Below are positions 1-64,000 of a stretch of 64,000 bases of DNA, one piece after another. A program made the translations under genes and the position numbers. The notes under the pieces were generated by a model that had not been told where the DNA came from, made no database searches, and saw only the letters and a list, made by a program, of their open reading frames with translations. The DNA is taken from the NCBI RefSeq assembly GCF_002909255.1, contig NZ_PIOB01000006.1, positions 186,001-250,000 on the forward strand, given 5' to 3'. The DNA comes from Arenibacter hampyeongensis. Lineage in GTDB: Bacteria > Bacteroidota > Bacteroidia > Flavobacteriales > Flavobacteriaceae. Every line of letters starts with the position of its first letter. The first letter of the stretch is position 1.

Positions 1-2667
1 TACCGTATTCCCCTTGTTTACAAGCTTATTAAGCACGTTCATCAATACCCTAATATCCTCAAAGTGTAAGCCAGTTGTTGGTTCGTCCAAAATATAAAAG
101 GTATTACCTGTGTCCCTTTTAGAGAGTTCGGTAGCTAATTTTATTCGCTGTGCCTCCCCTCCCGAAAGGGTGGTAGACTGTTGGCCCAAGGAAATATATC
201 CAAGACCTACATCTTGAATAGTCTTTAATTTGCGATAAATTTTAGGGATATTCTCAAAAAATGCCACCGATTCGTTTATGGTCATTTCCAGCACATCCGC
301 GATGGATTTGCCCTTGTATCGGATTTCCAAGGTTTCCCTATTAAAACGTTTACCATTGCAGGTCTCACATTCAACATATACATCGGGCAAAAAATTCATC
401 TCGATAACCCTTAAACCTCCGCCTTGGCAAGTTTCACAACGGCCTCCAGTTACATTAAAGCTAAACCGACCGGGTTTATACCCCCTAATGGCAGCTTCTT
501 GTGTCTTGGCGAAAAGAGACCTGATTTCGCTAAAGACGCCTGTATAGGTTGCCGGATTGGACCGTGGTGTTCTTCCAATGGGCGATTGATTAATATCTAT
601 TACTTTGTCAATATTTTCCAGTCCCTTGATTTTTTTGTAGGGCATGGGTTTTTTTACACCATTAAAATAAAAGGCATTTAATATTGGATATAGGGTCTCA
701 TTGATCAAGGTAGATTTTCCGCTGCCTGAAACGCCAGTGACCCCAATCATTTTTCCTAGGGGAAAACTAACGGAAACATTTTTTAAATTATTACCGGTAC
801 AGCCAGTTAATTCAAGGCTTTTACCATTCCCTTCCCTACGTTTTTTGGGAATCTCAATTTTCAATTTCCCAGAGATATAATCGGCGGTCAAGGTGTGATG
901 GTTCTTTAAAGCCTCAGGCTTACCTTCCGAAATTATTTCCCCTCCATGTTTTCCAGCTTTAGGTCCAATATCTATGACATGGTCTGCGCGCTCTATCATG
1001 TCGCGGTCATGTTCCACAACTATTACAGAATTGCCAAGGTCTCTAAGAGATTCCAAGGACTTAATTAAACGTTCGTTATCCCTTTGGTGCAAACCTATAC
1101 TGGGTTCATCCAGAATATATAGGACACCTACCAATTGAGATCCAATTTGTGTTGCCAACCTAATGCGCTGGGCTTCACCCCCCGAAAGTGACTTACTGCT
1201 TCTATTTAAGGATAAATAATCCAAGCCTACATCCAATAAGAATTGAATTCTTGTTTTTATCTCCTTAATAATTTCCTCGGCAATTTTTAATTGGTTGCCT
1301 TCTAATATTTTTTCCAGACCGTTAAAGAAATCAGCCAAATCTGTAATGTCCAGATTGGATAGGTCGGCAATATTTTTGTTGTCGATCTTAAAGTACAAGG
1401 ACTCTTGTTTTAAACGTGTCCCATCACAACTTGGACATTTAATTTTGTCCATATATTCCTTTGCCCATCTTTTGATCGAAGTAGAATTGGCCTCATGAAA
1501 TTGACTCTTAATAAAGTTGGATATCCCTTCGTAATCTATTTTGTAAAGACGTTTTACCCCTAAGGTTTTGGAGTCCACTTCAAAACTTTCCTTGCCGCCG
1601 TAGAGCAATATTTGAATAGCTTCACCTGGAATTTGGGAAACAGGGGCCGTAATTTCAAAATTATAGCGTTGCGCTATGGTTTCGATCTGTTTAAAGGCCC
1701 AGGAATTTTTATATTCTCCCAAAGGGGCAATGCCTCCTCCTTTGATCGACAACTTTTTGTTCGGGAAAATTTTATTTTCGTTTACCTCATAAACATGCCC
1801 CAGCCCATTACAATCGGGACACATGCCCTTGGGTGAGTTAAAAGAAAACGTATTGGGCTCAGGGGAAGGATATGAAATTCCGGTTGAGGGACACATTAAA
1901 TCCCTACTAAAATAGCGCGGCACCTCGGTTCCCTCTTCCAAAATCATCAATACATTTTCGCCACTGTACATTGCCGTATTGATAGTTTCGGAAATACGCT
2001 TGTCCAACTCGGAACTCTCCTCAATTTTAAGTCGGTCAATAACAATCTCGATATCATGGGTCTTGTATCGGTCCACTTTCATACCCTTTACAATATCCTT
2101 TATTTCCCCATCTATCCTTACTTTAACAAATCCTTGTTTGGCAATCTGTTCAAAAAGTTCCCTATAGTGCCCTTTTCTGGATTTGACGATTGGAGCCAGT
2201 ACGTTAATCTTTTTGCCTCCATAAGAGGATATAATCAATTCCTTTATTTGCCCATCATCATAACTAACCATTTTTTCCCCAGTATTATAACTATAGGCGT
2301 CACTTGCCCTAGCAAATAAAAGTCTTAGGAAATCGTAAATTTCGGTAATGGTCCCAACTGTTGACCTAGGCGATTTTGAAGTAGTTTTTTGCTCAATGGC
2401 AATAACGGGTGACAGTCCGTCAATTTTGTCCACATCTGGTCGCTCCAGTCCTCCCAAAAACTGTCGTGCATATGCCGAGAAGGTCTCAATGTATCTCCTT
2501 TGGCCTTCCGCATAAATAGTGTCAAAGGCCAAGGATGATTTTCCGCTTCCTGACAATCCGGTAATAACAACCAACTTTTCGCGTGGTATGGTAACATCTA
2601 TATTTTTTAGGTTGTGCACACGTGCGCCTCTCACCTCGATATTCTCTTCGTACTTGATCATTTTCAT
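1..2667 (-). CDS. uvrA: UvrABC excinuclease subunit A, C-terminus cut by window edge
   Basis: ATPase that scans DNA for bulky lesions with UvrB in nucleotide excision repair. About 889 residues are present; the reading frame runs off the left edge, so roughly the last 50 residues are missing. Visible: the first Walker A ([11 protein letters not shown]) close to the N-terminus, a zinc-binding CPDC motif, a second Walker A ([12 protein letters not shown]), CETC and CETCQGG zinc motifs, the ABC signature [12 protein letters not shown] and Walker [11 protein letters not shown] near the edge. The ATG at 2667 begins [16 protein letters not shown]; a second ATG two codons later is also possible. TAACTTCG upstream (2678-2685, minus strand) resembles a Bacteroidota -7 box. 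It is divergent from the next gene. Confidence 0.97.
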
Positions 2668-2783
2668 TAGCAATGTGCGAAGTTACGACTTTGAAGCCTA
2701 AAAATGAAGTTGGTGCTATTTAGTTTTTTGTAGATTAAAACCTTAGCTATAAATTAGCATTCTAAACTTTAAAATATTTTTTA

Positions 2784-3311
2784 ATGCAACTTTTAGGAAT
2801 AGGTTCACGAATCAACCACAGCGAATATGGAAAAGGAGTTGTTACCAATGTTACTTCCAAACATTATTGGGTTACTTTTATGGATAATGGACTGGAAACC
2901 ATTGATTTGAATTCCAACTTTGAGGTCATTGAGGCAGTGGAGGATGAGGTGGATACCATAAGTTTTTCCGAGGTGGAACAATCACTGATTTCAATATTAA
3001 AAAGATGGAGTGATGCCAGTGCCATAACACCAATTGCCGATAAATGGAAAGGCGGTAACTTGGTACTAAAACCTGGTGATGCCAACTTGTCTGACAAGGA
3101 AATTCCTATGGACACGTTTTTTCATAAAATTGTAATGGTCAGAGATCGAATCAGGGTGATGGAACAGAAAATAAACAGCAGTAATAATTTGGACGATCTT
3201 GAAAAGGTTGATTTGCAACAGTACATTACCCGTATATACGGAAGTTTAACCACTTTTAATGTACTTTTTAAGAATCAGAGCGATAATTTTGTGGGTGAAA
3301 AAACAAAGTAA
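2784..3311 (+). CDS. conserved hypothetical protein with N-terminal SH3-like segment
   Basis: A 175-residue soluble protein with no signal peptide or membrane segment. The first 50 residues (GIGSRINHSEYGKGVVTNV, then a beta-rich stretch) resemble the small SH3/Tudor-like barrels found in UvrD C-termini and CarD-type proteins, where they bind protein or nucleic acid; this is an analogy, not an assigned family. The rest is predicted helical and acidic, with a conserved-looking KWKGGNLVLKPGD segment around residues 88-100. It is divergent from uvrA with a 116-bp spacer, which suggests but does not prove a role linked to DNA. I do not recognise a function. Confidence 0.75.
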   Translation: MQLLGIGSRINHSEYGKGVVTNVTSKHYWVTFMDNGLETIDLNSNFEVIEAVEDEVDTISFSEVEQSLISILKRWSDASAITPIADKWKGGNLVLKPGDANLSDKEIPMDTFFHKIVMVRDRIRVMEQKINSSNNLDDLEKVDLQQYITRIYGSLTTFNVLFKNQSDNFVGEKTK

Positions 3312-3431
3312 CCTAAAACGGGATTTGATGCCATAATTTTATTTCAATAAATTGAAGGCACGCAGGAACATTTGCATAAAGAAGGGATAGGGGTTTAATT
3401 GAAACTCTGTGCCAATAAACGGGCAATTGTA

Positions 3432-4151
3432 TTATACCGCCTCCTTTTCACTTAAAATCGCCAACTGGGGTTGTCTGGAATATCGTGTATGTGAGTGTAT
3501 TTTACTATTTATCAGTTGTTTTATGTTGGTCTGGGAAATATCTCCGGTACAATCATAGGCTGAAAATTCCAAGGATATAACTTCTACGGTGTATAGGTTG
3601 TAATAAATGGCATATTTTCTTTTCTGATCGTAAACCATAAATTCCTGGCCATGGAATTTGGACCTGAAGTATTTGGAAATAAGCGGTAGTACGTCGAATC
3701 CCGGTGAAACACTGGAAAAGTAGACCTGATCTTGCGATATTTTAAAATTTGCAATGGCTTCAATTCTATGTTTTTCCCTTGCCACCATTCTTGAATGTTG
3801 CTGAATTTTTAATATAATTTCAGCCATATCCTCTATGGGGTCATCATTGGAATTGGCATACATGGAACGTATATATTGGTACAAAAGCAGTTCAATACCC
3901 TTGGATTCACTTAAAAAAGCGAAATAAATGGACTTAATAGCTGCATTGCTTTTTTTCTGTATACTGTTCCAAACTCGTCTGGCCTTATCCATTTGGGTGA
4001 AAACGGTTATCGCCTCGGAAAACAGTCCTTTTTGATTCTCCGTATTCCTCTGAATGTTGGTTACTTCAATTTTTTCTTCAAAAATTTTGAAGACCGTAGT
4101 TAGAAACCCATTAAAGCTGCCATCGTAAATTAAAATTTTAGGATTTTCCAT
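3432..4151 (-). CDS. TIGR03915 family putative DNA metabolism/repair protein
   Basis: A 239-residue protein starting MENPKILIYDGSFNGFLTTVF, which matches the TIGR03915 family (DUF4130-type) N-terminus; the KARRVWNSIQKK and MVAREKHRIEAIANFK stretches also fit. The family is normally encoded as a pair with a radical-SAM protein (TIGR03916) and is thought to act on DNA or in repair; the biochemical activity is unknown to me. No radical-SAM partner of that type is in this window. Instead the gene follows a 59-codon gene with only 2 bp between them, so the two are almost certainly co-transcribed from the promoter that diverges from the S24 repressor gene. Confidence 0.8.
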   Translation of the reverse strand: MENPKILIYDGSFNGFLTTVFKIFEEKIEVTNIQRNTENQKGLFSEAITVFTQMDKARRVWNSIQKKSNAAIKSIYFAFLSESKGIELLLYQYIRSMYANSNDDPIEDMAEIILKIQQHSRMVAREKHRIEAIANFKISQDQVYFSSVSPGFDVLPLISKYFRSKFHGQEFMVYDQKRKYAIYYNLYTVEVISLEFSAYDCTGDISQTNIKQLINSKIHSHTRYSRQPQLAILSEKEAV

Positions 4152-4153
4152 AA

Positions 4154-4333
4154 TTAATCGAATAAACTTAGTTGAACACTTAATTCCTTTGATAAACGCC
4201 TTCTTTCCTTTTTTATGGAATGACTTCTGATAGGACTATGCACCCTATTTAGGAGATTACTGGAATAGTGATTATCCTCCATCCCTGAATGGGCTAGTCT
4301 GTTTAATTTTTGATGTATATCTTCCAAAGTCAT
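4154..4333 (-). CDS. 59-residue protein ending in a sliding-clamp-binding motif
   Basis: A complete 60-codon frame (ATG at 4333, TAA at 4154-4156) ending 2 bp before the TIGR03915 start. It begins MTLEDIHQKLNRLA, has a basic middle (KKERRR at residues 41-46) and ends QLSLFD. QL[SD]LF is the established beta-clamp (DnaN) binding pentapeptide found in Pol IV/V, ImuB, MutS and Hda. The TATATTTG -7 box on the minus strand at 4356-4363 lies 22 bp before the ATG, which supports this start. It may be an adaptor that brings the neighbouring protein to the clamp. Alternatively it is an internal-deletion relic of the radical-SAM partner TIGR03916, which from memory has a similar N-terminus and often a QLxLF end. 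It is short, so the coding call rests on position, start, spacing and motif. Confidence 0.72.
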   Translation of the reverse strand: MTLEDIHQKLNRLAHSGMEDNHYSSNLLNRVHSPIRSHSIKKERRRLSKELSVQLSLFD

Positions 4334-4352
4334 TTTGTTGTTTTTGTAATTA

Positions 4353-4419
4353 TTCCAAATATATGGATTATTTCCTAATTATGGAATTAATCCAATAAAT
4401 TTTTTGGATATATTCCAAA
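4353..4419. promoter_or_regulatory. divergent promoter region with three GGA-N5-TCC inverted repeats
   Basis: Three half-site pairs with identical 5-bp spacing sit between the divergent genes: GGATTATTTCC (4365-4375), GGAATTAATCC (4383-4393; arms extend to TGGA/TCCA) and GGATATATTCC (4406-4416). The last lies inside the perfect repeat TTTGGATATATTCCAAA (4403-4419, 6-bp arms). The first follows directly on the minus-strand -7 box TATATTTG (4356-4363). The last covers the -33 TTG of the plus-strand promoter. They are the natural operators for the adjacent S24 repressor, giving autoregulation and joint control of the minus-strand pair. Binding is inferred, not shown. Confidence 0.75.
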
Positions 4420-4432
4420 TTACGTATATTTG
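4404..4432 (+). promoter_or_regulatory. promoter of the S24 repressor gene
   Basis: TTG at 4404-4406, an 18-bp spacer and TATATTTG at 4425-4432 match the Bacteroidota sigma-A pattern TTG-N19-TAnnTTTG. The ATG lies 73 bp downstream of the -7 box. The -33 element is inside the perfect inverted repeat 4403-4419. Confidence 0.75.
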
Positions 4433-4505
4433 AGGCTATTGGAAGTTAATTGTTGGATACATTTGGATATGTACATGGCAACTTAATCAATTTAAAACCA
4501 GGAAT

Positions 4506-5273
4506 ATGAACGAGGATATGGAAATTGTAACAAAGCGTTTTACGGATTTACGTAGGGAGTTGGGATATACCCAATCCGATTTTGCCAACCTTCTTGGCAT
4601 CTCAAATACCACTGCGGATATTGAAAGGGGGCGTACAAAATTGTCTGGAAAAGTTGTGGCGGAACTGCTAAAACAATTTAAGATCAATCCACTTTGGTTA
4701 TTTGGAGAAAGTAGTCAAAAGTATTTGTCGGTTACAAATATCAGTGTCATACCAAAGGTAGTGACCGTAAATTCGTCCGATAACGAGAATATGGTATTGG
4801 TTAACGCAAAAGCAGCTGCCGGTTATCCACAGAATATTCAGGATACCAGTTGGTACAGACAGCTTCCGGCATTTGATATTCCTTTGCCAGAGTTTAGAAA
4901 TGCAACTTATCGCGGTTTTCAGATAGAAGGTGACAGTATGTTGCCCAATTTAAAGCCAGGGGAGTGGGTATTGGCCAAGGCGGTAGAGGGATTACAGGAA
5001 ATTAGTCCCAATAAGATTTATGTAGTGGTCCTACAAGATGCAGTTTTGGTTAAAAAAATTGAAAAATCTCCAAACCCAGCTGTGATTTCATTAATTTCTA
5101 TTAATGAAAATTATCCTCCTTATTCCGTTAATACAGAGGATATTCAGGAGCTTTGGCAAGTGAGCAGTAAAATAACCTTCGGAGTGGATGCCACTTCCGA
5201 AAAAGGGTTGCTAAGGCAACTTCAAGAATCTATGGAAGAGTTGAAGAATCAATTAAAAAAAGTCAATGATTAA
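4506..5273 (+). CDS. XRE-type HTH / S24 (LexA-like) autocleaving repressor
   Basis: A 255-residue repressor. Residues 8-65 form a Cro/CI-type helix-turn-helix (TQSDFANLLGIS...). Residues 98-225 form an S24 peptidase domain with the Ala105-Gly106 cleavage site (KAAAGY), the catalytic Ser144 in EGDSM and Lys183 in VLVKKI. A C-terminal coiled coil (about 232-252) is extra. These features are those of repressors that self-cleave when RecA filaments form on damaged DNA. It is divergent from the clamp-motif gene and TIGR03915, with inverted repeats between, so it probably represses both itself and them. It could equally be a domesticated prophage repressor, but no phage genes are nearby. Confidence 0.88.
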   Translation: MNEDMEIVTKRFTDLRRELGYTQSDFANLLGISNTTADIERGRTKLSGKVVAELLKQFKINPLWLFGESSQKYLSVTNISVIPKVVTVNSSDNENMVLVNAKAAAGYPQNIQDTSWYRQLPAFDIPLPEFRNATYRGFQIEGDSMLPNLKPGEWVLAKAVEGLQEISPNKIYVVVLQDAVLVKKIEKSPNPAVISLISINENYPPYSVNTEDIQELWQVSSKITFGVDATSEKGLLRQLQESMEELKNQLKKVND

Positions 5274-5550
5274 ATATTATCGATGAATCGATTTGGTATG
5301 GAATTGCTTAAAATTCCAACTGATATTGCATTTAGAGCTAAATAGGATTTAGATCTTGGAAATGTAAGGCTTTACGTATCTTTCCTATGTTCGGTAAAAT
5401 GCATGATAATTCCGATGAAATACACGATTTTTAATAATTTATTGATTTCACCACAAGATATAGGTATTACACAACAAAATTCCAAAATTCCCATTGCAAC
5501 AACATATTTTTGATTTGATAAAGAGTCCCAAATCTTATCATTACATATAT

Positions 5551-5586
5551 AAAAAGGCTGTGCAATTTTATTGTATCGCCTTTTTT
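5551..5586. terminator. bidirectional intrinsic terminator-like hairpin
   Basis: AAAAAGGC (5551-5558) pairs with GCCTTTTT (5578-5585), and the inner GTGCAA/TTGTAT segments also pair with wobbles around a TTTTA loop, followed by a T-run. It lies about 280 bp beyond the repressor stop codon, so the transcript would carry a long 3' tail or a separate small transcript may end here. Confidence 0.7.
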
Positions 5587-5737
5587 ATTTTAATCCCACA
5601 TTGTGCGGTAAAAAAACTGGAAGGATGAAATAATGGTTAACTTGCCCATTTAACCTTATAATTGTGTAGTGTTGAAATAAGGGCAGTGATGAAGACGGAT
5701 ATTGTGATTATTCGAGGTACAACATAAACCTCTATTT

Positions 5738-5745
5738 TACGTTTG
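5738..5745 (+). promoter_or_regulatory. possible -7 box for the histidine kinase gene
   Basis: TACGTTTG matches the TAnnTTTG consensus and lies 87 bp before the kinase ATG. No matching -33 TTG at the expected distance was found, so this is tentative. Confidence 0.4.
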
Positions 5746-5832
5746 TAGTATTATGCAACAGAATCCCAAAGGCAATAAATAATTATAAAAAAACCAAGGA
5801 CTAATTAGAGAATTTTAGACAACCATTGAACA

Positions 5833-7797
5833 ATGCCGAAGTCATTTAAAAAAATATTTGTTTCATTATTGATTTGTTCATTGTGTTTTTGGTATTTACC
5901 GGCCCAAGATTCAGTTGATAGGCCCGATCATTTTCAAGAGTTTCAAAACAAACAGGGAGTGCAGGAGAGATTCGATTATTTCTTTGGCACCACAAATCGC
6001 TATTCCGATAATTCGGCATATGACTGGCAGGCGACTGTAAATGTATATCACAACAATGCACAAAAAGCGAAGGATACCATAAGCACAAAAAAATATGAGC
6101 TTATGCAATCCCAGCTTTACTATGATATTGGGGACTTTAGTAAAAGTGTGGCCATTGCGAACCAATTATATAAGAAAATTGAAAATTTGGATCTGGAATC
6201 CAAAAGGATCCTATTGGATTTAATAGACAACAACTATGCAAAATTGGGTCTTTATGATCGCCAATTTGAAATAAGAAATGAGAAAAAGAATTTAGGCCTT
6301 ACTGATAAGGTTATTTTTTATGATATCTATTCCAACCTTGGGCTTCACAGAAAGGCCATGGATGACTATATCAAGGATAAGTTAAAAACGATACGGGAAG
6401 ATGACTATTATGGTCAGGCCCAATATCAAAGCAACGTAGGGAACTATCTTCTTTTGGATATGTCCATACCTACGGCCTTAACGTATTACAAGAAAGCCAA
6501 AGGATTTATTGATGTATATCTAAATGATATAAGCAGGGAAAAAACTGAACAGGAAGTAAGTAATGGAAATTTATTAAAGGGCATCATTGAGGGAAATATA
6601 GGTAAGTGTCATGCCCTATTGAAGGAATACGATATTGCAATTCCGTATTTGGAAAATTCCATTACCCTGATCAACGAGTTCAACAAAGGCAAATTCTCAT
6701 CAGAAATGGTGGAAAATTCCTTGGAATTGGCAGATTGCTATCTACAAAAAGAAGATTACGAAAAAGCCAAGGAGTATCTTTTGAGTGCATTAGATCCCGT
6801 AAAAATCGATAATATTCTTAGGAGGAACCGATTATTGGCATCATACTATGACCGAATAGGGGATTTTAAAAATTCAGTTGAATATTTAAAGAGAAATGTA
6901 AGAATTAGGGATTCGTTAAATAGGAATGAATCCTCTATGAAAAAACAGCAGTTGGCTGCCGTGGCAGGACAGGAAATAGAGTACTCCAAAAAAATGATGG
7001 AGCAGCAGAAGAAGGACTTGGAGCAGTCCCGTAGCGACTTACAGGCCAAAGAAGAAAGAATCAACATAGTTTTTATTTCCTTGATCTTTACACTTTTGGG
7101 ATTTGCAGGCTTGGTTTTTGCCTATCTAAAAAGTATTAAGAACCAGCGATTGATTGCCGAACAAAAACGGATAATTGAGGCCTCCCTAGTGGAAAAGGAT
7201 TCTCTTTTGAAAGAAATACACCATAGGGTAAAAAATAACCTTCAGATGGTATCCAGCTTACTTAGTTTGCAAACAAAAAATACCCGCAGTAAAGCGGCAA
7301 TAGAAGCTTTGGAAGAAGGAAAGAGTAGGGTAAAGGCCATGGCATTGATCCATCAAAAATTATATCAGAACGATGACCTCTCGGTTATAGAAATGCAAGG
7401 GTATATAGAAAGTCTTATCAACAGTGTGCAGTCGGTATATAAAAAAGGAGGGCATAATATTAATATTGCCATAGATGCCGAAGGTGTGGAATTGGATATT
7501 GATAGGGCCATTCCCTTTGGACTTATTTTAAACGAATTGGTTTCCAATTCATTTAAGTATGCCTTCCCTGATGATGATGAAAACGGAAAAATTTATATCC
7601 ATTTAAGAAAAAATGGGAGTCATGAAGGGTATTTTGAATATACCGATAATGGAATAGGACTACCCGAAGATACAGACGACAGGGCAAATTCCTCTATGGG
7701 AATCAGGTTAATGAATCGTCTTGTAAATCAGCTACAATCTACTTTAAATATCGATAAAACATCGGAAGGGGTTCGTTTTTGGTTCAATTTTAAATAA
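5833..7797 (+). CDS. TPR-containing sensor histidine kinase (HisKA_2 / HWE-like)
   Basis: A 654-residue membrane kinase. An N-terminal signal peptide (ending near PAQD, about residue 26) is followed by a long TPR-rich helical region, presumably periplasmic. Next come a coiled coil near 375-410, one membrane helix near 408-432, the HisKA_2 phosphoacceptor motif EIHHRVKNNLQM (His463/464) and an HATPase domain with N-box ELVSNSFKYAF and G-box DNGIGL. This domain order is typical of Bacteroidota TPR kinases whose sensor is the TPR array. No response regulator lies next to it, so the partner is elsewhere. What it senses cannot be told from sequence. Confidence 0.9.
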   Translation: MPKSFKKIFVSLLICSLCFWYLPAQDSVDRPDHFQEFQNKQGVQERFDYFFGTTNRYSDNSAYDWQATVNVYHNNAQKAKDTISTKKYELMQSQLYYDIGDFSKSVAIANQLYKKIENLDLESKRILLDLIDNNYAKLGLYDRQFEIRNEKKNLGLTDKVIFYDIYSNLGLHRKAMDDYIKDKLKTIREDDYYGQAQYQSNVGNYLLLDMSIPTALTYYKKAKGFIDVYLNDISREKTEQEVSNGNLLKGIIEGNIGKCHALLKEYDIAIPYLENSITLINEFNKGKFSSEMVENSLELADCYLQKEDYEKAKEYLLSALDPVKIDNILRRNRLLASYYDRIGDFKNSVEYLKRNVRIRDSLNRNESSMKKQQLAAVAGQEIEYSKKMMEQQKKDLEQSRSDLQAKEERINIVFISLIFTLLGFAGLVFAYLKSIKNQRLIAEQKRIIEASLVEKDSLLKEIHHRVKNNLQMVSSLLSLQTKNTRSKAAIEALEEGKSRVKAMALIHQKLYQNDDLSVIEMQGYIESLINSVQSVYKKGGHNINIAIDAEGVELDIDRAIPFGLILNELVSNSFKYAFPDDDENGKIYIHLRKNGSHEGYFEYTDNGIGLPEDTDDRANSSMGIRLMNRLVNQLQSTLNIDKTSEGVRFWFNFK

Positions 7798-7821
7798 ATT
7801 TGAATAAAAACAGTTCATCTT

Positions 7822-8502
7822 ATGAAAATTACTTTTCTAGGCCATGCATCCTTGCTAATTGCAACCGCGGGCAAGAGGATATTGGTAGATCCATTTATTT
7901 CCGCGAATGAAAAAGCTTCCGGGAAAATTGATATTAAAAACCTAAAACCAGATTATATCTTGGTTACCCATGCCCATCAAGACCATATTTTGGATGTAGA
8001 GGAAATTGGGAAAATGAATAATTCTACGGTAGTGAGCAATTATGAAATTGCCACCTATTTTGAAAATAAAGGGTTAAAATCCCATCCCATGAACCATGGT
8101 GGGAGTTGGAAGTTCGAATTCGGCACCTTAAAATATGTAAATGCCATTCATACCTCTTCCTTTCCTGATGGATCCTATGGGGGTCAACCAGGAGGGTTTA
8201 TTTTATCTTCCGAAGATAAACAGGTATATATTGCGGGAGACACGGCATTGACGATGGATATGAAGCTTATACCATTATCCATTAAATTAGATCTGGCCGT
8301 ATTGCCCATTGGAGACAATTTTACGATGGGAGTGGACGATGCCATAAAAGCCTCGGATTTTGTTGAGTGCCCTAAAATATTGGGCTACCATTATGATACT
8401 TTTGGGTATATAGTGATCGATCATGCGGAAGCAATTCAAAAATTTTCCAAACATGGCAAGGAATTAATTTTATTGGAAATAGGGGAGTCCCTAACAGTTT
8501 AG
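7822..8502 (+). CDS. UPF0173-type metal-dependent hydrolase (metallo-beta-lactamase fold)
   Basis: A 226-residue cytosolic protein that begins with its catalytic domain (MKITFLGHASLLI) and carries the complete HxHxDH metal motif (THAHQDH, about residues 50-56), the GDT motif (IAGDTAL) and a later GYHYDT histidine. The length and order match the UPF0173 family, whose substrate is not established. It starts 24 bp after the kinase gene and may be read from the same transcript. Its stop codon abuts the stop codon of the convergent SDR gene with no spacer. Confidence 0.88.
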   Translation: MKITFLGHASLLIATAGKRILVDPFISANEKASGKIDIKNLKPDYILVTHAHQDHILDVEEIGKMNNSTVVSNYEIATYFENKGLKSHPMNHGGSWKFEFGTLKYVNAIHTSSFPDGSYGGQPGGFILSSEDKQVYIAGDTALTMDMKLIPLSIKLDLAVLPIGDNFTMGVDDAIKASDFVECPKILGYHYDTFGYIVIDHAEAIQKFSKHGKELILLEIGESLTV

Positions 8503-9306
8503 CTATCTTACTTTATTGCGTAACACTACTTTGTGGAGCAGATTGGGAAAGAATCTTTTTAAATAAATGCCCATCACTTCTTTTCGACCAATGTAAACTT
8601 CGAATTTTTCTCTTTCAATGGCTTTGACCATTTTTTTGGCAAAAACCTGCGGTGATAATCCATTTTTAGTGGCTGTGTCATTATCAACCTGGGGAGTGCC
8701 ATCTGCGGTAAGGGCATTTATGGCTACATTGGTATTTACAAAACCTGGACAGACGAGGGTAACCTTTATGTTATCCTTTTCATGTTCCATGCGCAGAACA
8801 TCGAAAAAACCATGTAGAGCGTGTTTGGCCCCGCAATATCCCGAGCGATAAGGCGAGCCAAACTTCCCCATTAGACTGGTTACTGTGGCAAATTGTCCAT
8901 TTTTTCGAGACACAAAATAGGGAAGGATTGCTTTGGTAAGGGCTATGGTACCCATATAATTTACATCCATTAATTTTTTATATACTTCAACATCCGTTTC
9001 CAAAATCAAAGAACGTTGGCTTATGCCGGCATTATTGATCAATATGTCAATTGGTCCATGGAAAGCCATAGCTTCCTTTACTTTTTCCGACATTTTACCC
9101 ATATCCAACAGATCTAATGGGAGCATTGAGATATAATCATTATTTGGGCAACGATCCTTTACTTGTTGTAGGTCTTTTAATTTTCTGGAAGAAATAACCA
9201 GTTTATAGCCCCTTCGATTAAGTTCATAGGTCAGCGATTCACCAATACCGGATGAAGCCCCCGTTATCCAAGCTATTTTGTTGACTTTTGTTGTCATTAT
9301 TTTCAT
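8503..9306 (-). CDS. short-chain dehydrogenase/reductase
   Basis: A 267-residue classical SDR: the Rossmann nucleotide motif TGASSGIG near the N-terminus, NNAG, the catalytic Ser in TVTSLMG and the YxxxK pair in SGYCGAK. It is probably NAD(P)H-dependent, acting on an unknown alcohol or ketone. The C-terminal basic segment (IYLKRFFPNLLHKVVLRNKVR) resembles membrane-associated SDRs of the DHRS7 type. The ATG at 9306 (MKIMTTKVNK) or at 9297 may be the true start. It is divergent from menC and convergent with the UPF0173 gene. Confidence 0.9.
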   Translation of the reverse strand: MKIMTTKVNKIAWITGASSGIGESLTYELNRRGYKLVISSRKLKDLQQVKDRCPNNDYISMLPLDLLDMGKMSEKVKEAMAFHGPIDILINNAGISQRSLILETDVEVYKKLMDVNYMGTIALTKAILPYFVSRKNGQFATVTSLMGKFGSPYRSGYCGAKHALHGFFDVLRMEHEKDNIKVTLVCPGFVNTNVAINALTADGTPQVDNDTATKNGLSPQVFAKKMVKAIEREKFEVYIGRKEVMGIYLKRFFPNLLHKVVLRNKVR

Positions 9307-9325
9307 TTTAAGAAAAAAAGATAGT

Positions 9326-9333
9326 TAAATTTG
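9326..9333 (+). promoter_or_regulatory. possible -7 box for the menC operon
   Basis: TAAATTTG fits TAnnTTTG, 12 bp before the ATG at 9346, implying a very short leader. No clear -33 TTG at about 19 bp upstream was found. Confidence 0.4.
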
Positions 9334-9345
9334 ATTTTATATTTC

Positions 9346-10383
9346 ATGAAAGCGACCTACAAAAAATACATTTTAGAATTTAAACGTCCCAGCGGCACTT
9401 CCAGGGGTATAATGACCCATAAGGAAACCTTCTTTATTATTTTGGAAAAGGATAAGAAATTCGGAATTGGGGAATGCGGTATATTAAGGGGATTAAGTAT
9501 TGATGATGTCCCTGACTATGAGGAAAGACTAAATTGGACTTGCGCTAATATCAGTTTGGGTAAAGATGGACTATGGGAAGCTTTGATCGATTATCCAAGT
9601 ATTCAATTTGGGATTGAGCAGGCCTTTTTATCCTTAAATTCCGATGACTCCTTTATATTATATCCTTCAGGATTTACACAAAACAGTCGACCCATAGAAA
9701 TCAATGGACTAATTTGGATGGGAGATGAACATTTTATGCATCAACAGATCCAGCAAAAGTTGGATGAAGGTTTCAAATGCATAAAATTAAAAATTGGAGC
9801 CATCGATTTTGAAAGGGAAATAGCGCTTTTAAATTCCATTCGAAATAAATACAGCGAAAAGGAAATTGAACTCAGGGTCGATGCCAATGGCGCTTTTCTT
9901 CCCTCGGTAGCAATGCATAAACTTAAACGCCTTTCTCAATTTAATCTGCACTCTATAGAACAGCCCATTAAAGCGGGGAACCCCAATGAAATGAAGAAAT
10001 TGTGCTCAAATTCTCCCATTCCAATTGCTTTGGATGAGGAGCTTATTGGAGTAACCCTTGTAACGGAGAAGGAGAAATTGCTACAAACTATAAAACCAGA
10101 ATATATAATCCTAAAGCCAAGTTTAATCGGTGGATTCAGGGGAAGCCTGGAATGGATCGAAATAGCAGAAGGTCTTGATATAAAATGGTGGGTTACCAGT
10201 GCCTTGGAAAGCAATATTGGTCTTAGCGCCATTGCCCAATGGACCTACACCCTAGATAACAACTTACCTCAGGGACTGGGTACTGGAGGTTTGTACAACA
10301 ATAATTTTGACAGTCCGTTAACCGTGGAAAATGGTACTTTAAAATACGCAAATAACAAGGTTTGGAAAACTAATTTAATATAG
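9346..10383 (+). CDS. menC: o-succinylbenzoate synthase (MenC-like, enolase superfamily)
   Basis: Dehydrates SHCHC to o-succinylbenzoate in menaquinone synthesis. The protein has 345 residues from the ATG at 9346; an in-frame TTG 15 bp earlier is less likely because it lies in the promoter box. Enolase-superfamily active-site elements are present: KLKIG (about 146-150, catalytic Lys), the metal ligands in DANG (about 179), EQP (about 204) and DEEL (about 228), and the second Lys in YIILKPS. Clustering with a MenE-like ligase two genes downstream supports MenC over the related dipeptide epimerases. Confidence 0.85.
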   Translation: MKATYKKYILEFKRPSGTSRGIMTHKETFFIILEKDKKFGIGECGILRGLSIDDVPDYEERLNWTCANISLGKDGLWEALIDYPSIQFGIEQAFLSLNSDDSFILYPSGFTQNSRPIEINGLIWMGDEHFMHQQIQQKLDEGFKCIKLKIGAIDFEREIALLNSIRNKYSEKEIELRVDANGAFLPSVAMHKLKRLSQFNLHSIEQPIKAGNPNEMKKLCSNSPIPIALDEELIGVTLVTEKEKLLQTIKPEYIILKPSLIGGFRGSLEWIEIAEGLDIKWWVTSALESNIGLSAIAQWTYTLDNNLPQGLGTGGLYNNNFDSPLTVENGTLKYANNKVWKTNLI

Positions 10384-10390
10384 AGCATAT

Positions 10391-11350
10391 ATGTATATTG
10401 AACAAGGATATAAAGGAAATCACGAATCTTGGCGGTATTTGGTAGGAATTGTGGTCATCTTTATTGGATGGCAACTTTTGGGTTCAATTCCATTGCTTGG
10501 GGTTATAATAGTGAAGTCTCTTGGAGGTGAAACCTTTCCTACGGATGTTACCGGGATGTCTAAAATGGTAGGAAGTAACCTATTTCTCTTCTTAATGTTG
10601 ATTTCTTTTGTTTTTGGTCTATTGGCAACCTTTCTTACCGTTAAATTTGTACATCGGCAAACTATAGTTTCCCTTACCACCAGCAGAAATAGGATTGATT
10701 GGACAAGAGTTTTTTTTGCTTTCGGTCTTTGGGGATTTATTACCATTTTAATTACGGGATTGGACATATTTATGTCTCCCGAAGATTATGTCTTCAATTT
10801 TAATGCAAAACCCTTTATTATTTTGTGCCTTATTTCGGTGTTTTTGATTCCGCTACAAACTAGTTTTGAAGAGTATTTCATGCGTGGATATCTCATGCAG
10901 GGTATAGGGTTAATGTCGGGTAAAAGATGGGTGCCATTGGTAATCACCTCAATGATTTTTGGATTGTTGCATCTTTTTAATCCTGAGGTAGAAAAACTGG
11001 GGTATGGTATAATGGTCTATTATATTGGCACTGGATTTTTTCTTGGGATTTTAACGCTAATGGATGAGGGGTTGGAATTGGCCATAGGCTTTCACGCTGC
11101 CAATAACTTGTTGACGGCCCTTTTGGTTACCGCAGATTGGACTGCCTTCCAAACGGAATCCCTATATCGGGATATATCGGAACCTAAGTTGGGCTGGGAT
11201 GTATTTGTCCCGGTTTTGGTAATCTATCCAATTCTAATATATGTATTTTCCAAAAAATACGGCTGGACCAATTGGAAAGAGCGTCTTGCCGGTGATGTGC
11301 AAAATATTGAAACGGTACAACTAGTTGAAGAAGGTGGGTCCAATATATAA
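10391..11350 (+). CDS. CPBP-family intramembrane metalloprotease
   Basis: A 319-residue protein with about seven to eight hydrophobic helices. The ABI/CPBP motifs are present: EE followed by R in FEEYFMRGYL (about residue 160), FGLLHLFNPE, and FHAANN near residue 236. The family includes Rce1 prenyl-protein proteases and bacteriocin-immunity-type proteins; the substrate here is unknown. It starts 7 bp after menC and its end overlaps the menE frame, so it is part of the men operon. Whether it serves prenylated quinone metabolism is speculation. Confidence 0.85.
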   Translation: MYIEQGYKGNHESWRYLVGIVVIFIGWQLLGSIPLLGVIIVKSLGGETFPTDVTGMSKMVGSNLFLFLMLISFVFGLLATFLTVKFVHRQTIVSLTTSRNRIDWTRVFFAFGLWGFITILITGLDIFMSPEDYVFNFNAKPFIILCLISVFLIPLQTSFEEYFMRGYLMQGIGLMSGKRWVPLVITSMIFGLLHLFNPEVEKLGYGIMVYYIGTGFFLGILTLMDEGLELAIGFHAANNLLTALLVTADWTAFQTESLYRDISEPKLGWDVFVPVLVIYPILIYVFSKKYGWTNWKERLAGDVQNIETVQLVEEGGSNI

Positions 11351-12407
11351 ACATATCCATCCTAAATTCAAATTCAATGGAATCCATTACGATTTTGGAG
11401 CTTTACAGGAATTGGCCTATAGCCTCGTAAAGGAGGGGCAGGAATATGAAAAGGCTATTGGCAATTTTCTTATGGATTGGCTGGATGATTCGGACTCCGT
11501 TCAAGTTAAAACTTCCGGCTCTACTGGCATTCCAAAAATAATTTCTTTAAAAAAAGAACATATGGTCAACTCTGCTTTGGCTACGGAAACTTTTTTTAAT
11601 TTGAGGGCGGGAGCAAGGGCCCTAAATTGTTTATCCGCCAATTTTATTGCAGGTAAAATGATGATGGTCCGGGCCATAGTTCTAGGCTGGGAGATGGACA
11701 TTGTAGAACCTACATCGCATCCGTTGGATTTAACTTTTAAACCCTACGATTTTTGTGCTATGGTACCTATTCAGGCACAAAATTCAATTCCCTATTTAAA
11801 TCGATTAGGCTCTTTAATAATTGGGGGTGCTCCCATTTCCCCAGAACTTAAATTAAGTATAAATAAGGTGAGCACTAAGGTTTTTGAAACCTATGGAATG
11901 ACCGAGACCATTACCCATATTGCCGTAAAGGAGCTTGCCAATGGTTCTGTCAACAACAACTTTAAAGCATTGCCAAATGTTGTTTTCACCAAAGATGAAA
12001 GGGATTGTTTAGTGATTGATGCCCCTAAAGTTTCGGATGGAACCATAACAACCAACGATGTGGTAGATCTAATTTCTTCTTCAGAGTTCCAGTGGTTGGG
12101 CCGGTATGACAATGTAATTAATTCAGGGGGCGTAAAATTAATTCCTGAACAATTGGAAGTAAAGTTGTCGTCTTTAATTAATTCAAGATATTTTGTTGCT
12201 GGAATCCCTGATGCAAACTTGGGCCATAAAATGGTTTTAATGCTGGAAGGCAATATTAATAAGGAGCAATTACTAAAGGATATCAAATCCCTTAACTCAA
12301 TTTCCAAATATGAAATCCCCAAAGAAATATTTAGCATACCCCAGTTTGTGGAGACAGGCAGTGGTAAGGTAAATAGAAACGACACATTGGCGAAATATAA
12401 GATATAG
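11325..12407 (+). CDS. menE: o-succinylbenzoate-CoA ligase-like AMP-forming enzyme (MenE)
   Basis: Activates o-succinylbenzoate to its CoA thioester in menaquinone synthesis. About 360 residues, shorter than the usual MenE of 450-500. The adenylate-forming P-loop TSGSTGIPK lies near residue 63, the ETYGMTE motif near 190, the hinge-like GRYDNVINSGG near 260, and the C-terminal SGKVNR lysine near 345. The start is uncertain: the only upstream options are TTG (11325) or GTG (11334), inside the 3' end of the CPBP gene, because the next ATG would remove about 50 residues. The translational overlap confirms the operon with menC. Confidence 0.85.
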   Translation: MKKVGPIYKHIHPKFKFNGIHYDFGALQELAYSLVKEGQEYEKAIGNFLMDWLDDSDSVQVKTSGSTGIPKIISLKKEHMVNSALATETFFNLRAGARALNCLSANFIAGKMMMVRAIVLGWEMDIVEPTSHPLDLTFKPYDFCAMVPIQAQNSIPYLNRLGSLIIGGAPISPELKLSINKVSTKVFETYGMTETITHIAVKELANGSVNNNFKALPNVVFTKDERDCLVIDAPKVSDGTITTNDVVDLISSSEFQWLGRYDNVINSGGVKLIPEQLEVKLSSLINSRYFVAGIPDANLGHKMVLMLEGNINKEQLLKDIKSLNSISKYEIPKEIFSIPQFVETGSGKVNRNDTLAKYKI

Positions 12408-12484
12408 ATAATCAAGGTTTTATATTAAAATAATTCCCTAAATTCAAGAATTGAATACTACTTTCAAATTATAAAGATTAGCAA

Positions 12485-14230
12485 ATGGTCAGGGTTTTAA
12501 TCGTAATCATTTTTTTTGGAGTTTTCTTTATTGGGAGATCTCAGGAAACTAAGATGACCATTAGCGGTAAGGTCACTTATATGGGCCAGGCTTTGCCCAA
12601 TGTCAATGTGGTCATCAAAGGTACTACGGACGGAACAAAAACGAATGCCAAAGGAAAATATAGCATCGAAGTGTATCCTGGAAATATATTGGTTTTTACC
12701 TATTTGGGAATGCAGACTATTGAAGTAGCTGTTGATGACACGAACAATGTTTTGGATTTAAAACTATCGGAACATGTGGTTGAATTGGATGAAGTTGTAA
12801 TAAAAAAAAGAAAACGTAAAAGCCAAAAAGAACTACTGGCAGATTACCCAACCAACACTAACTTAATTAAGTCTTCATGGGGAATTATGGACAAGGACCG
12901 GACTTCATATTCGATACGCGTCATTGACGGTAAAAATTTAATGCCTGCAGGCTTGGATTTTTTGGATGCTTTACTGGTATGGGTTCCCAACATGGTAATC
13001 GACAGGGTAACCAACCCCTTGGATCCACGTGCCTATTTGCCACAATATGGTAGTACACAAGGTCCTGCTATTTTTGATGTTGATGGTTTTGTATATGAAC
13101 AGGCCCCGACATTTATTTCAGTTCATGAGATTGAACGTGTTGCGGTTCTTACCAGAAACGGAGCATTTGCCAGATATGGTCCTAGAGGTGCTGGAGGGGT
13201 AATTATTATTAATACCAAGGAGCAGACCCGTATAGATGACCTTGGAGTGGAACGGCACTATAATAATTCTGGATTAAGGGATAGTATTTATGATCAGTTT
13301 GCAATAAAACAGGTATATGTTCCAGAAATTCCTGAGTATATTGAAGAATATTCTTTGGCGGATTCGGAAGAAAAGGCCAATCAAATATTTGAAAATCAAA
13401 AAACAAGGTTTAACAACTCTCCCTATTATTTACTTGAACTTTCCCAATATTTCAAGGACACTTGGGGAGACACTAAAAAATCATTGGCACTTCTGGATAC
13501 TATGACACGTAAATTCGCCCATGATGCCATGGCACTAAAGGCATTGGCCTATAGGTATGAAAAACTGGGGTCATTGGAAAGTGCCTTACAGCAATATCTG
13601 AAAGTTCTGAAGCTAAGACCAAGGGATGCCCAATCGCACAGGGATTTGGCCAATGCCTATGATGAAATAGGGAATTACCAAAAGGCATTGCATATTTATT
13701 CCCGTTATGAGCTTGCTGTTGATGACCTAGATTCTGTTCCATTTTACAAATACGGTACGGACGCGCTTATGACTACAGAAAGGATGAATATTATTAAACT
13801 CAACGCAGGGAAGTTTTTTTTGGAAAGTGGGTCCTTGGAAGAAAGCACTTCAAATCCTGAGAGTAGAGTATTATTTGAATGGAACAATAACGCGGCCGAA
13901 TTTGAATTGCAATTTGTAGATCCTGAAAAGTATTACGATGGTTGGGAATATACTGTTGAAACTAAGGAAACCGAATTGTCCGCAGCAATTTTAAAAGGAT
14001 ACTCTAGCAAACAATTCTTTTTGGACGACAACTTAAAAGGGGAATGGGTGGTTAATATTTCTTACTTCGGAAACGGTACACAAGACCCAACATACCTGAA
14101 AGTAACTACATTTTTTGATTATGGTACTTCGGCCCAAAGAAAGGCGGTCAAGGTTTTTAAACTCGCTGGGATTAGCGAAGATTCTTATTTGTGTAGGATA
14201 AATACGGATTCAAAACTATTTATTGAATAA
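12485..14230 (+). CDS. secreted carboxypeptidase-regulatory + TonB-plug + TPR protein without barrel
   Basis: A 581-residue exported protein with a signal peptide ending near residue 20. Residues 24-100 are a CarboxypepD_reg-like domain (ISGKVTYMGQALPNVNVVIKG) of the SusC type. Residues 140-250 resemble a TonB receptor plug, ending in the typical RYGPRGAGGVIIINTK. The beta-barrel that should follow is absent; instead there are TPR repeats (about 310-420) and a C-terminal beta-rich domain. It therefore cannot be a normal transporter and may be a periplasmic or surface scaffold. Homologous receptors run to about 1000 residues. No frameshift remnant of a barrel follows the stop codon. Confidence 0.8.
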   Translation: MVRVLIVIIFFGVFFIGRSQETKMTISGKVTYMGQALPNVNVVIKGTTDGTKTNAKGKYSIEVYPGNILVFTYLGMQTIEVAVDDTNNVLDLKLSEHVVELDEVVIKKRKRKSQKELLADYPTNTNLIKSSWGIMDKDRTSYSIRVIDGKNLMPAGLDFLDALLVWVPNMVIDRVTNPLDPRAYLPQYGSTQGPAIFDVDGFVYEQAPTFISVHEIERVAVLTRNGAFARYGPRGAGGVIIINTKEQTRIDDLGVERHYNNSGLRDSIYDQFAIKQVYVPEIPEYIEEYSLADSEEKANQIFENQKTRFNNSPYYLLELSQYFKDTWGDTKKSLALLDTMTRKFAHDAMALKALAYRYEKLGSLESALQQYLKVLKLRPRDAQSHRDLANAYDEIGNYQKALHIYSRYELAVDDLDSVPFYKYGTDALMTTERMNIIKLNAGKFFLESGSLEESTSNPESRVLFEWNNNAAEFELQFVDPEKYYDGWEYTVETKETELSAAILKGYSSKQFFLDDNLKGEWVVNISYFGNGTQDPTYLKVTTFFDYGTSAQRKAVKVFKLAGISEDSYLCRINTDSKLFIE

Positions 14231-14412
14231 ACTTGGCTCGCGGGCAGGGCAAAAAATCCAGCTATTGTTGCATCAACGCATTGGTCATTTACAAATTCAA
14301 CAATTATCGAATAGACAAATTGATACATTGTTAAATTTTGACATTAGCTAATTTTCAAAATTATTAAATTGATACATTTCCACATTAATGAATTGGTAAA
14401 TTGGAACCAATC
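14231..14412. repeat. degenerate AAATTGATACATT-type intergenic repeat
   Basis: The 13-mer AAATTGATACATT occurs exactly at 14317-14329 and 14366-14378, with looser relatives between and after (TTAAATTTTGACATTAG, CACATTAATGAATTGG). It looks like decayed tandem low-complexity units of a kind I recall from Flavobacteriaceae intergenic DNA. It separates two convergent genes. Confidence 0.5.
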
Positions 14413-16041
14413 CTAAACCTGTATTACCCCCAAGTTAAAAGGCTTTTCAATAGGAGCATGGTTGGCAGCCTCTATACCCAGAGATATATATTTCCGAGTG
14501 TCCAAAGGATCTATTACTGCGTCTGTCCATAAACGGGAGGCGGCATAATAGGGCGATATTTGGTTATCATATCGTTGTTTTATTTTATTAAAAAGTTCGG
14601 TTTCCTGGGCTTCGGTTATTTTTTCGCCCTTTTTCTTGAGTGAAGCGGTCTCTATCTGCAGTAATACTTTGGCGGCCGAATTGCCGCTCATTACCGCTAA
14701 TTCTGCACTGGGCCAGGCAACAATCAATCTTGGGTCGTAGGCCTTTCCGCACATGGCATAATTACCTGCCCCGTAACTATTACCGATAACAACGGTAAAT
14801 TTGGGTACCACGGAATTACTGACCGCATTGACCATTTTTGCCCCGTCCTTTATAATTCCGCCATGCTCACTTTTACTACCCACCATAAACCCGGTAACGT
14901 CCTGTAAAAATACCAGTGGGATTTTCTTTTGGTTGCAGTTGGCAATAAATCTGGTGGCTTTATCCGCCGAATCTGAATAGATGACACCACCAAATTGCAT
15001 TTCCCCATTTTTGGTTTTTACAACCTTTCGCTGATTTGCTACTATGCCCACTGCCCAACCGTCTATACGGGCATATCCTGTTAGTATTGTTTTTCCATAT
15101 CCTTCCTTATACTGTTCAAATTCGGAGTTATCTACCAACCGCCTAATAATTTCCAACATATCGTATTGCTCCGTTCTCGATTTTGGGAGAATGCCATAGA
15201 TATCCTCTTCTTTTGCCTGAGGTTTGACTGGAGTTATTCTATTATACCCGGCCTTGTCATAGTCACCTATTTTATCAACAATGTTCCTTATGGTATCCAA
15301 GGCATCTTTATCGTCATTCGCCTTATAATCGGTAACACCGCTAATTTCACAATGCGTAGTGGCTCCCCCTAAGGTCTCATTGTCGATTAGCTCCCCAATG
15401 GCGGCTTTTACCAAATAGCTACCGGCTAAAAAAATGCTTCCTGTCTTGTCCACAATCAATGCCTCATCGCTCATGATGGGGAGATAGGCCCCACCGGCAA
15501 CACAACTGCCCATAACTGCGGAAATTTGGGTAATCCCCATGCTGCTCATGATGGCATTGTTCCTAAATATCCTTCCAAAGTGTTCCTTATCGGGAAAAAT
15601 CTCGTCCTGCATGGGAAGATATACCCCTGCACTATCTACCAAGTATATAATTGGCAAGCGGTTTTCCATGGCAATTTCCTGTGCCCTTAGATTCTTTTTT
15701 GCAGTAATAGGAAACCAGGCACCGGCCTTAACAGTAGCATCATTGGCCACAACAATACACTGTTTGCTCTTTACATAGCCAATTTTTATAACAACGCCCC
15801 CGGACGGACAACCACCATGGGCTTCATACATTCCATCACCTACAAACGCGCCAATTTCTATAGCATCCCTTCCCTTGTCCAAAAGATACTCTATACGTTC
15901 ACGGGCACTTAATTTGCCCTGGGCATGCTGTTTTTCAATTCGGCTTTTTCCACCACCAAGTTTTACCTTGGTAAGTCTATTTTTTAAATCGGATAGTAGT
16001 AATTTATTGTGGTCTTCGTTTTTGTTGAAGTTGATGTCCAT
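14413..16041 (-). CDS. acyl-CoA carboxylase beta subunit (methylcrotonyl-CoA carboxylase type)
   Basis: The carboxyltransferase subunit of a biotin-dependent acyl-CoA carboxylase, 542 residues, full length. The sequence GGAYLPIMSDEALIVDKTGS and the following LAGSYLVKAAIGE are closest to methylcrotonyl-CoA carboxylase (leucine breakdown) rather than propionyl-CoA carboxylase. The biotin-binding alpha subunit is not adjacent, so the partner is encoded elsewhere. It is divergent from the Gfo/Idh/MocA gene with a 73-bp spacer. Other acyl-CoA substrates such as geranyl-CoA cannot be excluded from sequence alone. Confidence 0.9.
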   Translation of the reverse strand: MDINFNKNEDHNKLLLSDLKNRLTKVKLGGGKSRIEKQHAQGKLSARERIEYLLDKGRDAIEIGAFVGDGMYEAHGGCPSGGVVIKIGYVKSKQCIVVANDATVKAGAWFPITAKKNLRAQEIAMENRLPIIYLVDSAGVYLPMQDEIFPDKEHFGRIFRNNAIMSSMGITQISAVMGSCVAGGAYLPIMSDEALIVDKTGSIFLAGSYLVKAAIGELIDNETLGGATTHCEISGVTDYKANDDKDALDTIRNIVDKIGDYDKAGYNRITPVKPQAKEEDIYGILPKSRTEQYDMLEIIRRLVDNSEFEQYKEGYGKTILTGYARIDGWAVGIVANQRKVVKTKNGEMQFGGVIYSDSADKATRFIANCNQKKIPLVFLQDVTGFMVGSKSEHGGIIKDGAKMVNAVSNSVVPKFTVVIGNSYGAGNYAMCGKAYDPRLIVAWPSAELAVMSGNSAAKVLLQIETASLKKKGEKITEAQETELFNKIKQRYDNQISPYYAASRLWTDAVIDPLDTRKYISLGIEAANHAPIEKPFNLGVIQV

Positions 16042-16114
16042 GTTGCGCGGCCTTTCTTTTGCGCAATAAAGATAAGGAGTTATATTTATTAACTTTAATT
16101 AAATCATATTCAAA

Positions 16115-17098
16115 ATGGGACAAATAGTGAGATGGGGAATTATTGGCTTGGGCAATATTGCAAATAATTTTGTCAAGGACCTGGCCCTGGTTCATGAAGC
16201 CGAAATATATGCCGTAGCCTCTAGGGATATGAATAAAGCTCAAGCATTTGCCAAGGAATACCAAGTGCCAAATGCTTTTGGGAGCTATAGAGAACTTTTC
16301 GAATGCCAGGAGGTGGATGTGGTCTATATTGCCACACCACACACCTTGCACTCCGAACTTTCTATAATGGCCATGAATCACGGAAAGCACGTGTTATGTG
16401 AAAAACCCATGGGTGTGAATAGGGTAGAAGTCCAAAATATGATAGTCGCTGCGCAACAGAACAAAGTATTTTTAATGGAAGCCTTATGGAGCAGATTTAA
16501 TCCTACCATTAAAAAAGTTAAGGAGATGGTAGATACAGGTGAAATAGGTTCATTGGCCTATTTACATGCAGATTTTGCCTTTTATGCCTTGGATAGGGAT
16601 TTTGAAGGAAGGGTATTGAATCCGAAACTCGCTGGAGGATCTTTACTGGATATCGGAATTTATCCCATTTTTTTAAGCTATTTGCTTCTTGGAAAACCAG
16701 ATCAAATTTTATCCACCTCCAATTTTCATGGGAATGGTGCAGAAGTCCAGACTTCGATGATATTTAAATATCCGAAGGCCCAGGCCATTTTATATTCGGG
16801 CTTTACCAGTAGATCCGAAATGAAAGCAGAAATATCCGGGCAAAAAGCCACCATATACATTCCCGGCAGGTGGCATGTAGCTCAGGGATATACGCTTGAG
16901 GGAAATAATGAACTGGAAGAGATTAAGCTTCCAACTACTGGAAAGGGGTATTATTATGAAATCAATGAGGTACATGCCTGTATTAGTAAAGGTAAATTGG
17001 AAAGTGATCTTTGGAGCCATCAAAACAGTTTGGATTTAATTACCATATTGGACACAGTGAGAAATCAAAATGGAATAGTATTTCCTTTCGAGGAATAA
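16115..17098 (+). CDS. Gfo/Idh/MocA family oxidoreductase
   Basis: A 327-residue NAD(P)-dependent dehydrogenase. The N-terminal Rossmann motif GIIGLGNIANNF is at residues 8-19, followed by the family signature CEKPMGVNR with the conserved Lys near residue 95, and the C-terminal GFO_IDH_MocA domain with GGSLLDIGIYPI. The closest known types are trans-1,2-dihydrobenzene-1,2-diol or glucose-fructose oxidoreductase-like enzymes, but the substrate is not predictable. It appears to be monocistronic. Confidence 0.88.
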   Translation: MGQIVRWGIIGLGNIANNFVKDLALVHEAEIYAVASRDMNKAQAFAKEYQVPNAFGSYRELFECQEVDVVYIATPHTLHSELSIMAMNHGKHVLCEKPMGVNRVEVQNMIVAAQQNKVFLMEALWSRFNPTIKKVKEMVDTGEIGSLAYLHADFAFYALDRDFEGRVLNPKLAGGSLLDIGIYPIFLSYLLLGKPDQILSTSNFHGNGAEVQTSMIFKYPKAQAILYSGFTSRSEMKAEISGQKATIYIPGRWHVAQGYTLEGNNELEEIKLPTTGKGYYYEINEVHACISKGKLESDLWSHQNSLDLITILDTVRNQNGIVFPFEE

Positions 17099-17552
17099 CA
17101 TTTTTAAAAAATGCACTTCGGGATGACGTTGAAATAATTTCTACATCGGTTGAGAACTCCTTTTGAGCATAATAGCTAACGGCTCTCCTCTTGGAACGCA
17201 GAGGGCAATGAATTGCCATGCTCTTAGTGGGGGAAAGGCCTGGTAACGATCGGGAGGGGAAATTGAAATCCCTGGCCATAAACCCATACCCAGTCTATTG
17301 TCCCTGCCCATAAACTAGGTCCATCAATCCCTTCCAGCTCCTCCGCAGCTAGCAGAGGATCCACCTTCCCTTATCCAGGGGAAGGCACTCTTGCTGTCAT
17401 CATTGCATGCCAGTTTTTACCTAGGAGCTTAACTCTTGTACCTTATGGCTTTTAGTTATTCCGTCATCGGTAGGAATAAAGTTTTTTGTTAGGTGATAAA
17501 TTCTTGTAAAATTTACGATATTTGAGGTACTACAAACCAAACCGATTAAAAC
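17099..17552. other. GC-richer gene-free stretch with inverted repeats
   Basis: About 450 bp with no credible coding frame. From about 17160 to 17340 the GC content is about 50%, counted by hand, well above other spacers. Small inverted repeats are present, for example CCTTCCC (17364-17370) with GGGAAGG (17379-17385), and CCTC/GAGG arms around 17341-17358. It may be decayed sequence, a dispersed structured repeat or a noncoding RNA; I cannot decide. Confidence 0.5.
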
Positions 17553-17735
17553 ATGGGAATGAATAAGAATACAGTGCTTGCTTGGGCAACCTTTATAATG
17601 ATAATTGTAGGTCTTTCGCTTATTGCGTTGGGTGCTTTTAGATACGATGATGTAGCCGGATGGGGATTTGCCTCGGTTGGAATAGGTTTCTTCGCAATTG
17701 CATGGGTTTTTAATGCCTTAAAAGGAAGGGTTTAA
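17553..17735 (+). CDS. small two-helix membrane protein (CAL67264 family)
   Basis: A 60-residue protein made of two hydrophobic helices (about residues 8-27 and 36-54) joined by a short loop (FRYDDVAGWG). I recognise it as the CAL67264-type membrane protein that is commonly found just upstream of ettA in flavobacteria; no function is known. It lies 114 bp before ettA on the same strand and may share its transcript. Confidence 0.75.
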   Translation: MGMNKNTVLAWATFIMIIVGLSLIALGAFRYDDVAGWGFASVGIGFFAIAWVFNALKGRV

Positions 17736-17849
17736 AATATTCCTATAGGTTAATTTTAAACTTATGAATAGAATATAAGGCTGGAATTCCTTTGTAGCTG
17801 ATATCACACTTCAATTTTAAATAATCAAAATTAATAATACACATATAAT

Positions 17850-19541
17850 ATGTCGGACGATAAGAAAGTAATTTTCTCCATGTCCGGGGTAACCAAGACT
17901 TACAAAACTGCCAATACCCCGGTATTAAAGAATATTTATTTAAGCTTCTTTTATGGAGCAAAGATCGGAATTTTAGGTCTTAATGGTTCAGGTAAATCTA
18001 CCTTGCTAAAAATAATTGCCGGAGTGGATAAAAACTTCCAGGGAGATGTAGTTTTTTCTCCGGGGTATAAGGTTGGTTATTTGGAGCAGGAACCCCAATT
18101 GGACGAAAATAAAACAGTGCTGGAAGTGGTCAAGGAAGGGGTTGCCGAAACCGTTGCCATTTTGGACGAGTACAATAAGATAAATGATATGTTCGGGCTT
18201 CCCGAAATATATGAGGATGCAGACAAAATGCAAAAACTCATGGACAAGCAAGCAGAACTTCAGGATAAGATAGATGCCACCAATGCCTGGGAGCTGGACA
18301 CCAAACTGGAAATTGCCATGGACGCTTTGCGTACCCCGGACTCCGATAAGAAAATTGGCATACTTTCCGGTGGTGAAAGGAGACGTGTTGCGCTTTGCCG
18401 ATTATTGTTGCAGGAACCTGAAATTCTATTGTTGGATGAGCCAACGAACCATTTGGATGCAGAATCTGTTCATTGGTTGGAGCATCATCTAGCAGAGTAT
18501 AAGGGAACCGTTATTGCCGTTACCCATGATAGGTATTTCTTGGATAATGTGGCCGGATGGATATTGGAATTGGATAGGGGCGAAGGTATTCCGTGGAAAG
18601 GGAACTACTCTAGCTGGTTAGATCAGAAATCCAAGCGTATGGCCCAGGAGAGTAAAACAGCCTCCAAAAGACAAAAAATATTGGAGCGAGAGCTGGATTG
18701 GGTTAGACAAGGGGCAAAGGGTAGACAGACCAAACAAAAGGCCCGTTTGCAGAACTATGATAAATTAATGAGCCAGGACCAAAAGCAATTGGATGAAAAA
18801 CTGGAGATATATATCCCTAACGGACCTCGCCTGGGGACAAATGTTATAGAGGCCAATGGAGTAAGTAAGGCCTACGGTGATAAGTTACTATATGAAAATT
18901 TAAATTTTAAATTGCCACAAGCGGGAATAGTCGGTATAATTGGTCCCAACGGGGCTGGTAAAACTACCATTTTCCGTATGATAATGGGTGAGGAAAAACC
19001 TGATAAGGGTGAATTTGTTGTAGGGGACACCGCAAAAATCGCCTATGTAGATCAAAGTCATTCCAATATCGACCTTGAAAAATCTATTTGGCAGAATTTT
19101 AGTGATGAGCAGGAATTGATCATGATGGGTGGCAGACAAGTAAATTCAAGAGCCTATTTAAGTAGATTCAATTTTTCTGGTAGTGAGCAGAACAAAAAAG
19201 TGGATAAGCTTTCAGGTGGGGAGCGTAACCGTTTGCATTTGGCCATGACCTTAAAAGAGGAAGGTAACGTATTACTTTTAGATGAGCCAACCAACGATTT
19301 GGATGTGAATACCTTAAGAGCCTTGGAAGAAGGTCTGGAAAATTTTGCCGGATGTGCGGTGGTTATTTCCCATGACAGGTGGTTCCTGGATAGGGTTTGT
19401 ACGCATATTTTATCATTTGAAGGGGATTCCCAAGTCTATTTCTTTGAAGGATCTTTTTCCGAATATGAAGAAAATAAAAAGAAACGTTTGGGAGGTGATT
19501 TAATTCCTAAGCGACTAAAATATAAGAAGTTGATACGGTAA
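17850..19541 (+). CDS. ettA: energy-dependent translational throttle protein EttA (ABC-F)
   Basis: A soluble 563-residue ABC-F ATPase that binds the ribosomal E site and gates translation according to ATP/ADP. It has two complete nucleotide-binding domains: Walker A GLNGSGKST (about 43) and GPNGAGKTT (about 365), signatures LSGGERRRVALCR and LSGGERNRLHLAM, and Walker B LLLDEPTNHLD and LLLDEPTNDLD. The linker and arm region between them (WVRQGAKGRQTKQKARL) is typical of EttA. The length agrees with E. coli EttA (555). The terminator at 19560-19603 ends the unit. Confidence 0.95.
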   Translation: MSDDKKVIFSMSGVTKTYKTANTPVLKNIYLSFFYGAKIGILGLNGSGKSTLLKIIAGVDKNFQGDVVFSPGYKVGYLEQEPQLDENKTVLEVVKEGVAETVAILDEYNKINDMFGLPEIYEDADKMQKLMDKQAELQDKIDATNAWELDTKLEIAMDALRTPDSDKKIGILSGGERRRVALCRLLLQEPEILLLDEPTNHLDAESVHWLEHHLAEYKGTVIAVTHDRYFLDNVAGWILELDRGEGIPWKGNYSSWLDQKSKRMAQESKTASKRQKILERELDWVRQGAKGRQTKQKARLQNYDKLMSQDQKQLDEKLEIYIPNGPRLGTNVIEANGVSKAYGDKLLYENLNFKLPQAGIVGIIGPNGAGKTTIFRMIMGEEKPDKGEFVVGDTAKIAYVDQSHSNIDLEKSIWQNFSDEQELIMMGGRQVNSRAYLSRFNFSGSEQNKKVDKLSGGERNRLHLAMTLKEEGNVLLLDEPTNDLDVNTLRALEEGLENFAGCAVVISHDRWFLDRVCTHILSFEGDSQVYFFEGSFSEYEENKKKRLGGDLIPKRLKYKKLIR

Positions 19542-19559
19542 TTCAGAAGGTTTAGCAAA

Positions 19560-19603
19560 AAAACGCTGTTTCTTAATCATCTCGATTGTAGAAACAGCGT
19601 TTT
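19560..19603. terminator. intrinsic terminator after ettA
   Basis: AAAACGCTGTTTC (19560-19572) and GAAACAGCGTTTT (19591-19603) form a perfect 13-bp stem with an 18-base loop. A- and T-runs on both sides allow use by ettA and by the convergent gene. Confidence 0.85.
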
Positions 19604-19659
19604 ATGATTTAAAAGGCTTCGGATTTAATTTTAACCCATATGATTTTTCACAACATTGA

Positions 19660-20460
19660 TTAATAATCTTCCTTAGGATACCAATCCAATTGTACCACTT
19701 CAATATTGGCGTCTTTACCATTTACCAACTTTTTAAACTTAACAACGTCTCCAACATCGGGCTTGCCTCTATAATGATAGGGATATACTTGTTTGGGCTT
19801 AAATTCAACTACGGCATCCGCAGCACTCTCAACGGTCATGGTATAAGGAAGGTTCATGCAAACAAAGGCCTTGTCTATATTTTGTAGTGCACGCATTTCC
19901 GGAATATCCTCGGTATCCCCTGAAAAATAAATGCGTTGGTTGTTTTTACTTAGGACATACCCATTACCTCTTCCCTTGGTATGAAAGTCTTTCGCTTCTT
20001 CCCTTAGATTGTACATGGGTATCGCTTCGATATTAATTTCAAAACGTTCCTTTGAGTCCCCATTATTGAGAATATCCAGTTGGGGCGTAAATTCTGACGG
20101 AATCTTATCGGCTACAGCCTGTGGCACAATTATTTTGGCCTTTGAGGTATTTAATCCCTGTAGTGTTTCCAAGCTAAAGTGATCTCCGTGAATGTCGGTA
20201 ATCAATATTAGGTCCGCCTCCTTGACATTGGAAAATGCATCCTTGCCTCCAACGGGATCTATATATATGATTGTCCCATCCCAATCCAAAACTGCCGTAG
20301 CGTGTTCAATTGGGGTAATATTAAGACCTGAAGCCGTATTTTCAGCAACAAGCTCAACAACATCATTTTTAACAGGAGATGACTTGGATTTTTCCTTGCA
20401 CCCTAGTGTCAAAAAAAACGTTAAGGAAACCAAGCCTATAATAAAATTTGAATACCGCAT
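19660..20460 (-). CDS. metallo-beta-lactamase-fold lipoprotein
   Basis: A 266-residue exported lipoprotein: hydrophobic leader and lipobox LTLGC with Cys21. The fold motifs are present but the first metal His is replaced: TDIHGDH instead of THxHxDH. YFSGDTED and a terminal PYHYRGK His follow. This Asp variant occurs in a subfamily related to UPF0173, so hydrolase activity is plausible but unproven. The GNAT gene upstream ends 12 bp before it, so the two are probably co-transcribed. Confidence 0.85.
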   Translation of the reverse strand: MRYSNFIIGLVSLTFFLTLGCKEKSKSSPVKNDVVELVAENTASGLNITPIEHATAVLDWDGTIIYIDPVGGKDAFSNVKEADLILITDIHGDHFSLETLQGLNTSKAKIIVPQAVADKIPSEFTPQLDILNNGDSKERFEINIEAIPMYNLREEAKDFHTKGRGNGYVLSKNNQRIYFSGDTEDIPEMRALQNIDKAFVCMNLPYTMTVESAADAVVEFKPKQVYPYHYRGKPDVGDVVKFKKLVNGKDANIEVVQLDWYPKEDY

Positions 20461-20472
20461 GATTAAAATATT

Positions 20473-20937
20473 TTAAATTATTAATAGTTCCATTTTAATA
20501 TCACTCCTTGCGTAGGGTAGATTTTTTTCAATTTCAACCTCCATAAAGCCATATTTCTTGTAGATATATAGGGCATTTTCCAACTTGGTGTTGGAATACA
20601 ATACTAATTTCTTCCATCTCTTTTGTTTCGCAAGATCAATTGCAAAATTTAGAAGTGCCTGACCAATTTTTAATCCCTGATAATTTGGATCTACCGCCAT
20701 TTTACCCAATTCATATTCATTCGCTCCCATTTTTAGCAATGCAAAACAACCTACTAAATCCTCCTTGTACTGGGCAAAAAATATATATCCACCCTTATTT
20801 ATTATGTTGGCCTCACAATTTTCCAAAAGAATGGTATCTTTTGGTTCAACATAAAAATATTTTTCCAACCATGCTACATTAAGTTCTTTAAACCTTTTGG
20901 CATAGCTGGATTTAAAGGAGACTATTTTTAAATCCAT
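20473..20937 (-). CDS. GNAT family N-acetyltransferase
   Basis: A 154-residue single GNAT domain with the acetyl-CoA-binding motif A VDPNYQGLKIGQALL (about residues 81-95) and the C-terminal NALYIYKKYGFMEVE. The substrate is unknown; the family acetylates small amines, antibiotics or protein N-termini. It is the first gene of a likely two-gene unit with the metallo-beta-lactamase-fold lipoprotein. Confidence 0.88.
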   Translation of the reverse strand: MDLKIVSFKSSYAKRFKELNVAWLEKYFYVEPKDTILLENCEANIINKGGYIFFAQYKEDLVGCFALLKMGANEYELGKMAVDPNYQGLKIGQALLNFAIDLAKQKRWKKLVLYSNTKLENALYIYKKYGFMEVEIEKNLPYARSDIKMELLII

Positions 20938-21110
20938 AATAGCGAAATCACCTTATTCCTATAGTTAAGGTAAGAATTTTGGAATCTTTGGGAGAATATT
21001 TATTTTTTTTTAACTAAAAAAATCTAAAATCCAAACTTGATCGTATATAGAGTGTTACAAACAAATAATTTTAAGACTAAAAAAAAATTAAATAATTAAT
21101 AATTACAATT

Positions 21111-21998
21111 ATGACTGAAACAAAAAGTAATAATGGATTGAAAGTTATAGCAGGTTTATTAGGTGTGATTTTACTTGGTGTAATCATTTACACAGTAAGT
21201 TTATATCAAGATAAACAAAAGAACACTGCATTACTTACAAAAGAAAAAGAATTGGTTGTTGAAGACTTGACCAGTTTAAAATCAGAATACGACAAAGCTA
21301 TCTTGGAAAGTAATGCTACCAATGAAGAATTGGTTTCTGCCAGAGATAACATTGCAAAATACATTGATTCTGTTAAAACTATGAAATCTGATATTGCAAG
21401 CCTTTATCGATACAGAAAACAAGTTGGTATTTTGACCAAAGAAAGAGAGCAATTAATAAGAAAAGTAGATTCTTTGACCAGATCTAATACTTTCTTGGCA
21501 ATGCAAAGAGACAGTACTTATGTTGAATTGGAAAAACAAACAGTTTTCAACGACTCATTGGTAGTACAGAACACTCAGTTGGCAGATGTTGTATCTAAAG
21601 GTTCAGCTTTAAATTTATCCAAATTTTCTGTAGATGCGGTTAAAGAAAGAACTAGTGGTAAAATGGTATCTACTTCTAGAGCTAAAGCTACTGACAAATT
21701 AAAAGTTTGTTTCACGGTTGCCGATAACGTAATTGCACAAGCTGGTGACAGACAATTCTTTATTGAAGTTTTAGATCCACAAGGAAATGTACTTGGAGAA
21801 AGTTTCTCTAAAACAAGTGATTCAGGAGCTTCTGTCACTTACAGTAAAGGAACCGATTTCTACTATGAGAACCGTTCTTTGGATGTATGTGATTTCATTG
21901 ACAAGCCAGCTGGAGAATTCCAAAAAGGGAATTATATGGTAAATGTTTATGACAATGGTTTAAAATTATTGGGAACTTCCAAGTTTCAATTGAAATAA
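21111..21998 (+). CDS. membrane-anchored coiled-coil protein, conserved hypothetical
   Basis: A 295-residue protein. One N-terminal membrane helix (residues 10-30) is followed by a long coiled coil (about 35-165) and a C-terminal beta-rich domain (about 175-295) with two cysteines (VCFTVADN, LDVCDFI). The orientation suggests that the coiled coil and C-domain are periplasmic. Similar flavobacterial proteins are often labelled vaguely as chromosome-partitioning proteins, which I do not support. The codon choice is unusually uniform (GAA, AAA, TCT, GCT, GGT, TTA), as in highly expressed genes, and a strong terminator follows. It is monocistronic. Confidence 0.8.
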   Translation: MTETKSNNGLKVIAGLLGVILLGVIIYTVSLYQDKQKNTALLTKEKELVVEDLTSLKSEYDKAILESNATNEELVSARDNIAKYIDSVKTMKSDIASLYRYRKQVGILTKEREQLIRKVDSLTRSNTFLAMQRDSTYVELEKQTVFNDSLVVQNTQLADVVSKGSALNLSKFSVDAVKERTSGKMVSTSRAKATDKLKVCFTVADNVIAQAGDRQFFIEVLDPQGNVLGESFSKTSDSGASVTYSKGTDFYYENRSLDVCDFIDKPAGEFQKGNYMVNVYDNGLKLLGTSKFQLK

Positions 21999-22020
21999 TA
22001 GTAACACTATCCATTTAACT

Positions 22021-22053
22021 AAAAAGGCCAATCTCTCGGGATTGGCCTTTTTT
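22021..22053. terminator. strong intrinsic terminator
   Basis: AAAAAGGCCAAT (22021-22032) pairs perfectly with ATTGGCCTTTTT (22041-22052) around an 8-base loop and runs into a T-tract. It lies 23 bp after the coiled-coil protein gene. Confidence 0.9.
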
Positions 22054-22320
22054 ATTCGTGAGACCTGTATTTCAAAAGCCGCAGGCGTATTGAAAAGCGA
22101 TAGTCGAACTAACCCCGCCTCCTCGGCTGGGTTTCTTGTTTAATTACCCAGATCCTTGGATCGGGACCTAAAAGGTGTCCAGGGATTGGCTTGGGATTTA
22201 ATACCCTTTATTATTTAAACTAATCCCGTATTAATAAAATTAATCCCGCTAAAAAAGAGGGCTAAAAATTTCTGATATCAGACAGCTTGCTTCGCTTCGT
22301 TTTCTTATTGACTTCAATTC
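22054..22320. other. gene-free stretch with several palindromes
   Basis: About 270 bp without a coding frame. Contains GATCCttGGATC (22151-22162), ACCTaaaAGGT (22166-22176) and the perfect 12-bp palindrome TCTGATATCAGA (22271-22282). The first half is richer in GC than normal spacers. No known element recognised. Confidence 0.45.
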
Positions 22321-23718
22321 TTAATTTAGAGTACCTACCATATCTTCTGGTTTAACCCATTCATCGTAGTCCTCTGCTGTAACGTAACCCAGATTAATGG
22401 CTTCCTCCTTTAAGGTAGTACCATTTTTATGGGCGGTATTCGCTATTTCCGCAGCTTTATAATAACCAATTTTTGTATTTAATGCGGTTACCAACATTAA
22501 AGAGTTATTTAGAAGTTGCTTAATTACATCGTAATTGGGTTCTATGCCAACGGCACAATTCTCATCAAAACTAACACAGGCATCTCCGATTAATTGTGCG
22601 GATTGTAAAATATTAGCCGCCATCATGGGCTTAAAAACATTTAGTTCGTAATGGCCTTGGGTTCCACCTACACATATGGCAACGTCGTTCCCCATTACTT
22701 GTGCACAGACCATGGTCAAGGCTTCACATTGGGTTGGATTTACTTTTCCCGGCATAATGGAACTACCTGGTTCGTTCGCTGGAATAATAATTTCACCGAT
22801 TCCAGATCTTGGCCCTGAAGCCATCATTCTAATATCATTGGCTATTTTATTAAGTGCTACTGCCAACTGTTTTAAGGCTCCATGACTTTCTACAATGGCA
22901 TCATGTGCGGCCAAGGCCTCAAATTTGTTCTCGGCTGTTTTAAAAGGTAATTTGGTAAATCTGGAAATATACTGTGATACAAGAACATCGTATCCGCTAG
23001 GGGCATTTAAACCAGTTCCAACGGCAGTACCTCCAAGTGCCAGCTCACTTAAATGGTCCAAGGTGTTATTCAAAGCTCTCAACCCGTGGTCCAATTGTGA
23101 AACGTAGCCAGAAATTTCCTGTCCCAAGGTGAGGGGAGTGGCATCCATTAAATGGGTACGTCCTATTTTTACAACCTTGGAAAATTCTTTTGCCTTTTTA
23201 TCCAATGTGTTTCTTAGTTGTGTTACACCTGGAATGGTAACCTCTATAATTTTTTTATAGGCGGCAATATGCATCCCAGTAGGAAAGGTGTCATTTGAAG
23301 ATTGGGATTTGTTTACATCGTCATTGGGTTGTATGGTTTTTTCACCTTCACCAATTTTCTTTCCCGCAAGTTCATGGGCCCTATTGGCAATTACCTCATT
23401 CACGTTCATATTACTTTGAGTTCCCGAACCTGTCTGCCAAATCACCAAAGGAAATTGGTCGTCGTGTTTTCCATCTATAATTTCATCGCAAACCTGGGCA
23501 ATACGATCTCTTTTTTCGAGGGAAAGTACACCTAATTCATGGTTGGCGTAGGCTGCCGCTTTTTTTAAATAGGCAAATCCATAAACTATATCCAATGGCA
23601 TTGATGCCACTGGACCAATTTTGAAATTATTTCTTGAGCGTTCGGTCTGCGCTCCCCAGTATTTGTTGGACGGCACTTTAACCTCGCCCATGGTATCCTT
23701 TTCTATACGGTATTCCAT
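22321..23718 (-). CDS. fumC: class II fumarate hydratase
   Basis: Interconverts fumarate and L-malate in the TCA cycle. The protein has 465 residues, matching E. coli FumC (467). Signatures: SSNDTFPT (about 138-145), [16 protein letters not shown] (about 185-200) with the catalytic His, and the superfamily signature [11 protein letters not shown] (about 317-327) with the catalytic Ser loop. Iron-sulfur cysteines of class I are absent. A TAAATTTG -7 box on the minus strand (23745-23752) lies 27 bp upstream of the ATG. Confidence 0.97.
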
Positions 23719-23744
23719 AATTTAAATTGAGTTTATGATAATTA

Positions 23745-23752
23745 CAAATTTA
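23745..23752 (-). promoter_or_regulatory. probable -7 box of the fumC promoter
   Basis: TAAATTTG on the minus strand fits TAnnTTTG, 27 bp before the fumC ATG. No clear -33 TTG at 17-20 bp was found. Confidence 0.45.
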
Positions 23753-23995
23753 CGTTTATATCAATGAGTTATAAAATTTAAGAAGCTAGATTTATTATTT
23801 TAATGGGCATTTTATAGATTTATAACAATTCTAAAATCATCTGTTTTACCAATTCGGTTATGGCAATTTCTGAATATATTATAATTTTATAATACCTTAA
23901 ATCCGATGTAATTATTTCGTAATTTAATAAAGTTCTTTAAATGGCAATTTCCTGCCAGGTGTTTTTTTATTCATTATTCAAATCTATAAGGTATT

Positions 23996-24535
23996 ATGAA
24001 AAAAATTACTAACTTTTCAATGGGTTTTTTAGGGTTTTTTGCCCTACTATTATTGTTTGGGGGTTGTTCCACCGACACGGTAATGGAACCAACAGAACAG
24101 ATCTACCCCTTATCAGTGAAATCAAAAATGGGGGAAACTTTTAATTTTACTACTTCCTTAAAAGGTAGGAATGAAGTACCGGAAGTAATATCCAATGCTG
24201 CCGGGCATGTAAGCATTAAGATCAGTAAGGATGAAATGTCCATTTATTACAAAATTACCGCTGCCAATATTGAAAATGTGAGGGCATCCCATTTTCACAT
24301 AGCCCCTGCTGGGACTAATGGGGGAGTGGTAGCATTTTTGTATTCCAATCCGGATCAGCCCTCCGGTCCACAGAACGGTGTTTTGGCAGAGGGAATAATT
24401 ACTGCAGATAATCTGATCAACTCAATGTTCGAACATCCCTTGTCCGACTTGATCGATGCAATCCGGGCCGGGAATGTGTATGTAAATGTTCACACAAATC
24501 AGTTTCCTGGTGGGGAGATAAGAGGACAACTGTAA
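23996..24535 (+). CDS. CHRD-domain lipoprotein
   Basis: A 179-residue exported lipoprotein with a hydrophobic leader and lipobox LFGGC (Cys24). Residues 50-179 form a CHRD domain (named after chordin): it opens with TTSLKGRNEVPEV, has the HFHIAPAGTNGGVVAFLY histidine segment and ends NVHTNQFPGGEIRGQL. CHRD domains occur in many secreted bacterial proteins, sometimes metal-associated; no function is established. It is convergent with the DCC protein gene, with a hairpin between them. Confidence 0.88.
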   Translation: MKKITNFSMGFLGFFALLLLFGGCSTDTVMEPTEQIYPLSVKSKMGETFNFTTSLKGRNEVPEVISNAAGHVSIKISKDEMSIYYKITAANIENVRASHFHIAPAGTNGGVVAFLYSNPDQPSGPQNGVLAEGIITADNLINSMFEHPLSDLIDAIRAGNVYVNVHTNQFPGGEIRGQL

Positions 24536-24560
24536 GTTAATTCAATTTTGAAGTCTAATG

Positions 24561-24605
24561 CTACAAAGAGTAGGTTATAAATGGATTATTGACCTGCTCT
24601 TGTAG
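24561..24605. terminator. possible hairpin terminator between convergent genes
   Basis: CTACAAAGAGTAGG (24561-24574) pairs with CCTGCTCTTGTAG (24593-24605) with one bulged A and one wobble. The T-run is weak, so termination strength is uncertain. Confidence 0.45.
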
Positions 24606-24624
24606 TAATAGCTTTTAACCTAAC

Positions 24625-25035
24625 TCAATCTATTAGGAACTTATCCATAATTTCAGGTGTAGGCACCATGCAGGCCTCTTTTTTGCCATACCATTGATAC
24701 CTGTTTTTGGCAACGTAGTCATATAGCCAATTCCTTATCTTTTCAGGAATCCATTCCAAAACGCTTGTCAAACCCCAAGCACCTCCAAAAGATTGGGCAA
24801 TTTTTAGTGCGGCGGTAGATTTGGTATAATAGGCTACTCCCGGCTCAATTAGAATAATGGAATCGATCACAGAAGTGTCAATTCCACGTTCCTTGGCTAA
24901 TTTTTGTCCTACTTCACTTTGAAGGGCAGCAAACTTAAAATCGTTACGGCTATCGTGTTTAATTACGTATTGCACGGAACGGTTACAGAGGTTACAAACC
25001 CCGTCAAAAAGAATTATTTTTTTGTTTTCAATCAT
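24625..25035 (-). CDS. DCC-family (DUF393) thiol-disulfide oxidoreductase-like protein
   Basis: A 136-residue cytosolic protein with the defining FDGVCNLCN motif at residues 10-18, which carries a CxxC redox pair, and the later FAALQSE and WGLTSVLEWIPEKIRNWLYDYVAKNRYQWYGK segments conserved in the family. Redox activity is inferred from the CxxC; no substrate is known. It follows mutS2 by 29 bp on the same strand and may be its co-transcribed partner. Confidence 0.88.
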   Translation of the reverse strand: MIENKKIILFDGVCNLCNRSVQYVIKHDSRNDFKFAALQSEVGQKLAKERGIDTSVIDSIILIEPGVAYYTKSTAALKIAQSFGGAWGLTSVLEWIPEKIRNWLYDYVAKNRYQWYGKKEACMVPTPEIMDKFLID

Positions 25036-25064
25036 TTTAGCGGAGTTGCGACCCCCTTTTTTTT

Positions 25065-27236
25065 TTATTTTTTTCTTTCTACCAATTCCAGTTGGTCTAC
25101 TCCCACATTGGTGGTAAAAATGCCATAATTGACAATGGCCTTGTTTTTTTCCAAACTATCTATACTGCCTACAGCTTTTCCGTCTATTAATCGAACTCGA
25201 TCCCCCACTGTAAATATGGGACGTGGTTTGTTTTTTTCCTTTACTTCGGCCTTCTTCTTCTCTACTTTTTTCTTTTCACGGATTACCTCCACCTTTTTAA
25301 TGACCTCTTGTTCAACTTTGGCCTTTCTTGCCTTTTGTACCTTAACTTCCTTTACAGTTTGTTTTTTACGCTTACTGTTTTCTGTTTCCACAATACGTAT
25401 TAATTCTGAAACCAAAATACGTTTCTTATTATCATGAAAATATTTTTCTGCTGCCGTATTCACCTTGTTCCCCAAATAGATCATCCTCTGGTTGTGGTCA
25501 TAGAGCTCCTGATAATTTTCCAATTTAGATTTGATCTTGGAATTCAGGTCCTCCAGTTTTTGGGCTTCCGTTCTAGCCTTGGATTCCTCCTCCTGTAGTC
25601 TGGAACCCGTTTTCTCCATTTTACTGCGTTCCTTTTGCAGCTTTGCAATGGTGGCATCAAAACGTACCTTACCGCGCTCAATTTTCTTTTTAGCATTGTT
25701 TATGAGGCTATAGGGAATACCATTCTTCTGCGCCACTTCAAAGGTAAAGGAACTACCGGCCTGTCCCAAGACCAATTGATAGGTGGGTTCCAATGATTTT
25801 CCATCGAATAGCATATTGGCATTGCTTACATGTGGTAATTCATTGGCCAAGAGTTTTAGATTGGCATAATGGGTAGTAATAACTCCATAAGCTCCGCGTT
25901 CGTAGAAAACTTCCAAAAAAGTCTCGGCCAGGGCACCGCCCAATTCGGGGTCACTTCCCGTACCAAATTCATCTATTAGAAAAAGGGTTTTATCGTTGCA
26001 CTTACGTAAAAAATAATTCATGTTCTTTAATCGGTAACTATAGGTGCTAAGATGGTTCTCAATGGACTGGTTGTCACCAATATCGGTCAATACATTGTCG
26101 AACAAACAAACCTTGGAACGCTCGTGAACAGGGATCAATAAGCCACTTTGAAGCATTACCTGCAATAGTCCTATGGTTTTCAAGGTAATACTTTTACCTC
26201 CTGCATTGGGTCCGGATATGACGATAATCCTATTTTCCGAATGCAGGCCAATGGTTTGTGGATACGTTTTCTCATTTTTGTATTTATTGCTCAAATACAG
26301 CAAAGGATGGTAGGCATCCCTAAGGTAAAGCTCTCGGTTATCACTTATTTCGGGCAATAGGGCATCCATTTCCAAAGCATATTTTGCCTTCGAAGCGGTT
26401 ATGTCCATATGTACAAGAAAACCCTGATATGAGTAAAGATCGGGTGCAAACGGTCTTATACGCTTCGTTAGATCGTTCAATATTTTTTGTATCTCTTCAC
26501 GTTCCTCGAATTCCAGGTTACTTAGTTCCCTACTGTACCTAAGAGTGGCTTCAGGCTCAATGTATACAATACTGCCTGTTTTGGAGGTCCCCATTACGGC
26601 GCCCTTCACCTTTTTCCTATACATGCTCTTTACGGCAAGTACTCGTCTATTATCTACCACAGACTCCCTAATTTCGTCCAACAGTTCGGAAGCGTGATAG
26701 GTATTAAGGGCACTGGCAAAACTTTGATTTATTTTGCCCTTGATTCCCACCATTTGGGAGCGTATGTTTTGGAGGTTATTGGAGGCATTGTCCCTTATTT
26801 CCCCAAACTTATCCAAAACCCCGTCTATATGCCGAGGAATCTCTGTGTTCAGGGTAATGGATTCTGTAACCTCAAAAAGTAAGGGATAGTATTCCTTGAA
26901 TTTTATAAAAAATTTTATGTGTGTTGCAACTGTTGTACAAAGGGTACCAATTTTCTTAAAACCTCCAACTTCCAAGGTTGTATTCTCAATTTTAAGGAGC
27001 TTTAATTCAGAGTTTATGGCATCAAAATTATGGTTGGGTATCCTATTGTCATTGGAGTAGGATGCCAGATACTCTGAGGTTTGTCCCAAAACTTTCAAAA
27101 GTTCTGTTTTGGACGCTATGGGTTCCAAGCTTACTACCTGTTCCTTCCCTAGTTCTGTGGTACAACGCCCAGCCAATTGTAGGAGTACGGTGTTAAATTC
27201 TAAATCTTGAAGCGTTTTTGAACCTATATTATTCAT
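25065..27236 (-). CDS. mutS2: MutS2-type ATPase lacking the Smr domain
   Basis: A 723-residue MutS-family protein without the mismatch-recognition domain I. Core and lever regions come first, then an ABC ATPase with Walker A GPNAGGKSITLK (about 340), the Walker B/FGTGSDP region (LIDEFGTGSDPELGGALAE) and the switch TTHYANLK. A charged coiled coil (about 515-600), a lysine-rich segment and a small KOW/SH3-like end (FTVGDRVRLIDGKAVGSI) follow. Typical MutS2 proteins (about 780 residues) end with an Smr nuclease domain, which is absent here. The family acts in recombination control and, in Bacillus, ribosome rescue. Confidence 0.9.
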   Translation of the reverse strand: MNNIGSKTLQDLEFNTVLLQLAGRCTTELGKEQVVSLEPIASKTELLKVLGQTSEYLASYSNDNRIPNHNFDAINSELKLLKIENTTLEVGGFKKIGTLCTTVATHIKFFIKFKEYYPLLFEVTESITLNTEIPRHIDGVLDKFGEIRDNASNNLQNIRSQMVGIKGKINQSFASALNTYHASELLDEIRESVVDNRRVLAVKSMYRKKVKGAVMGTSKTGSIVYIEPEATLRYSRELSNLEFEEREEIQKILNDLTKRIRPFAPDLYSYQGFLVHMDITASKAKYALEMDALLPEISDNRELYLRDAYHPLLYLSNKYKNEKTYPQTIGLHSENRIIVISGPNAGGKSITLKTIGLLQVMLQSGLLIPVHERSKVCLFDNVLTDIGDNQSIENHLSTYSYRLKNMNYFLRKCNDKTLFLIDEFGTGSDPELGGALAETFLEVFYERGAYGVITTHYANLKLLANELPHVSNANMLFDGKSLEPTYQLVLGQAGSSFTFEVAQKNGIPYSLINNAKKKIERGKVRFDATIAKLQKERSKMEKTGSRLQEEESKARTEAQKLEDLNSKIKSKLENYQELYDHNQRMIYLGNKVNTAAEKYFHDNKKRILVSELIRIVETENSKRKKQTVKEVKVQKARKAKVEQEVIKKVEVIREKKKVEKKKAEVKEKNKPRPIFTVGDRVRLIDGKAVGSIDSLEKNKAIVNYGIFTTNVGVDQLELVERKK

Positions 27237-27403
27237 CTATTGCAATTTCCTTTCCGTAACATTTTATAACCTTCAAAGGTAAGGAATAGGAGCAATACGG
27301 AAAGACAGTAAAAGCATGTATTTATAGCAGGAATCAACCTTTTTTAGTCGAATGAGCTATTTAAAATAGCTAAAAAGGAGATGAATGTTGGTCTTTAGGA
27401 CAA

Positions 27404-27411
27404 TAATTTTG
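27404..27411 (+). promoter_or_regulatory. possible -7 box for first DUF6340 gene
   Basis: TAATTTTG fits TAnnTTTG, 67 bp before the ATG. No -33 element at the correct distance. Confidence 0.35.
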
Positions 27412-27478
27412 GCACAGTATATGTTTTATAGCTATACTATTACAATAGTTTTAAATAAAAACCATAAAAGTCCTACCT

Positions 27479-28528
27479 ATGAAAAACCTTAAATTAATCT
27501 TCGGATATATTGGTCTTGGCATTTTATTGATATCCTGTAGTGCCACCAATAATTTAACCATGGGAGCTACAGAACCGGCCATTGTTCATCTTCCAAAAGA
27601 TATTCAGAGAATTGGTATTATCAATAGAAGTTTACCTTCTGAAGGTAATAAGTCAATTGATAAAATTGATCAAATATTGTCGGCAGAGGGACTCAATCTA
27701 GATAAAAAAGGAGCTGAGGCCGCCATTACTTCATTGTCCGATGAATTGGTAAGATCAGGTAACTTTGAAGAAATTCTGATTTTAGACAACGAAACAGGAA
27801 TTAGAAAAGGATTGGATGTTTTTCCGGCCAGTCTATCGTGGGATACAATTGAAGAGATCTGTGAAGCCAACGGTGTAGATGCCATCTTTTCGCTGGCATA
27901 TTATGATACCGATACACAGGTATCCTATAAACCATCGGTTATGCAACTACCCAACAATTTGGGAATAAAAGTGGCCGTCCCGGCCCATGAAGTAACTTTG
28001 AACACCTTGATAAAAAATGGATGGCGTATCTATAACCCACAGTCTAGGGAAATTGTAGATGAATTTATGTACACAGATCATCTGGTCTCCTCTGGAAAAG
28101 GAATTAATCCAGTTAAAGCGATTGAAGCTGTGGCCCGAAGGAATGAAGCTGTTGAGGAATTTAGTAAAAATATAGGGTACGCCTATGGATCTAGACTTTC
28201 GCCATACAAACACAGAATCAGCAGGGATTATTTTGTTCGTGGCACGGACAATTTTGTGGTGGGCAAAAGAAGGGCACAAACTGGGGATTGGCAGGGTGCT
28301 GCCCAACTTTGGGAAAAAGAGCTGGATAATTCCAAAGCTAAAATTGCGGGAAGAGCCCATTATAATATGGCGATAATAAATGAAATTAATGGTGACTTGA
28401 ACGCCGCAATGGACTGGGCATCAAAATCCTATGCGGATTATGACAATAAGGATGCCCTCAGATATTTAAATATTCTAAAATATAGGCTATCGCAAAATGA
28501 AGTCCTTGAGCAGCAAGCTTCGCGATAA
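27479..28528 (+). CDS. DUF6340 family lipoprotein, copy 1
   Basis: A 349-residue exported lipoprotein with lipobox LLISC (Cys20). The body fits DUF6340: an N-terminal domain beginning HLPKDIQRIGIINRS, a middle domain with VDAIFSLAYYDTDTQVS, and a C-terminal TPR-like pair (AAQLWEKELDN, AGRAHYNMAIINEINGDLNAAMDWA). The function is unknown; the TPR end suggests protein contacts in the periplasm or at the inner leaflet of the outer membrane. The following gene is a paralogue of exactly the same length. Confidence 0.85.
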   Translation: MKNLKLIFGYIGLGILLISCSATNNLTMGATEPAIVHLPKDIQRIGIINRSLPSEGNKSIDKIDQILSAEGLNLDKKGAEAAITSLSDELVRSGNFEEILILDNETGIRKGLDVFPASLSWDTIEEICEANGVDAIFSLAYYDTDTQVSYKPSVMQLPNNLGIKVAVPAHEVTLNTLIKNGWRIYNPQSREIVDEFMYTDHLVSSGKGINPVKAIEAVARRNEAVEEFSKNIGYAYGSRLSPYKHRISRDYFVRGTDNFVVGKRRAQTGDWQGAAQLWEKELDNSKAKIAGRAHYNMAIINEINGDLNAAMDWASKSYADYDNKDALRYLNILKYRLSQNEVLEQQASR

Positions 28529-28574
28529 GCAGATTTGCCTTTAAAGGGTATTTGTATTTTTTAAAAACTTCAAC

Positions 28575-28616
28575 AAAAGAGTCCTGCTTCCATAAAAATG
28601 GAAACTGGACTCTTTT
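28575..28616. terminator. intrinsic terminator between the DUF6340 paralogues
   Basis: AAAAGAGTCC (28575-28584) and GGACTCTTTT (28607-28616) form a perfect 10-bp outer stem, extended by TTCCAT/ATGGAA inside. It separates the two paralogues, so the second needs its own promoter. Confidence 0.85.
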
Positions 28617-28841
28617 GGCATATTGGGCTTATTGAAATGGTCCCATCGAATTAAGTGCCAATTTAAAATAATATGGATCCCTTTTGTAAAAAGAAGGGTC
28701 TTTGCGCAAAAAAGGTTTGAAAAAGCCTCCAAATTCAATGATTTTGGGACTAATGGACAATATTTTGCCTATAAAATGAGTTTTAGCAAGGTTATGTTAA
28801 TACGCCTAATCCTTTTATCAATTGAATTTCATTTAAATAGC

Positions 28842-29891
28842 ATGAGCAAGTTTTTTATAAGGCTTTTTGCATCAGGCCTACTAATTATAATTATAAGTTG
28901 TAGCCCAACTAAACAAATTATTCTTCAGACGATGGAGCCCTCTCCTGTGCATATTTCAAAAAAAATAAAGAAAATAGGTATCACTAATAGAAGTATACTG
29001 CCAGATGTAGATCAAGATGAAACAGGTCTTAATAGAATGGTGTCCGCCGAAGAACAGTGGCTTTCAGAGCAGGGTAGGGATGCAGCTCTTACAGGTTTAT
29101 TCAATGAACTGTTGAAGGATAACCGATTCCAGTCTATTAAAATGCTCGATTCCGTACCGGAAGGACTTCTGAATTTTGACCCTGGAAATGATTCCATTTC
29201 TTGGGAATCCATAGAAAAAATTTGCCAGTCCTACAATGTGGATGCCATATTTTCCATGTCCTATTTTGATGCGGAGACCACTGTTTCCGTAAAAAAAACA
29301 TCGATGATGCAACCTAACCTAATGAGAGTAAAGGTAAAGGTACCGGCCCAAGAGATTACTTTGGCAACACTTATAGAAAATGGCTGGAAAATTTATTATC
29401 CTAATAAGAACGAAATTATTGATGAATTTGTTTTTAATGGTCAGGTGGTTTCCAAGGGCAAAGGTACAAGCCCTATTGAAGCTTATAGGGCCATAGAAGG
29501 GCGGAAGGACACCTTGGTTGAACAGAGCAAGACCACGGGCAGCAATTATGGCCAACGATTATTACCTTTTGAAAACAATGTAGAGAGATCGTATTTTACA
29601 CGTGGTACCGATAACCTGGACCAAGCTGGCCAACTTATAGAAAATGGAAATCTACTGGGAGCGTCAGAATTGTGGAAAAAGGATGTAGAGAATTCCAATC
29701 CTCGAATTGCAGGAAAGGCATGTTATAACATGGCGGTTTTAAACGAGATCAATGGCGACTTGAAATCGGCCATGGAATGGGCAACAAAATCACATACGGA
29801 TTATGATAATAGGGAAGCCCTTAAATATATGGAAGTACTTAAGTTTAGGTTGACCCAAAACCAAATTCTGGAACAGCAGGTATCCCGATAA
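28842..29891 (+). CDS. DUF6340 family lipoprotein, copy 2
   Basis: A 349-residue paralogue of the preceding gene, with the same domain order and near-identical C-terminal phrases (AGKACYNMAVLNEINGDLKSAMEWATKSHTDYDN). I start at the ATG at 28842 because it gives MSKFFIRLFASG and lipobox IIISC. The open frame extends 73 codons further upstream, but that part is not signal-like and reaches almost to the terminator. The arrangement is a tandem duplication that has diverged. Function unknown. Confidence 0.85.
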   Translation: MSKFFIRLFASGLLIIIISCSPTKQIILQTMEPSPVHISKKIKKIGITNRSILPDVDQDETGLNRMVSAEEQWLSEQGRDAALTGLFNELLKDNRFQSIKMLDSVPEGLLNFDPGNDSISWESIEKICQSYNVDAIFSMSYFDAETTVSVKKTSMMQPNLMRVKVKVPAQEITLATLIENGWKIYYPNKNEIIDEFVFNGQVVSKGKGTSPIEAYRAIEGRKDTLVEQSKTTGSNYGQRLLPFENNVERSYFTRGTDNLDQAGQLIENGNLLGASELWKKDVENSNPRIAGKACYNMAVLNEINGDLKSAMEWATKSHTDYDNREALKYMEVLKFRLTQNQILEQQVSR

Positions 29892-29968
29892 CATATTCTC
29901 TTAAATTGACTGTCCAATCAATACCCCTAAATCAAAGTCCAATGGTTGTAAAGTGGTGTTAACCACGC

Positions 29969-31789
29969 TTAGAAAGACTGCATGGTAACCAACTTATTAT
30001 AAACCCCATCTTTTGCCAAGAGTTGTGCATGAGATCCCTGTTCAACAATCTCTCCCTTCTGTAAAACCACTATTGTGTCGGCATTTTGTATGGTGGAAAG
30101 CCTATGGGCTATTACAATGGAAGTCCTGTTCTGCATCATTTTCTCCAAGGCATCCTGTACCAATCTTTCACTCTCGGTATCCAAAGCGGAGGTGGCCTCG
30201 TCCAAAATCATTATAGGTGGATTTTTAAGAACGGCCCTGGCAATGGACAATCGCTGTTTTTGACCCCCACTCAATTTATTGCCACTATCACCTATGTTGG
30301 TGTTATATCCTTGTGGCAGTTCCGAAATAAAATCATGGGCATTGGCTATTTTGGCCGCTGCAATTATTTCTTCCTCAGTAGCATTATCCTTGCCCAATCC
30401 TATATTGTTTTTCACCGTATCATTGAAAAGAATGGAATCTTGCGTAACCAGCCCCATTAGGCTGCGAAGCGATTTTTTGCTAAAATCCCTTATATCTGTA
30501 CCATCTATTGCAATATCCCCTTCATTTACATCATAAAAACGGGTCATTAAATTGGCTATAGTACTTTTGCCGCTACCAGATTGGCCTACAAGTGCCACGG
30601 TCTTACCCTTGGGGACTTTTAGGTTGAAATTTTTCAGGACGTACTCATCCTCATACTTGAAGGAAACGTTTTTAATTTCTATACCTTGATCGAAAGTGGA
30701 TTTAGAAACGGCATCCTTCTTTTCTACAATAGGGTTATCCGTTTCCAAAATTTCCAGCACCCGTTCCGCTGCGGAATTACCTTTTTTAACTCCAAAGGAA
30801 GCCTTACTTATAGCTTTGGCCGGGGTAAGAATATTGTAGGCCAGCCCCATATAGGCAATGAATGAGGATGCATCCAAGGTCTTATCTATCAGGACCATTT
30901 TTCCTCCGAACCAAAGTAATACCCCAATGACCAATATTCCTAAAAATTCTCCTGTAGGGGAAGCAAGATTTTGTCTAATCAACAACTTATTGGAGAAGTG
31001 AAAAAACCTATTGGTGGAATTGGAAAATGTTTTATAAAATCTAGATTCGGAATTAAAGGCCTTTATGACCCGTAATCCACCCAGAGTTTCTTCCACAATG
31101 GATAAAAACTCCCCTTGTTCCCTTTGGACTCTATCGGATTTCTTTTTCAAGGATTTTCCAATTCTAGAGATAATCATGCCCGCTATAGGAATAAAAATAA
31201 AAACGAAGAGGGTAAGCTTGGTACTTATCCCGAACATAATCACAATAGTAAACAGAATTGTAAGTGGCTCTCTGACAATAAGTTCCAAAATAGAAAGGAA
31301 AGAATGTTGAATTTCCAAAACATCAGAAGTTATACGGGCAATAACATCGCCCTTTCGCTTTTCAGAATAATAGGAAATAGGCAAATCCACTATTTTGGCG
31401 TACATTTTATTTCTAATGTCCTTTAATACCCCATTTCTTAAAAAGGTAATGAAATACATGGCCAGATAATTAAAGAAATTCTTTAAAAGAAAAAGAATCA
31501 ATACCAGGCCAATGACTAAGACAAGCCCCTTCATTTCATCATCGCCTGAATAAGCGTTGACACGATAATTAATATAATCCTGTAGATAATCCTTTAGTTC
31601 GCCAATGCCTTCATAGGCCGGTTCTACCAAAATCTTTTTTTCCGGCTTAAAAAGCACATCCAACATGGGAATTAAAGCGGCAAAGGAAAGGGCACTGAAA
31701 AGTGCGTATAGAATATTAAAAAAAATGTTTAAAAATCCGTATTTACGGTATGGTTTCGCAAAGCGAAGAATTTTCTTAAAATACTCCAT
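29969..31789 (-). CDS. ABC exporter half-transporter (MsbA-like)
   Basis: A 606-residue fused membrane-ATPase half-transporter that would work as a homodimer. Six membrane helices within residues 1-320 are followed by an ATPase domain with Walker A GQSGSGKSTIANL, signature LSGGQKQRLSIARAVL, Walker B MILDEATSALD and the H-loop IAHRLSTI. It is of the MsbA/lipid or multidrug type; the substrate cannot be read from sequence. Its ATG overlaps the stop of the phosphomutase gene by 1 base (TAATG), making it the last gene of a four-gene operon with a glycosyltransferase and DUF4199. Lipid-linked export is a reasonable inference. Confidence 0.92.
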   Translation of the reverse strand: MEYFKKILRFAKPYRKYGFLNIFFNILYALFSALSFAALIPMLDVLFKPEKKILVEPAYEGIGELKDYLQDYINYRVNAYSGDDEMKGLVLVIGLVLILFLLKNFFNYLAMYFITFLRNGVLKDIRNKMYAKIVDLPISYYSEKRKGDVIARITSDVLEIQHSFLSILELIVREPLTILFTIVIMFGISTKLTLFVFIFIPIAGMIISRIGKSLKKKSDRVQREQGEFLSIVEETLGGLRVIKAFNSESRFYKTFSNSTNRFFHFSNKLLIRQNLASPTGEFLGILVIGVLLWFGGKMVLIDKTLDASSFIAYMGLAYNILTPAKAISKASFGVKKGNSAAERVLEILETDNPIVEKKDAVSKSTFDQGIEIKNVSFKYEDEYVLKNFNLKVPKGKTVALVGQSGSGKSTIANLMTRFYDVNEGDIAIDGTDIRDFSKKSLRSLMGLVTQDSILFNDTVKNNIGLGKDNATEEEIIAAAKIANAHDFISELPQGYNTNIGDSGNKLSGGQKQRLSIARAVLKNPPIMILDEATSALDTESERLVQDALEKMMQNRTSIVIAHRLSTIQNADTIVVLQKGEIVEQGSHAQLLAKDGVYNKLVTMQSF

Positions 31790-33498
31790 TAACCTATGTT
31801 CAGCTCTTTAAGGATTCTTTCAATTTTGGCATCTAGTTCTGCATCCACTTTTTTATAATCGGCTGCATTCTTCAATTGGGTATTGATGCTAAAGTAAAAT
31901 TTGATTTTGGGCTCTGTACCACTAGGTCGGGCAGCCATTTTGGTACCATCCTGTGTTATGTAAATCAAAACGTTGGATTTTGGTATATCTATAGGGGTAA
32001 CTTTACCCGTAATTATATTTTTAGAGGTTGCCGTATTGTAATCTTCTACAATAACCACTTTGGAACCATCAATGGTTTCAACAGGATTATCCTTGAAATC
32101 GACCATCATTTGTTTAATTTCCTCGGCACCGGACATCCCCTTTTTGGTCAAGGAAATTAATTTTTCCTTAAAGAATCCGTAGTTTACATAGCATTCTATT
32201 AAATCCTTGTAGAACGAACTGCCATTTGCCTTGGCATTGGCACCAATTTCGCAAGCCAGTAGGGTAGAGGTAACTGCATCCTTATCACGTACAAAATCAC
32301 CTACCATAAAACCAAAACTTTCTTCCCCTCCCCCAATAAAGGGCTGGTTCGGGAAATCCTTTATCATTTTGGCAATCCATTTAAAACCTGTCAAGGCAGT
32401 TTTACATTCCACCCCATAGGCTTTGGCCAATGAGTCCATCATAGGAGTTGAAACAATGGTAGAGGCAATAAACTCCTTCCCTGATATACCCTTTTTCTTT
32501 CTTTGGTCCAATAAGAACTTGGTCATCATGATCATGGATTGGTTACCGTTCAGGATTTCCATTTCTCCCTTCAAATTACGAACGGCCACTCCCAGTCGGT
32601 CACTATCCGGATCGGTCCCAATAACCATATCCGCGCCAATTTCCTCGGCTTTTTTAATAGCCATGGATAAGGCTTCAGGCTCTTCTGGGTTAGGGGAAAC
32701 CACAGTTGGAAAATTACCATCGGGTTTGGCTTGTTCCTCAATGACGGTAACATTCTTGTACCCGGCCCTTTTCAGTACTTCAGGAATTACGGTTATGGAT
32801 GTGCCATGCAATGAGGTAAACACAATTTTAAAATTGTCCTTGCCCTTGGCATTGAAGTTTCCATTTTTAACGGATGCCCCAATAAAGGCTTCGTCTACCT
32901 CCTTGTCTATTAATTCTATCAAGCTTTCATTTGCATTGAATTTGATATCTTCAAAGGCAAGGCTATTTATTTCGCTGACAATGGCTTCGTCCTCAGGTGG
33001 CACTATTTGTCCGCCATCTGTCCAATATACTTTGTAGCCATTGTATTCAGGTGGATTATGTGAAGCCGTTAAAACAATACCGGCATGGCAGTTAAGGTAT
33101 TTTACCGCAAAAGACAATTCGGGAGTGGTTCTCAATTCCGAAAAAAGGTACACCTTTATACCATTGGCAGCAAATACTTCTGCAACGGTTCTGGCCAGGG
33201 TGTCGCTGTTATGCCTACAGTCATAGGCGATGACTACCTTAACCTGTTCATTGGTATATACCTGATTTAGGTAGTTGCTTAGCCCTTGGGTACTTTTTCC
33301 CAAAGTATATTTATTGATTCTATTGGTACCGGCCCCCATAATTCCACGCATTCCACCAGTTCCAAATTCAAGGTTCTTGTAAAAGCGGTCTTTTAACTCT
33401 TCGGTATTGTTGTCAATTAATTTTTGAATCTCGTTTTTGGTCTTGTCGTCGAAAAAATCGGTCAACCAGCTTTTGGCATTTTTTAGTATGGCTTCCAT
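31789..33498 (-). CDS. phospho-sugar mutase (phosphoglucomutase/phosphomannomutase)
   Basis: A 569-residue alpha-D-phosphohexomutase that interconverts hexose 1- and 6-phosphates. The catalytic serine loop is TASHNPPEYNGYKVYW (about residues 141-156), the metal loop DPDSDRLGV (about 298), the sugar-binding loop GGEESFGFM (about 394) and the phosphate loop RPSGTEPKIKF near the C-terminus. The size matches the long Bacillus PgcA/yeast Pgm2-like type. Translationally coupled to the ABC exporter gene. Confidence 0.93.
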   Translation of the reverse strand: MEAILKNAKSWLTDFFDDKTKNEIQKLIDNNTEELKDRFYKNLEFGTGGMRGIMGAGTNRINKYTLGKSTQGLSNYLNQVYTNEQVKVVIAYDCRHNSDTLARTVAEVFAANGIKVYLFSELRTTPELSFAVKYLNCHAGIVLTASHNPPEYNGYKVYWTDGGQIVPPEDEAIVSEINSLAFEDIKFNANESLIELIDKEVDEAFIGASVKNGNFNAKGKDNFKIVFTSLHGTSITVIPEVLKRAGYKNVTVIEEQAKPDGNFPTVVSPNPEEPEALSMAIKKAEEIGADMVIGTDPDSDRLGVAVRNLKGEMEILNGNQSMIMMTKFLLDQRKKKGISGKEFIASTIVSTPMMDSLAKAYGVECKTALTGFKWIAKMIKDFPNQPFIGGGEESFGFMVGDFVRDKDAVTSTLLACEIGANAKANGSSFYKDLIECYVNYGFFKEKLISLTKKGMSGAEEIKQMMVDFKDNPVETIDGSKVVIVEDYNTATSKNIITGKVTPIDIPKSNVLIYITQDGTKMAARPSGTEPKIKFYFSINTQLKNAADYKKVDAELDAKIERILKELNIG

Positions 33499-33543
33499 AG
33501 TCTTTTGGTGTTATATGTTCTTAAAAATACAAAGAATATTCGT

Positions 33544-34500
33544 TTATTTTTCGGTAAGATTTATCTCTTCTGTGATATTATAGCGGGTTTCATTCTTTCT
33601 GGACCGTACCATGATTTCCCCCAAAAAGCCGGCTAGGAAAAGTTGTGTTCCTATTACCATGGCTATCAGTGCTATATAGAATTGAGGTCGCTCCGTTATG
33701 AGCCTTCCAAAGGGATTGATAAAAACTTTATCAATTCCCAAATAAAGTGCAAATCCAAAACCAATTGTAAACATTAATACCCCCAAAGCACCAAAAAGAT
33801 GCATGGGCCTTTTTCCAAACTTGGAAACAAACCATATAGTAATTAAATCCAGAAAGCCATTTATAAAACGATCCATCCCAAATTTGGTCTTTCCATATTT
33901 CCTTGCCTGATGTTGTACAACCTTTTCATCTATTTTGTTGAAACCCGCACTTTTGGCCAATACAGGAATATAACGGTGCATTTCTCCAGATACTTCAATG
34001 GTCTTTATAACCTCCTTTTTATACGCTTTTAGGCCACAATTAAAATCGTGCAAGCGTACACCGGATGTCTTACGGGCAGCCCAATTAAATAATTTGGAGG
34101 GGAGATTTTTGGAAATGATGGAGTCATATCTCTTTTTTTTCCAACCGGAAATAAGATCAAATCCTTCCTTGTCAATGAGATTAAACAATCCCGGAATTTC
34201 CTCCGGATTATCCTGTAGATCGGCATCCATAGTTATGACCACATCACCTTGAGCGGCTTTAAAACCGGCATGTAAGGCTTGGGATTTACCAAAATTCTTT
34301 AGGAAGCGGATTCCCTTAACATTGGGATTGGACTTGCCCAATTTGGTTATAATGTCCCAAGAAGTATCTGTACTTCCATCATCGATAAAAAGTATTTCAT
34401 ATAAAAAATGATTGGATTGCATTACGCGTACAATCCAATCATGCAGTTCTGTTAACGATTCTTCTTCGTTGAGTAAGGGAATTATTATGGATATATTCAT
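33544..34500 (-). CDS. GT2 family glycosyltransferase with C-terminal membrane helices
   Basis: A 318-residue GT-A enzyme of the polyprenol-phosphate-sugar synthase type (DPMS, GtrB, ArnC-like). It begins ISIIIPLLNEEES, has a DxD-type metal motif in TMDADLQDNPEE (about 92-103), and two membrane helices near residues 230-255 and 268-295. Such enzymes load a sugar onto undecaprenyl phosphate at the inner membrane. It sits in an operon with a phospho-sugar mutase, an ABC exporter and DUF4199, which fits envelope glycan or lipid modification. Confidence 0.9.
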   Translation of the reverse strand: MNISIIIPLLNEEESLTELHDWIVRVMQSNHFLYEILFIDDGSTDTSWDIITKLGKSNPNVKGIRFLKNFGKSQALHAGFKAAQGDVVITMDADLQDNPEEIPGLFNLIDKEGFDLISGWKKKRYDSIISKNLPSKLFNWAARKTSGVRLHDFNCGLKAYKKEVIKTIEVSGEMHRYIPVLAKSAGFNKIDEKVVQHQARKYGKTKFGMDRFINGFLDLITIWFVSKFGKRPMHLFGALGVLMFTIGFGFALYLGIDKVFINPFGRLITERPQFYIALIAMVIGTQLFLAGFLGEIMVRSRKNETRYNITEEINLTEK

Positions 34501-34535
34501 TCGGTACTAATGGAAAATCTTTTCAAAAGTACAAA

Positions 34536-35060
34536 TTACTGAATAGTTTCTTGCTTTTTTAAAATTAATGCTGGAATAAGGGATAATAAAAAACTTGCCA
34601 CGACACTATAAACCAGTCCGAATACAATCTGCATGGAGGGTGTAGTGAATTTTTTACCCATTTCCATTTGGGCGTCTATTTGATCAGGGGTCATTTTGGT
34701 GGTTTCCAAAAGCGTCCCCTTTTGGTACTCCATGGCCTTGTTCATCATTTCAGGGTCAATAACTCCGGCCATAATCTGATTGAACAGAATACCTATAATA
34801 CCTCCGATAAGGCCAATACCGACCCCAATCTTTAAGGCTTGTCCAAAGGACATTAAGCCGTTATTATCCTTTCTAAATTGGAGCATTCCAATAACCATCA
34901 TTACAATAGTTATAATAAGGCTAACGCTCAACACCATCATCCCGCCTTGGTAATGCATATCCAAAGAGTATAGCATTAGAGCAAATACAATGCCTATGGC
35001 ACCCAATAATAGGCCGTAGGTTAAAGCATACTTTCCTGTTTTTGGTTTGGTTTCTTCCAT
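34536..35060 (-). CDS. DUF4199 domain-containing membrane protein
   Basis: A 174-residue protein with four hydrophobic helices (about residues 12-30, 38-60, 73-98 and 142-168) and a soluble insertion rich in Met, Gln and Lys between the third and fourth. This layout and the GLLLGAIGIVFALMLY start match DUF4199. Its function is unknown, but it is frequently found just before GT2 genes in Bacteroidota, as here (35-bp gap). It is the likely first gene of the four-gene operon running to 29969. Confidence 0.85.
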   Translation of the reverse strand: MEETKPKTGKYALTYGLLLGAIGIVFALMLYSLDMHYQGGMMVLSVSLIITIVMMVIGMLQFRKDNNGLMSFGQALKIGVGIGLIGGIIGILFNQIMAGVIDPEMMNKAMEYQKGTLLETTKMTPDQIDAQMEMGKKFTTPSMQIVFGLVYSVVASFLLSLIPALILKKQETIQ

Positions 35061-35163
35061 GTTGATTAAAGTTTTTAGATTTTTTCTGATTAGTTGCGAA
35101 GATGTTAAATTTGTTACATTTAAAGTTAAGTAATTTTTATTTTTCCTTTTTTAGGAATTTAAG

Positions 35164-35193
35164 TTGTTCTTTTCAGAAAAATATTTAAATTTG
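35164..35193 (+). promoter_or_regulatory. promoter of rpmE2
   Basis: TTG (35164-35166), a 19-bp spacer and TAAATTTG (35186-35193) match the Bacteroidota sigma-A consensus exactly. The start codon is 36 bp downstream. Confidence 0.85.
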
Positions 35194-35228
35194 CACCTCG
35201 AAATTAAGCAGGAACAAACGTTATTACA

Positions 35229-35480
35229 ATGAAAAAAGATATACATCCAGGGAATTATAGATTGGTAGCCTTTAAGGACATGTCCAATGAAGAGGTTTTC
35301 CTTACTAAATCCACAGCCGATACCAAAGAAACTTTAGATGTTGATGGAGTTGAATACCCATTGGTAAAATTGGAGATTTCAAGAACTTCACATCCATTTT
35401 ATACCGGTAAGGCCAAATTTTTGGATACAGCAGGTCGTATCGATAAATTTAAGAGCAAATACGACAAGTTTAAAAAATAA
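35229..35480 (+). CDS. rpmE2: 50S ribosomal protein L31 type B
   Basis: An 83-residue ribosomal protein of the large subunit. It begins [19 protein letters not shown] and ends [24 protein letters not shown], typical of L31. The zinc CxxC pairs of type A are absent, so it is the zinc-independent type B form. It has its own consensus promoter and a strong terminator 25 bp after the stop codon. Confidence 0.97.
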
Positions 35481-35504
35481 TATTTTCTTTACAAAAGAGT
35501 TATT

Positions 35505-35531
35505 AAGTCACGCAGTTGCGTGACTTTTTTT
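35505..35531. terminator. intrinsic terminator after rpmE2
   Basis: AAGTCACGCA (35505-35514) pairs with TGCGTGACTT (35517-35526) followed by a T-run. It sits in the spacer between rpmE2 and the GlmU-like gene. Confidence 0.9.
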
Positions 35532-35547
35532 GTTTTAATTTAGTTGT

Positions 35548-36723
35548 ATGAATTATATTCTTTTTGACGGTACGGTAAGAAAGGCCCTCTTGCCTTTCAC
35601 TTTCACCAGACCCGTTGCAGATATTAGGATCGGAATTTTGACCATAAGGGAGAAATGGGAAAAATACCTTGGCAATACCATCACCACTATTACCGAGGAT
35701 TATCTTTCCGAAAGATTTCCTATGGTAGAAATGGAAGAGAACATTCTTATTAATGCCTCCTTTTTGCCCAATGCCATATTGGTTGATCTGGTATCAAATT
35801 TAAGAACTAATGAAGCTGTATTTTATGGAGAGGAGGTTATAGCCTTTTATTCGGAAGAGACTCAGGAAGCTGTGGATTTTACAAGGTATACCCACATTGA
35901 ATTTGATGGGCCCGTTTTTCGGATTGAAAATACTTGGGATATTTTTTCAAAAAATGGTGAAGCCCTTCAAGCAGATTTTGATCTACTTACCGAAGGCCGG
36001 AAAAGTGCTCCCATTTCCAAGACCAATAGTTTGGTAAACCCCAAAAATATTTTTTTGGAAGAAGGGGCCAGTGTAGAGTTCAGTATACTAAACGCTTCCG
36101 AAGGGCCTATATATCTAGGTAAGAATTCTGAGGTTTGGGAAGGTAACCTAATTAGGGGAGGTTTCGCACTGTGTGAAAAGGCGGTCGTAAAAATGGGTGC
36201 CAGAATTTATGGACCAACCACAGTTGGTCCATACAGTAAAGTATGTGGTGAAATTAGTAATGCCGTAATTTTCGGATATTCCAGTAAAGGCCATGAAGGC
36301 TACCTTGGAAATTCTGTACTTGGGGAATGGTGCAACATAGGTGCAGATTCCAATAATTCCAATTTAAAGAACAATTATGCAAAAGTGCGATTGTGGAATT
36401 ATGAAACTGAGAAATTTGAGCAGACAGGACTTCAATTCTGTGGCCTAATGATGGGAGACCATAGTAAAACGGCCATAAATACCATGTTCAATACAGGAAC
36501 GGTGATAGGTGTAAACTGCAATATTTACGTACCTGGTTTTCCAAGGAATTTTATTCCCAGTTTTAGCTGGGGTGGGGCCTCTGGATTTACTACTTATCAG
36601 CCTAACAAGGCTTTTGAGGCCGCCAAGGTTATGATGGCACGCAGGGGAGTGGAATTCAATGAAATGGACGCCAAGATCCTTAACCACGTTTTTGAGGAAA
36701 CCAAGCGGTGGCGTAAAGAATAA
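35548..36723 (+). CDS. GlmU-like sugar-nucleotidyltransferase family protein
   Basis: A 391-residue protein of the Bacteroidota GlmU-like group (TIGR03991 type). It starts with the diagnostic MNYILFDGTVRKALLPFTFTRP. The N-terminal half is a divergent nucleotidyltransferase-like domain lacking the usual GxGTRM loop; the C-terminal half is a left-handed beta-helix with hexapeptide repeats (about residues 175-330, e.g. GARIYGPTTVGPYSKV). It may substitute for GlmU in making UDP-GlcNAc, but neither activity can be confirmed here. It has only 17 bp after the rpmE2 terminator run. Confidence 0.85.
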   Translation: MNYILFDGTVRKALLPFTFTRPVADIRIGILTIREKWEKYLGNTITTITEDYLSERFPMVEMEENILINASFLPNAILVDLVSNLRTNEAVFYGEEVIAFYSEETQEAVDFTRYTHIEFDGPVFRIENTWDIFSKNGEALQADFDLLTEGRKSAPISKTNSLVNPKNIFLEEGASVEFSILNASEGPIYLGKNSEVWEGNLIRGGFALCEKAVVKMGARIYGPTTVGPYSKVCGEISNAVIFGYSSKGHEGYLGNSVLGEWCNIGADSNNSNLKNNYAKVRLWNYETEKFEQTGLQFCGLMMGDHSKTAINTMFNTGTVIGVNCNIYVPGFPRNFIPSFSWGGASGFTTYQPNKAFEAAKVMMARRGVEFNEMDAKILNHVFEETKRWRKE

Positions 36724-36784
36724 CCATATCCTTGTAAATGTTCCAAACCATTTGTATCGACTAAATGGATGCCTAATTATTTGG

Positions 36785-36792
36785 TATATTTG
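36785..36792 (+). promoter_or_regulatory. probable -7 box of the mtaB promoter
   Basis: TATATTTG fits TAnnTTTG, 60 bp before the mtaB ATG. The -33 region is not convincing. Confidence 0.45.
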
Positions 36793-36852
36793 CAGTCATT
36801 TTGGATTAAGTGTAATAGAAACTGAATTATATTCAGGGAAAGAAAGATAATA

Positions 36853-38181
36853 ATGAAAAAAAAGGTCGCTTTCTATACATTGGGTTGTAAGCTCAATTTT
36901 TCAGAAACTTCAACCATAGCTAGGGATTTGGTGGAGGAAGGCTTTGAACGTGTGGATTTTTCTGAAAATGCGGATATGTATGTTATCAACACTTGTTCCG
37001 TTACTGAAAATGCCGATAAACGATTTAAGTCGATCGTGAAACAAGCCCAAAAAAGCAACCCAAATGCCTTTGTTGCTGCCATAGGATGTTATGCACAACT
37101 TAAACCCGAAGAACTGGCGGCAGTAGATGGCGTAGATCTTGTTTTGGGAGCAACCGAAAAATTCAAGATTGCAGATTATGTGAACGATCTTTCCAAAAAC
37201 GATTTTGGACAAGTACATTCATGTGAAATAGAAGAGGCCGACTTTTATGTAGGAAGTTATGCCATTGGGGATCGCACCAGGGCCTTTTTAAAAGTCCAGG
37301 ATGGTTGTGATTACAAATGTACCTATTGTACAATTCCTTTGGCCAGGGGAATTTCCAGAAGCGATACCCTACAGAATGTCTTGAATAACGCGGCGGAAAT
37401 CTCGGCAAAGGGCATTAAGGAAATTGTGCTTACCGGAGTTAATATTGGGGATTATGGGAAAGGCGAATTTGGCAATAAAAAACATGAGCATACTTTTTTA
37501 GACTTGGTTAAGGCACTGGATGGAGTGGAAGGAATACACAGATTACGGATTTCATCCATAGAACCAAATTTATTAAAAAATGAAACCATTGATTTTGTTG
37601 CACAGAGCAATTCTTTTGTGCCTCATTTTCATATTCCACTTCAGAGCGGCAGTGATGCCATTCTAAAATTAATGAGCAGAAGATATTTGACCCAATTGTA
37701 TATTGATAGGGTTAAAAGAATTAAAATGGTTATGCCACACGCTTGCATAGGCGTGGATGTAATTGTGGGATTCCCTGGAGAAACGGAGGAACATTTTTTG
37801 CAGACCTATAATTTTTTAAATGAACTGGATATTTCCTATTTACACGTATTTACCTATTCTGAAAGGGATAATACCAAAGCGGTGGAATTAAATGGGGTGG
37901 TTCCCAAAAAAGTTAGAAATAAGAGAAGTAAGATGCTGAGAGGTCTTTCAGTGAAAAAAAGAAGGGCTTTTTACGAGGGACAGCTTGGGTCTAAAAGAAC
38001 TGTATTGTACGAAGCCGACAACAAGGAAGGTTATATACATGGCTTTACTGAAAATTACGTAAAGGTAAAAGTGCCTTGGGATCCAAGCTTGGTAAATACT
38101 TTGCACGAAGTGAATCTTACAGAAATTGATGATGACGGAATGGTGAGATGTGTAGAAGTGGGTAGTATGGCATCGATCTAG
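36853..38181 (+). CDS. mtaB: tRNA t6A37 methylthiotransferase MtaB
   Basis: A radical-SAM enzyme that converts t6A37 of ANN-decoding tRNAs to ms2t6A. It has 442 residues. N-terminal UPF0004 cysteines lie in LGCKLN, NTCSVT and GCYAQ, binding the auxiliary cluster; the radical-SAM CxxxCxxC is in DGCDYKCTYCTIPLARG (about residues 150-166); the C-terminal TRAM region follows GFTENYVKV. It resembles MtaB/YqeV rather than MiaB (which acts on i6A). A bidirectional terminator follows. Confidence 0.93.
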   Translation: MKKKVAFYTLGCKLNFSETSTIARDLVEEGFERVDFSENADMYVINTCSVTENADKRFKSIVKQAQKSNPNAFVAAIGCYAQLKPEELAAVDGVDLVLGATEKFKIADYVNDLSKNDFGQVHSCEIEEADFYVGSYAIGDRTRAFLKVQDGCDYKCTYCTIPLARGISRSDTLQNVLNNAAEISAKGIKEIVLTGVNIGDYGKGEFGNKKHEHTFLDLVKALDGVEGIHRLRISSIEPNLLKNETIDFVAQSNSFVPHFHIPLQSGSDAILKLMSRRYLTQLYIDRVKRIKMVMPHACIGVDVIVGFPGETEEHFLQTYNFLNELDISYLHVFTYSERDNTKAVELNGVVPKKVRNKRSKMLRGLSVKKRRAFYEGQLGSKRTVLYEADNKEGYIHGFTENYVKVKVPWDPSLVNTLHEVNLTEIDDDGMVRCVEVGSMASI

Positions 38182-38221
38182 CTCACCAATAAACGATGTG
38201 TACAGTGTTTTATAATCTATA

Positions 38222-38251
38222 AAAAAACCTCTCAAAATTGAGAGGTTTTTT
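38222..38251. terminator. bidirectional terminator between mtaB and GNAT-like gene
   Basis: AAAAAACCTCTCAA (38222-38235) and TTGAGAGGTTTTTT (38238-38251) are a perfect 14-bp inverted repeat, with A-run and T-run for both convergent genes. Confidence 0.92.
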
Positions 38252-38259
38252 ATTGAAGT

Positions 38260-38553
38260 TTATATTCTTATCCCAACGGGAAGCATCTCTTTATATTGTC
38301 GATTTTTCCTCAAGAAACCTGCTATTTGAGGGCTAGTAGGCACGACTCTTAAATTTTGTTCTTGGATATGGCTCAAAACACTTTTAATGAAATCTTCTTT
38401 AAAACCTTCCGTAGTTATTTCCTCAGGAATAACAAGTTTGGTTAAAAAAACTTTACGCTCTTGAGAAGAATACTCAATTTTAGCCAAGTGGCCGTCAACC
38501 CTGGCTTCAAATTGTCTCAAGAAACCATTGTCCTTAATTTCTACTTCATTCAT
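38260..38553 (-). CDS. small GNAT-like acetyltransferase (YidJ/NATD1 type)
   Basis: A 97-residue single-domain protein of the short GNAT branch (Gcn5-related, YjdJ/NATD1 type): KIEYSSQERKVFLTKLVIPEEITTEGF, then a helix, then VVPTSPQIAGFLRKNRQYKEML, which matches the family's conserved V-P-xC/S-P/Y end. The typical Cys near the active site is Ser here. The substrate is unknown. It is monocistronic and convergent with mtaB. Confidence 0.75.
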   Translation of the reverse strand: MNEVEIKDNGFLRQFEARVDGHLAKIEYSSQERKVFLTKLVIPEEITTEGFKEDFIKSVLSHIQEQNLRVVPTSPQIAGFLRKNRQYKEMLPVGIRI

Positions 38554-38701
38554 ATAGTTTGATTTTAATAATGACTAATTTTGGATCATAACGTTCTCAA
38601 ATTACAATCTAGGCTTATAAATTAAGTAAATACAAAGTGGGGACAAAAAAGCCAAGAAAACAAAGTTAGAGAAAAAAAAGGAATTATCCTATTAATATAG
38701 T

Positions 38702-39379
38702 ATGCTGAAAAACCAAATGGTCCAAAATAAAATACACGTTTATTTCATGCCTGGCATGGCGGCCAATCCTTCCATTTTTGATAATATAGAATTGCCATCC
38801 AAGATCTTTGAAAAGCATTGTTTGGACTGGGTAATTCCGGACAAGGATATAACCTTGGAAGATTACGCTTTAAAAATGTGCAGTTATATAAAACATGATA
38901 ACGCTATCCTAATAGGGGTGTCCTTTGGTGGAATTCTAGTTCAGGAAATGGCAAAACACATTAAAGTTGGAAAAGTAATTATTATTTCGAGTGTTAAAAG
39001 TAAATCGGAACTACCGAAAAGAATGATTTTTGCCAAATACACAAAAGTTCATAAGTTATTGCCTACAGGCTTGGTAAATAATATGGAATTATTGGCAAAA
39101 TATGCCTTTGGCGAAACGGTACCCAAGCGATTGGCCCTATATGAGCAATATTTGTCTATCCGTGATAAATATTACCTAGATTGGTCCATAGATTCCATCG
39201 TGAATTGGAAACAATCCCAGCACCAAGAAAATATCGTGCATATCCATGGTGAAAAGGATCCAGTCTTCCCTATAGGTCATATCAAAGATTGTATTAGGGT
39301 TAAAAATGGGACTCATACGATGATAATTCACCGATCAAAATGGTTTAATGAGCACTTACCAACAATTATTTTGCAATAA
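38702..39379 (+). CDS. alpha/beta hydrolase
   Basis: A 225-residue cytosolic alpha/beta-hydrolase with nucleophile elbow GVSFGG (Ser near residue 76), the acid in HGEKDPVFP (about 182) and the catalytic His in GTHTM (about 205). No cap domain or signal peptide. The first ATG is at 38702, with an alternative at 38717. It is probably an esterase or thioesterase of unknown substrate. It is followed by the lytic transglycosylase gene after 125 bp, so co-transcription is uncertain. Confidence 0.85.
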   Translation: MLKNQMVQNKIHVYFMPGMAANPSIFDNIELPSKIFEKHCLDWVIPDKDITLEDYALKMCSYIKHDNAILIGVSFGGILVQEMAKHIKVGKVIIISSVKSKSELPKRMIFAKYTKVHKLLPTGLVNNMELLAKYAFGETVPKRLALYEQYLSIRDKYYLDWSIDSIVNWKQSQHQENIVHIHGEKDPVFPIGHIKDCIRVKNGTHTMIIHRSKWFNEHLPTIILQ

Positions 39380-39504
39380 GGCAGTTCTATTTAATATCTT
39401 TGAATTGGAAATGGGTACCAAGAATGGAATACCAAATTGGCGGAACGGCCAAGCCCAAGGTAGAGTGACATATAAGTATATTTAAAAATATAAAAATTAA
39501 ACAT

Positions 39505-40461
39505 ATGAAAATTATAAAGAACATTTTAATGATTTTGGGAGTTTTTTTCGTGGGAAGCACCTTAATATTTGCTGTACAAAATCAGTATAAGGAAACCGCC
39601 ATGGTAGTGGAGAATTCCGAGCCTGAAACAAATGATGGCGGGGATGTGGGCTATCGTATCACGGCAATTGAGATTCCTGAAGATTTAAATTTCGCCGGTG
39701 AAGCGGTACCTTTTGATGATCCAGAGATTATGGAACGAGTGGATCGCGAGTTTTTGGTAAATACATATTGGCAGTCCAATGCCCTTTTGTTAATGAAGAG
39801 AGCCAATAAGTTTTTCCCCATAATTGAACCTATCCTAGCAAAAAATGGTATACCGGACGATTTTAAATATTTAGCCTTGGCAGAAAGTGGGCTTCAAAAT
39901 GTTGTTTCGCCTGCAGGGGCAACCGGTTTTTGGCAAATAATGAGCGCCACTGGCAAAGAGTATGGTTTGGAGATTAACGGCAATGTGGATGAAAGGTATC
40001 ATGTTGAAAAATCTACAGAAGTAGCCTGTAGGTATTTAAACAAATCAAAAGAAAAATTTGGTAGCTGGACCTTAGCTGCAGCCGCCTACAATGCTGGGGC
40101 TGGTGGAATCCAAAAGTATATGGGCATACAAAAAGCGGACGGCTATTACGACCTTCTTTTAGGTGAAGAAACAGGTCGCTATGTATTTAGAATTTTGGCG
40201 ATCAAGGAGATACTTTCCAATCCTGAGAAATACGGATTTCATATTGAAAAAGAGGATATGTATACGGCTGTTCCTACTTTTAACGTAGAAATTAATGAAC
40301 CTGTGAGTAATTTCGCCGACTTCGCTAATTTATATGAGATAAACTACAAGATTTTAAAGAGGCATAACCCATGGTTAAGGGAGCCACATTTAAATAATTC
40401 TTCCAAGAAGAAATATACTATTGAAATCCCAAATAAAGGTTACTATAAGATTTCCAAATAA
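39505..40461 (+). CDS. lytic transglycosylase (MltD-like SLT domain)
   Basis: Cleaves peptidoglycan glycan strands in the periplasm. 318 residues: membrane anchor or signal (about 5-24), then an SLT domain at about 110-240 with the catalytic Glu127 in LALAESGLQN, the GFWQIM motif at 141-146 and AAAAYNAGAGG. The C-terminal 70 residues resemble a single degenerate LysM-like segment. The next gene, cardiolipin synthase, begins at the very next base after the stop codon, implying coupled expression of wall and membrane enzymes. Confidence 0.9.
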   Translation: MKIIKNILMILGVFFVGSTLIFAVQNQYKETAMVVENSEPETNDGGDVGYRITAIEIPEDLNFAGEAVPFDDPEIMERVDREFLVNTYWQSNALLLMKRANKFFPIIEPILAKNGIPDDFKYLALAESGLQNVVSPAGATGFWQIMSATGKEYGLEINGNVDERYHVEKSTEVACRYLNKSKEKFGSWTLAAAAYNAGAGGIQKYMGIQKADGYYDLLLGEETGRYVFRILAIKEILSNPEKYGFHIEKEDMYTAVPTFNVEINEPVSNFADFANLYEINYKILKRHNPWLREPHLNNSSKKKYTIEIPNKGYYKISK

Positions 40462-41925
40462 ATGATTTCTTTCCTAAAAGAGAATCTTTGGTCATTGCTT
40501 TTAGGAATTAATTATTTATTGGCCATAAGTCTTTCGGTCATAATCGTTCTAAAAAATAGAAATCCGGTTAAGACCCTGTCCTACATTTTTGTTTTGGCAA
40601 CATTACCCTTTATAGGCCTGTTGGTCTATTATTTTTTTGGTCAGGACTATAGAAAGGACAAGATTTTTCAGAAGAAGTACGTCCGGGATAACAACCGATT
40701 AAGTCAATGGCGAAATAAATTTGGCCTGAACACGGAAGAAAGGGAGGATTTAAGGGAAGTTTTCGGGGAAGGCATTTATAAGATCTATCGATTAATGCGT
40801 AACAACGAAAATGCCGTTCTTACGTTTAATAACGAGGTTGACATCCTTATAAATGGTGAAGCGAAGTTTAAAGCGCTCCGAGAGGACCTGAAGCATGCCA
40901 AGCACCATATTCACTTGGAGTATTTTGTACTTTTTGACAATGGACTGGGTTCTGAAATTATAGATATACTTTGCAAAAAAGCAGAAGAAGGACTATTGGT
41001 CCGATTAATCTATGATGATGTAGGTAGTGACATATCAAATGCCAATAAGAAGAAACTTACGGCCAGCGGGGTGAAGCATTTTGCTTTTATGCCCGTTTTA
41101 TTCTCAAATTCCACCAGTAAATTAAATTATAGAGATCACAGGAAGATTGTCGTAATCGATGGTGATATTGGTTATGTGGGTGGAATAAATCTGGACCAGA
41201 AATACGACAATTCTTTTGATAATGACAGATATTGGAGAGATACCCATATGCGCATTTCCGGTGGAGCAGTGGGTGCCCTGCAGTCAGCTTTTCTTTTAAG
41301 CTGGAATTTTGTGGCCAAGGAAAATATGGAAATTGAAGCAATCCTACTTCCCAAACAAAAGGCCGTTTCGCAAAAGCCAGTGGCGGTACAAATTGCTGCG
41401 AGTGGTCCGGATAGTGATTGGGCAAATATTATGGAAGTCATGTTCTGCGCCATTAATTCAGCAAGAAAAAGCATATTGATCACAACACCTTACTTTATGC
41501 CAAATAGTGCTATAATGACGGCTTTGACAACGGCCGCAAGAAGTGGGGTGGAGGTGAATATTATTTTGCCCTATGAATCGGATTCATGGCCAGCCCAATA
41601 TGCAACCGATTCCTATATTGAAGAATGTCTAAATTCCGGGATTGTAATCAATAGATACAGAAAAGGTTTTGTACATGCCAAGACCCTCGTGATTGATGAT
41701 ATGTTTACGAGTATTGGGACAGCTAATATGGACTATAGAAGTTTTTCCATGAATTTTGAGATAAATGCCCTAGTGTATAACAAGGATATTAACCAACAAA
41801 TGCGAAAGCAATTCACCATTGACCTTCAGGACTGCAATGTAGTCACCATGGAGCGATGGAAAGACAGAAATATAAACAGAAGGTTAAAGGAATCCTTTAG
41901 TAGGCTATTGGCCCCTCTATTATAA
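40462..41925 (+). CDS. cls: cardiolipin synthase (phospholipase D type)
   Basis: Condenses phosphatidylglycerol to cardiolipin at the membrane. 487 residues, the normal Cls length. Two N-terminal membrane helices (about 10-30 and 40-60) precede two PLD domains, each with an HKD motif: HRKIVVIDGD (about 226) and HAKTLVIDD (about 405), followed by GGINL and GTANMDYRS. The ATG directly follows the stop codon of the lytic transglycosylase gene. Confidence 0.94.
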   Translation: MISFLKENLWSLLLGINYLLAISLSVIIVLKNRNPVKTLSYIFVLATLPFIGLLVYYFFGQDYRKDKIFQKKYVRDNNRLSQWRNKFGLNTEEREDLREVFGEGIYKIYRLMRNNENAVLTFNNEVDILINGEAKFKALREDLKHAKHHIHLEYFVLFDNGLGSEIIDILCKKAEEGLLVRLIYDDVGSDISNANKKKLTASGVKHFAFMPVLFSNSTSKLNYRDHRKIVVIDGDIGYVGGINLDQKYDNSFDNDRYWRDTHMRISGGAVGALQSAFLLSWNFVAKENMEIEAILLPKQKAVSQKPVAVQIAASGPDSDWANIMEVMFCAINSARKSILITTPYFMPNSAIMTALTTAARSGVEVNIILPYESDSWPAQYATDSYIEECLNSGIVINRYRKGFVHAKTLVIDDMFTSIGTANMDYRSFSMNFEINALVYNKDINQQMRKQFTIDLQDCNVVTMERWKDRNINRRLKESFSRLLAPLL

Positions 41926-42038
41926 ATTATACGTATTCCCAATGGCGAAGTTCTGAACTTCTAGATTGTTATATCAACAAGACGTATAGGCAATATTAGT
42001 ATTTTGCGAAGGCTTTATTTAAAAATCATGGGCGGACC

Positions 42039-42554
42039 TTAGATTTTTTTCATCTGCTGTTGCATCATCTTAATTTGTTCTGCCAGCATATTTTGTTTGT
42101 CCAATTTCTTGGCTTCGTTCAATAGCATGGTAGCCTCCCTTTTTCTTCGTTTTTGCATGGCAATACCAGCAAGGCTTAATTTGGCCATCGCCACATCATA
42201 ATCCATGTTAAGGCCGAATTTTAATGCTTTTTTAAAATATTTTTCAGCTTGGGTAAGATTGGTCTGTGAAAAAATAATACCGTTCAGGTAATTATAGTAA
42301 CCATTTTGCTTTTGGGTAAGGGCGGCATCCGGGTTTTTTATTTTATCGAGCCATTTTTTGGTTCCCTCCAAATCTTGCTTCCGCATTCTTAAGAATGCCA
42401 ATAAAATAATTTCATTCCTAAAATATAGAAATATAAAAATAGAGGAAAGGAATATCAAGGAAATCCCATTTCCTATATTGCCTTCTATAAATTGATATAC
42501 TGCATAGGCGATAATCAGTGCAGCTATGACTATTTTTAAATTTTTATTGAACAT
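42039..42554 (-). CDS. membrane-anchored TPR-like protein (DUF2892-type N-terminus)
   Basis: A 171-residue protein. Two membrane helices (about 8-24 and 28-52, with GNIGNGISLIFLS between) are followed by a soluble helical part with TPR-like repeats (YFKKALKFGLNMDYDVAMAKLSLAGIAMQ) and a methionine/glutamine-rich basic end (MMQQQMKK). The function is unknown. It lies 1 bp after the stop codon of the upstream gene on the same strand, so the two form an operon. Confidence 0.78.
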   Translation of the reverse strand: MFNKNLKIVIAALIIAYAVYQFIEGNIGNGISLIFLSSIFIFLYFRNEIILLAFLRMRKQDLEGTKKWLDKIKNPDAALTQKQNGYYNYLNGIIFSQTNLTQAEKYFKKALKFGLNMDYDVAMAKLSLAGIAMQKRRKREATMLLNEAKKLDKQNMLAEQIKMMQQQMKKI

Positions 42555-42555
42555 A

Positions 42556-43440
42556 TTACTTATTAATTAATTCGTACGTAATTTTAGATTTTATAGTGGT
42601 CGGAATCTCTTCTTCCCCCATTTGCGTCATTGTGGACATCCCGGTGGTTAAACTTTCAACCAACATATTAATAATAAAACCAGAATTAGTGTCGGCCGTT
42701 ACAGTTGAGGTTTGAGACCCGCTAAGTTTCATACTGGTATTGGCATCCTTTATATCCATCAATACCTTGGCCTTACCACTAATTTTAGCCTTGTTGTCCA
42801 CAATACTTTTCAGGGTCCATGTATTGGTGGTCTTTAATTTACCATCATATGCGTTCTCCCATTTGTCATTTATATTGACTTTATTATCTGGATAAATAAA
42901 AGTTAATTGCTTGTAACTATTGGATAAAGCTTCGGATCCGAACTCACTTTCCAATGATTTTTGCATCATATTGATCGAGAACTCATCTTCCAAACCCGAG
43001 GCCCTTGCCATTTTAGCAACCAGACTGTCGCCCCCTTGAACTTTTAATATATCACCATTCTTGGCCAAAACCATTTTCACTGGATTGTTCAATATGGTAT
43101 TGAAAATTTTGGACTGCATGTCTTCTTCCTTCACCTCTTTTGCCCTCACATTCATTAATTCTCCTTGGATACTGGAGCTCATTTTAAGGTTTAAATCCTT
43201 AAATGTTAATGCTACTTCATAGCCATTGTTGATCTCTCCAAGCACTTTAAATTCTAAAATTCCATCAATATGATTGGTTATTTCATGTGTAGCGCCATCC
43301 AATTCCTGTATAATTATTTGCTCGGCATCCTGTTTGATATTAAAAACATCGCCCTTTTTTAAGTTGTATTGCAATGTGGTTTGTCCAAATACACCCGTAT
43401 TGCAAAGGATGCAAACCATTAAAAATAAAAAGCGCTTCAT
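42556..43440 (-). CDS. DUF6263 family exported protein
   Basis: A 294-residue secreted protein with an N-terminal signal peptide (cleavage near VFGQ, residue 19). The rest is beta-rich, starting LQYNLKKGDVFNIKQDAEQ and with repeated strands typical of DUF6263, which may bind a lipid or peptide ligand. No catalytic motif is visible and no function is known. Co-transcribed with the following membrane TPR gene. A divergent 206-bp region separates it from rpmH. Confidence 0.82.
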   Translation of the reverse strand: MKRFLFLMVCILCNTGVFGQTTLQYNLKKGDVFNIKQDAEQIIIQELDGATHEITNHIDGILEFKVLGEINNGYEVALTFKDLNLKMSSSIQGELMNVRAKEVKEEDMQSKIFNTILNNPVKMVLAKNGDILKVQGGDSLVAKMARASGLEDEFSINMMQKSLESEFGSEALSNSYKQLTFIYPDNKVNINDKWENAYDGKLKTTNTWTLKSIVDNKAKISGKAKVLMDIKDANTSMKLSGSQTSTVTADTNSGFIINMLVESLTTGMSTMTQMGEEEIPTTIKSKITYELINK

Positions 43441-43535
43441 GTTATAGTATCATTCTGGTTAAGCCGATGCAAAAGTAATAAAATCCTGTGGGCCTTAGGG
43501 TGGGCAATCCTAAAAAAATATTTTTTTAATTTGAT

Positions 43536-43565
43536 TTGCCAATGAAAAAACTCTTTGTATATTTG
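43536..43565 (+). promoter_or_regulatory. promoter of rpmH
   Basis: TTG (43536-43538), a 19-bp spacer and TATATTTG (43558-43565) match the Bacteroidota consensus. The rpmH ATG is 82 bp downstream of the -7 box. Confidence 0.85.
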
Positions 43566-43646
43566 CAGCCGGATTTTGCTGTCTATGAAGCAAGATTTTA
43601 AACATTGTCAACACAAATTTAAGCATACTATAAAAAATAGGCTACG

Positions 43647-43808
43647 ATGAGCAAAAGAACATTTCAACCATCAAAAAGGAAGAGAAAAAACAAACATGGT
43701 TTTAGAGAACGTATGGCTACTGCCAATGGTAGAAAAGTTCTAGCTAGAAGAAGAGCAAAGGGAAGAAAGAAATTATCTGTATCCTCGGAGCTGAAGCACA
43801 AAAAATAA
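43647..43808 (+). CDS. rpmH: 50S ribosomal protein L34
   Basis: A 53-residue, very basic large-subunit ribosomal protein. It reads [19 protein letters not shown] at the start and then [24 protein letters not shown], the universal L34 signature, with a short Bacteroidota tail ([10 protein letters not shown]). The frame is 54 codons with the stop, ending at 43808. It has its own promoter and a terminator 26 bp later. In many bacteria rpmH neighbours dnaA or rnpA, but here it precedes carB. Confidence 0.97.
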
Positions 43809-43834
43809 TGATAGAATTGTTTTTTTAAAATAAC

Positions 43835-43872
43835 AAGGTGTTACTTTTTCCGAAGTAGCACCTTTTTTTTGT
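43835..43872. terminator. intrinsic terminator after rpmH
   Basis: AAGGTGTTACTT (43835-43846) pairs with AAGTAGCACCTT (43853-43864) with one G-U pair, followed by a T-run. It separates rpmH from carB. Confidence 0.88.
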
Positions 43873-43911
43873 CCAATTCCCATTTTTTCATATTTATAAA
43901 TAATTTTTAAA

Positions 43912-46764
43912 ATGCCCAAAAGAAAAGATTTAAATTCTATTTTAATTATTGGTTCCGGCCCTATAGTTATTGGTCAAGCTTGTGAGTTCGATTATTCAGG
44001 TACACAGGCATTAAGGTCATTAAGAGAAGACGGCATAGAAACCATACTCATCAACAGTAATCCCGCTACGATCATGACCGACCCAACTATGGCGGATCAT
44101 GTATATCTAAAACCTTTGACTACAAAATCCATAAGGGAGATTTTGGAAAAACATCCCAATATAGATGCGGTTTTACCTACAATGGGTGGTCAAACAGCAT
44201 TAAATCTTTGTATAGAAGCGGATACTAAAGGAATATGGGAAGATTTCGGAGTAAAAATTATAGGCGTGGATATTGATGCTATCAATATAACCGAAGACCG
44301 GGAGAAATTCCGCGAGTTGATGCTTAAAATTGGTATTGGTATGGCGCCCCAAGCTACTGCCACCTCATTTCTTAAAGGAAAGGAAATTGCCCAGGAATTT
44401 GGATTCCCATTGGTTATACGGGCTTCTTATACCCTTGGTGGGGCGGGAGCGTCTATAGTCTATAAAGCAGAGGATTTTGATGAACTTTTAAGTCTTGGAC
44501 TGGAAGTGTCCCCAATTCACGAGGTTATGATAGATAAGGCCTTAATGGGCTGGAAGGAGTACGAATTGGAATTGTTAAGGGACAAGAATGACAATGTGGT
44601 CATTATTTGTGCCATTGAGAATATGGATCCCATGGGTATCCATACCGGCGATTCTATAACTGTTGCCCCAGCAATGACCCTATCTGATAGGACCTATCAA
44701 AAAATGCGTGATATGGCAATTCATATGATGCGCAGTATCGGGGATTTTGCAGGTGGATGTAACGTTCAGTTTGCAGTAAGTCCAGATGATAAGGAAGATA
44801 TTATTGCCATAGAAATCAATCCAAGGGTCTCCCGATCATCAGCATTGGCTTCCAAAGCTACCGGATATCCTATCGCCAAAATAGCCGCCAAACTTGCTAT
44901 TGGGTATAATCTAAATGAGCTTAGCAATCAAATTACAAAATCGACTTCGGCCTTATTTGAACCTACCTTGGATTATGTTATCGTAAAAATACCGCGTTGG
45001 AATTTTGATAAATTTGAAGGTTCGGACAGGACTTTAGGACTTCAGATGAAGTCGGTAGGGGAGGTAATGGGAATTGGCCGTTCTTTTCAGGAAGCCCTAC
45101 ACAAAGCCACCCAGTCCTTGGAAATCAAGAGAAACGGACTTGGAGCCGACGGTAAAGGGTACACTAATTATGATGAAATCATTAGCAAACTTACCATCCC
45201 AAGTTGGGACAGAGTATTTGTAATCTATGATGCCATCCAACTAGGTATTCCCTTAAGCAGAATCCATGAGATTACCAAAATTGATATGTGGTTCTTGAAG
45301 CAATACGAAGAGTTGTATCAATTGGAAAAGGAAATTTCCAACTATAACATTGAAACACTTTCAAAAGATCTTTTATTGGAAGCCAAGCAAAAAGGTTTTG
45401 CCGATAGGCAAATAGCCCATATGCTGGATTGCTATGAGAGTGAAGTTTATAACAAACGTGTAGCCCTAAATATTAACAGGGTGTACAAATTGGTAGATAC
45501 CTGTGCTGCTGAATTTAAGGCCATGACACCTTACTATTACTCTACTTTTGAGGCGGAAATTGAAACTCCGGACGGAAAGAGATATGTGGAAAACGACAGT
45601 AAAGTATCGGATAAGAAGAAGATTGTAGTACTTGGATCTGGACCTAACCGTATTGGCCAAGGTATAGAATTTGATTATTGCTGTGTACACGGGGTCTTGG
45701 CGGCAGCGGAATGTGGTTATGAGACCATCATGATCAATTGTAATCCAGAAACGGTTTCCACAGATTTCGATATTTCTGACAAACTTTATTTTGAACCCGT
45801 ATTTTGGGAACATATCTACGATATTATAAGACATGAGAAACCAGAGGGCGTAATTGTTCAACTAGGGGGACAAACGGCGCTTAAGCTGGCAGAAAAGCTG
45901 GATAAATACGGAATAAAAATAATCGGAACCAGTTTCAAAGCTTTGGATCTGGCTGAGGACCGAGGAAGTTTTTCAAACTTGTTATTGGAAAACAACATCC
46001 CTTTCCCACAGTTTGGTGTGGCCGAAACTGCTGATGAAGCATTGGCACTTTCAGATGAGCTGGACTTTCCTTTATTGGTTAGACCATCATACGTACTGGG
46101 TGGACAGGGAATGAAGATTGTGATCAACAAGGAAGAGTTGGAATCACATGTAGTAGATCTTTTAAGAAAAATACCAAACAATAAATTGTTGTTGGATCAT
46201 TATCTGGATGGCGCTATCGAAGCCGAAGCAGATGCCATTTGTGATGGGGAAGATGTGTACATCATTGGAATCATGGAGCATATAGAACCATGCGGAATCC
46301 ACTCCGGCGATTCCAACGCCACCTTGCCGCCTTTTAATTTAGGTGAATTCGTAATGCAGCAAATAAAGGACCACACCAAGAAAATTGCCTTGGCACTTAA
46401 CACGGTAGGGTTGATCAACATTCAATTTGCTATCAAAGATGATATCGTTTATATTATTGAGGCTAATCCCAGGGCTTCCAGAACGGTACCTTTTATTGCG
46501 AAAGCCTACAAGGAGCCTTATGTAAATTATGCCACCAAAGTAATGCTGGGCGAGAAAAAAGTGAAAGATTTTACTTTTAACCCTCAACTGGAAGGCTATG
46601 CCATAAAACAACCTGTATTTTCCTTTAATAAATTCCCAAATGTAAATAAGAATTTAGGACCGGAAATGAAGAGTACAGGAGAGAGCATTTTGTTTATAGA
46701 CAGTCTTAAGGACGACGAGTTTTACAATTTGTACTCTAGACGTAAAATGTACTTGAGCAAGTAG
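43912..46764 (+). CDS. carB: carbamoyl-phosphate synthase large subunit without allosteric domain
   Basis: Makes carbamoyl phosphate from bicarbonate, ammonia (delivered by CarA) and two ATP, feeding pyrimidines and arginine. 950 residues versus 1073 in E. coli. Two homologous ATP-grasp halves are visible, with SNPATIMTDP and NCNPETVSTDFD, VIRASYTLGGAG and LVRPSYVLGGQG, and EINPRVSRSSALASKATGYPIA and EANPRASRTVPFIAKA. The protein ends about where the C-terminal MGS-like regulatory domain (UMP/ornithine binding) would start, so that domain is missing. carA is not adjacent. Confidence 0.95.
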   Translation: MPKRKDLNSILIIGSGPIVIGQACEFDYSGTQALRSLREDGIETILINSNPATIMTDPTMADHVYLKPLTTKSIREILEKHPNIDAVLPTMGGQTALNLCIEADTKGIWEDFGVKIIGVDIDAINITEDREKFRELMLKIGIGMAPQATATSFLKGKEIAQEFGFPLVIRASYTLGGAGASIVYKAEDFDELLSLGLEVSPIHEVMIDKALMGWKEYELELLRDKNDNVVIICAIENMDPMGIHTGDSITVAPAMTLSDRTYQKMRDMAIHMMRSIGDFAGGCNVQFAVSPDDKEDIIAIEINPRVSRSSALASKATGYPIAKIAAKLAIGYNLNELSNQITKSTSALFEPTLDYVIVKIPRWNFDKFEGSDRTLGLQMKSVGEVMGIGRSFQEALHKATQSLEIKRNGLGADGKGYTNYDEIISKLTIPSWDRVFVIYDAIQLGIPLSRIHEITKIDMWFLKQYEELYQLEKEISNYNIETLSKDLLLEAKQKGFADRQIAHMLDCYESEVYNKRVALNINRVYKLVDTCAAEFKAMTPYYYSTFEAEIETPDGKRYVENDSKVSDKKKIVVLGSGPNRIGQGIEFDYCCVHGVLAAAECGYETIMINCNPETVSTDFDISDKLYFEPVFWEHIYDIIRHEKPEGVIVQLGGQTALKLAEKLDKYGIKIIGTSFKALDLAEDRGSFSNLLLENNIPFPQFGVAETADEALALSDELDFPLLVRPSYVLGGQGMKIVINKEELESHVVDLLRKIPNNKLLLDHYLDGAIEAEADAICDGEDVYIIGIMEHIEPCGIHSGDSNATLPPFNLGEFVMQQIKDHTKKIALALNTVGLINIQFAIKDDIVYIIEANPRASRTVPFIAKAYKEPYVNYATKVMLGEKKVKDFTFNPQLEGYAIKQPVFSFNKFPNVNKNLGPEMKSTGESILFIDSLKDDEFYNLYSRRKMYLSK

Positions 46765-46811
46765 ATTCAAAAATTATGGTCCTTTGAGAAATTCTTTTCC
46801 CATTTAATATA

Positions 46812-46850
46812 AAAACTCCTTTTTCCATCTGTATTGGAAAAAGGAGTTTT
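46812..46850. terminator. strong intrinsic terminator after carB
   Basis: AAAACTCCTTTTTCCA (46812-46827) and TGGAAAAAGGAGTTTT (46835-46850) form a perfect 16-bp stem with a 7-base loop. A-rich and T-rich flanks suit both directions. Confidence 0.92.
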
Positions 46851-46960
46851 CTTTTTGAGCGATTATGGCAGCTGTGGCCTAGTGCCAACGTTAATAAATT
46901 AATTTCAAAAATCTCCAAAGAAAGTCCTGACCTGCATGGCCATTATCCTAATTGAAATGT

Positions 46961-48811
46961 TTATTCTACAGCAGTTTTTAAAGCTTCTGTTCCTCCTACA
47001 ATAGGTAAACTTATAGTTGTTGCATCCAAATCCACGGATAATTCGGTACCCGGCTCAGGCCAAAGAGTAAATTCCTTGTCACTAGAGAAGATCATAAGGC
47101 CAATTTGTTGGCCTTTAGGTATAATCTGGTCGTCTGGCATTAGTTCAAAGCTTAGGTCGTAAAATTGCCCCGGTACCAATGGTTCACTATGGGTAAGGGA
47201 ACTATGGTTTTGGGGGTCTGCCCAACCACGGGTTATAATGTTATCTGTTATTTTGGCATTGTGACTATCGTTCCATGGCAAGGAAACCAGCCATACCGAT
47301 AAATTGGCGGCAGCTTTGTTACTGGAAACGGAAATACTTATTTTAGGAGTTCCGGAAATATGGACATCATTGGATAGGGCAGGCGTAACATATACCAAAC
47401 GATGGTTTGTGTTTTCGGCTTGAGCTAGGGTAGCTCCCGAAAATGAAAAGTTATCCACTAAGGTTTCCACACCTTGGCCTGCTTTTTTTTCTGTACTTAA
47501 CACACCTTTCTCAGGGGCTCCTTTTTCTAGGTATAAAGTTACTGGAGAAGCTTCAGGGTTTGGATAATCCTTATAAGGTGTCGGATTTTTTTTATCGTCG
47601 TTTTCTCGTACGATCCAGGCCTTGGCATCTTCTTCAACTCCATTTTCAATATCGTGCAGATATCGGGTAAACCATTTGTTCATCATTTTTAAAGGTGGTT
47701 CCCCTCCATGACCATTTTGGTGGTAATATATTTGAGTAGGTAGACCTATGGCTTTGGCTTCTTTGTATATTCTATAGCTATGCTCCGGCATTACGTTCCA
47801 ATCGTTAAATCCGTGCGCCATTAATAAGGCAGCTTTCATGGGGCCCATATCATTTAAATAGTCACGTCCCGCCCAAAATTCGTTGTAATCACCAGTTATC
47901 CTATCCATACCATTTTTCATTTCGGTATCCCTAACAACCCTATTACTATAGGGCCGTTTGGTTTCATCACCACTATGTATAAAATCATAGAGTACATCTA
48001 TATCTTCACCCAAATAACCTCCTGGGGAACGTACAAGGCCATTGGATCTATAGTAGTGATAATAGGAGGTATTTGGAGCAATTGGAATAATAGCCTCCAA
48101 ACCTTTAACTCCAGTGGTTGCGGCAGCCAGAGGTATAGTTCCATTATAAGAAGTCCCTGTCATACCCACTTTTCCGGTAGACCAATAAGCCTTAACCTTC
48201 TCCATACCATAAGGTTCAGTGTAGCCTTTTGCACGGCCACATAACCAATCTATAACTGCCTTTGGGGCCAAGGATTCATTGTCTCCACCTACAGTTGGAG
48301 AACCTTGGGACAGTCCTGTTCCAGGGGAAGAGGAATGCACTACTATATACCCACGTGGTACCCATGTTTGGATATGGGAATTGGAAATGACGGGCCTTTT
48401 TCCAGTCCGCACTACCTCGGTGTGTAGACGCTCCCCGGCACTAGCTCCGAGTTCATGCCTTACATTCCAAAAGCTACCTTGTAAGTTAGGGGCAACGCCC
48501 GCAAAATAGGGACTACTTATGTAAATTACAGGTAATTTAAGCCCTTCGGTTTCGGTTTGATCAGGCCTGGTTACCGAAACATGCATTCTATCCTTTTTGC
48601 CATCCCCGTCGGTATCAAATTCAGTTTCAACCCATAGGTCATGTGTTATCCATTTGGTTTCGTCACTAAAACCGGGTATGACCTGAGCCTCACCATTGTC
48701 AAAGATTGGAACGGATTTTTTTTCCAATAAAGTTTCACTTTTCTGGGAGCTTAGCAGGGAAACAAATCCAAATAAAAATGTAATACAAAATATGATTTTG
48801 ATTCTTTTCAT
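46961..48811 (-). CDS. exported CocE/NonD hydrolase, Xaa-Pro dipeptidyl-peptidase-like
   Basis: A 616-residue secreted serine hydrolase. A signal peptide (about 1-22) is followed by an S15-type alpha/beta-hydrolase domain with the nucleophile in MTGTSYNGT (about residue 219), the acid in HGFNDWNV (about 335), the His in QNGHGG (about 370) and a C-terminal jelly-roll (about 420-605) as in PepX_C. The SPGTGLSQGSPTVGG oxyanion region and WLCGRAKGYTE fit Xaa-Pro dipeptidyl-peptidases. The related cocaine esterases and glutaryl-7-ACA acylases share this fold, so peptidase specificity is not certain. Confidence 0.85.
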   Translation of the reverse strand: MKRIKIIFCITFLFGFVSLLSSQKSETLLEKKSVPIFDNGEAQVIPGFSDETKWITHDLWVETEFDTDGDGKKDRMHVSVTRPDQTETEGLKLPVIYISSPYFAGVAPNLQGSFWNVRHELGASAGERLHTEVVRTGKRPVISNSHIQTWVPRGYIVVHSSSPGTGLSQGSPTVGGDNESLAPKAVIDWLCGRAKGYTEPYGMEKVKAYWSTGKVGMTGTSYNGTIPLAAATTGVKGLEAIIPIAPNTSYYHYYRSNGLVRSPGGYLGEDIDVLYDFIHSGDETKRPYSNRVVRDTEMKNGMDRITGDYNEFWAGRDYLNDMGPMKAALLMAHGFNDWNVMPEHSYRIYKEAKAIGLPTQIYYHQNGHGGEPPLKMMNKWFTRYLHDIENGVEEDAKAWIVRENDDKKNPTPYKDYPNPEASPVTLYLEKGAPEKGVLSTEKKAGQGVETLVDNFSFSGATLAQAENTNHRLVYVTPALSNDVHISGTPKISISVSSNKAAANLSVWLVSLPWNDSHNAKITDNIITRGWADPQNHSSLTHSEPLVPGQFYDLSFELMPDDQIIPKGQQIGLMIFSSDKEFTLWPEPGTELSVDLDATTISLPIVGGTEALKTAVE

Positions 48812-49349
48812 AATCGATTATAATTTAATATATAGAATTTTAATTTATATAAAATGAGGAATATTTAACCTTGTTTATAAACCAATTTAATCTTCTCTAC
48901 AATAAATTCTTATTGGCAAACATTAAATGGGCAAGTATAATCCCCATAGAGAATAATAGGTTTCCGTATTGGGAACTTCGAACCAAAGTATTTGATAATT
49001 TTATTGGAAAGGAGTTTCGAACCCACCTACACACTCGAAATAAGCAAAAATTATATTGGGCGAATATAACCAAAAATGGTTGGACAAGGTTTCCAATAAG
49101 TTAGCCAATATGTATCCTTATTATTTGATTTCATTTAAGCATAGGCAACAAACCATTATGTAAGGTAGGATTTAATTAATCTTCTATATTTATTCCCTTC
49201 TTGAATCACCATGGCGATTATGGGATAAATATTATTTTCGACACTTAGGTAATTCAAAAAAAATCAAAAGCATAAAGGATAGTTGAATTATTTCAACTTT
49301 TGTAATAGTTTCCCAATAATTCTTAAAAATGATCTTTGGTAATTTTCCT
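48812..49349. other. 538-bp gene-free stretch
   Basis: AT-rich, with no convincing coding frame, terminator or repeat. A 77-codon frame at 48871-49104 begins with TTG and has no recognisable features. The upstream side holds the peptidase promoter region. Confidence 0.5.
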
Positions 49350-50585
49350 TTAGACCTTCTTTTTTATCATATTTAGTGAAAACCATCCCAGCACAATTAT
49401 GATAAGGGTTATGATACCCCATAACCATAACTTGTTTTTAAATAGAAGTTCTTTTTCTGAAAATGGTGTTTTCTTTAATCTTTGTTCATTCCCAATTTTT
49501 AATGGAGTAAGGGTTTCGGGGATATTCTCGGAAAACTTGGCTATGTCATAGTCGGCAAATGAACCACGATTATTTCCATATGTAAGATAATAGGTTGCCT
49601 CCTTGGTAAACCGTGCAACCAACTCGTGTAGAAAGCCCTTTATTTTAATATTCCCATAAGTTAACGGCTGATTATCCCCATTGTAAACAGTGATTTTCAC
49701 TTTCTGCACTGTCGTACTTTGGAAATCAAAATCACTCTCTTCCAATGAACTCAATGTACCGGATAGTAAAGTGTTGTAGTTATATTTCCAACCCTGTTCG
49801 GTTTTGATACTATCTGTTATTTGGGAAATGGTAATGGGTCTATAATAATCATATAGTTCCTGAGTACGAAGGGAAATTGAACTAACCGCTACTGGATTCC
49901 CTAGATCAATTATTATTTCTGAAGTTCTTTCTGTTTTATTTTCGTCAATGGTTATTGTTTTAAAAGGATAGTTTTTATAATTCCCTTCTATTATTTCATC
50001 ATTGGAAATTTTGGCAGTTATTAAATTGGGTTCCTTATCAGTTTTAACTAGTAACCGATAGTAGTGGTATTTGGAATTTGGGAAAGAAATGGTCGTGAAT
50101 TGATAATCTGTCAATCCATTTTGAATGGATAAAATACGGTAATCATCTACTATTGTAAACCATTCCAGTTGTTCCTGGCTAGCTTGCAAAGCTACTTTCC
50201 AATCAAAATTTTTCTGCTTAAACTCTAGTTTTATATGGTTAATGGCCATCTCGGAAGGAACTTCAAAAGTGTAATAATAACCATTGTTGTTATGTGAGGT
50301 ATTCACAATACTGAAAGTGATCGGCCTACTCTTAATTTTTTCAGATTTGAGACGGAGAAGGTAAGGAACTTCAATAGTATCCTTATTGCTCACTACCCCA
50401 TATATTCTTATATCGGACAAATTGCTTGAAACCTTTCCAAAAATTGAATCTGGCAGTGGTATATTATGCCACTGGTCATTTACTCCTTCTAATGCTCTCT
50501 TGTATTCATATTGGTCCATCTGACCGTAAGAAAGGGAACAGACCATTAGGATTATACCGCTAATAAATTTACTCCTCCGTTTCAT
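49350..50585 (-). CDS. DUF3999 family exported membrane protein
   Basis: A 411-residue protein: a signal peptide (about 1-21), a large beta-rich periplasmic region and one C-terminal membrane helix (about 387-407) followed by a basic tail (MIKKKV). YKRALEGVNDQWHNIPLPDSIF matches the DUF3999 start. Its reading frame overlaps the upstream DUF2339 gene by 17 bases; DUF2339-DUF3999 is a recurrent pair, so the proteins probably work together in the inner membrane. The role is unknown. Confidence 0.88.
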   Translation of the reverse strand: MKRRSKFISGIILMVCSLSYGQMDQYEYKRALEGVNDQWHNIPLPDSIFGKVSSNLSDIRIYGVVSNKDTIEVPYLLRLKSEKIKSRPITFSIVNTSHNNNGYYYTFEVPSEMAINHIKLEFKQKNFDWKVALQASQEQLEWFTIVDDYRILSIQNGLTDYQFTTISFPNSKYHYYRLLVKTDKEPNLITAKISNDEIIEGNYKNYPFKTITIDENKTERTSEIIIDLGNPVAVSSISLRTQELYDYYRPITISQITDSIKTEQGWKYNYNTLLSGTLSSLEESDFDFQSTTVQKVKITVYNGDNQPLTYGNIKIKGFLHELVARFTKEATYYLTYGNNRGSFADYDIAKFSENIPETLTPLKIGNEQRLKKTPFSEKELLFKNKLWLWGIITLIIIVLGWFSLNMIKKKV

Positions 50586-52929
50586 TGGATATAATATGTT
50601 TGTATTTGTTGTACAAAAAGGAAATAATTAATAATAGAACACCAAGTGAAACAAAAACGATAGTCTTGGCTATTGTATCAAGATGCGATATGTCATATAT
50701 GAATAGCTTTACCAAGGTAATACCAAACAAGGCAAAGGCCATTATACGCAGATGTTTTTTGGTTTTCCATATTCCCAAAACTATGAGAAGTAGAGCATAC
50801 AGTCCCCATAAGATGCTCAGCCCCAATTTATAGGACTGTGTAAATTCGAATATATCCATCCAATTGATCAATTCACTGCTAGAAATCCATAGCATTGAAA
50901 TATATAATAATAGATCAAAGCCAATGTTAAAACGCAACTTTAAAAATTCTTGTTTGCGGTAATAATAAGTGGCGAGCAATGTAATTCCAACAAAAACATA
51001 GGAGACGTATCTCATAATAATATTCCAAACACCGATCTGATAATATTCGTTCGTATTACGGACCAAATAACTTTCCCGGAGCTCACTTAGTTCATAAAGG
51101 CCGACAAATAAAAAGAAAGCAATAACAATACTATTTACAACTATATTAATTATACCTAATTGACGACTTTTTATCTTTTTAATGTTGATAAAAGAAAGTA
51201 CCGAGACAAATAACAAGGTATAGTTAATGGTCCATATATCGCTCAACTTTCTAAAATCGTAATTCCAAAGATAGTTGGGGTATTCTTGGCCCTCCGGCGA
51301 AATAACAAGGGCCGAATCCAAGTATAATTGGTTCCAATAGGTAGTTATCTCTATCCTGAATGCAAAATATATTATTAGCACCAATATGATGGGAATTGCC
51401 TTCGAGATTAAAGCTAGGTATGTGTTCCTGGGTTTAATAGTCGAGCTATGCATTTGTTTTAAATCTACCCAATACATGAAGCCAAAAGAAGCGATTAACA
51501 TAAATGAGGTTAGAAAATTAATATTGAGCAAGGGAGTTATCCTGGTTCCACTAATTTCCGGAACATACTGGCCATAAACCCACGACCAGTCCTCAAAAAT
51601 GCTAAACACGGCCAATATCATCAGTGGAAATGATAGTTTTTCATAAATAGGCACATTTTTGGATCGGCCAATCCAAAATAACAAAGTGGCCTCTCCCGCC
51701 CACAACAGCGTTACCCAATTTCCATTTAGTTGAACAGGAACGGCAATAGTTATAAAAAGCAGGACCAAACCAATAATAAAATAAAACAAATTTACGTCAG
51801 CCAATTTTTTACGATAGATTACAATACCTACCACAAAATGTATAATAGCGTTCCCTAAAGTAAATAACCCCAGGAGTTGTTTAGCTGTTTCATGATTATT
51901 TAGAATGGAATAGCCCAACCCATAAAAAATTATTGAATTCAACAACAGGAGTATTACATCCGTAATTCCAAATTTTTCTTTTTGTAGTAATTTATAGCCA
52001 AGAAAGGCTAAATAAAATATAGTAAAAAATAGGCTTAAAAAGGTCAGGGCCAATCCGAAATGGACCTCCATTTTATATTTTGATAGGTACCAAAAAAAGA
52101 ACATTACCCATGTTAAGCCAAAAGAAGAATAGTAAACTGGTTTCCAGTATTTTTTAAAGGCGATGATCAGTATGCCTATATTGATGATGCCCATATAACT
52201 AAAAAGCACCATTACTTCCCCTGAACCTTCGCTCAATAAAAAGGGGATGGCGTATGCGCCTACCAATCCAATAAGGGCAATTACCTGTCTATTGTAATTT
52301 ATGGCAGCCACCACGGTAAAAACAGTAAAAACAACCATAAGCGCAAAAGCCAATCCCTGAGGAAAAAGGTCATACAGGCTATAGGCTGCAAAAGTTATAA
52401 AATATAAAATGGCCATAGCGCCACTAACCAATACTGCGCTATAGTTTTCGTATTTTGGCTTTAACTTTATACCAAATCCCAGGAAGCCAGCTCCTGCCAA
52501 GTAGCCTAATATAATTCTTGTAAGCGGACTTATCAGATCGTGTTCTATAGAGTATTTAGCCCCTATAGCTACCCCGATTACAGTAATAATAATCCCAATT
52601 TTATTAATAAGATTTTCGCCGATGAATTTTTCAATATCGGACTTTAATTTTGGAGTTTTTTTTATTTCCGGCTGTTCTTTTTGAACATTGGTATTCTTCT
52701 GCTGTGAAACTATTGGTGAACTTGGCAACAACTTTTCAGTGGATTCCTTGATCTTCACTGGTGATACTGAAGAAATTTTTTCTGAGAGGCTTGGGTCCTC
52801 TTTAGAACCCCTTAAGAGATTGATATCCGCACGCAAGCTATTAATTTCCTTTGAAAACTCGTCTTGTCTACTTAACAATACATCGAGCCTTTTTAAGAGT
52901 AGATTGATTTGTTCCTGGGAGTCTGCCAT
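50569..52929 (-). CDS. DUF2339 polytopic membrane protein
   Basis: A 786-residue protein. An N-terminal coiled coil (residues 1-30, QEQINLLLKRLDVLLSRQDEF) and a polar linker are followed by the DUF2339 core from about residue 92 (KSDIEKFIGENLINKIGIIITVIGVAIGAKY) and more than 20 hydrophobic helices to the C-terminus. This is the standard architecture of DUF2339, proposed to be transporter- or envelope-related but uncharacterised. It overlaps the DUF3999 gene by 17 bases, indicating translational coupling. Confidence 0.9.
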   Translation of the reverse strand: MADSQEQINLLLKRLDVLLSRQDEFSKEINSLRADINLLRGSKEDPSLSEKISSVSPVKIKESTEKLLPSSPIVSQQKNTNVQKEQPEIKKTPKLKSDIEKFIGENLINKIGIIITVIGVAIGAKYSIEHDLISPLTRIILGYLAGAGFLGFGIKLKPKYENYSAVLVSGAMAILYFITFAAYSLYDLFPQGLAFALMVVFTVFTVVAAINYNRQVIALIGLVGAYAIPFLLSEGSGEVMVLFSYMGIINIGILIIAFKKYWKPVYYSSFGLTWVMFFFWYLSKYKMEVHFGLALTFLSLFFTIFYLAFLGYKLLQKEKFGITDVILLLLNSIIFYGLGYSILNNHETAKQLLGLFTLGNAIIHFVVGIVIYRKKLADVNLFYFIIGLVLLFITIAVPVQLNGNWVTLLWAGEATLLFWIGRSKNVPIYEKLSFPLMILAVFSIFEDWSWVYGQYVPEISGTRITPLLNINFLTSFMLIASFGFMYWVDLKQMHSSTIKPRNTYLALISKAIPIILVLIIYFAFRIEITTYWNQLYLDSALVISPEGQEYPNYLWNYDFRKLSDIWTINYTLLFVSVLSFINIKKIKSRQLGIINIVVNSIVIAFFLFVGLYELSELRESYLVRNTNEYYQIGVWNIIMRYVSYVFVGITLLATYYYRKQEFLKLRFNIGFDLLLYISMLWISSSELINWMDIFEFTQSYKLGLSILWGLYALLLIVLGIWKTKKHLRIMAFALFGITLVKLFIYDISHLDTIAKTIVFVSLGVLLLIISFLYNKYKHIISNETEE

Positions 52930-53128
52930 TATATGTTGGTTAGCTTATGGGTAAAAATTATAAAATCCTAGGTTAAACTAATTGGTCCTATGTTAATTTA
53001 CTGGATTGATGAATACAAACGTTATTTTGACCAATGTATTTTGTCTATGGAGCCAACTATCAATAAAGCCCGCTAATTATCGTTGATTTTAATAGACATA
53101 CCTTACCTATAAGTAATAAAGGTATTGC

Positions 53129-53818
53129 TTACCCCTTGGTGGCGTCAACAATTATGGGCCAAATATTATTGGCGATTATTTTTTGTCCTTCGGCTGTAGG
53201 ATGTATACCATCAGCTTGATTTAGATCAGGATTTCCTGCCACGTCCTCCAAAAGGAATGGTATAAGGCCAATATTATTCTTTTGTGCAAGTTCAGGGAAG
53301 ATACCTTTAAATTCTGTGGTGTATTCCTGGCCCATGTTGGGAGGAATTTGCATTCCTGCCAATATTATGGTCGTATTTGGATTTTTATGCTGCACCACAT
53401 CTATAATGTCCTGTAAGTTGGTCCGCGTTTCTTTCAAGGGAATACCACGTAGGCCATCATTGGCACCAAGTTCCAATACAAATACGTCTATATCCGTATT
53501 TAAAACCCAACTGATTCTATTTTTGCCACTTGCCGTGGTTTCACCACTTAAGCCGGCATTTACTACCTTGTATGGTAATTGCAAAGAATCAATTTTTACT
53601 TGGATCAATGAAGGAAAAGCCTCATTGGGGTCGAGCCCCATGCCAGCGGTAAGGCTGTTACCAAAAAACAAAATAACTTTCTTTTCAGTTTTAGTCTCAA
53701 CTATGCTTTCAGAACTATTTTTACCTTTTTCAACAGAATCCGGATTCTTGGTTCCCAAATTCCCGCATGAGGTGCAAAAAATGAATAATAAATAAGAAAA
53801 TCTTAACAAGGTTCGCAT
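53129..53818 (-). CDS. TesA-like arylesterase/lysophospholipase L1 lipoprotein
   Basis: A periplasmic SGNH/GDSL hydrolase of about 229 residues. I start at the ATG at 53818 because it gives MRTLLRFSYLLFIFCTSC, a lipoprotein signal with a Cys; an earlier ATG at 53887 would leave only 3 bp to the divergent gene. Catalytic blocks: FFGNSLTAGMG (Ser), GLSGETT, GANDGLRG and DGIHPTAEG (Asp/His). It cleaves acyl esters or lysophospholipids. The gene is divergent from its YbbA/YbbP-like transporter, an arrangement seen with E. coli tesA-ybbAP. Confidence 0.9.
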   Translation of the reverse strand: MRTLLRFSYLLFIFCTSCGNLGTKNPDSVEKGKNSSESIVETKTEKKVILFFGNSLTAGMGLDPNEAFPSLIQVKIDSLQLPYKVVNAGLSGETTASGKNRISWVLNTDIDVFVLELGANDGLRGIPLKETRTNLQDIIDVVQHKNPNTTIILAGMQIPPNMGQEYTTEFKGIFPELAQKNNIGLIPFLLEDVAGNPDLNQADGIHPTAEGQKIIANNIWPIIVDATKG

Positions 53819-53890
53819 AGGATATTGGATTAAAATCAAAATCATTTCTGTATTTTGCCTACTTCGGTAAAACTGTGAAATAGGCATTAT

Positions 53891-54580
53891 ATGGCAAAGA
53901 TATTAAACGTGACCAATTTAGGGAAAATCTATAGTAGTGGTTCTAAAAAACTAACGGTATTGCAGGATATTACCTTTGATGTGGAAGAGAGGGATTCTTT
54001 TGCCATTGTAGGGCCTTCCGGCAGTGGAAAAACTACCTTGTTAGGTTTATGTGCAGGTTTGGACCAACCGGATTCAGGTACGGTGACCTTATGCGGTACA
54101 GAACTGGGAAGTTTAAATGAGGACGAAAGAGCCATACTGCGAAATAGGCATGTAGGTTTTGTTTTTCAGGATTTCCAATTATTGCCAACGCTCACCGCTC
54201 TTGAGAACGTAGCCATTCCATTGGAATTAAGAGGGGACAAAAATGCCATGAAAAATGGAATGGAACTATTGGACAAGGTAGGTTTGCAAAATCGTTTTCA
54301 TCATTATCCCTCACAACTGTCGGGGGGCGAACAACAGCGTGTTGCTTTGGCCCGGGCATTTTCCAATAATCCATCCATCCTATTTGCCGATGAACCTACT
54401 GGTAATTTGGATGCTGAAACAGGGGAGAAGGTAATACAATTACTTTTCCAGCTCAATGCAGATGCTGGAACCACCTTGGTTATTGTAACCCATGATTTGG
54501 AATTGGCGGCTAAGACCAAGCACATTTTAAGGTTAAAAGGAGGTAGAATTATTGCCAACCAAAAAACAGCTTCCCTGTGA
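53891..54580 (+). CDS. ABC transporter ATPase, YbbA/LolD type
   Basis: A 229-residue ATPase subunit of a MacB/LolD-class ABC system. Walker A GPSGSGKTTLLGL (about 38-50), signature LSGGEQQRVALARAF (about 140-154), Walker B ILFADEPTGNLD (about 158-169) and H-loop VTHD. It pairs with the permease gene next to it, overlapping it by 4 bases (GTGA). With a TesA-like esterase in divergent orientation it corresponds to E. coli YbbA, of unproven transport substrate. Confidence 0.93.
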   Translation: MAKILNVTNLGKIYSSGSKKLTVLQDITFDVEERDSFAIVGPSGSGKTTLLGLCAGLDQPDSGTVTLCGTELGSLNEDERAILRNRHVGFVFQDFQLLPTLTALENVAIPLELRGDKNAMKNGMELLDKVGLQNRFHHYPSQLSGGEQQRVALARAFSNNPSILFADEPTGNLDAETGEKVIQLLFQLNADAGTTLVIVTHDLELAAKTKHILRLKGGRIIANQKTASL

Positions 54581-57126
54581 AAGATCATACCAGCACTACT
54601 AAGGCCGGGTTTCAGTGGCTTCTAAAAATGGCATGGCGAGATGGAAAGGCAAGCAGTAGAAAGTTACTACTTTTTATAGCCTCCATCATTATGGGGATTG
54701 CAGCAGTTGTTTCCATACAGTCTTTTGGGGATAACCTTAAAAAAAATATTTCGGTACAATCCAAATCCCTTATGGGAGCCGATTTTATAGTGGATAGTAG
54801 AAATCCGCCAAATGAAAAAGTTTTAAGAATAATGGACTCCCTTGGGGGACCTGACGCCAAAGAAATAAACTTTCCTTCCATGGCCGCGTTTCCAAAATCG
54901 GGAACCTCTAAACTCGTCCAAGTTCGCGGTATTGAAGGTGGATTTCCATTTTATGGTGTTTTGGAGACGGTACCGGTTTCAGCCGCGAATAGTTATCAAG
55001 AGAAGGGTGCTGCTTTGGTGGATGCCACAGTTATGCTACAATATAACCTTCAAGCGGGGGATAGTATTAAAGTTGGTGAAGTAACCTTTCCTATTGCCGG
55101 TGCTTTAAAATCCATACCGGGGAGTTCTGGGTTGTTCAGTTCTATTGCTCCTCCAGTAGTAATTCCATATAGGTTTATCCAGGAAACAGGATTGATCCAG
55201 AAGGGCAGTAGGTTGGACTATGAATTTTATTTCGTGCAGCCGGATGCGGATCTTGAGGCTTTGGATAAAAAATTGGACCCGATCTTGGATGCCGAAGGTG
55301 CGGATTTGGATACCCATACTTCTACCAGTGCCAATCTGGGACGGAGATATGATAATTTTGGAAAATTCCTAAATCTGGTCGCTTTTATAGCCCTCCTTTT
55401 AGGCTGTATTGGGATTGCAAGTGCTATCAACATTTACATAAAGGAGAAATTACGATCAGTAGCCGTTTTAAAATGTATCGGGGCCACCAAAAGACAAACT
55501 TTTTTAATTTATTTATTACAAATTGGGGCGCTAGGACTACTGGGGGGAATTCTCGGCACTATAGTTGGCCTTATATTACAGCAGTTGTTTCCAATATTTT
55601 TAGGGGATTTGCTGCCTGTGGATGTGCAAATATCCCTGGCGCCAAAGGCAATAGCCATGGGCCTTTTATTGGGCCTCTTTATGTCCATTTTGTTTGCCCT
55701 TTACCCCTTAATGAGTACCCTATATGTTTCGCCTCTTCAGGCTTTAAGGGTACAGGAAGTGGACCGGTCAAGGTCTAAGAGAGGACTTGCGATGGTTGCT
55801 TTGGGAATTTTAGGCTTTTTATTTCTTTTTTCCTATTGGTTATTAAAGGATTGGAGATATTCTGTGTCATTTGTGGCCGGAATTTTGATAACCTTCGTTA
55901 TACTGGCAGGTTTGACTGCATTGGCCATGAAAACCATAAAGAAATATTTTCCAACTTCCTGGGGTTTTACTGCCCGTCATAGTTTATTGAATCTTTTTAG
56001 ACCACAGAACCAAACCTTAACCTTGGTACTGGCAATTGGTATAGGAACGTTTTTGATCAGCACCCTATATTTTACCAAGGATTTTTTGTTGGCCAAGACA
56101 GCTATGGGAACGGATGCCAATAGTCCCAATATGATTCTTTTGGATATTCAAACCGAGCAGAAAGAGGCGGTTGCCAATACCATTTTGCGAGATGGATATC
56201 CGGTATTGACCAATATCCCGATTATTACCATGAGGGTAAATAGCATACGGGGCAGGGAGGTAAACGACATCAGAAATGATACCACTTCTACCATAAATTC
56301 TTGGATATTGAACCATGAGTTCAGGGTAACCTTTAGGGATAGCCTAATTGCATCCGAGAAATTGGAATCTGGAGAATGGGTTTCCAAAGTAAGTTCGAAA
56401 GAAAAAATACCAATTTCCATTAGCGACAACTTTGCGAGGGATGCCAAGGTTGGGGTTGGGGACCAATTGACCTTTAATGTTCAAGGTGTAATTATGAATA
56501 CCTTTGTTGCCAGTATTAGAACGGTGGATTGGGGCCGAATGCAACTAAATTTTTCCATAGTATTTCCTTTGGGAATTTTGGAAGATGCTCCTCAATTTAC
56601 AGTACTTACGACCAGGGTACCTGATGAAATTGCGTCGGCATCACTTCAGAAGGAATTGGTAAAAGAATTTCCCAATGTGTCCATCCTGGATATAAGACAA
56701 ATACTGGTTGTTATAGAAAACTTATTAAACAAAATTTCTTGGATTATTAATTTTATGGCCTTTTTTAGCATCCTTACCGGGATAATTGTGCTTTTGGGTG
56801 CAGTTAGGACCAGTAAATATCAACGGATACGTGAAAGTGTGCTTTTAAGGACAATTGGCGCCAAAAGCAAACAAATACTAAAAATAGTGGCCTTGGAGTA
56901 TCTGTACTTGGGTATTTTAGGAGGTTTATCTGGAATTCTGCTGTCCTTAATAAGCAGTCAATTGCTGGCTTTGTTCGTATTCGAATCCCCTTTTACGCCA
57001 TCTTTATTCCCATTTTTGGTGCTGTTCCCCGGAATTACCGTACTTGTTTTGCTAATTGGCCTTGGAAATAGCATAGGCGTTATAAAAAGTCCCCCTTTGG
57101 AAGTCCTGCGGAAGGAGGGTAGGTAG
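54577..57126 (+). CDS. ABC transporter permease, YbbP/FtsX type
   Basis: An 849-residue permease starting with GTG at 54577 inside the ATPase stop codon. It has two FtsX-type units: an N-terminal helix (about 27-45) and periplasmic domain, three to four helices (about 265-400), a central pair (about 410-450), then a second periplasmic domain and a last group of helices (about 715-835). This double architecture matches YbbP, which from its partners is thought to handle lipids or lysophospholipid products. It extracts or shifts substrates mechanically rather than by a channel, as MacB and LolCE do. Confidence 0.9.
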   Translation: MKDHTSTTKAGFQWLLKMAWRDGKASSRKLLLFIASIIMGIAAVVSIQSFGDNLKKNISVQSKSLMGADFIVDSRNPPNEKVLRIMDSLGGPDAKEINFPSMAAFPKSGTSKLVQVRGIEGGFPFYGVLETVPVSAANSYQEKGAALVDATVMLQYNLQAGDSIKVGEVTFPIAGALKSIPGSSGLFSSIAPPVVIPYRFIQETGLIQKGSRLDYEFYFVQPDADLEALDKKLDPILDAEGADLDTHTSTSANLGRRYDNFGKFLNLVAFIALLLGCIGIASAINIYIKEKLRSVAVLKCIGATKRQTFLIYLLQIGALGLLGGILGTIVGLILQQLFPIFLGDLLPVDVQISLAPKAIAMGLLLGLFMSILFALYPLMSTLYVSPLQALRVQEVDRSRSKRGLAMVALGILGFLFLFSYWLLKDWRYSVSFVAGILITFVILAGLTALAMKTIKKYFPTSWGFTARHSLLNLFRPQNQTLTLVLAIGIGTFLISTLYFTKDFLLAKTAMGTDANSPNMILLDIQTEQKEAVANTILRDGYPVLTNIPIITMRVNSIRGREVNDIRNDTTSTINSWILNHEFRVTFRDSLIASEKLESGEWVSKVSSKEKIPISISDNFARDAKVGVGDQLTFNVQGVIMNTFVASIRTVDWGRMQLNFSIVFPLGILEDAPQFTVLTTRVPDEIASASLQKELVKEFPNVSILDIRQILVVIENLLNKISWIINFMAFFSILTGIIVLLGAVRTSKYQRIRESVLLRTIGAKSKQILKIVALEYLYLGILGGLSGILLSLISSQLLALFVFESPFTPSLFPFLVLFPGITVLVLLIGLGNSIGVIKSPPLEVLRKEGR

Positions 57127-57208
57127 GCCGTACAATAGTACACTACTATGTTATTAAATTATAAATGTGACAAAGAAAGGCTAGTACTCTTTTATGTAGA
57201 TATAAGGC

Positions 57209-57721
57209 TTACGAATTCAGATAAAGGGCACTTGCTTTATGCAGGTCCGTTTTAAAATCTTGTTCAATGGGCAAAAAATATTCAAGTTGCCATTTCTGAG
57301 TTTTTTGAGCTGTCTTGTTGGTAGGTCGTGACCAAGGGGGGTAAACACGAAAACCACGTTTTCCTGACTTTGTACCGTGTGATACAATTCCTTTTTCAAT
57401 CAAAATGTTTTTTGGAAAAACAAATTGGCCCAGCTGTGATTCCTCACGGGAAGTAATTACAACAAGATCTACTTCATCGGATTCTTCTAAGGACGTTGTT
57501 TCCCCGTTTTCATTTCTTTTCCAAAGGGTAACGAATTGCCCAATTTTTTTTGGTGTGATTTTACTTCTTCTCGCTTTAATGTTTAGGGCATTCAATAGAA
57601 ATGAAGTAGCCTCGTATTCTTTGCTCTCCTTATCCAATACAAAGTTTGATACTTTTAAGTCACATGGTCCATAGACTTCTTCAATAATAAGGGTGAAATC
57701 TGAATTTGATATATTCTTCAT
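57209..57721 (-). CDS. MepB family protein
   Basis: A 170-residue soluble protein. The core KITPKKIGQFVTLWKRNENG (about residues 56-75), QFVFPKNILIEKGIVS and GKRGFRVYPPW...NKTAQKTQKWQLEYFL match the MepB family, named after a gene beside the MepA efflux pump in Staphylococcus aureus. No biochemical role is established; a nuclease-like or nucleotide-binding fold has not been shown. I use the ATG at 57721; a GTG two codons earlier is also open. It is not next to a MATE pump here. Confidence 0.85.
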   Translation of the reverse strand: MKNISNSDFTLIIEEVYGPCDLKVSNFVLDKESKEYEATSFLLNALNIKARRSKITPKKIGQFVTLWKRNENGETTSLEESDEVDLVVITSREESQLGQFVFPKNILIEKGIVSHGTKSGKRGFRVYPPWSRPTNKTAQKTQKWQLEYFLPIEQDFKTDLHKASALYLNS

Positions 57722-57772
57722 TTCCACAAATCTACTCCAAAATGTAAATAATTAAGCACTTAATAATCTGTA

Positions 57773-58735
57773 TTAAATTATGTTGTCCGCCAATCTAAGC
57801 CTCTCGGCCTCCCAACCATGATCAATATATTCCCAGGTAAAATCATTTCCACTGACCTTAATTTTCACAAAGCCTTCCTTGGTATTGTGCCTTCTTCCCT
57901 TCCATCCGTTTCCGGCAATGGATCCACCAGTTAAAAAGTGAAATCGGTCATTGACGAATCCATATTCTTTCCAGTGAATATGCCCTTGTAAAACCAATTT
58001 TAAATTGTGTTTCTCCATTATTTTAAAAACATCCGAAGCATTATTGGCTGTTCTACTTCCTTCACCTCCATTTAATTGGGCGTAGGTACATATCATGGGA
58101 ATGTGGGTAGTGATAACGATGGGCGTAGATTTATCCACTTTTTCAATATCCTGCTTTAACCATTCCAGTTGTTCTAGATGAAAGAAACCTTTATATCTTT
58201 TGTTGTCAGTTACATCCAAGGAATTTAAGGTGATAAAATGCCATCCTTTATGATCAAATGAGTAGTAGGTCTTCCCAAAATGCCTTTCCCACATACCATA
58301 CTTATAATCGGGATGATCTGCAGATTCCGGGCTCTCTTCATATATTGCGAACAAGTCGTGATTTCCAATACAGTTATGGACCGGCATTTTAAATCCTTTA
58401 CTCATGTCTTTGTACAACGAAAAAAGTGATTCACTTTGCTCGTAATTTCCACGCATGGTATCATAGACAAGGTCTCCACCTGTTATTACAAAGTCGGGGT
58501 TCAATTCATTTACCTTATCTATAGCCATTTGAAATCCTTTTGGCGCATTCATTTCAGGTTTTATATGAATGTCCGTTAAGAAAGCAAATTCAAATGAATC
58601 CTCATTTTCTACCTCTACTACCTTATCCTTTGATGGTTGACAGGAAATCTGCGTGAAGGGTAAAGCCACTGCAGCCAAACCCGATTGAAGCAAGAATTTC
58701 CTTCTACTATCCATTTTATTTTTCTTTTCCTCCAT
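57773..58735 (-). CDS. Tat-exported metallophosphoesterase
   Basis: A 320-residue enzyme with a twin-arginine leader (SRRKFLLQSGLAAVALPF) ending at ISCQ, which may also be lipidated. Calcineurin-type phosphoesterase motifs in order: DIHI (about 56), GGDLVYD (about 85), GNHD (about 124), HIPM (about 211) and GHIHW (about 245). Five of five metal-ligand blocks are present. The substrate is unknown; the location next to a GH-like gene suggests phosphoester or purple-acid-phosphatase-like work in polysaccharide or lipid use. It follows the GH-like gene by 3 bp. Confidence 0.9.
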   Translation of the reverse strand: MEEKKNKMDSRRKFLLQSGLAAVALPFTQISCQPSKDKVVEVENEDSFEFAFLTDIHIKPEMNAPKGFQMAIDKVNELNPDFVITGGDLVYDTMRGNYEQSESLFSLYKDMSKGFKMPVHNCIGNHDLFAIYEESPESADHPDYKYGMWERHFGKTYYSFDHKGWHFITLNSLDVTDNKRYKGFFHLEQLEWLKQDIEKVDKSTPIVITTHIPMICTYAQLNGGEGSRTANNASDVFKIMEKHNLKLVLQGHIHWKEYGFVNDRFHFLTGGSIAGNGWKGRRHNTKEGFVKIKVSGNDFTWEYIDHGWEAERLRLADNII

Positions 58736-58738
58736 GAC

Positions 58739-61183
58739 TTACTGTTTTATTAATTCGTCTTGGTTAATTATCCATATTTCTGAGACCTGAGACCCCCGTT
58801 CTCCTTCACCACAGGTCCATTCCAGCTCCAGAACACCATCCTGTAATGCTGCTGTTGGAATTTTAAATTCATAAATAGGTTGTACTCCGGTCGTAATAAA
58901 GTCGTGCACAAGTGTATTCTCCGCCGTCAATTTTATTTTTGAACGGAAACGGCCCGTATATGCCACTTTAATGACATAGGCACCATTGGGGTCCAAATCT
59001 TTATAGACCATCTTCAGGGGCTCATCATATAATGTGGTTACCTGATTCATCCAGGATAATGGTGTTGTATGTCCGTCAAATCCTATAGCCGTAATTTCGT
59101 GTACCCATTCCTCTCCTTTTAGACCAACCCCAAAACTGACCCTAGGAGATTTTAGACCTCCGGGGTCCTCTGCATAACTATGATTGGAAACTACCCGGTT
59201 CCAACTCCTAGGTGATCCAAAATTGTCATAATACCCTCCGGGACCGGGATTGTTCCTTGCCAATAATTGGTTTATAGCTACCAATTTTTCATGTTCGGTT
59301 CCATTTTTTTCAATAATTTCAAGTTGATCTATCAACCACATGCCATCATTCAATGGAACATCTATATTGTCAATAAAATTACCACGGCCACCTGCTGCAA
59401 AATGTTTCTCCACTGTCAATTGGGCACCAATACTTGCAAACAAATCATCGGCCAAGGCAAGGCATCTATTTTTCCATTCGGTCATAACGGGTTCCTTTTT
59501 TGCCTTATACAATATTTCCTTGGCTTCTTCCATAACCTTAATTGGGCCCAAACCTTTTGCTTTAGACAATATTTCTCGAGCTTGCTGTTCCAATTCGGTC
59601 TCATAAATTAATCTTCTATATTGGTAAGCATCAAAATAGGCTCTAATAAGTCCCATTTGAAATCGGAAATTACCTAGGACCTCCTTGGAAGCCTGTTTTT
59701 CCAAATTTTGCCACTGTTGCAAGCTTGTAATTACACCATCGTTGTTAAGAAGAGGACCCCGTAAATTGTTTTCCAAGGCCATTAATCCTTGGGATACGGT
59801 TTCGGTATATTTGGCTCCTATAAAATAGCGTGCATAATCACGCAAGGTTTCCATAACCGGGGTTTCTGGATCCCAATCCTGATCGCTCCAAACTATCTTA
59901 TTTACATCGTCGTTGGTGCCTTCAGAATAACTAATGCTTCCCTGTGCATATTGGTCAAAGGCATTATGAATTAATTTCTGGTCTTGCGGCCGTGGGTTGA
60001 TAGATTCTCTCCCCAAGGTTATGGCATAAGCCAAATCCCAATGGGGAATTGGGTATTGACTGCTTAAATTATGGGTGATATCTGGATATCGCCTTATAGG
60101 AATACCCGGATTAATGCGTTCCGTGATTTCTTTTATGGGAGTTTTTATCCACGGACCAAAGACAACCCCTCCAAGCCAAGAGTACTCTTTGTTAATATGC
60201 CCATAAAAAGCATCGAACCAGGCTTTGGTAGGTCTAAAAACCTGTGGGGAAACCCATATTTTGGCGTTAGGATGATATTCACGCAGCAGATTTGCTTCTA
60301 TCTTCAGCCAATTAAACAATTCATCCGGTTCCAAATCCCCGGGATCTCCCCCTGGAACAAATAGGGCATCCAAACGGGGAATGGCTTTAAATACCTGACG
60401 TCGCTCTTCAATCTCCACTTTTAGAGAATCTGGATCGGTATAGTCCGAACCCATATTGGGATACCACATCCAAACATCCATACCATAGCGATCACATATC
60501 TTTGATTGCTCCGCAATCATTTGGATGGCAGGGATCTTCATATGAACGTTTGTGAAATCATCATCGGTACGTGGAGGCATTATTTCAATGCTATTGGCAC
60601 CGAAAATGGCCATATCACGGATGTAGTCGTCAAATTGCTGAACAGAAAATGCATCATAAGCATTGGTTTTAGGTCTGTAACCCATTTGGTGGCCCCGGAT
60701 AGAAAATTTAGGGGTGGACGATATGTTTACAACTTCAGGCAGTAAAATCTGCCCCGGATACATTTCCAATTTCCTCAAAAGTTTGCCAATTCCATATAAT
60801 ACTCCCCTTGAATCGTGGCCTACTACCAGGACCACATTAGCTTTGGGCAGGACTGCTATTTTATATCCCTCCTTATTGGTTGCGGGCATGGTTCCCAGGA
60901 GTTGTTGATATTCAATTGGGAATTTCTTTAATCCCTCCTCAAGTCCAATAACTATAAGGTTTTGTGATTGCCTAGAAAATTTGTTTTCCCTTCTCAATAC
61001 AATTCCACTCCTTTTTTCTATTTCTTCCTTTAGTACGGATATGGCATTGATAACCAGGGGATCTTTTTTCTCGAGGCAGATAATTTTGGATTTACTCATA
61101 TCTATCATTTGCCCAAAGAGCGTAGATGATAAAAGCCCGAGAAAACATAGTGAAATCAAAAATCGTTTAAAGATTATATTCAT
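58739..61183 (-). CDS. secreted glycoside-hydrolase-like protein (GH20-type N-domain, TIM barrel)
   Basis: An 814-residue exported protein (signal peptide about 1-24). Residues 30-150 resemble the alpha/beta domain that precedes catalytic barrels in GH20, GH67 and GH84 enzymes (ending RGVLYGIGKLLRKLE). A TIM barrel begins at RGHQMGYRPKTNAYDAF (about 163). The phrase DALFVPGGDPGDLEPDELFNWLK and the WMWYPN segment look substrate-binding. A helical stretch (about 480-610) and a C-terminal beta domain complete it. I cannot assign a CAZy family or catalytic acids with certainty; uronic acid or amino sugar hydrolysis are candidates. Confidence 0.75.
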   Translation of the reverse strand: MNIIFKRFLISLCFLGLLSSTLFGQMIDMSKSKIICLEKKDPLVINAISVLKEEIEKRSGIVLRRENKFSRQSQNLIVIGLEEGLKKFPIEYQQLLGTMPATNKEGYKIAVLPKANVVLVVGHDSRGVLYGIGKLLRKLEMYPGQILLPEVVNISSTPKFSIRGHQMGYRPKTNAYDAFSVQQFDDYIRDMAIFGANSIEIMPPRTDDDFTNVHMKIPAIQMIAEQSKICDRYGMDVWMWYPNMGSDYTDPDSLKVEIEERRQVFKAIPRLDALFVPGGDPGDLEPDELFNWLKIEANLLREYHPNAKIWVSPQVFRPTKAWFDAFYGHINKEYSWLGGVVFGPWIKTPIKEITERINPGIPIRRYPDITHNLSSQYPIPHWDLAYAITLGRESINPRPQDQKLIHNAFDQYAQGSISYSEGTNDDVNKIVWSDQDWDPETPVMETLRDYARYFIGAKYTETVSQGLMALENNLRGPLLNNDGVITSLQQWQNLEKQASKEVLGNFRFQMGLIRAYFDAYQYRRLIYETELEQQAREILSKAKGLGPIKVMEEAKEILYKAKKEPVMTEWKNRCLALADDLFASIGAQLTVEKHFAAGGRGNFIDNIDVPLNDGMWLIDQLEIIEKNGTEHEKLVAINQLLARNNPGPGGYYDNFGSPRSWNRVVSNHSYAEDPGGLKSPRVSFGVGLKGEEWVHEITAIGFDGHTTPLSWMNQVTTLYDEPLKMVYKDLDPNGAYVIKVAYTGRFRSKIKLTAENTLVHDFITTGVQPIYEFKIPTAALQDGVLELEWTCGEGERGSQVSEIWIINQDELIKQ

Positions 61184-61240
61184 ATAAATTATATTAATTC
61201 ACTCATTACGAACTTATTTAATATTGGCAATCATCATTGC

Positions 61241-62053
61241 TCATATAGCCAATTCGTTATCCTCTGACAGGTTCCTGCCATCTCCCACGGCATCTTTTAT
61301 AGTATTCATATCTTCGGAAAGTTTTTGACTAAAAAGTCGAAGATCGGAACTGTGCAGTACAATATTAGCTCCTTCCATAATCCATTTAATCTGGTAATTT
61401 GGGTGGGCGGGAAAATGTATACCGGCAGCAATACCTTTACTCCTTGCTTTAAGTATGATCTCCTTAACCGTCCTTTCAAAATCCGGATGATCGTATTGTT
61501 CCGGTAACCCCATATTTATGGAAAGATCATGTGGACCTATCACTATCCCGTCCAATCCAGGAACACTAAGAAGTTCATCCAATCGCTCGACCGCAATAGT
61601 ACTCTCAATGTTTATTATACACAAACTGTCCTGGTTGAACTGCTCCAGATAGCTCTTCATTTCAACCGATAATTTTTCCTTTCCACTAAGTACATTTTGT
61701 AATCGCTCTCCTTTCAAAGGCCTGTATTTAGTTGCTCCCACCATTTGCTGTACTTGGGGTACACTCTCAATATAAGGCGCCAAGACACCTACCGCACCGG
61801 CATCCTTGGCCATACACGCGGCATAAGGGTCAGGACTGGGAATACGGACAATAGGGGACAAACCCTGAGCCGTATACACCTGGCACAGAAAAGTGAGTTC
61901 CGTTCTGTCCAAAGGAATATGTTCCGTATCCAAAAAAACAAAATCCAATCCACTGCCCTTTACGACCTTGGACCAAATAGGAGAGGTAGAAAGAATACAG
62001 GTACCGTAGATATTTTGGTTATCGCGCAATTTCTGTTTAAGGCTGTTTGGCAT
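61241..62053 (-). CDS. HpcH/HpaI aldolase (2-keto-3-deoxy sugar acid type)
   Basis: A 270-residue class II pyruvate-dependent aldolase that would split a 2-keto-3-deoxy acid into pyruvate and an aldehyde. Motifs: the metal/acid block FVFLDTEHIPLDR (about residues 39-51), GAVGVLAPYIES, the metal ligand Glu in IINIEST (about 148) and GIVIGPHDLSINMG (about 176). The closest known relatives act on 2-keto-3-deoxy-L-rhamnonate or 4-hydroxy-2-oxo acids. Its gene follows the D-2-hydroxyacid dehydrogenase gene by 38 bp and precedes the GH-like gene. Confidence 0.88.
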   Translation of the reverse strand: MPNSLKQKLRDNQNIYGTCILSTSPIWSKVVKGSGLDFVFLDTEHIPLDRTELTFLCQVYTAQGLSPIVRIPSPDPYAACMAKDAGAVGVLAPYIESVPQVQQMVGATKYRPLKGERLQNVLSGKEKLSVEMKSYLEQFNQDSLCIINIESTIAVERLDELLSVPGLDGIVIGPHDLSINMGLPEQYDHPDFERTVKEIILKARSKGIAAGIHFPAHPNYQIKWIMEGANIVLHSSDLRLFSQKLSEDMNTIKDAVGDGRNLSEDNELAI

Positions 62054-62091
62054 AAGTTGTTATTTAGTGTATACTCTAAATGCGAATCATA

Positions 62092-63057
62092 TTAATTATT
62101 CACCACATTAATGGGTTTGCCTTTTAAAAAAGCTTCCAAATTTTCCAGGGCCGTAATCAACAATCTACTTCTGGATTCTTTTGGAGCCCAAGCGATGTGC
62201 GGTGTTATAATACAGTTTTCTGCTTTTAGCAACTCATTGTCCTTATCTATAGGTTCTTTGGAAACCACATCTAACGCTGCGCCGGCAATCTTGCCTGAAT
62301 TCAAGGCCTCTTTTAGATCCTTTTCCACTATTAACTGTCCCCTTGAGGTATTTATGATCATGGCCCCGTCTTTCATTTTGGAAATGTTGGACGCGTTAAT
62401 AATACCTTTGGTTTCCGGGGTAAGAGGGCAGTGTAGACTAATTACATCCGAGTTTCCCAAAAGTTCATCCATATCCACCTGTTTACAGGTGCTGGTCTCC
62501 AGTTCTGGCTTCATACTGCTACCTGCTGTCATAATATTCATCCCAAATGCTTGGGCCAATTTGGCTGTAGCCCGACCAATTCTCCCAAAACCTACAATTC
62601 CCATAGTTTTGCCGTCCAATTCTATGAGAGGATAGTTCCAGAAGCAAAAGTCCTTGCTTTTAGACCATGCTCCCCGTTTTACGGCGCGATTGTGTTCTCC
62701 TACATGATGACACATTTCCAAGAGCAAGGCCATTGTCATTTGTGCCACGGCCGTGGTTCCGTAGCTGGGCACGTTGGTAACTGCTATGCCCAATTCTTTG
62801 GCAGCAACAACATCAACTACATTGAACCCTGTAGCCAACACACCAATATATTTTAGCGCCGGGGCCTTTTTCAATACTTCCTTGGGCAGTGGTGTCTTGT
62901 TGGTGAAAATAATCTCTGCTTTGTCTATGGCTTCAATAATTTTATCATTGTCATATTCGGTTCTGTCGTGTACCGTAAGTTCTCCTATGTCCTTTAATTT
63001 CTCCCAACTCAGATCGCCAGGGTTTAAAGTATATCCATCCAAAATAACAATTTTCAT
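62092..63057 (-). CDS. D-2-hydroxyacid dehydrogenase
   Basis: A 321-residue NAD(H)-dependent enzyme that reduces 2-oxoacids or oxidises D-2-hydroxyacids (glycerate dehydrogenase, phosphoglycerate dehydrogenase family). Start at ATG 63057; a TTG two codons earlier is open but unlikely. Rossmann motif GIVGFGRIGRAT (about 147-158), catalytic Arg in NTSRGQL, Glu in SKEPID and His in TPHIAW. GlyA-like glycerate or hydroxypyruvate reduction is the usual role. It heads the gene group down to the phosphoesterase gene. Confidence 0.92.
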   Translation of the reverse strand: MKIVILDGYTLNPGDLSWEKLKDIGELTVHDRTEYDNDKIIEAIDKAEIIFTNKTPLPKEVLKKAPALKYIGVLATGFNVVDVVAAKELGIAVTNVPSYGTTAVAQMTMALLLEMCHHVGEHNRAVKRGAWSKSKDFCFWNYPLIELDGKTMGIVGFGRIGRATAKLAQAFGMNIMTAGSSMKPELETSTCKQVDMDELLGNSDVISLHCPLTPETKGIINASNISKMKDGAMIINTSRGQLIVEKDLKEALNSGKIAGAALDVVSKEPIDKDNELLKAENCIITPHIAWAPKESRSRLLITALENLEAFLKGKPINVVNN

Positions 63058-63745
63058 ATTCAAAATTTATTTACACCCTAATTGGTTATTAGAATTACAC
63101 TAAGCTGAAATCACTGTCGTTTTTAAAAATAATATATTCAATGGAATTAGCCTTGTTTTTCATCGGGACACTACATTCAATATTTAAATGTTAAAATTAA
63201 TTAAATAAAAGCAAAGTACTGAATTACAATATCTTATAAAATAAATATTAAAGAATTAATATTATTTGAGATCAGCACTTGTCTAGACCAAAGAACTATA
63301 ATTTTCCAACTAACAATTGAAAATTTAGAATCCAATCCATCTGCTTCTACAAGTCATTTTTGTTCCTTCTTTTTCATCATTAATTAAAATAACCTAGTTC
63401 GATCCCTACTGGAGCACAAGGTGCTCCTTACAAATATAGCTTATATCAGATGCGTATTATAGCCTATATTTTATCGAATACAGATTATATTTTGACAATC
63501 AAAACATAAATAACTTCTTTACAATGCTTTCAACCTATATACTACTACCTCAGGTGGATAATTTGCACAATCCGTTAAGAAGTTCCAATTATTATTGGGA
63601 AGTTGATGAAAGTGAACAACGCAAATATTCAAATTAATTAGAAAGTAATTGGGGGTTTAGAGGATTTGAATGTTTTTTCTAATCTGTTTTTATGATATTA
63701 GGGGAATAATTAAAACCATATAATCAACTTAAAATCCTATGTTCT
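63058..63745. promoter_or_regulatory. 688-bp divergent regulatory spacer with a hairpin
   Basis: The spacer lies between the minus-strand carbohydrate group and the secreted esterase gene. It is AT-rich with no credible coding frame. At 63411-63427 GGAGCAC/GTGCTCC forms a 7-bp stem around AAG with no T-run, so it is not a normal terminator. No clean TTG-N19-TAnnTTTG pair was found near either gene. Confidence 0.5.
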
Positions 63746-64000
63746 ATGAAAAAGGTACTTATTTACATGTTTTTGTGGGTTTTGCCCATATGCGCTCATG
63801 GTCAAGTCACAGAGTACAAGACATTGGAAGATGTCTATTACTATGACACTCAAACTGAAGGTCAAACGGATTATATGAAACAGAAGTGTCTTATGGATGT
63901 CTACTACCAGGAAAGTAAAGCAAAGGTACCTGTGGTGGTTTGGTTTCATGGCGGAGGGTTAACAGCTGGCCAAAAGGAAATTCCATTAGCCCTTAAGAAT
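63746..64000 (+). CDS. secreted alpha/beta hydrolase (carboxylesterase), cut by window edge
   Basis: The first 85 codons of an exported hydrolase: signal peptide (MKKVLIYMFLWVLPICAHG, cleavage near Gln20), a strand-rich stretch LMDVYYQESKAKVPVVVWFHGGG with the oxyanion-hole HGGG of the esterase/lipase superfamily, then the right edge. The nucleophile elbow lies beyond the window. The YYYDTQTEGQTDYMKQKCLMDVY region is typical of Bacteroidota carbohydrate- or acetyl-esterases. Placed beside the GH-like gene group, it may remove ester groups from a polysaccharide. Confidence 0.85.
   Translation, partial: MKKVLIYMFLWVLPICAHGQVTEYKTLEDVYYYDTQTEGQTDYMKQKCLMDVYYQESKAKVPVVVWFHGGGLTAGQKEIPLALKN

Follow-up and report, generated by a model that had tools for sequence, protein, structure and literature searches.

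The window analysed here is a 64,000-nucleotide stretch of the Arenibacter hampyeongensis genome (contig NZ_PIOB01000006.1), and positions given without a locus label refer to it. Two units diverge from a 172-bp intergenic stretch. On the plus strand, positions 4506–5273 encode a 255-residue protein, the probable non-canonical LexA, that matches the profiles of HTH_3 at 31.9 bits and of Peptidase_S24 at 46.3 bits (cut-offs 23 and 23.3); it is the only match to PF00717 in the genome. On the minus strand, a leftward operon (4333–3432) begins with a 59-residue ORF (4154–4333, hereafter referred to as the microprotein) that the original prediction passes over, and which possesses an N-terminal helix motif and a C-terminal QLSLFD. 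It is followed, 2 nt after the stop codon, by a gene (3432–4151) for a 239-residue DUF4130/TIGR03915 protein (152.2 bits against TIGR03915, cut-off 112.25). A gene that reads by eye as uvrA-like lies nearby on the minus strand (1–2673), and a uvrA-like ORF directly follows the DUF4130 gene in three related loci (L206, L300 and L301).

Three GGA-N5-TCC sites lie between the S24 gene and the leftward operon, at the coordinates and with the identical 5-bp spacing given in the original prediction: operator 1 (GGATTATTTCC, 4365–4375), operator 2 (GGAATTAATCC, 4383–4393), 18 bp from the first, and operator 3 (GGATATATTCC, 4406–4416), 23 bp from the second. Operator 3 sits inside TTTGGA-N5-TCCAAA (4403–4419), which had been described as a perfect 17-bp inverted repeat; the 6-bp arms are indeed palindromic, but the repeat as a whole is not perfect, with mismatches in two of its eight pairs (T7/T11 and A8/A10). 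The same operator overlaps a plus-strand TTG (4404–4406), which corresponds, on the Bacteroidetes promoter consensus, to the −33 element of the repressor promoter, and the −7 box of this promoter (TATATTTG, 4425–4432, plus strand) starts 19 nt after the operator GGA. The leftward operon has its own −7 box at 4356–4363, where TATATTTG on the minus strand reads CAAATATA on the plus strand, and operator 1 starts 9 nt past the start of this box. The rarity of the motif is no argument, since GGA-N5-TCC is at chance level across the 64-kb window (12 observed, 15.3 expected). Three sites within the 172-bp stretch were found in none of 20,000 first-order Markov copies, and two sites in seven of 20,000.

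I compared this region with the 80 best of 536 relatives found (Arenibacter, Maribacter, Eudoraea and kin), a set that leans to close kin because only the best were kept; the closest among these 80 is Arenibacter arenosicollis, with 98% identity over the repressor. Conservation of the half-sites, the first check proposed for the operators, is borne out: at least one GGA-N5-TCC site stands upstream of the S24 gene in all 80 loci, with three sites in 63, four in 13, two in 2, five in 1 and one in 1. A spacer of 5 bp occurs 251 times upstream of this gene, and any other length from 0 to 12 at most six times each; neighbouring sites are 18 bp apart 78 times, 23 bp apart 62 times and 22 bp apart 20 times. 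The register with the promoters is also kept. In 74 of the 80 relatives, a TAnnTTTG-like −7 box starts 19 nt past the final GGA, and the leftward −7 box lies 9 nt ahead of the first site in all 78 relatives that have the 18/19-bp pair, so the placing of operator 3 over the repressor promoter and of operator 1 directly after the opposite −7 box both hold. As a control, random 280-nt stretches were drawn from these loci; of at most 4,000, eight held two or more sites, the true denominator being below 4,000 because draws near the promoter were skipped.

A wider search identified S24 homologues in 87 of 120 family genomes. Counting that of the window, there are 47 family orthologues of at least 45% identity; a site lies within 330 bp upstream in 45 of them, and two or more sites do so in 42. 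The remaining two orthologues, L026 and L063, show no motif within 330 bp upstream; in L026 the promoter may lie beyond this distance, since the divergent radical-SAM ORF starts 411 bp away. None of three distant homologues (30–31% identity) has a site within 330 bp upstream. As read by eye from translations, the gene divergent from the repressor in relatives is dinB-like in L035, L056, L059 and L062, uvrA-like in L060 and SRAP-like in L061.

The Ala-Gly cleavage site and Ser/Lys pair, described as intact in the original prediction, are invariant as A105-G106, S144 and K183 in all 21 aligned orthologues. No LexA winged-helix domain is among the DNA-binding matches of the repressor at E values up to 1, which comprise HTH_3, HTH_19, HTH_31, Pou and Xre-like domains. 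It had been suggested that Flavobacteria often lack canonical LexA, and one paper reports none in Bacteroidetes (PMC8565304). Published in 2021, it describes Bacteroidetes S24 repressors with CI-like N-termini that bind GGA-N5-TCC, as determined by EMSA and mutagenesis, with binding abolished by substitutions in either dyad or by altered spacer length; it also reports mitomycin induction in S. agarivorans, for which the protein tested is WP_075324850.1. The GGA-N5-TCC group is placed there mainly in Flavobacteriaceae, and the genes listed under this motif are DinB, SplB, a COG1573-COG4277 repair pair, UmuDC and SRAP. Because the same system is described in that paper, the proposal of these operators and this repressor is correct yet already known; among the papers listed from an open-licence library, no second one on the GGA-N5-TCC motif was found.

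The second proposed check was a search of the genome for further sites near repair genes. Allowing one mismatch, the TTTGGA-N5-TCCAAA context was too loose, its 101 matches comparing with 33 when the pattern was reversed, and GGAWWAWWTCC was barely above control (forward 93 versus 63, reverse 88 versus 78). The full consensus gave 21 forward and 14 reverse matches, against 2 and 4 in the control; the tandem pattern was matched 16 times and its reversed control four times. I inspected the surroundings of 15 tandem loci (L097–L111, in which the repressor locus appears twice) and 17 consensus loci; the final match of each pattern (tandem, C26:85645; consensus, C27:191723) was left aside. Tandem sites with AT spacers were found in promoter position before four units, namely the repressor with its operon, dinB (PF00817), a SRAP gene (PF02586) and a PA0069-type radical-SAM gene (NF033668), whose promoter is met again as consensus locus L264. 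Outside ORFs there are only these four promoters and L103, all other inspected loci being inside ORFs; the L103 pair, between ORFs, has G or C in its spacers and was left out of the regulon count. The regulon may be larger, since single sites of weaker consensus were left out as well. For the PA0069-type gene, the site is ∼213 nt from the first ATG of the ORF, and the true start is probably nearer, since the family profile match begins at position 58. Its protein (L097:420–1292, minus strand) ends in QMKLF, a clamp-like tail, and the DinB of the same genome (L106) has QINLF. An 85-residue ORF (L102:1238–1495, minus strand) diverges from the SRAP gene under the same tandem operators, and gave no Pfam or NCBIfam match at E values up to 0.01.

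That the S24 protein is instead a prophage-type repressor with a purely local role, the other motif matches being due to chance, would suit its CI-like HTH and the location of most consensus matches beyond the four promoters inside genes, but is scarcely credible given the constant chromosomal setting (DUF4130 in the leftward operon in 79 of the 80 relatives' loci), the excess of tandem pairs (16 versus 4 reversed, three of those outside genes flanking known SOS-type genes) and the SOS role published for relatives. The motif, the regulon and the conserved residues, together with the relative's protein studied in that paper, support the S24 repressor as a candidate damage-response regulator, as originally proposed. 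Very probably, then, the three sites are the SOS operators of a non-canonical LexA controlling both promoters.

On this reading, S24 dimers would occupy the three operators and mask both the −33 region of the repressor promoter and the leftward promoter core, which should keep the two promoters silent in undamaged cells. Once damage occurs, RecA-stimulated self-cleavage at the Ala105–Gly106 bond would free them. For the present strain, I infer cleavage and repression.

I then considered the leftward operon, across 397 family genomes. TIGR03915 is found in 138 of these (129 over cut-off), and TIGR03916, the radical-SAM family rSAM_link_UDG (hereafter rSAM), in 101; in relatives, an rSAM gene often takes the position that the microprotein has here. 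TIGR03915 occurs without TIGR03916 in 37 of the 397 genomes, one of which (G132) has it as a fragment only. In 19 of the remaining 36, an ORF of 53 to 75 residues precedes the DUF4130 gene (hereafter the family set), and its stop codon lies −4 to +6 nt from the DUF4130 ATG in 19/19. All 36 genomes have an S24 gene nearby and GGA-N5-TCC upstream of DUF4130. A profile search for the microprotein in the 397 genomes gave 23 matches, consisting of the 19 known by synteny, two beside an intact rSAM (G160 and G340), and two weak ones with stop codons; the 19 are not independently recovered, since the profile drew in part on those very species. All 21 stop-free matches are at the DUF4130 locus. The 80 relatives' loci comprise 41 with the microprotein and DUF4130, 24 with rSAM and DUF4130, 14 with DUF4130 alone and one other, after correction by hand of L237 (from microprotein to DUF-only) and L231 (from DUF-only to rSAM), the script having given 42, 23, 14 and 1. 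The microprotein is thus present in 43 of the 80, 41 without rSAM and two (L206 and L210) with both.

The microprotein ORF is, judging from its substitution pattern, a real gene under purifying selection. Of seven pairs, the closest has a dN/dS ratio of 0.12 and five more have ratios from 0.21 to 0.38; in the seventh, dS is saturated. Six of the seven pairs align without gaps. Among the nine closest Arenibacter-type sequences of equal length (59 residues; 36 non-independent pairs), the ratio is 0.21 for the N-terminus, 0.55 for the linker and 0.07 for the C-terminus; three Arenibacter loci with microproteins of 61–62 residues (L188–L190) and one without such an ORF (L191) were excluded from this calculation. 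In the family set, the net charge is positive in 19/19, the linker is variable and no member has a cysteine; a few of the 80-relative set have one (L187 and L188). This set counts L143 (QPSLF) and L146 (QFTLF) as microproteins, although the strict QLxLF pattern missed them, and the L177 sequence was read from its second Met. Neither Pfam nor NCBIfam gave a match to the window microprotein at E values up to 1, and the best match among 35 members has an E value of 0.05. No report of such a microprotein was found among the titles and abstract starts listed from an open-licence library, and it is apparently undescribed.

The tail of the window microprotein, QLSLF, fits the clamp-binding consensus; PMC12309361 gives this as QL[S/D]LF or QxxLF, with QLSLF as the PolC clamp motif. 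As a motif, a QxxLF ending is short and weak. It occurs near the end of 41 distinct relatives' ORFs (by selection, L237 included), and in 2 of 994 other short ORFs. The Q, second L and F are invariant in all 35 aligned sequences, for which the relatives were chosen by their QxxLF end; this alignment (A4) holds the window sequence and 34 of the 41 ORFs, excluding L184, L195, L199, L221, L226, L230 and L245. QxxLF is also found near the end of 22 of the 24 rSAM ORFs in the relatives' loci. A class-level search of TIGR03916 C-termini (L282–L293, two of the same family) showed a QxxLF-type end in 10/12.

The N-terminus of the microprotein likewise resembles that of rSAM. In the window, the helix motif is I6..K9-L10..L13-A14..G17..D20, and the first 20 residues fit the rSAM pattern MSFERIKEKLNILADAAKYD ungapped, the offset from the start codon being the same in 17/19 of the family set. 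There, position 6 is I or L in 19 sequences, and A14 is found in 19, L10 in 18, G17 and D20 in 16 each and K9 in 13; position 17 is G in the microprotein, versus A in rSAM. For 15 non-redundant members (the near-copies L142, L158, L177 and L179 being dropped), the summed score against the rSAM N-terminus is 278, versus −43 ± 24 for shuffles, none of 2,000 of which scored as high. This match is a result for the group: individual scores run from −1 (L178) through 4 (L157) to 33, with a median of 19, and the best of 183 unrelated ORF N-termini scores 7. With an HMM of the rSAM N-terminus, only 5 of the 19 microproteins were among the 60 best rows, mixed with shuffles. The predicted rSAM model has a pLDDT of 45.6, and no reading is drawn from it.

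With only the two ends of rSAM, in the place of rSAM and mostly in loci without it, the microprotein has the appearance of a functionless, decaying stump of a deleted rSAM gene, and L237 is a genuine fossil of rSAM: there, just before position 3353 (minus strand), the promoter region runs into what appear to be the last rSAM codons, ahead of an almost intact DUF4130 gene. From this fossil, rSAM seems to have been deleted here at least once. For the microprotein, such a stump is nonetheless very improbable, against the purifying selection and largely gap-free pairs, the constant length of 59 residues in the nine closest Arenibacter-type sequences, and its coexistence with an intact rSAM in L206, L210, L300 and L301. 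In these four loci the order is operators, microprotein, intact rSAM and then DUF4130; since it lies beside an intact enzyme in Zeaxanthinibacter, the microprotein is not merely a deletion stump. An origin by simple deletion is also weakened by the microproteins found beside an intact rSAM (G160, G340, L206 and L210). The L206 helix scores 45 against Eudoraea-type microproteins and 15 against its own rSAM. Because microprotein and intact rSAM coexist, and because this helix is nearer to other microproteins, the microprotein looks like an older separate gene, derived by partial duplication or by convergence on the same partners, that persisted past the loss of rSAM.

In a tree of DUF4130, the three arrangements cluster and eight changes are needed in all, with 22 of 59 inner branches open. 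One genome, G256, carries two DUF4130 genes, one paired with an intact rSAM and a diverged one beside the repressor, and these two copies also point to paralogy.

According to PMC3765255, DUF4130 itself is predicted to be a mutagenesis-related enzyme, with links to SplB-like radical-SAM proteins and to uracil DNA glycosylases; no further paper naming DUF4130 was found in the open-licence library searched. Its C-terminal tail follows the arrangement of the locus. In the loci of the family genomes, read by eye, PKRYWKYL is present in all 25 proteins with rSAM, in none of 19 with the microprotein and in none of 18 with neither (2/45 loci gave no DUF row). In the 80-relative set, in which 67 of 79 proteins were read, it is present in 20 of 21 with rSAM (the exception being PRRYWKYL), 0/34 with the microprotein and 1/12 with neither; here L237 (SKRYWKYL) was counted under microprotein, and the sole PKRYWKYL with neither is L231, really an rSAM locus. 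L254 and L255 have near-intact tails without rSAM. As the tail is kept with rSAM and lost or altered otherwise, it behaves as if it docks on the rSAM enzyme. Scraps of the canonical tail are seen in two genomes without rSAM (L144, ∼2514, and L161, ∼2350); G373, of the same genus, also has the diverged DUF4130 copy together with a microprotein. The C-terminal -AV (3432–3443 in the window) is, by eye, kept in many lineages, also where the preceding tail is decayed.

The structural model of the window DUF4130 protein has a pLDDT of 85.4. Foldseek gave a best E value of 1.4e-3, with TM scores of 0.36–0.40 for the two best rows. The best VIA-align match is 8a8k (Z 9.6 over 194 residues, rmsd 4.6). 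I take 8a8k to be a DHH protein, and five replisome/CMG chains to be Cdc45; on this basis the top 26 rows are all DHH proteins, matched over residues 1 to ∼216, 19 of them at a Z of 9.6 to 8.0. Models without a clear match typically reach a best Z of 7 to 8, so the DHH (RecJ/Cdc45)-like fold suggested by the predicted model is likely yet unproven. A sequence search of solved structures gave no match of DUF4130 to a DHH structure, and there is no invariant D-H-H among 34 sequences; D10 and N14-G15 presumably correspond to a degenerate DHH motif I, which they resemble by eye.

Taken together, these features suggest how the two genes of the operon might work. The N-terminal helix of the microprotein, which it has in common with TIGR03916, would dock on the complex at the DUF4130 side. 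The QLSLF tail would hold the sliding clamp, so that DUF4130 could be brought to stalled forks without the rSAM enzyme. On this sequence evidence I am almost evenly divided as to whether the microprotein is an SOS-induced clamp adaptor for DUF4130, and put this forward tentatively. DUF4130 would not need an adaptor everywhere, since 14 of the 80 loci have neither microprotein nor rSAM.

Alternatively, the microprotein may be a clamp blocker, filling the DnaN cleft during the SOS response and slowing or reassigning polymerases, as a checkpoint independent of DUF4130. A small protein with a net positive charge throughout the family set, a variable linker, and a tail that is both its most constrained part (dN/dS 0.07) and a fit to the clamp consensus is what such a blocker would look like, but its N-terminal helix is also constrained, and is common to rSAM; in addition, the copies found are at the DUF4130 locus (21/21 stop-free profile matches), and translation with DUF4130 looks coupled (19/19). 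I therefore consider a clamp blocker unlikely, if well short of negligible. 

The adaptor reading, in its full form, is that the free-standing ends of rSAM have outlived the enzyme in many Flavobacteriaceae and tie a Cdc45/RecJ-like DUF4130 to the clamp at damaged forks, which is possible, if somewhat doubtful.

With these operators and this repressor, a known SOS system extends to Arenibacter-type genomes, and since the geometry is nearly invariant among close kin, this promoter provides a clean test bed. Should the microprotein bind both the clamp and DUF4130, the docking ends of an enzyme would have survived without its catalytic core. DUF4130, itself poorly understood, would then be placed at the replication fork and given a probable fold, that of DHH proteins.

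The repressor shares with the GGA-N5-TCC group of non-canonical LexA proteins, as described in the available part of PMC8565304, the motif and its fixed spacing, the CI-like HTH with S24 domain, autoregulation, a regulon of dinB, SRAP and a repair radical-SAM gene, and the Flavobacteriaceae host, with no difference in kind seen. The geometry of three operators locked to both promoters is set out here; that paper, in the same part, states that two or more sites are common. The DUF4130 protein probably resembles the DHH superfamily (RecJ, Cdc45, PAP phosphatase) in its predicted fold, but of the metal motif only D10 and N14-G15 look equivalent by eye. Compared to DinB and ImuB, SOS-linked clamp binders, the microprotein likewise has a QxxLF-type motif under LexA control, but at 53 to 75 residues in the family set it has no polymerase domain. 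The closest comparison is with the operon of TIGR03916 (rSAM_link_UDG) and TIGR03915, in which the microprotein takes the same place next to the same DUF4130 neighbour. It keeps the N-terminal 20-residue pattern in register and the C-terminal clamp motif, but lacks the ∼350 residues that include the radical-SAM core, leaving a protein of 59 residues and no cysteine.
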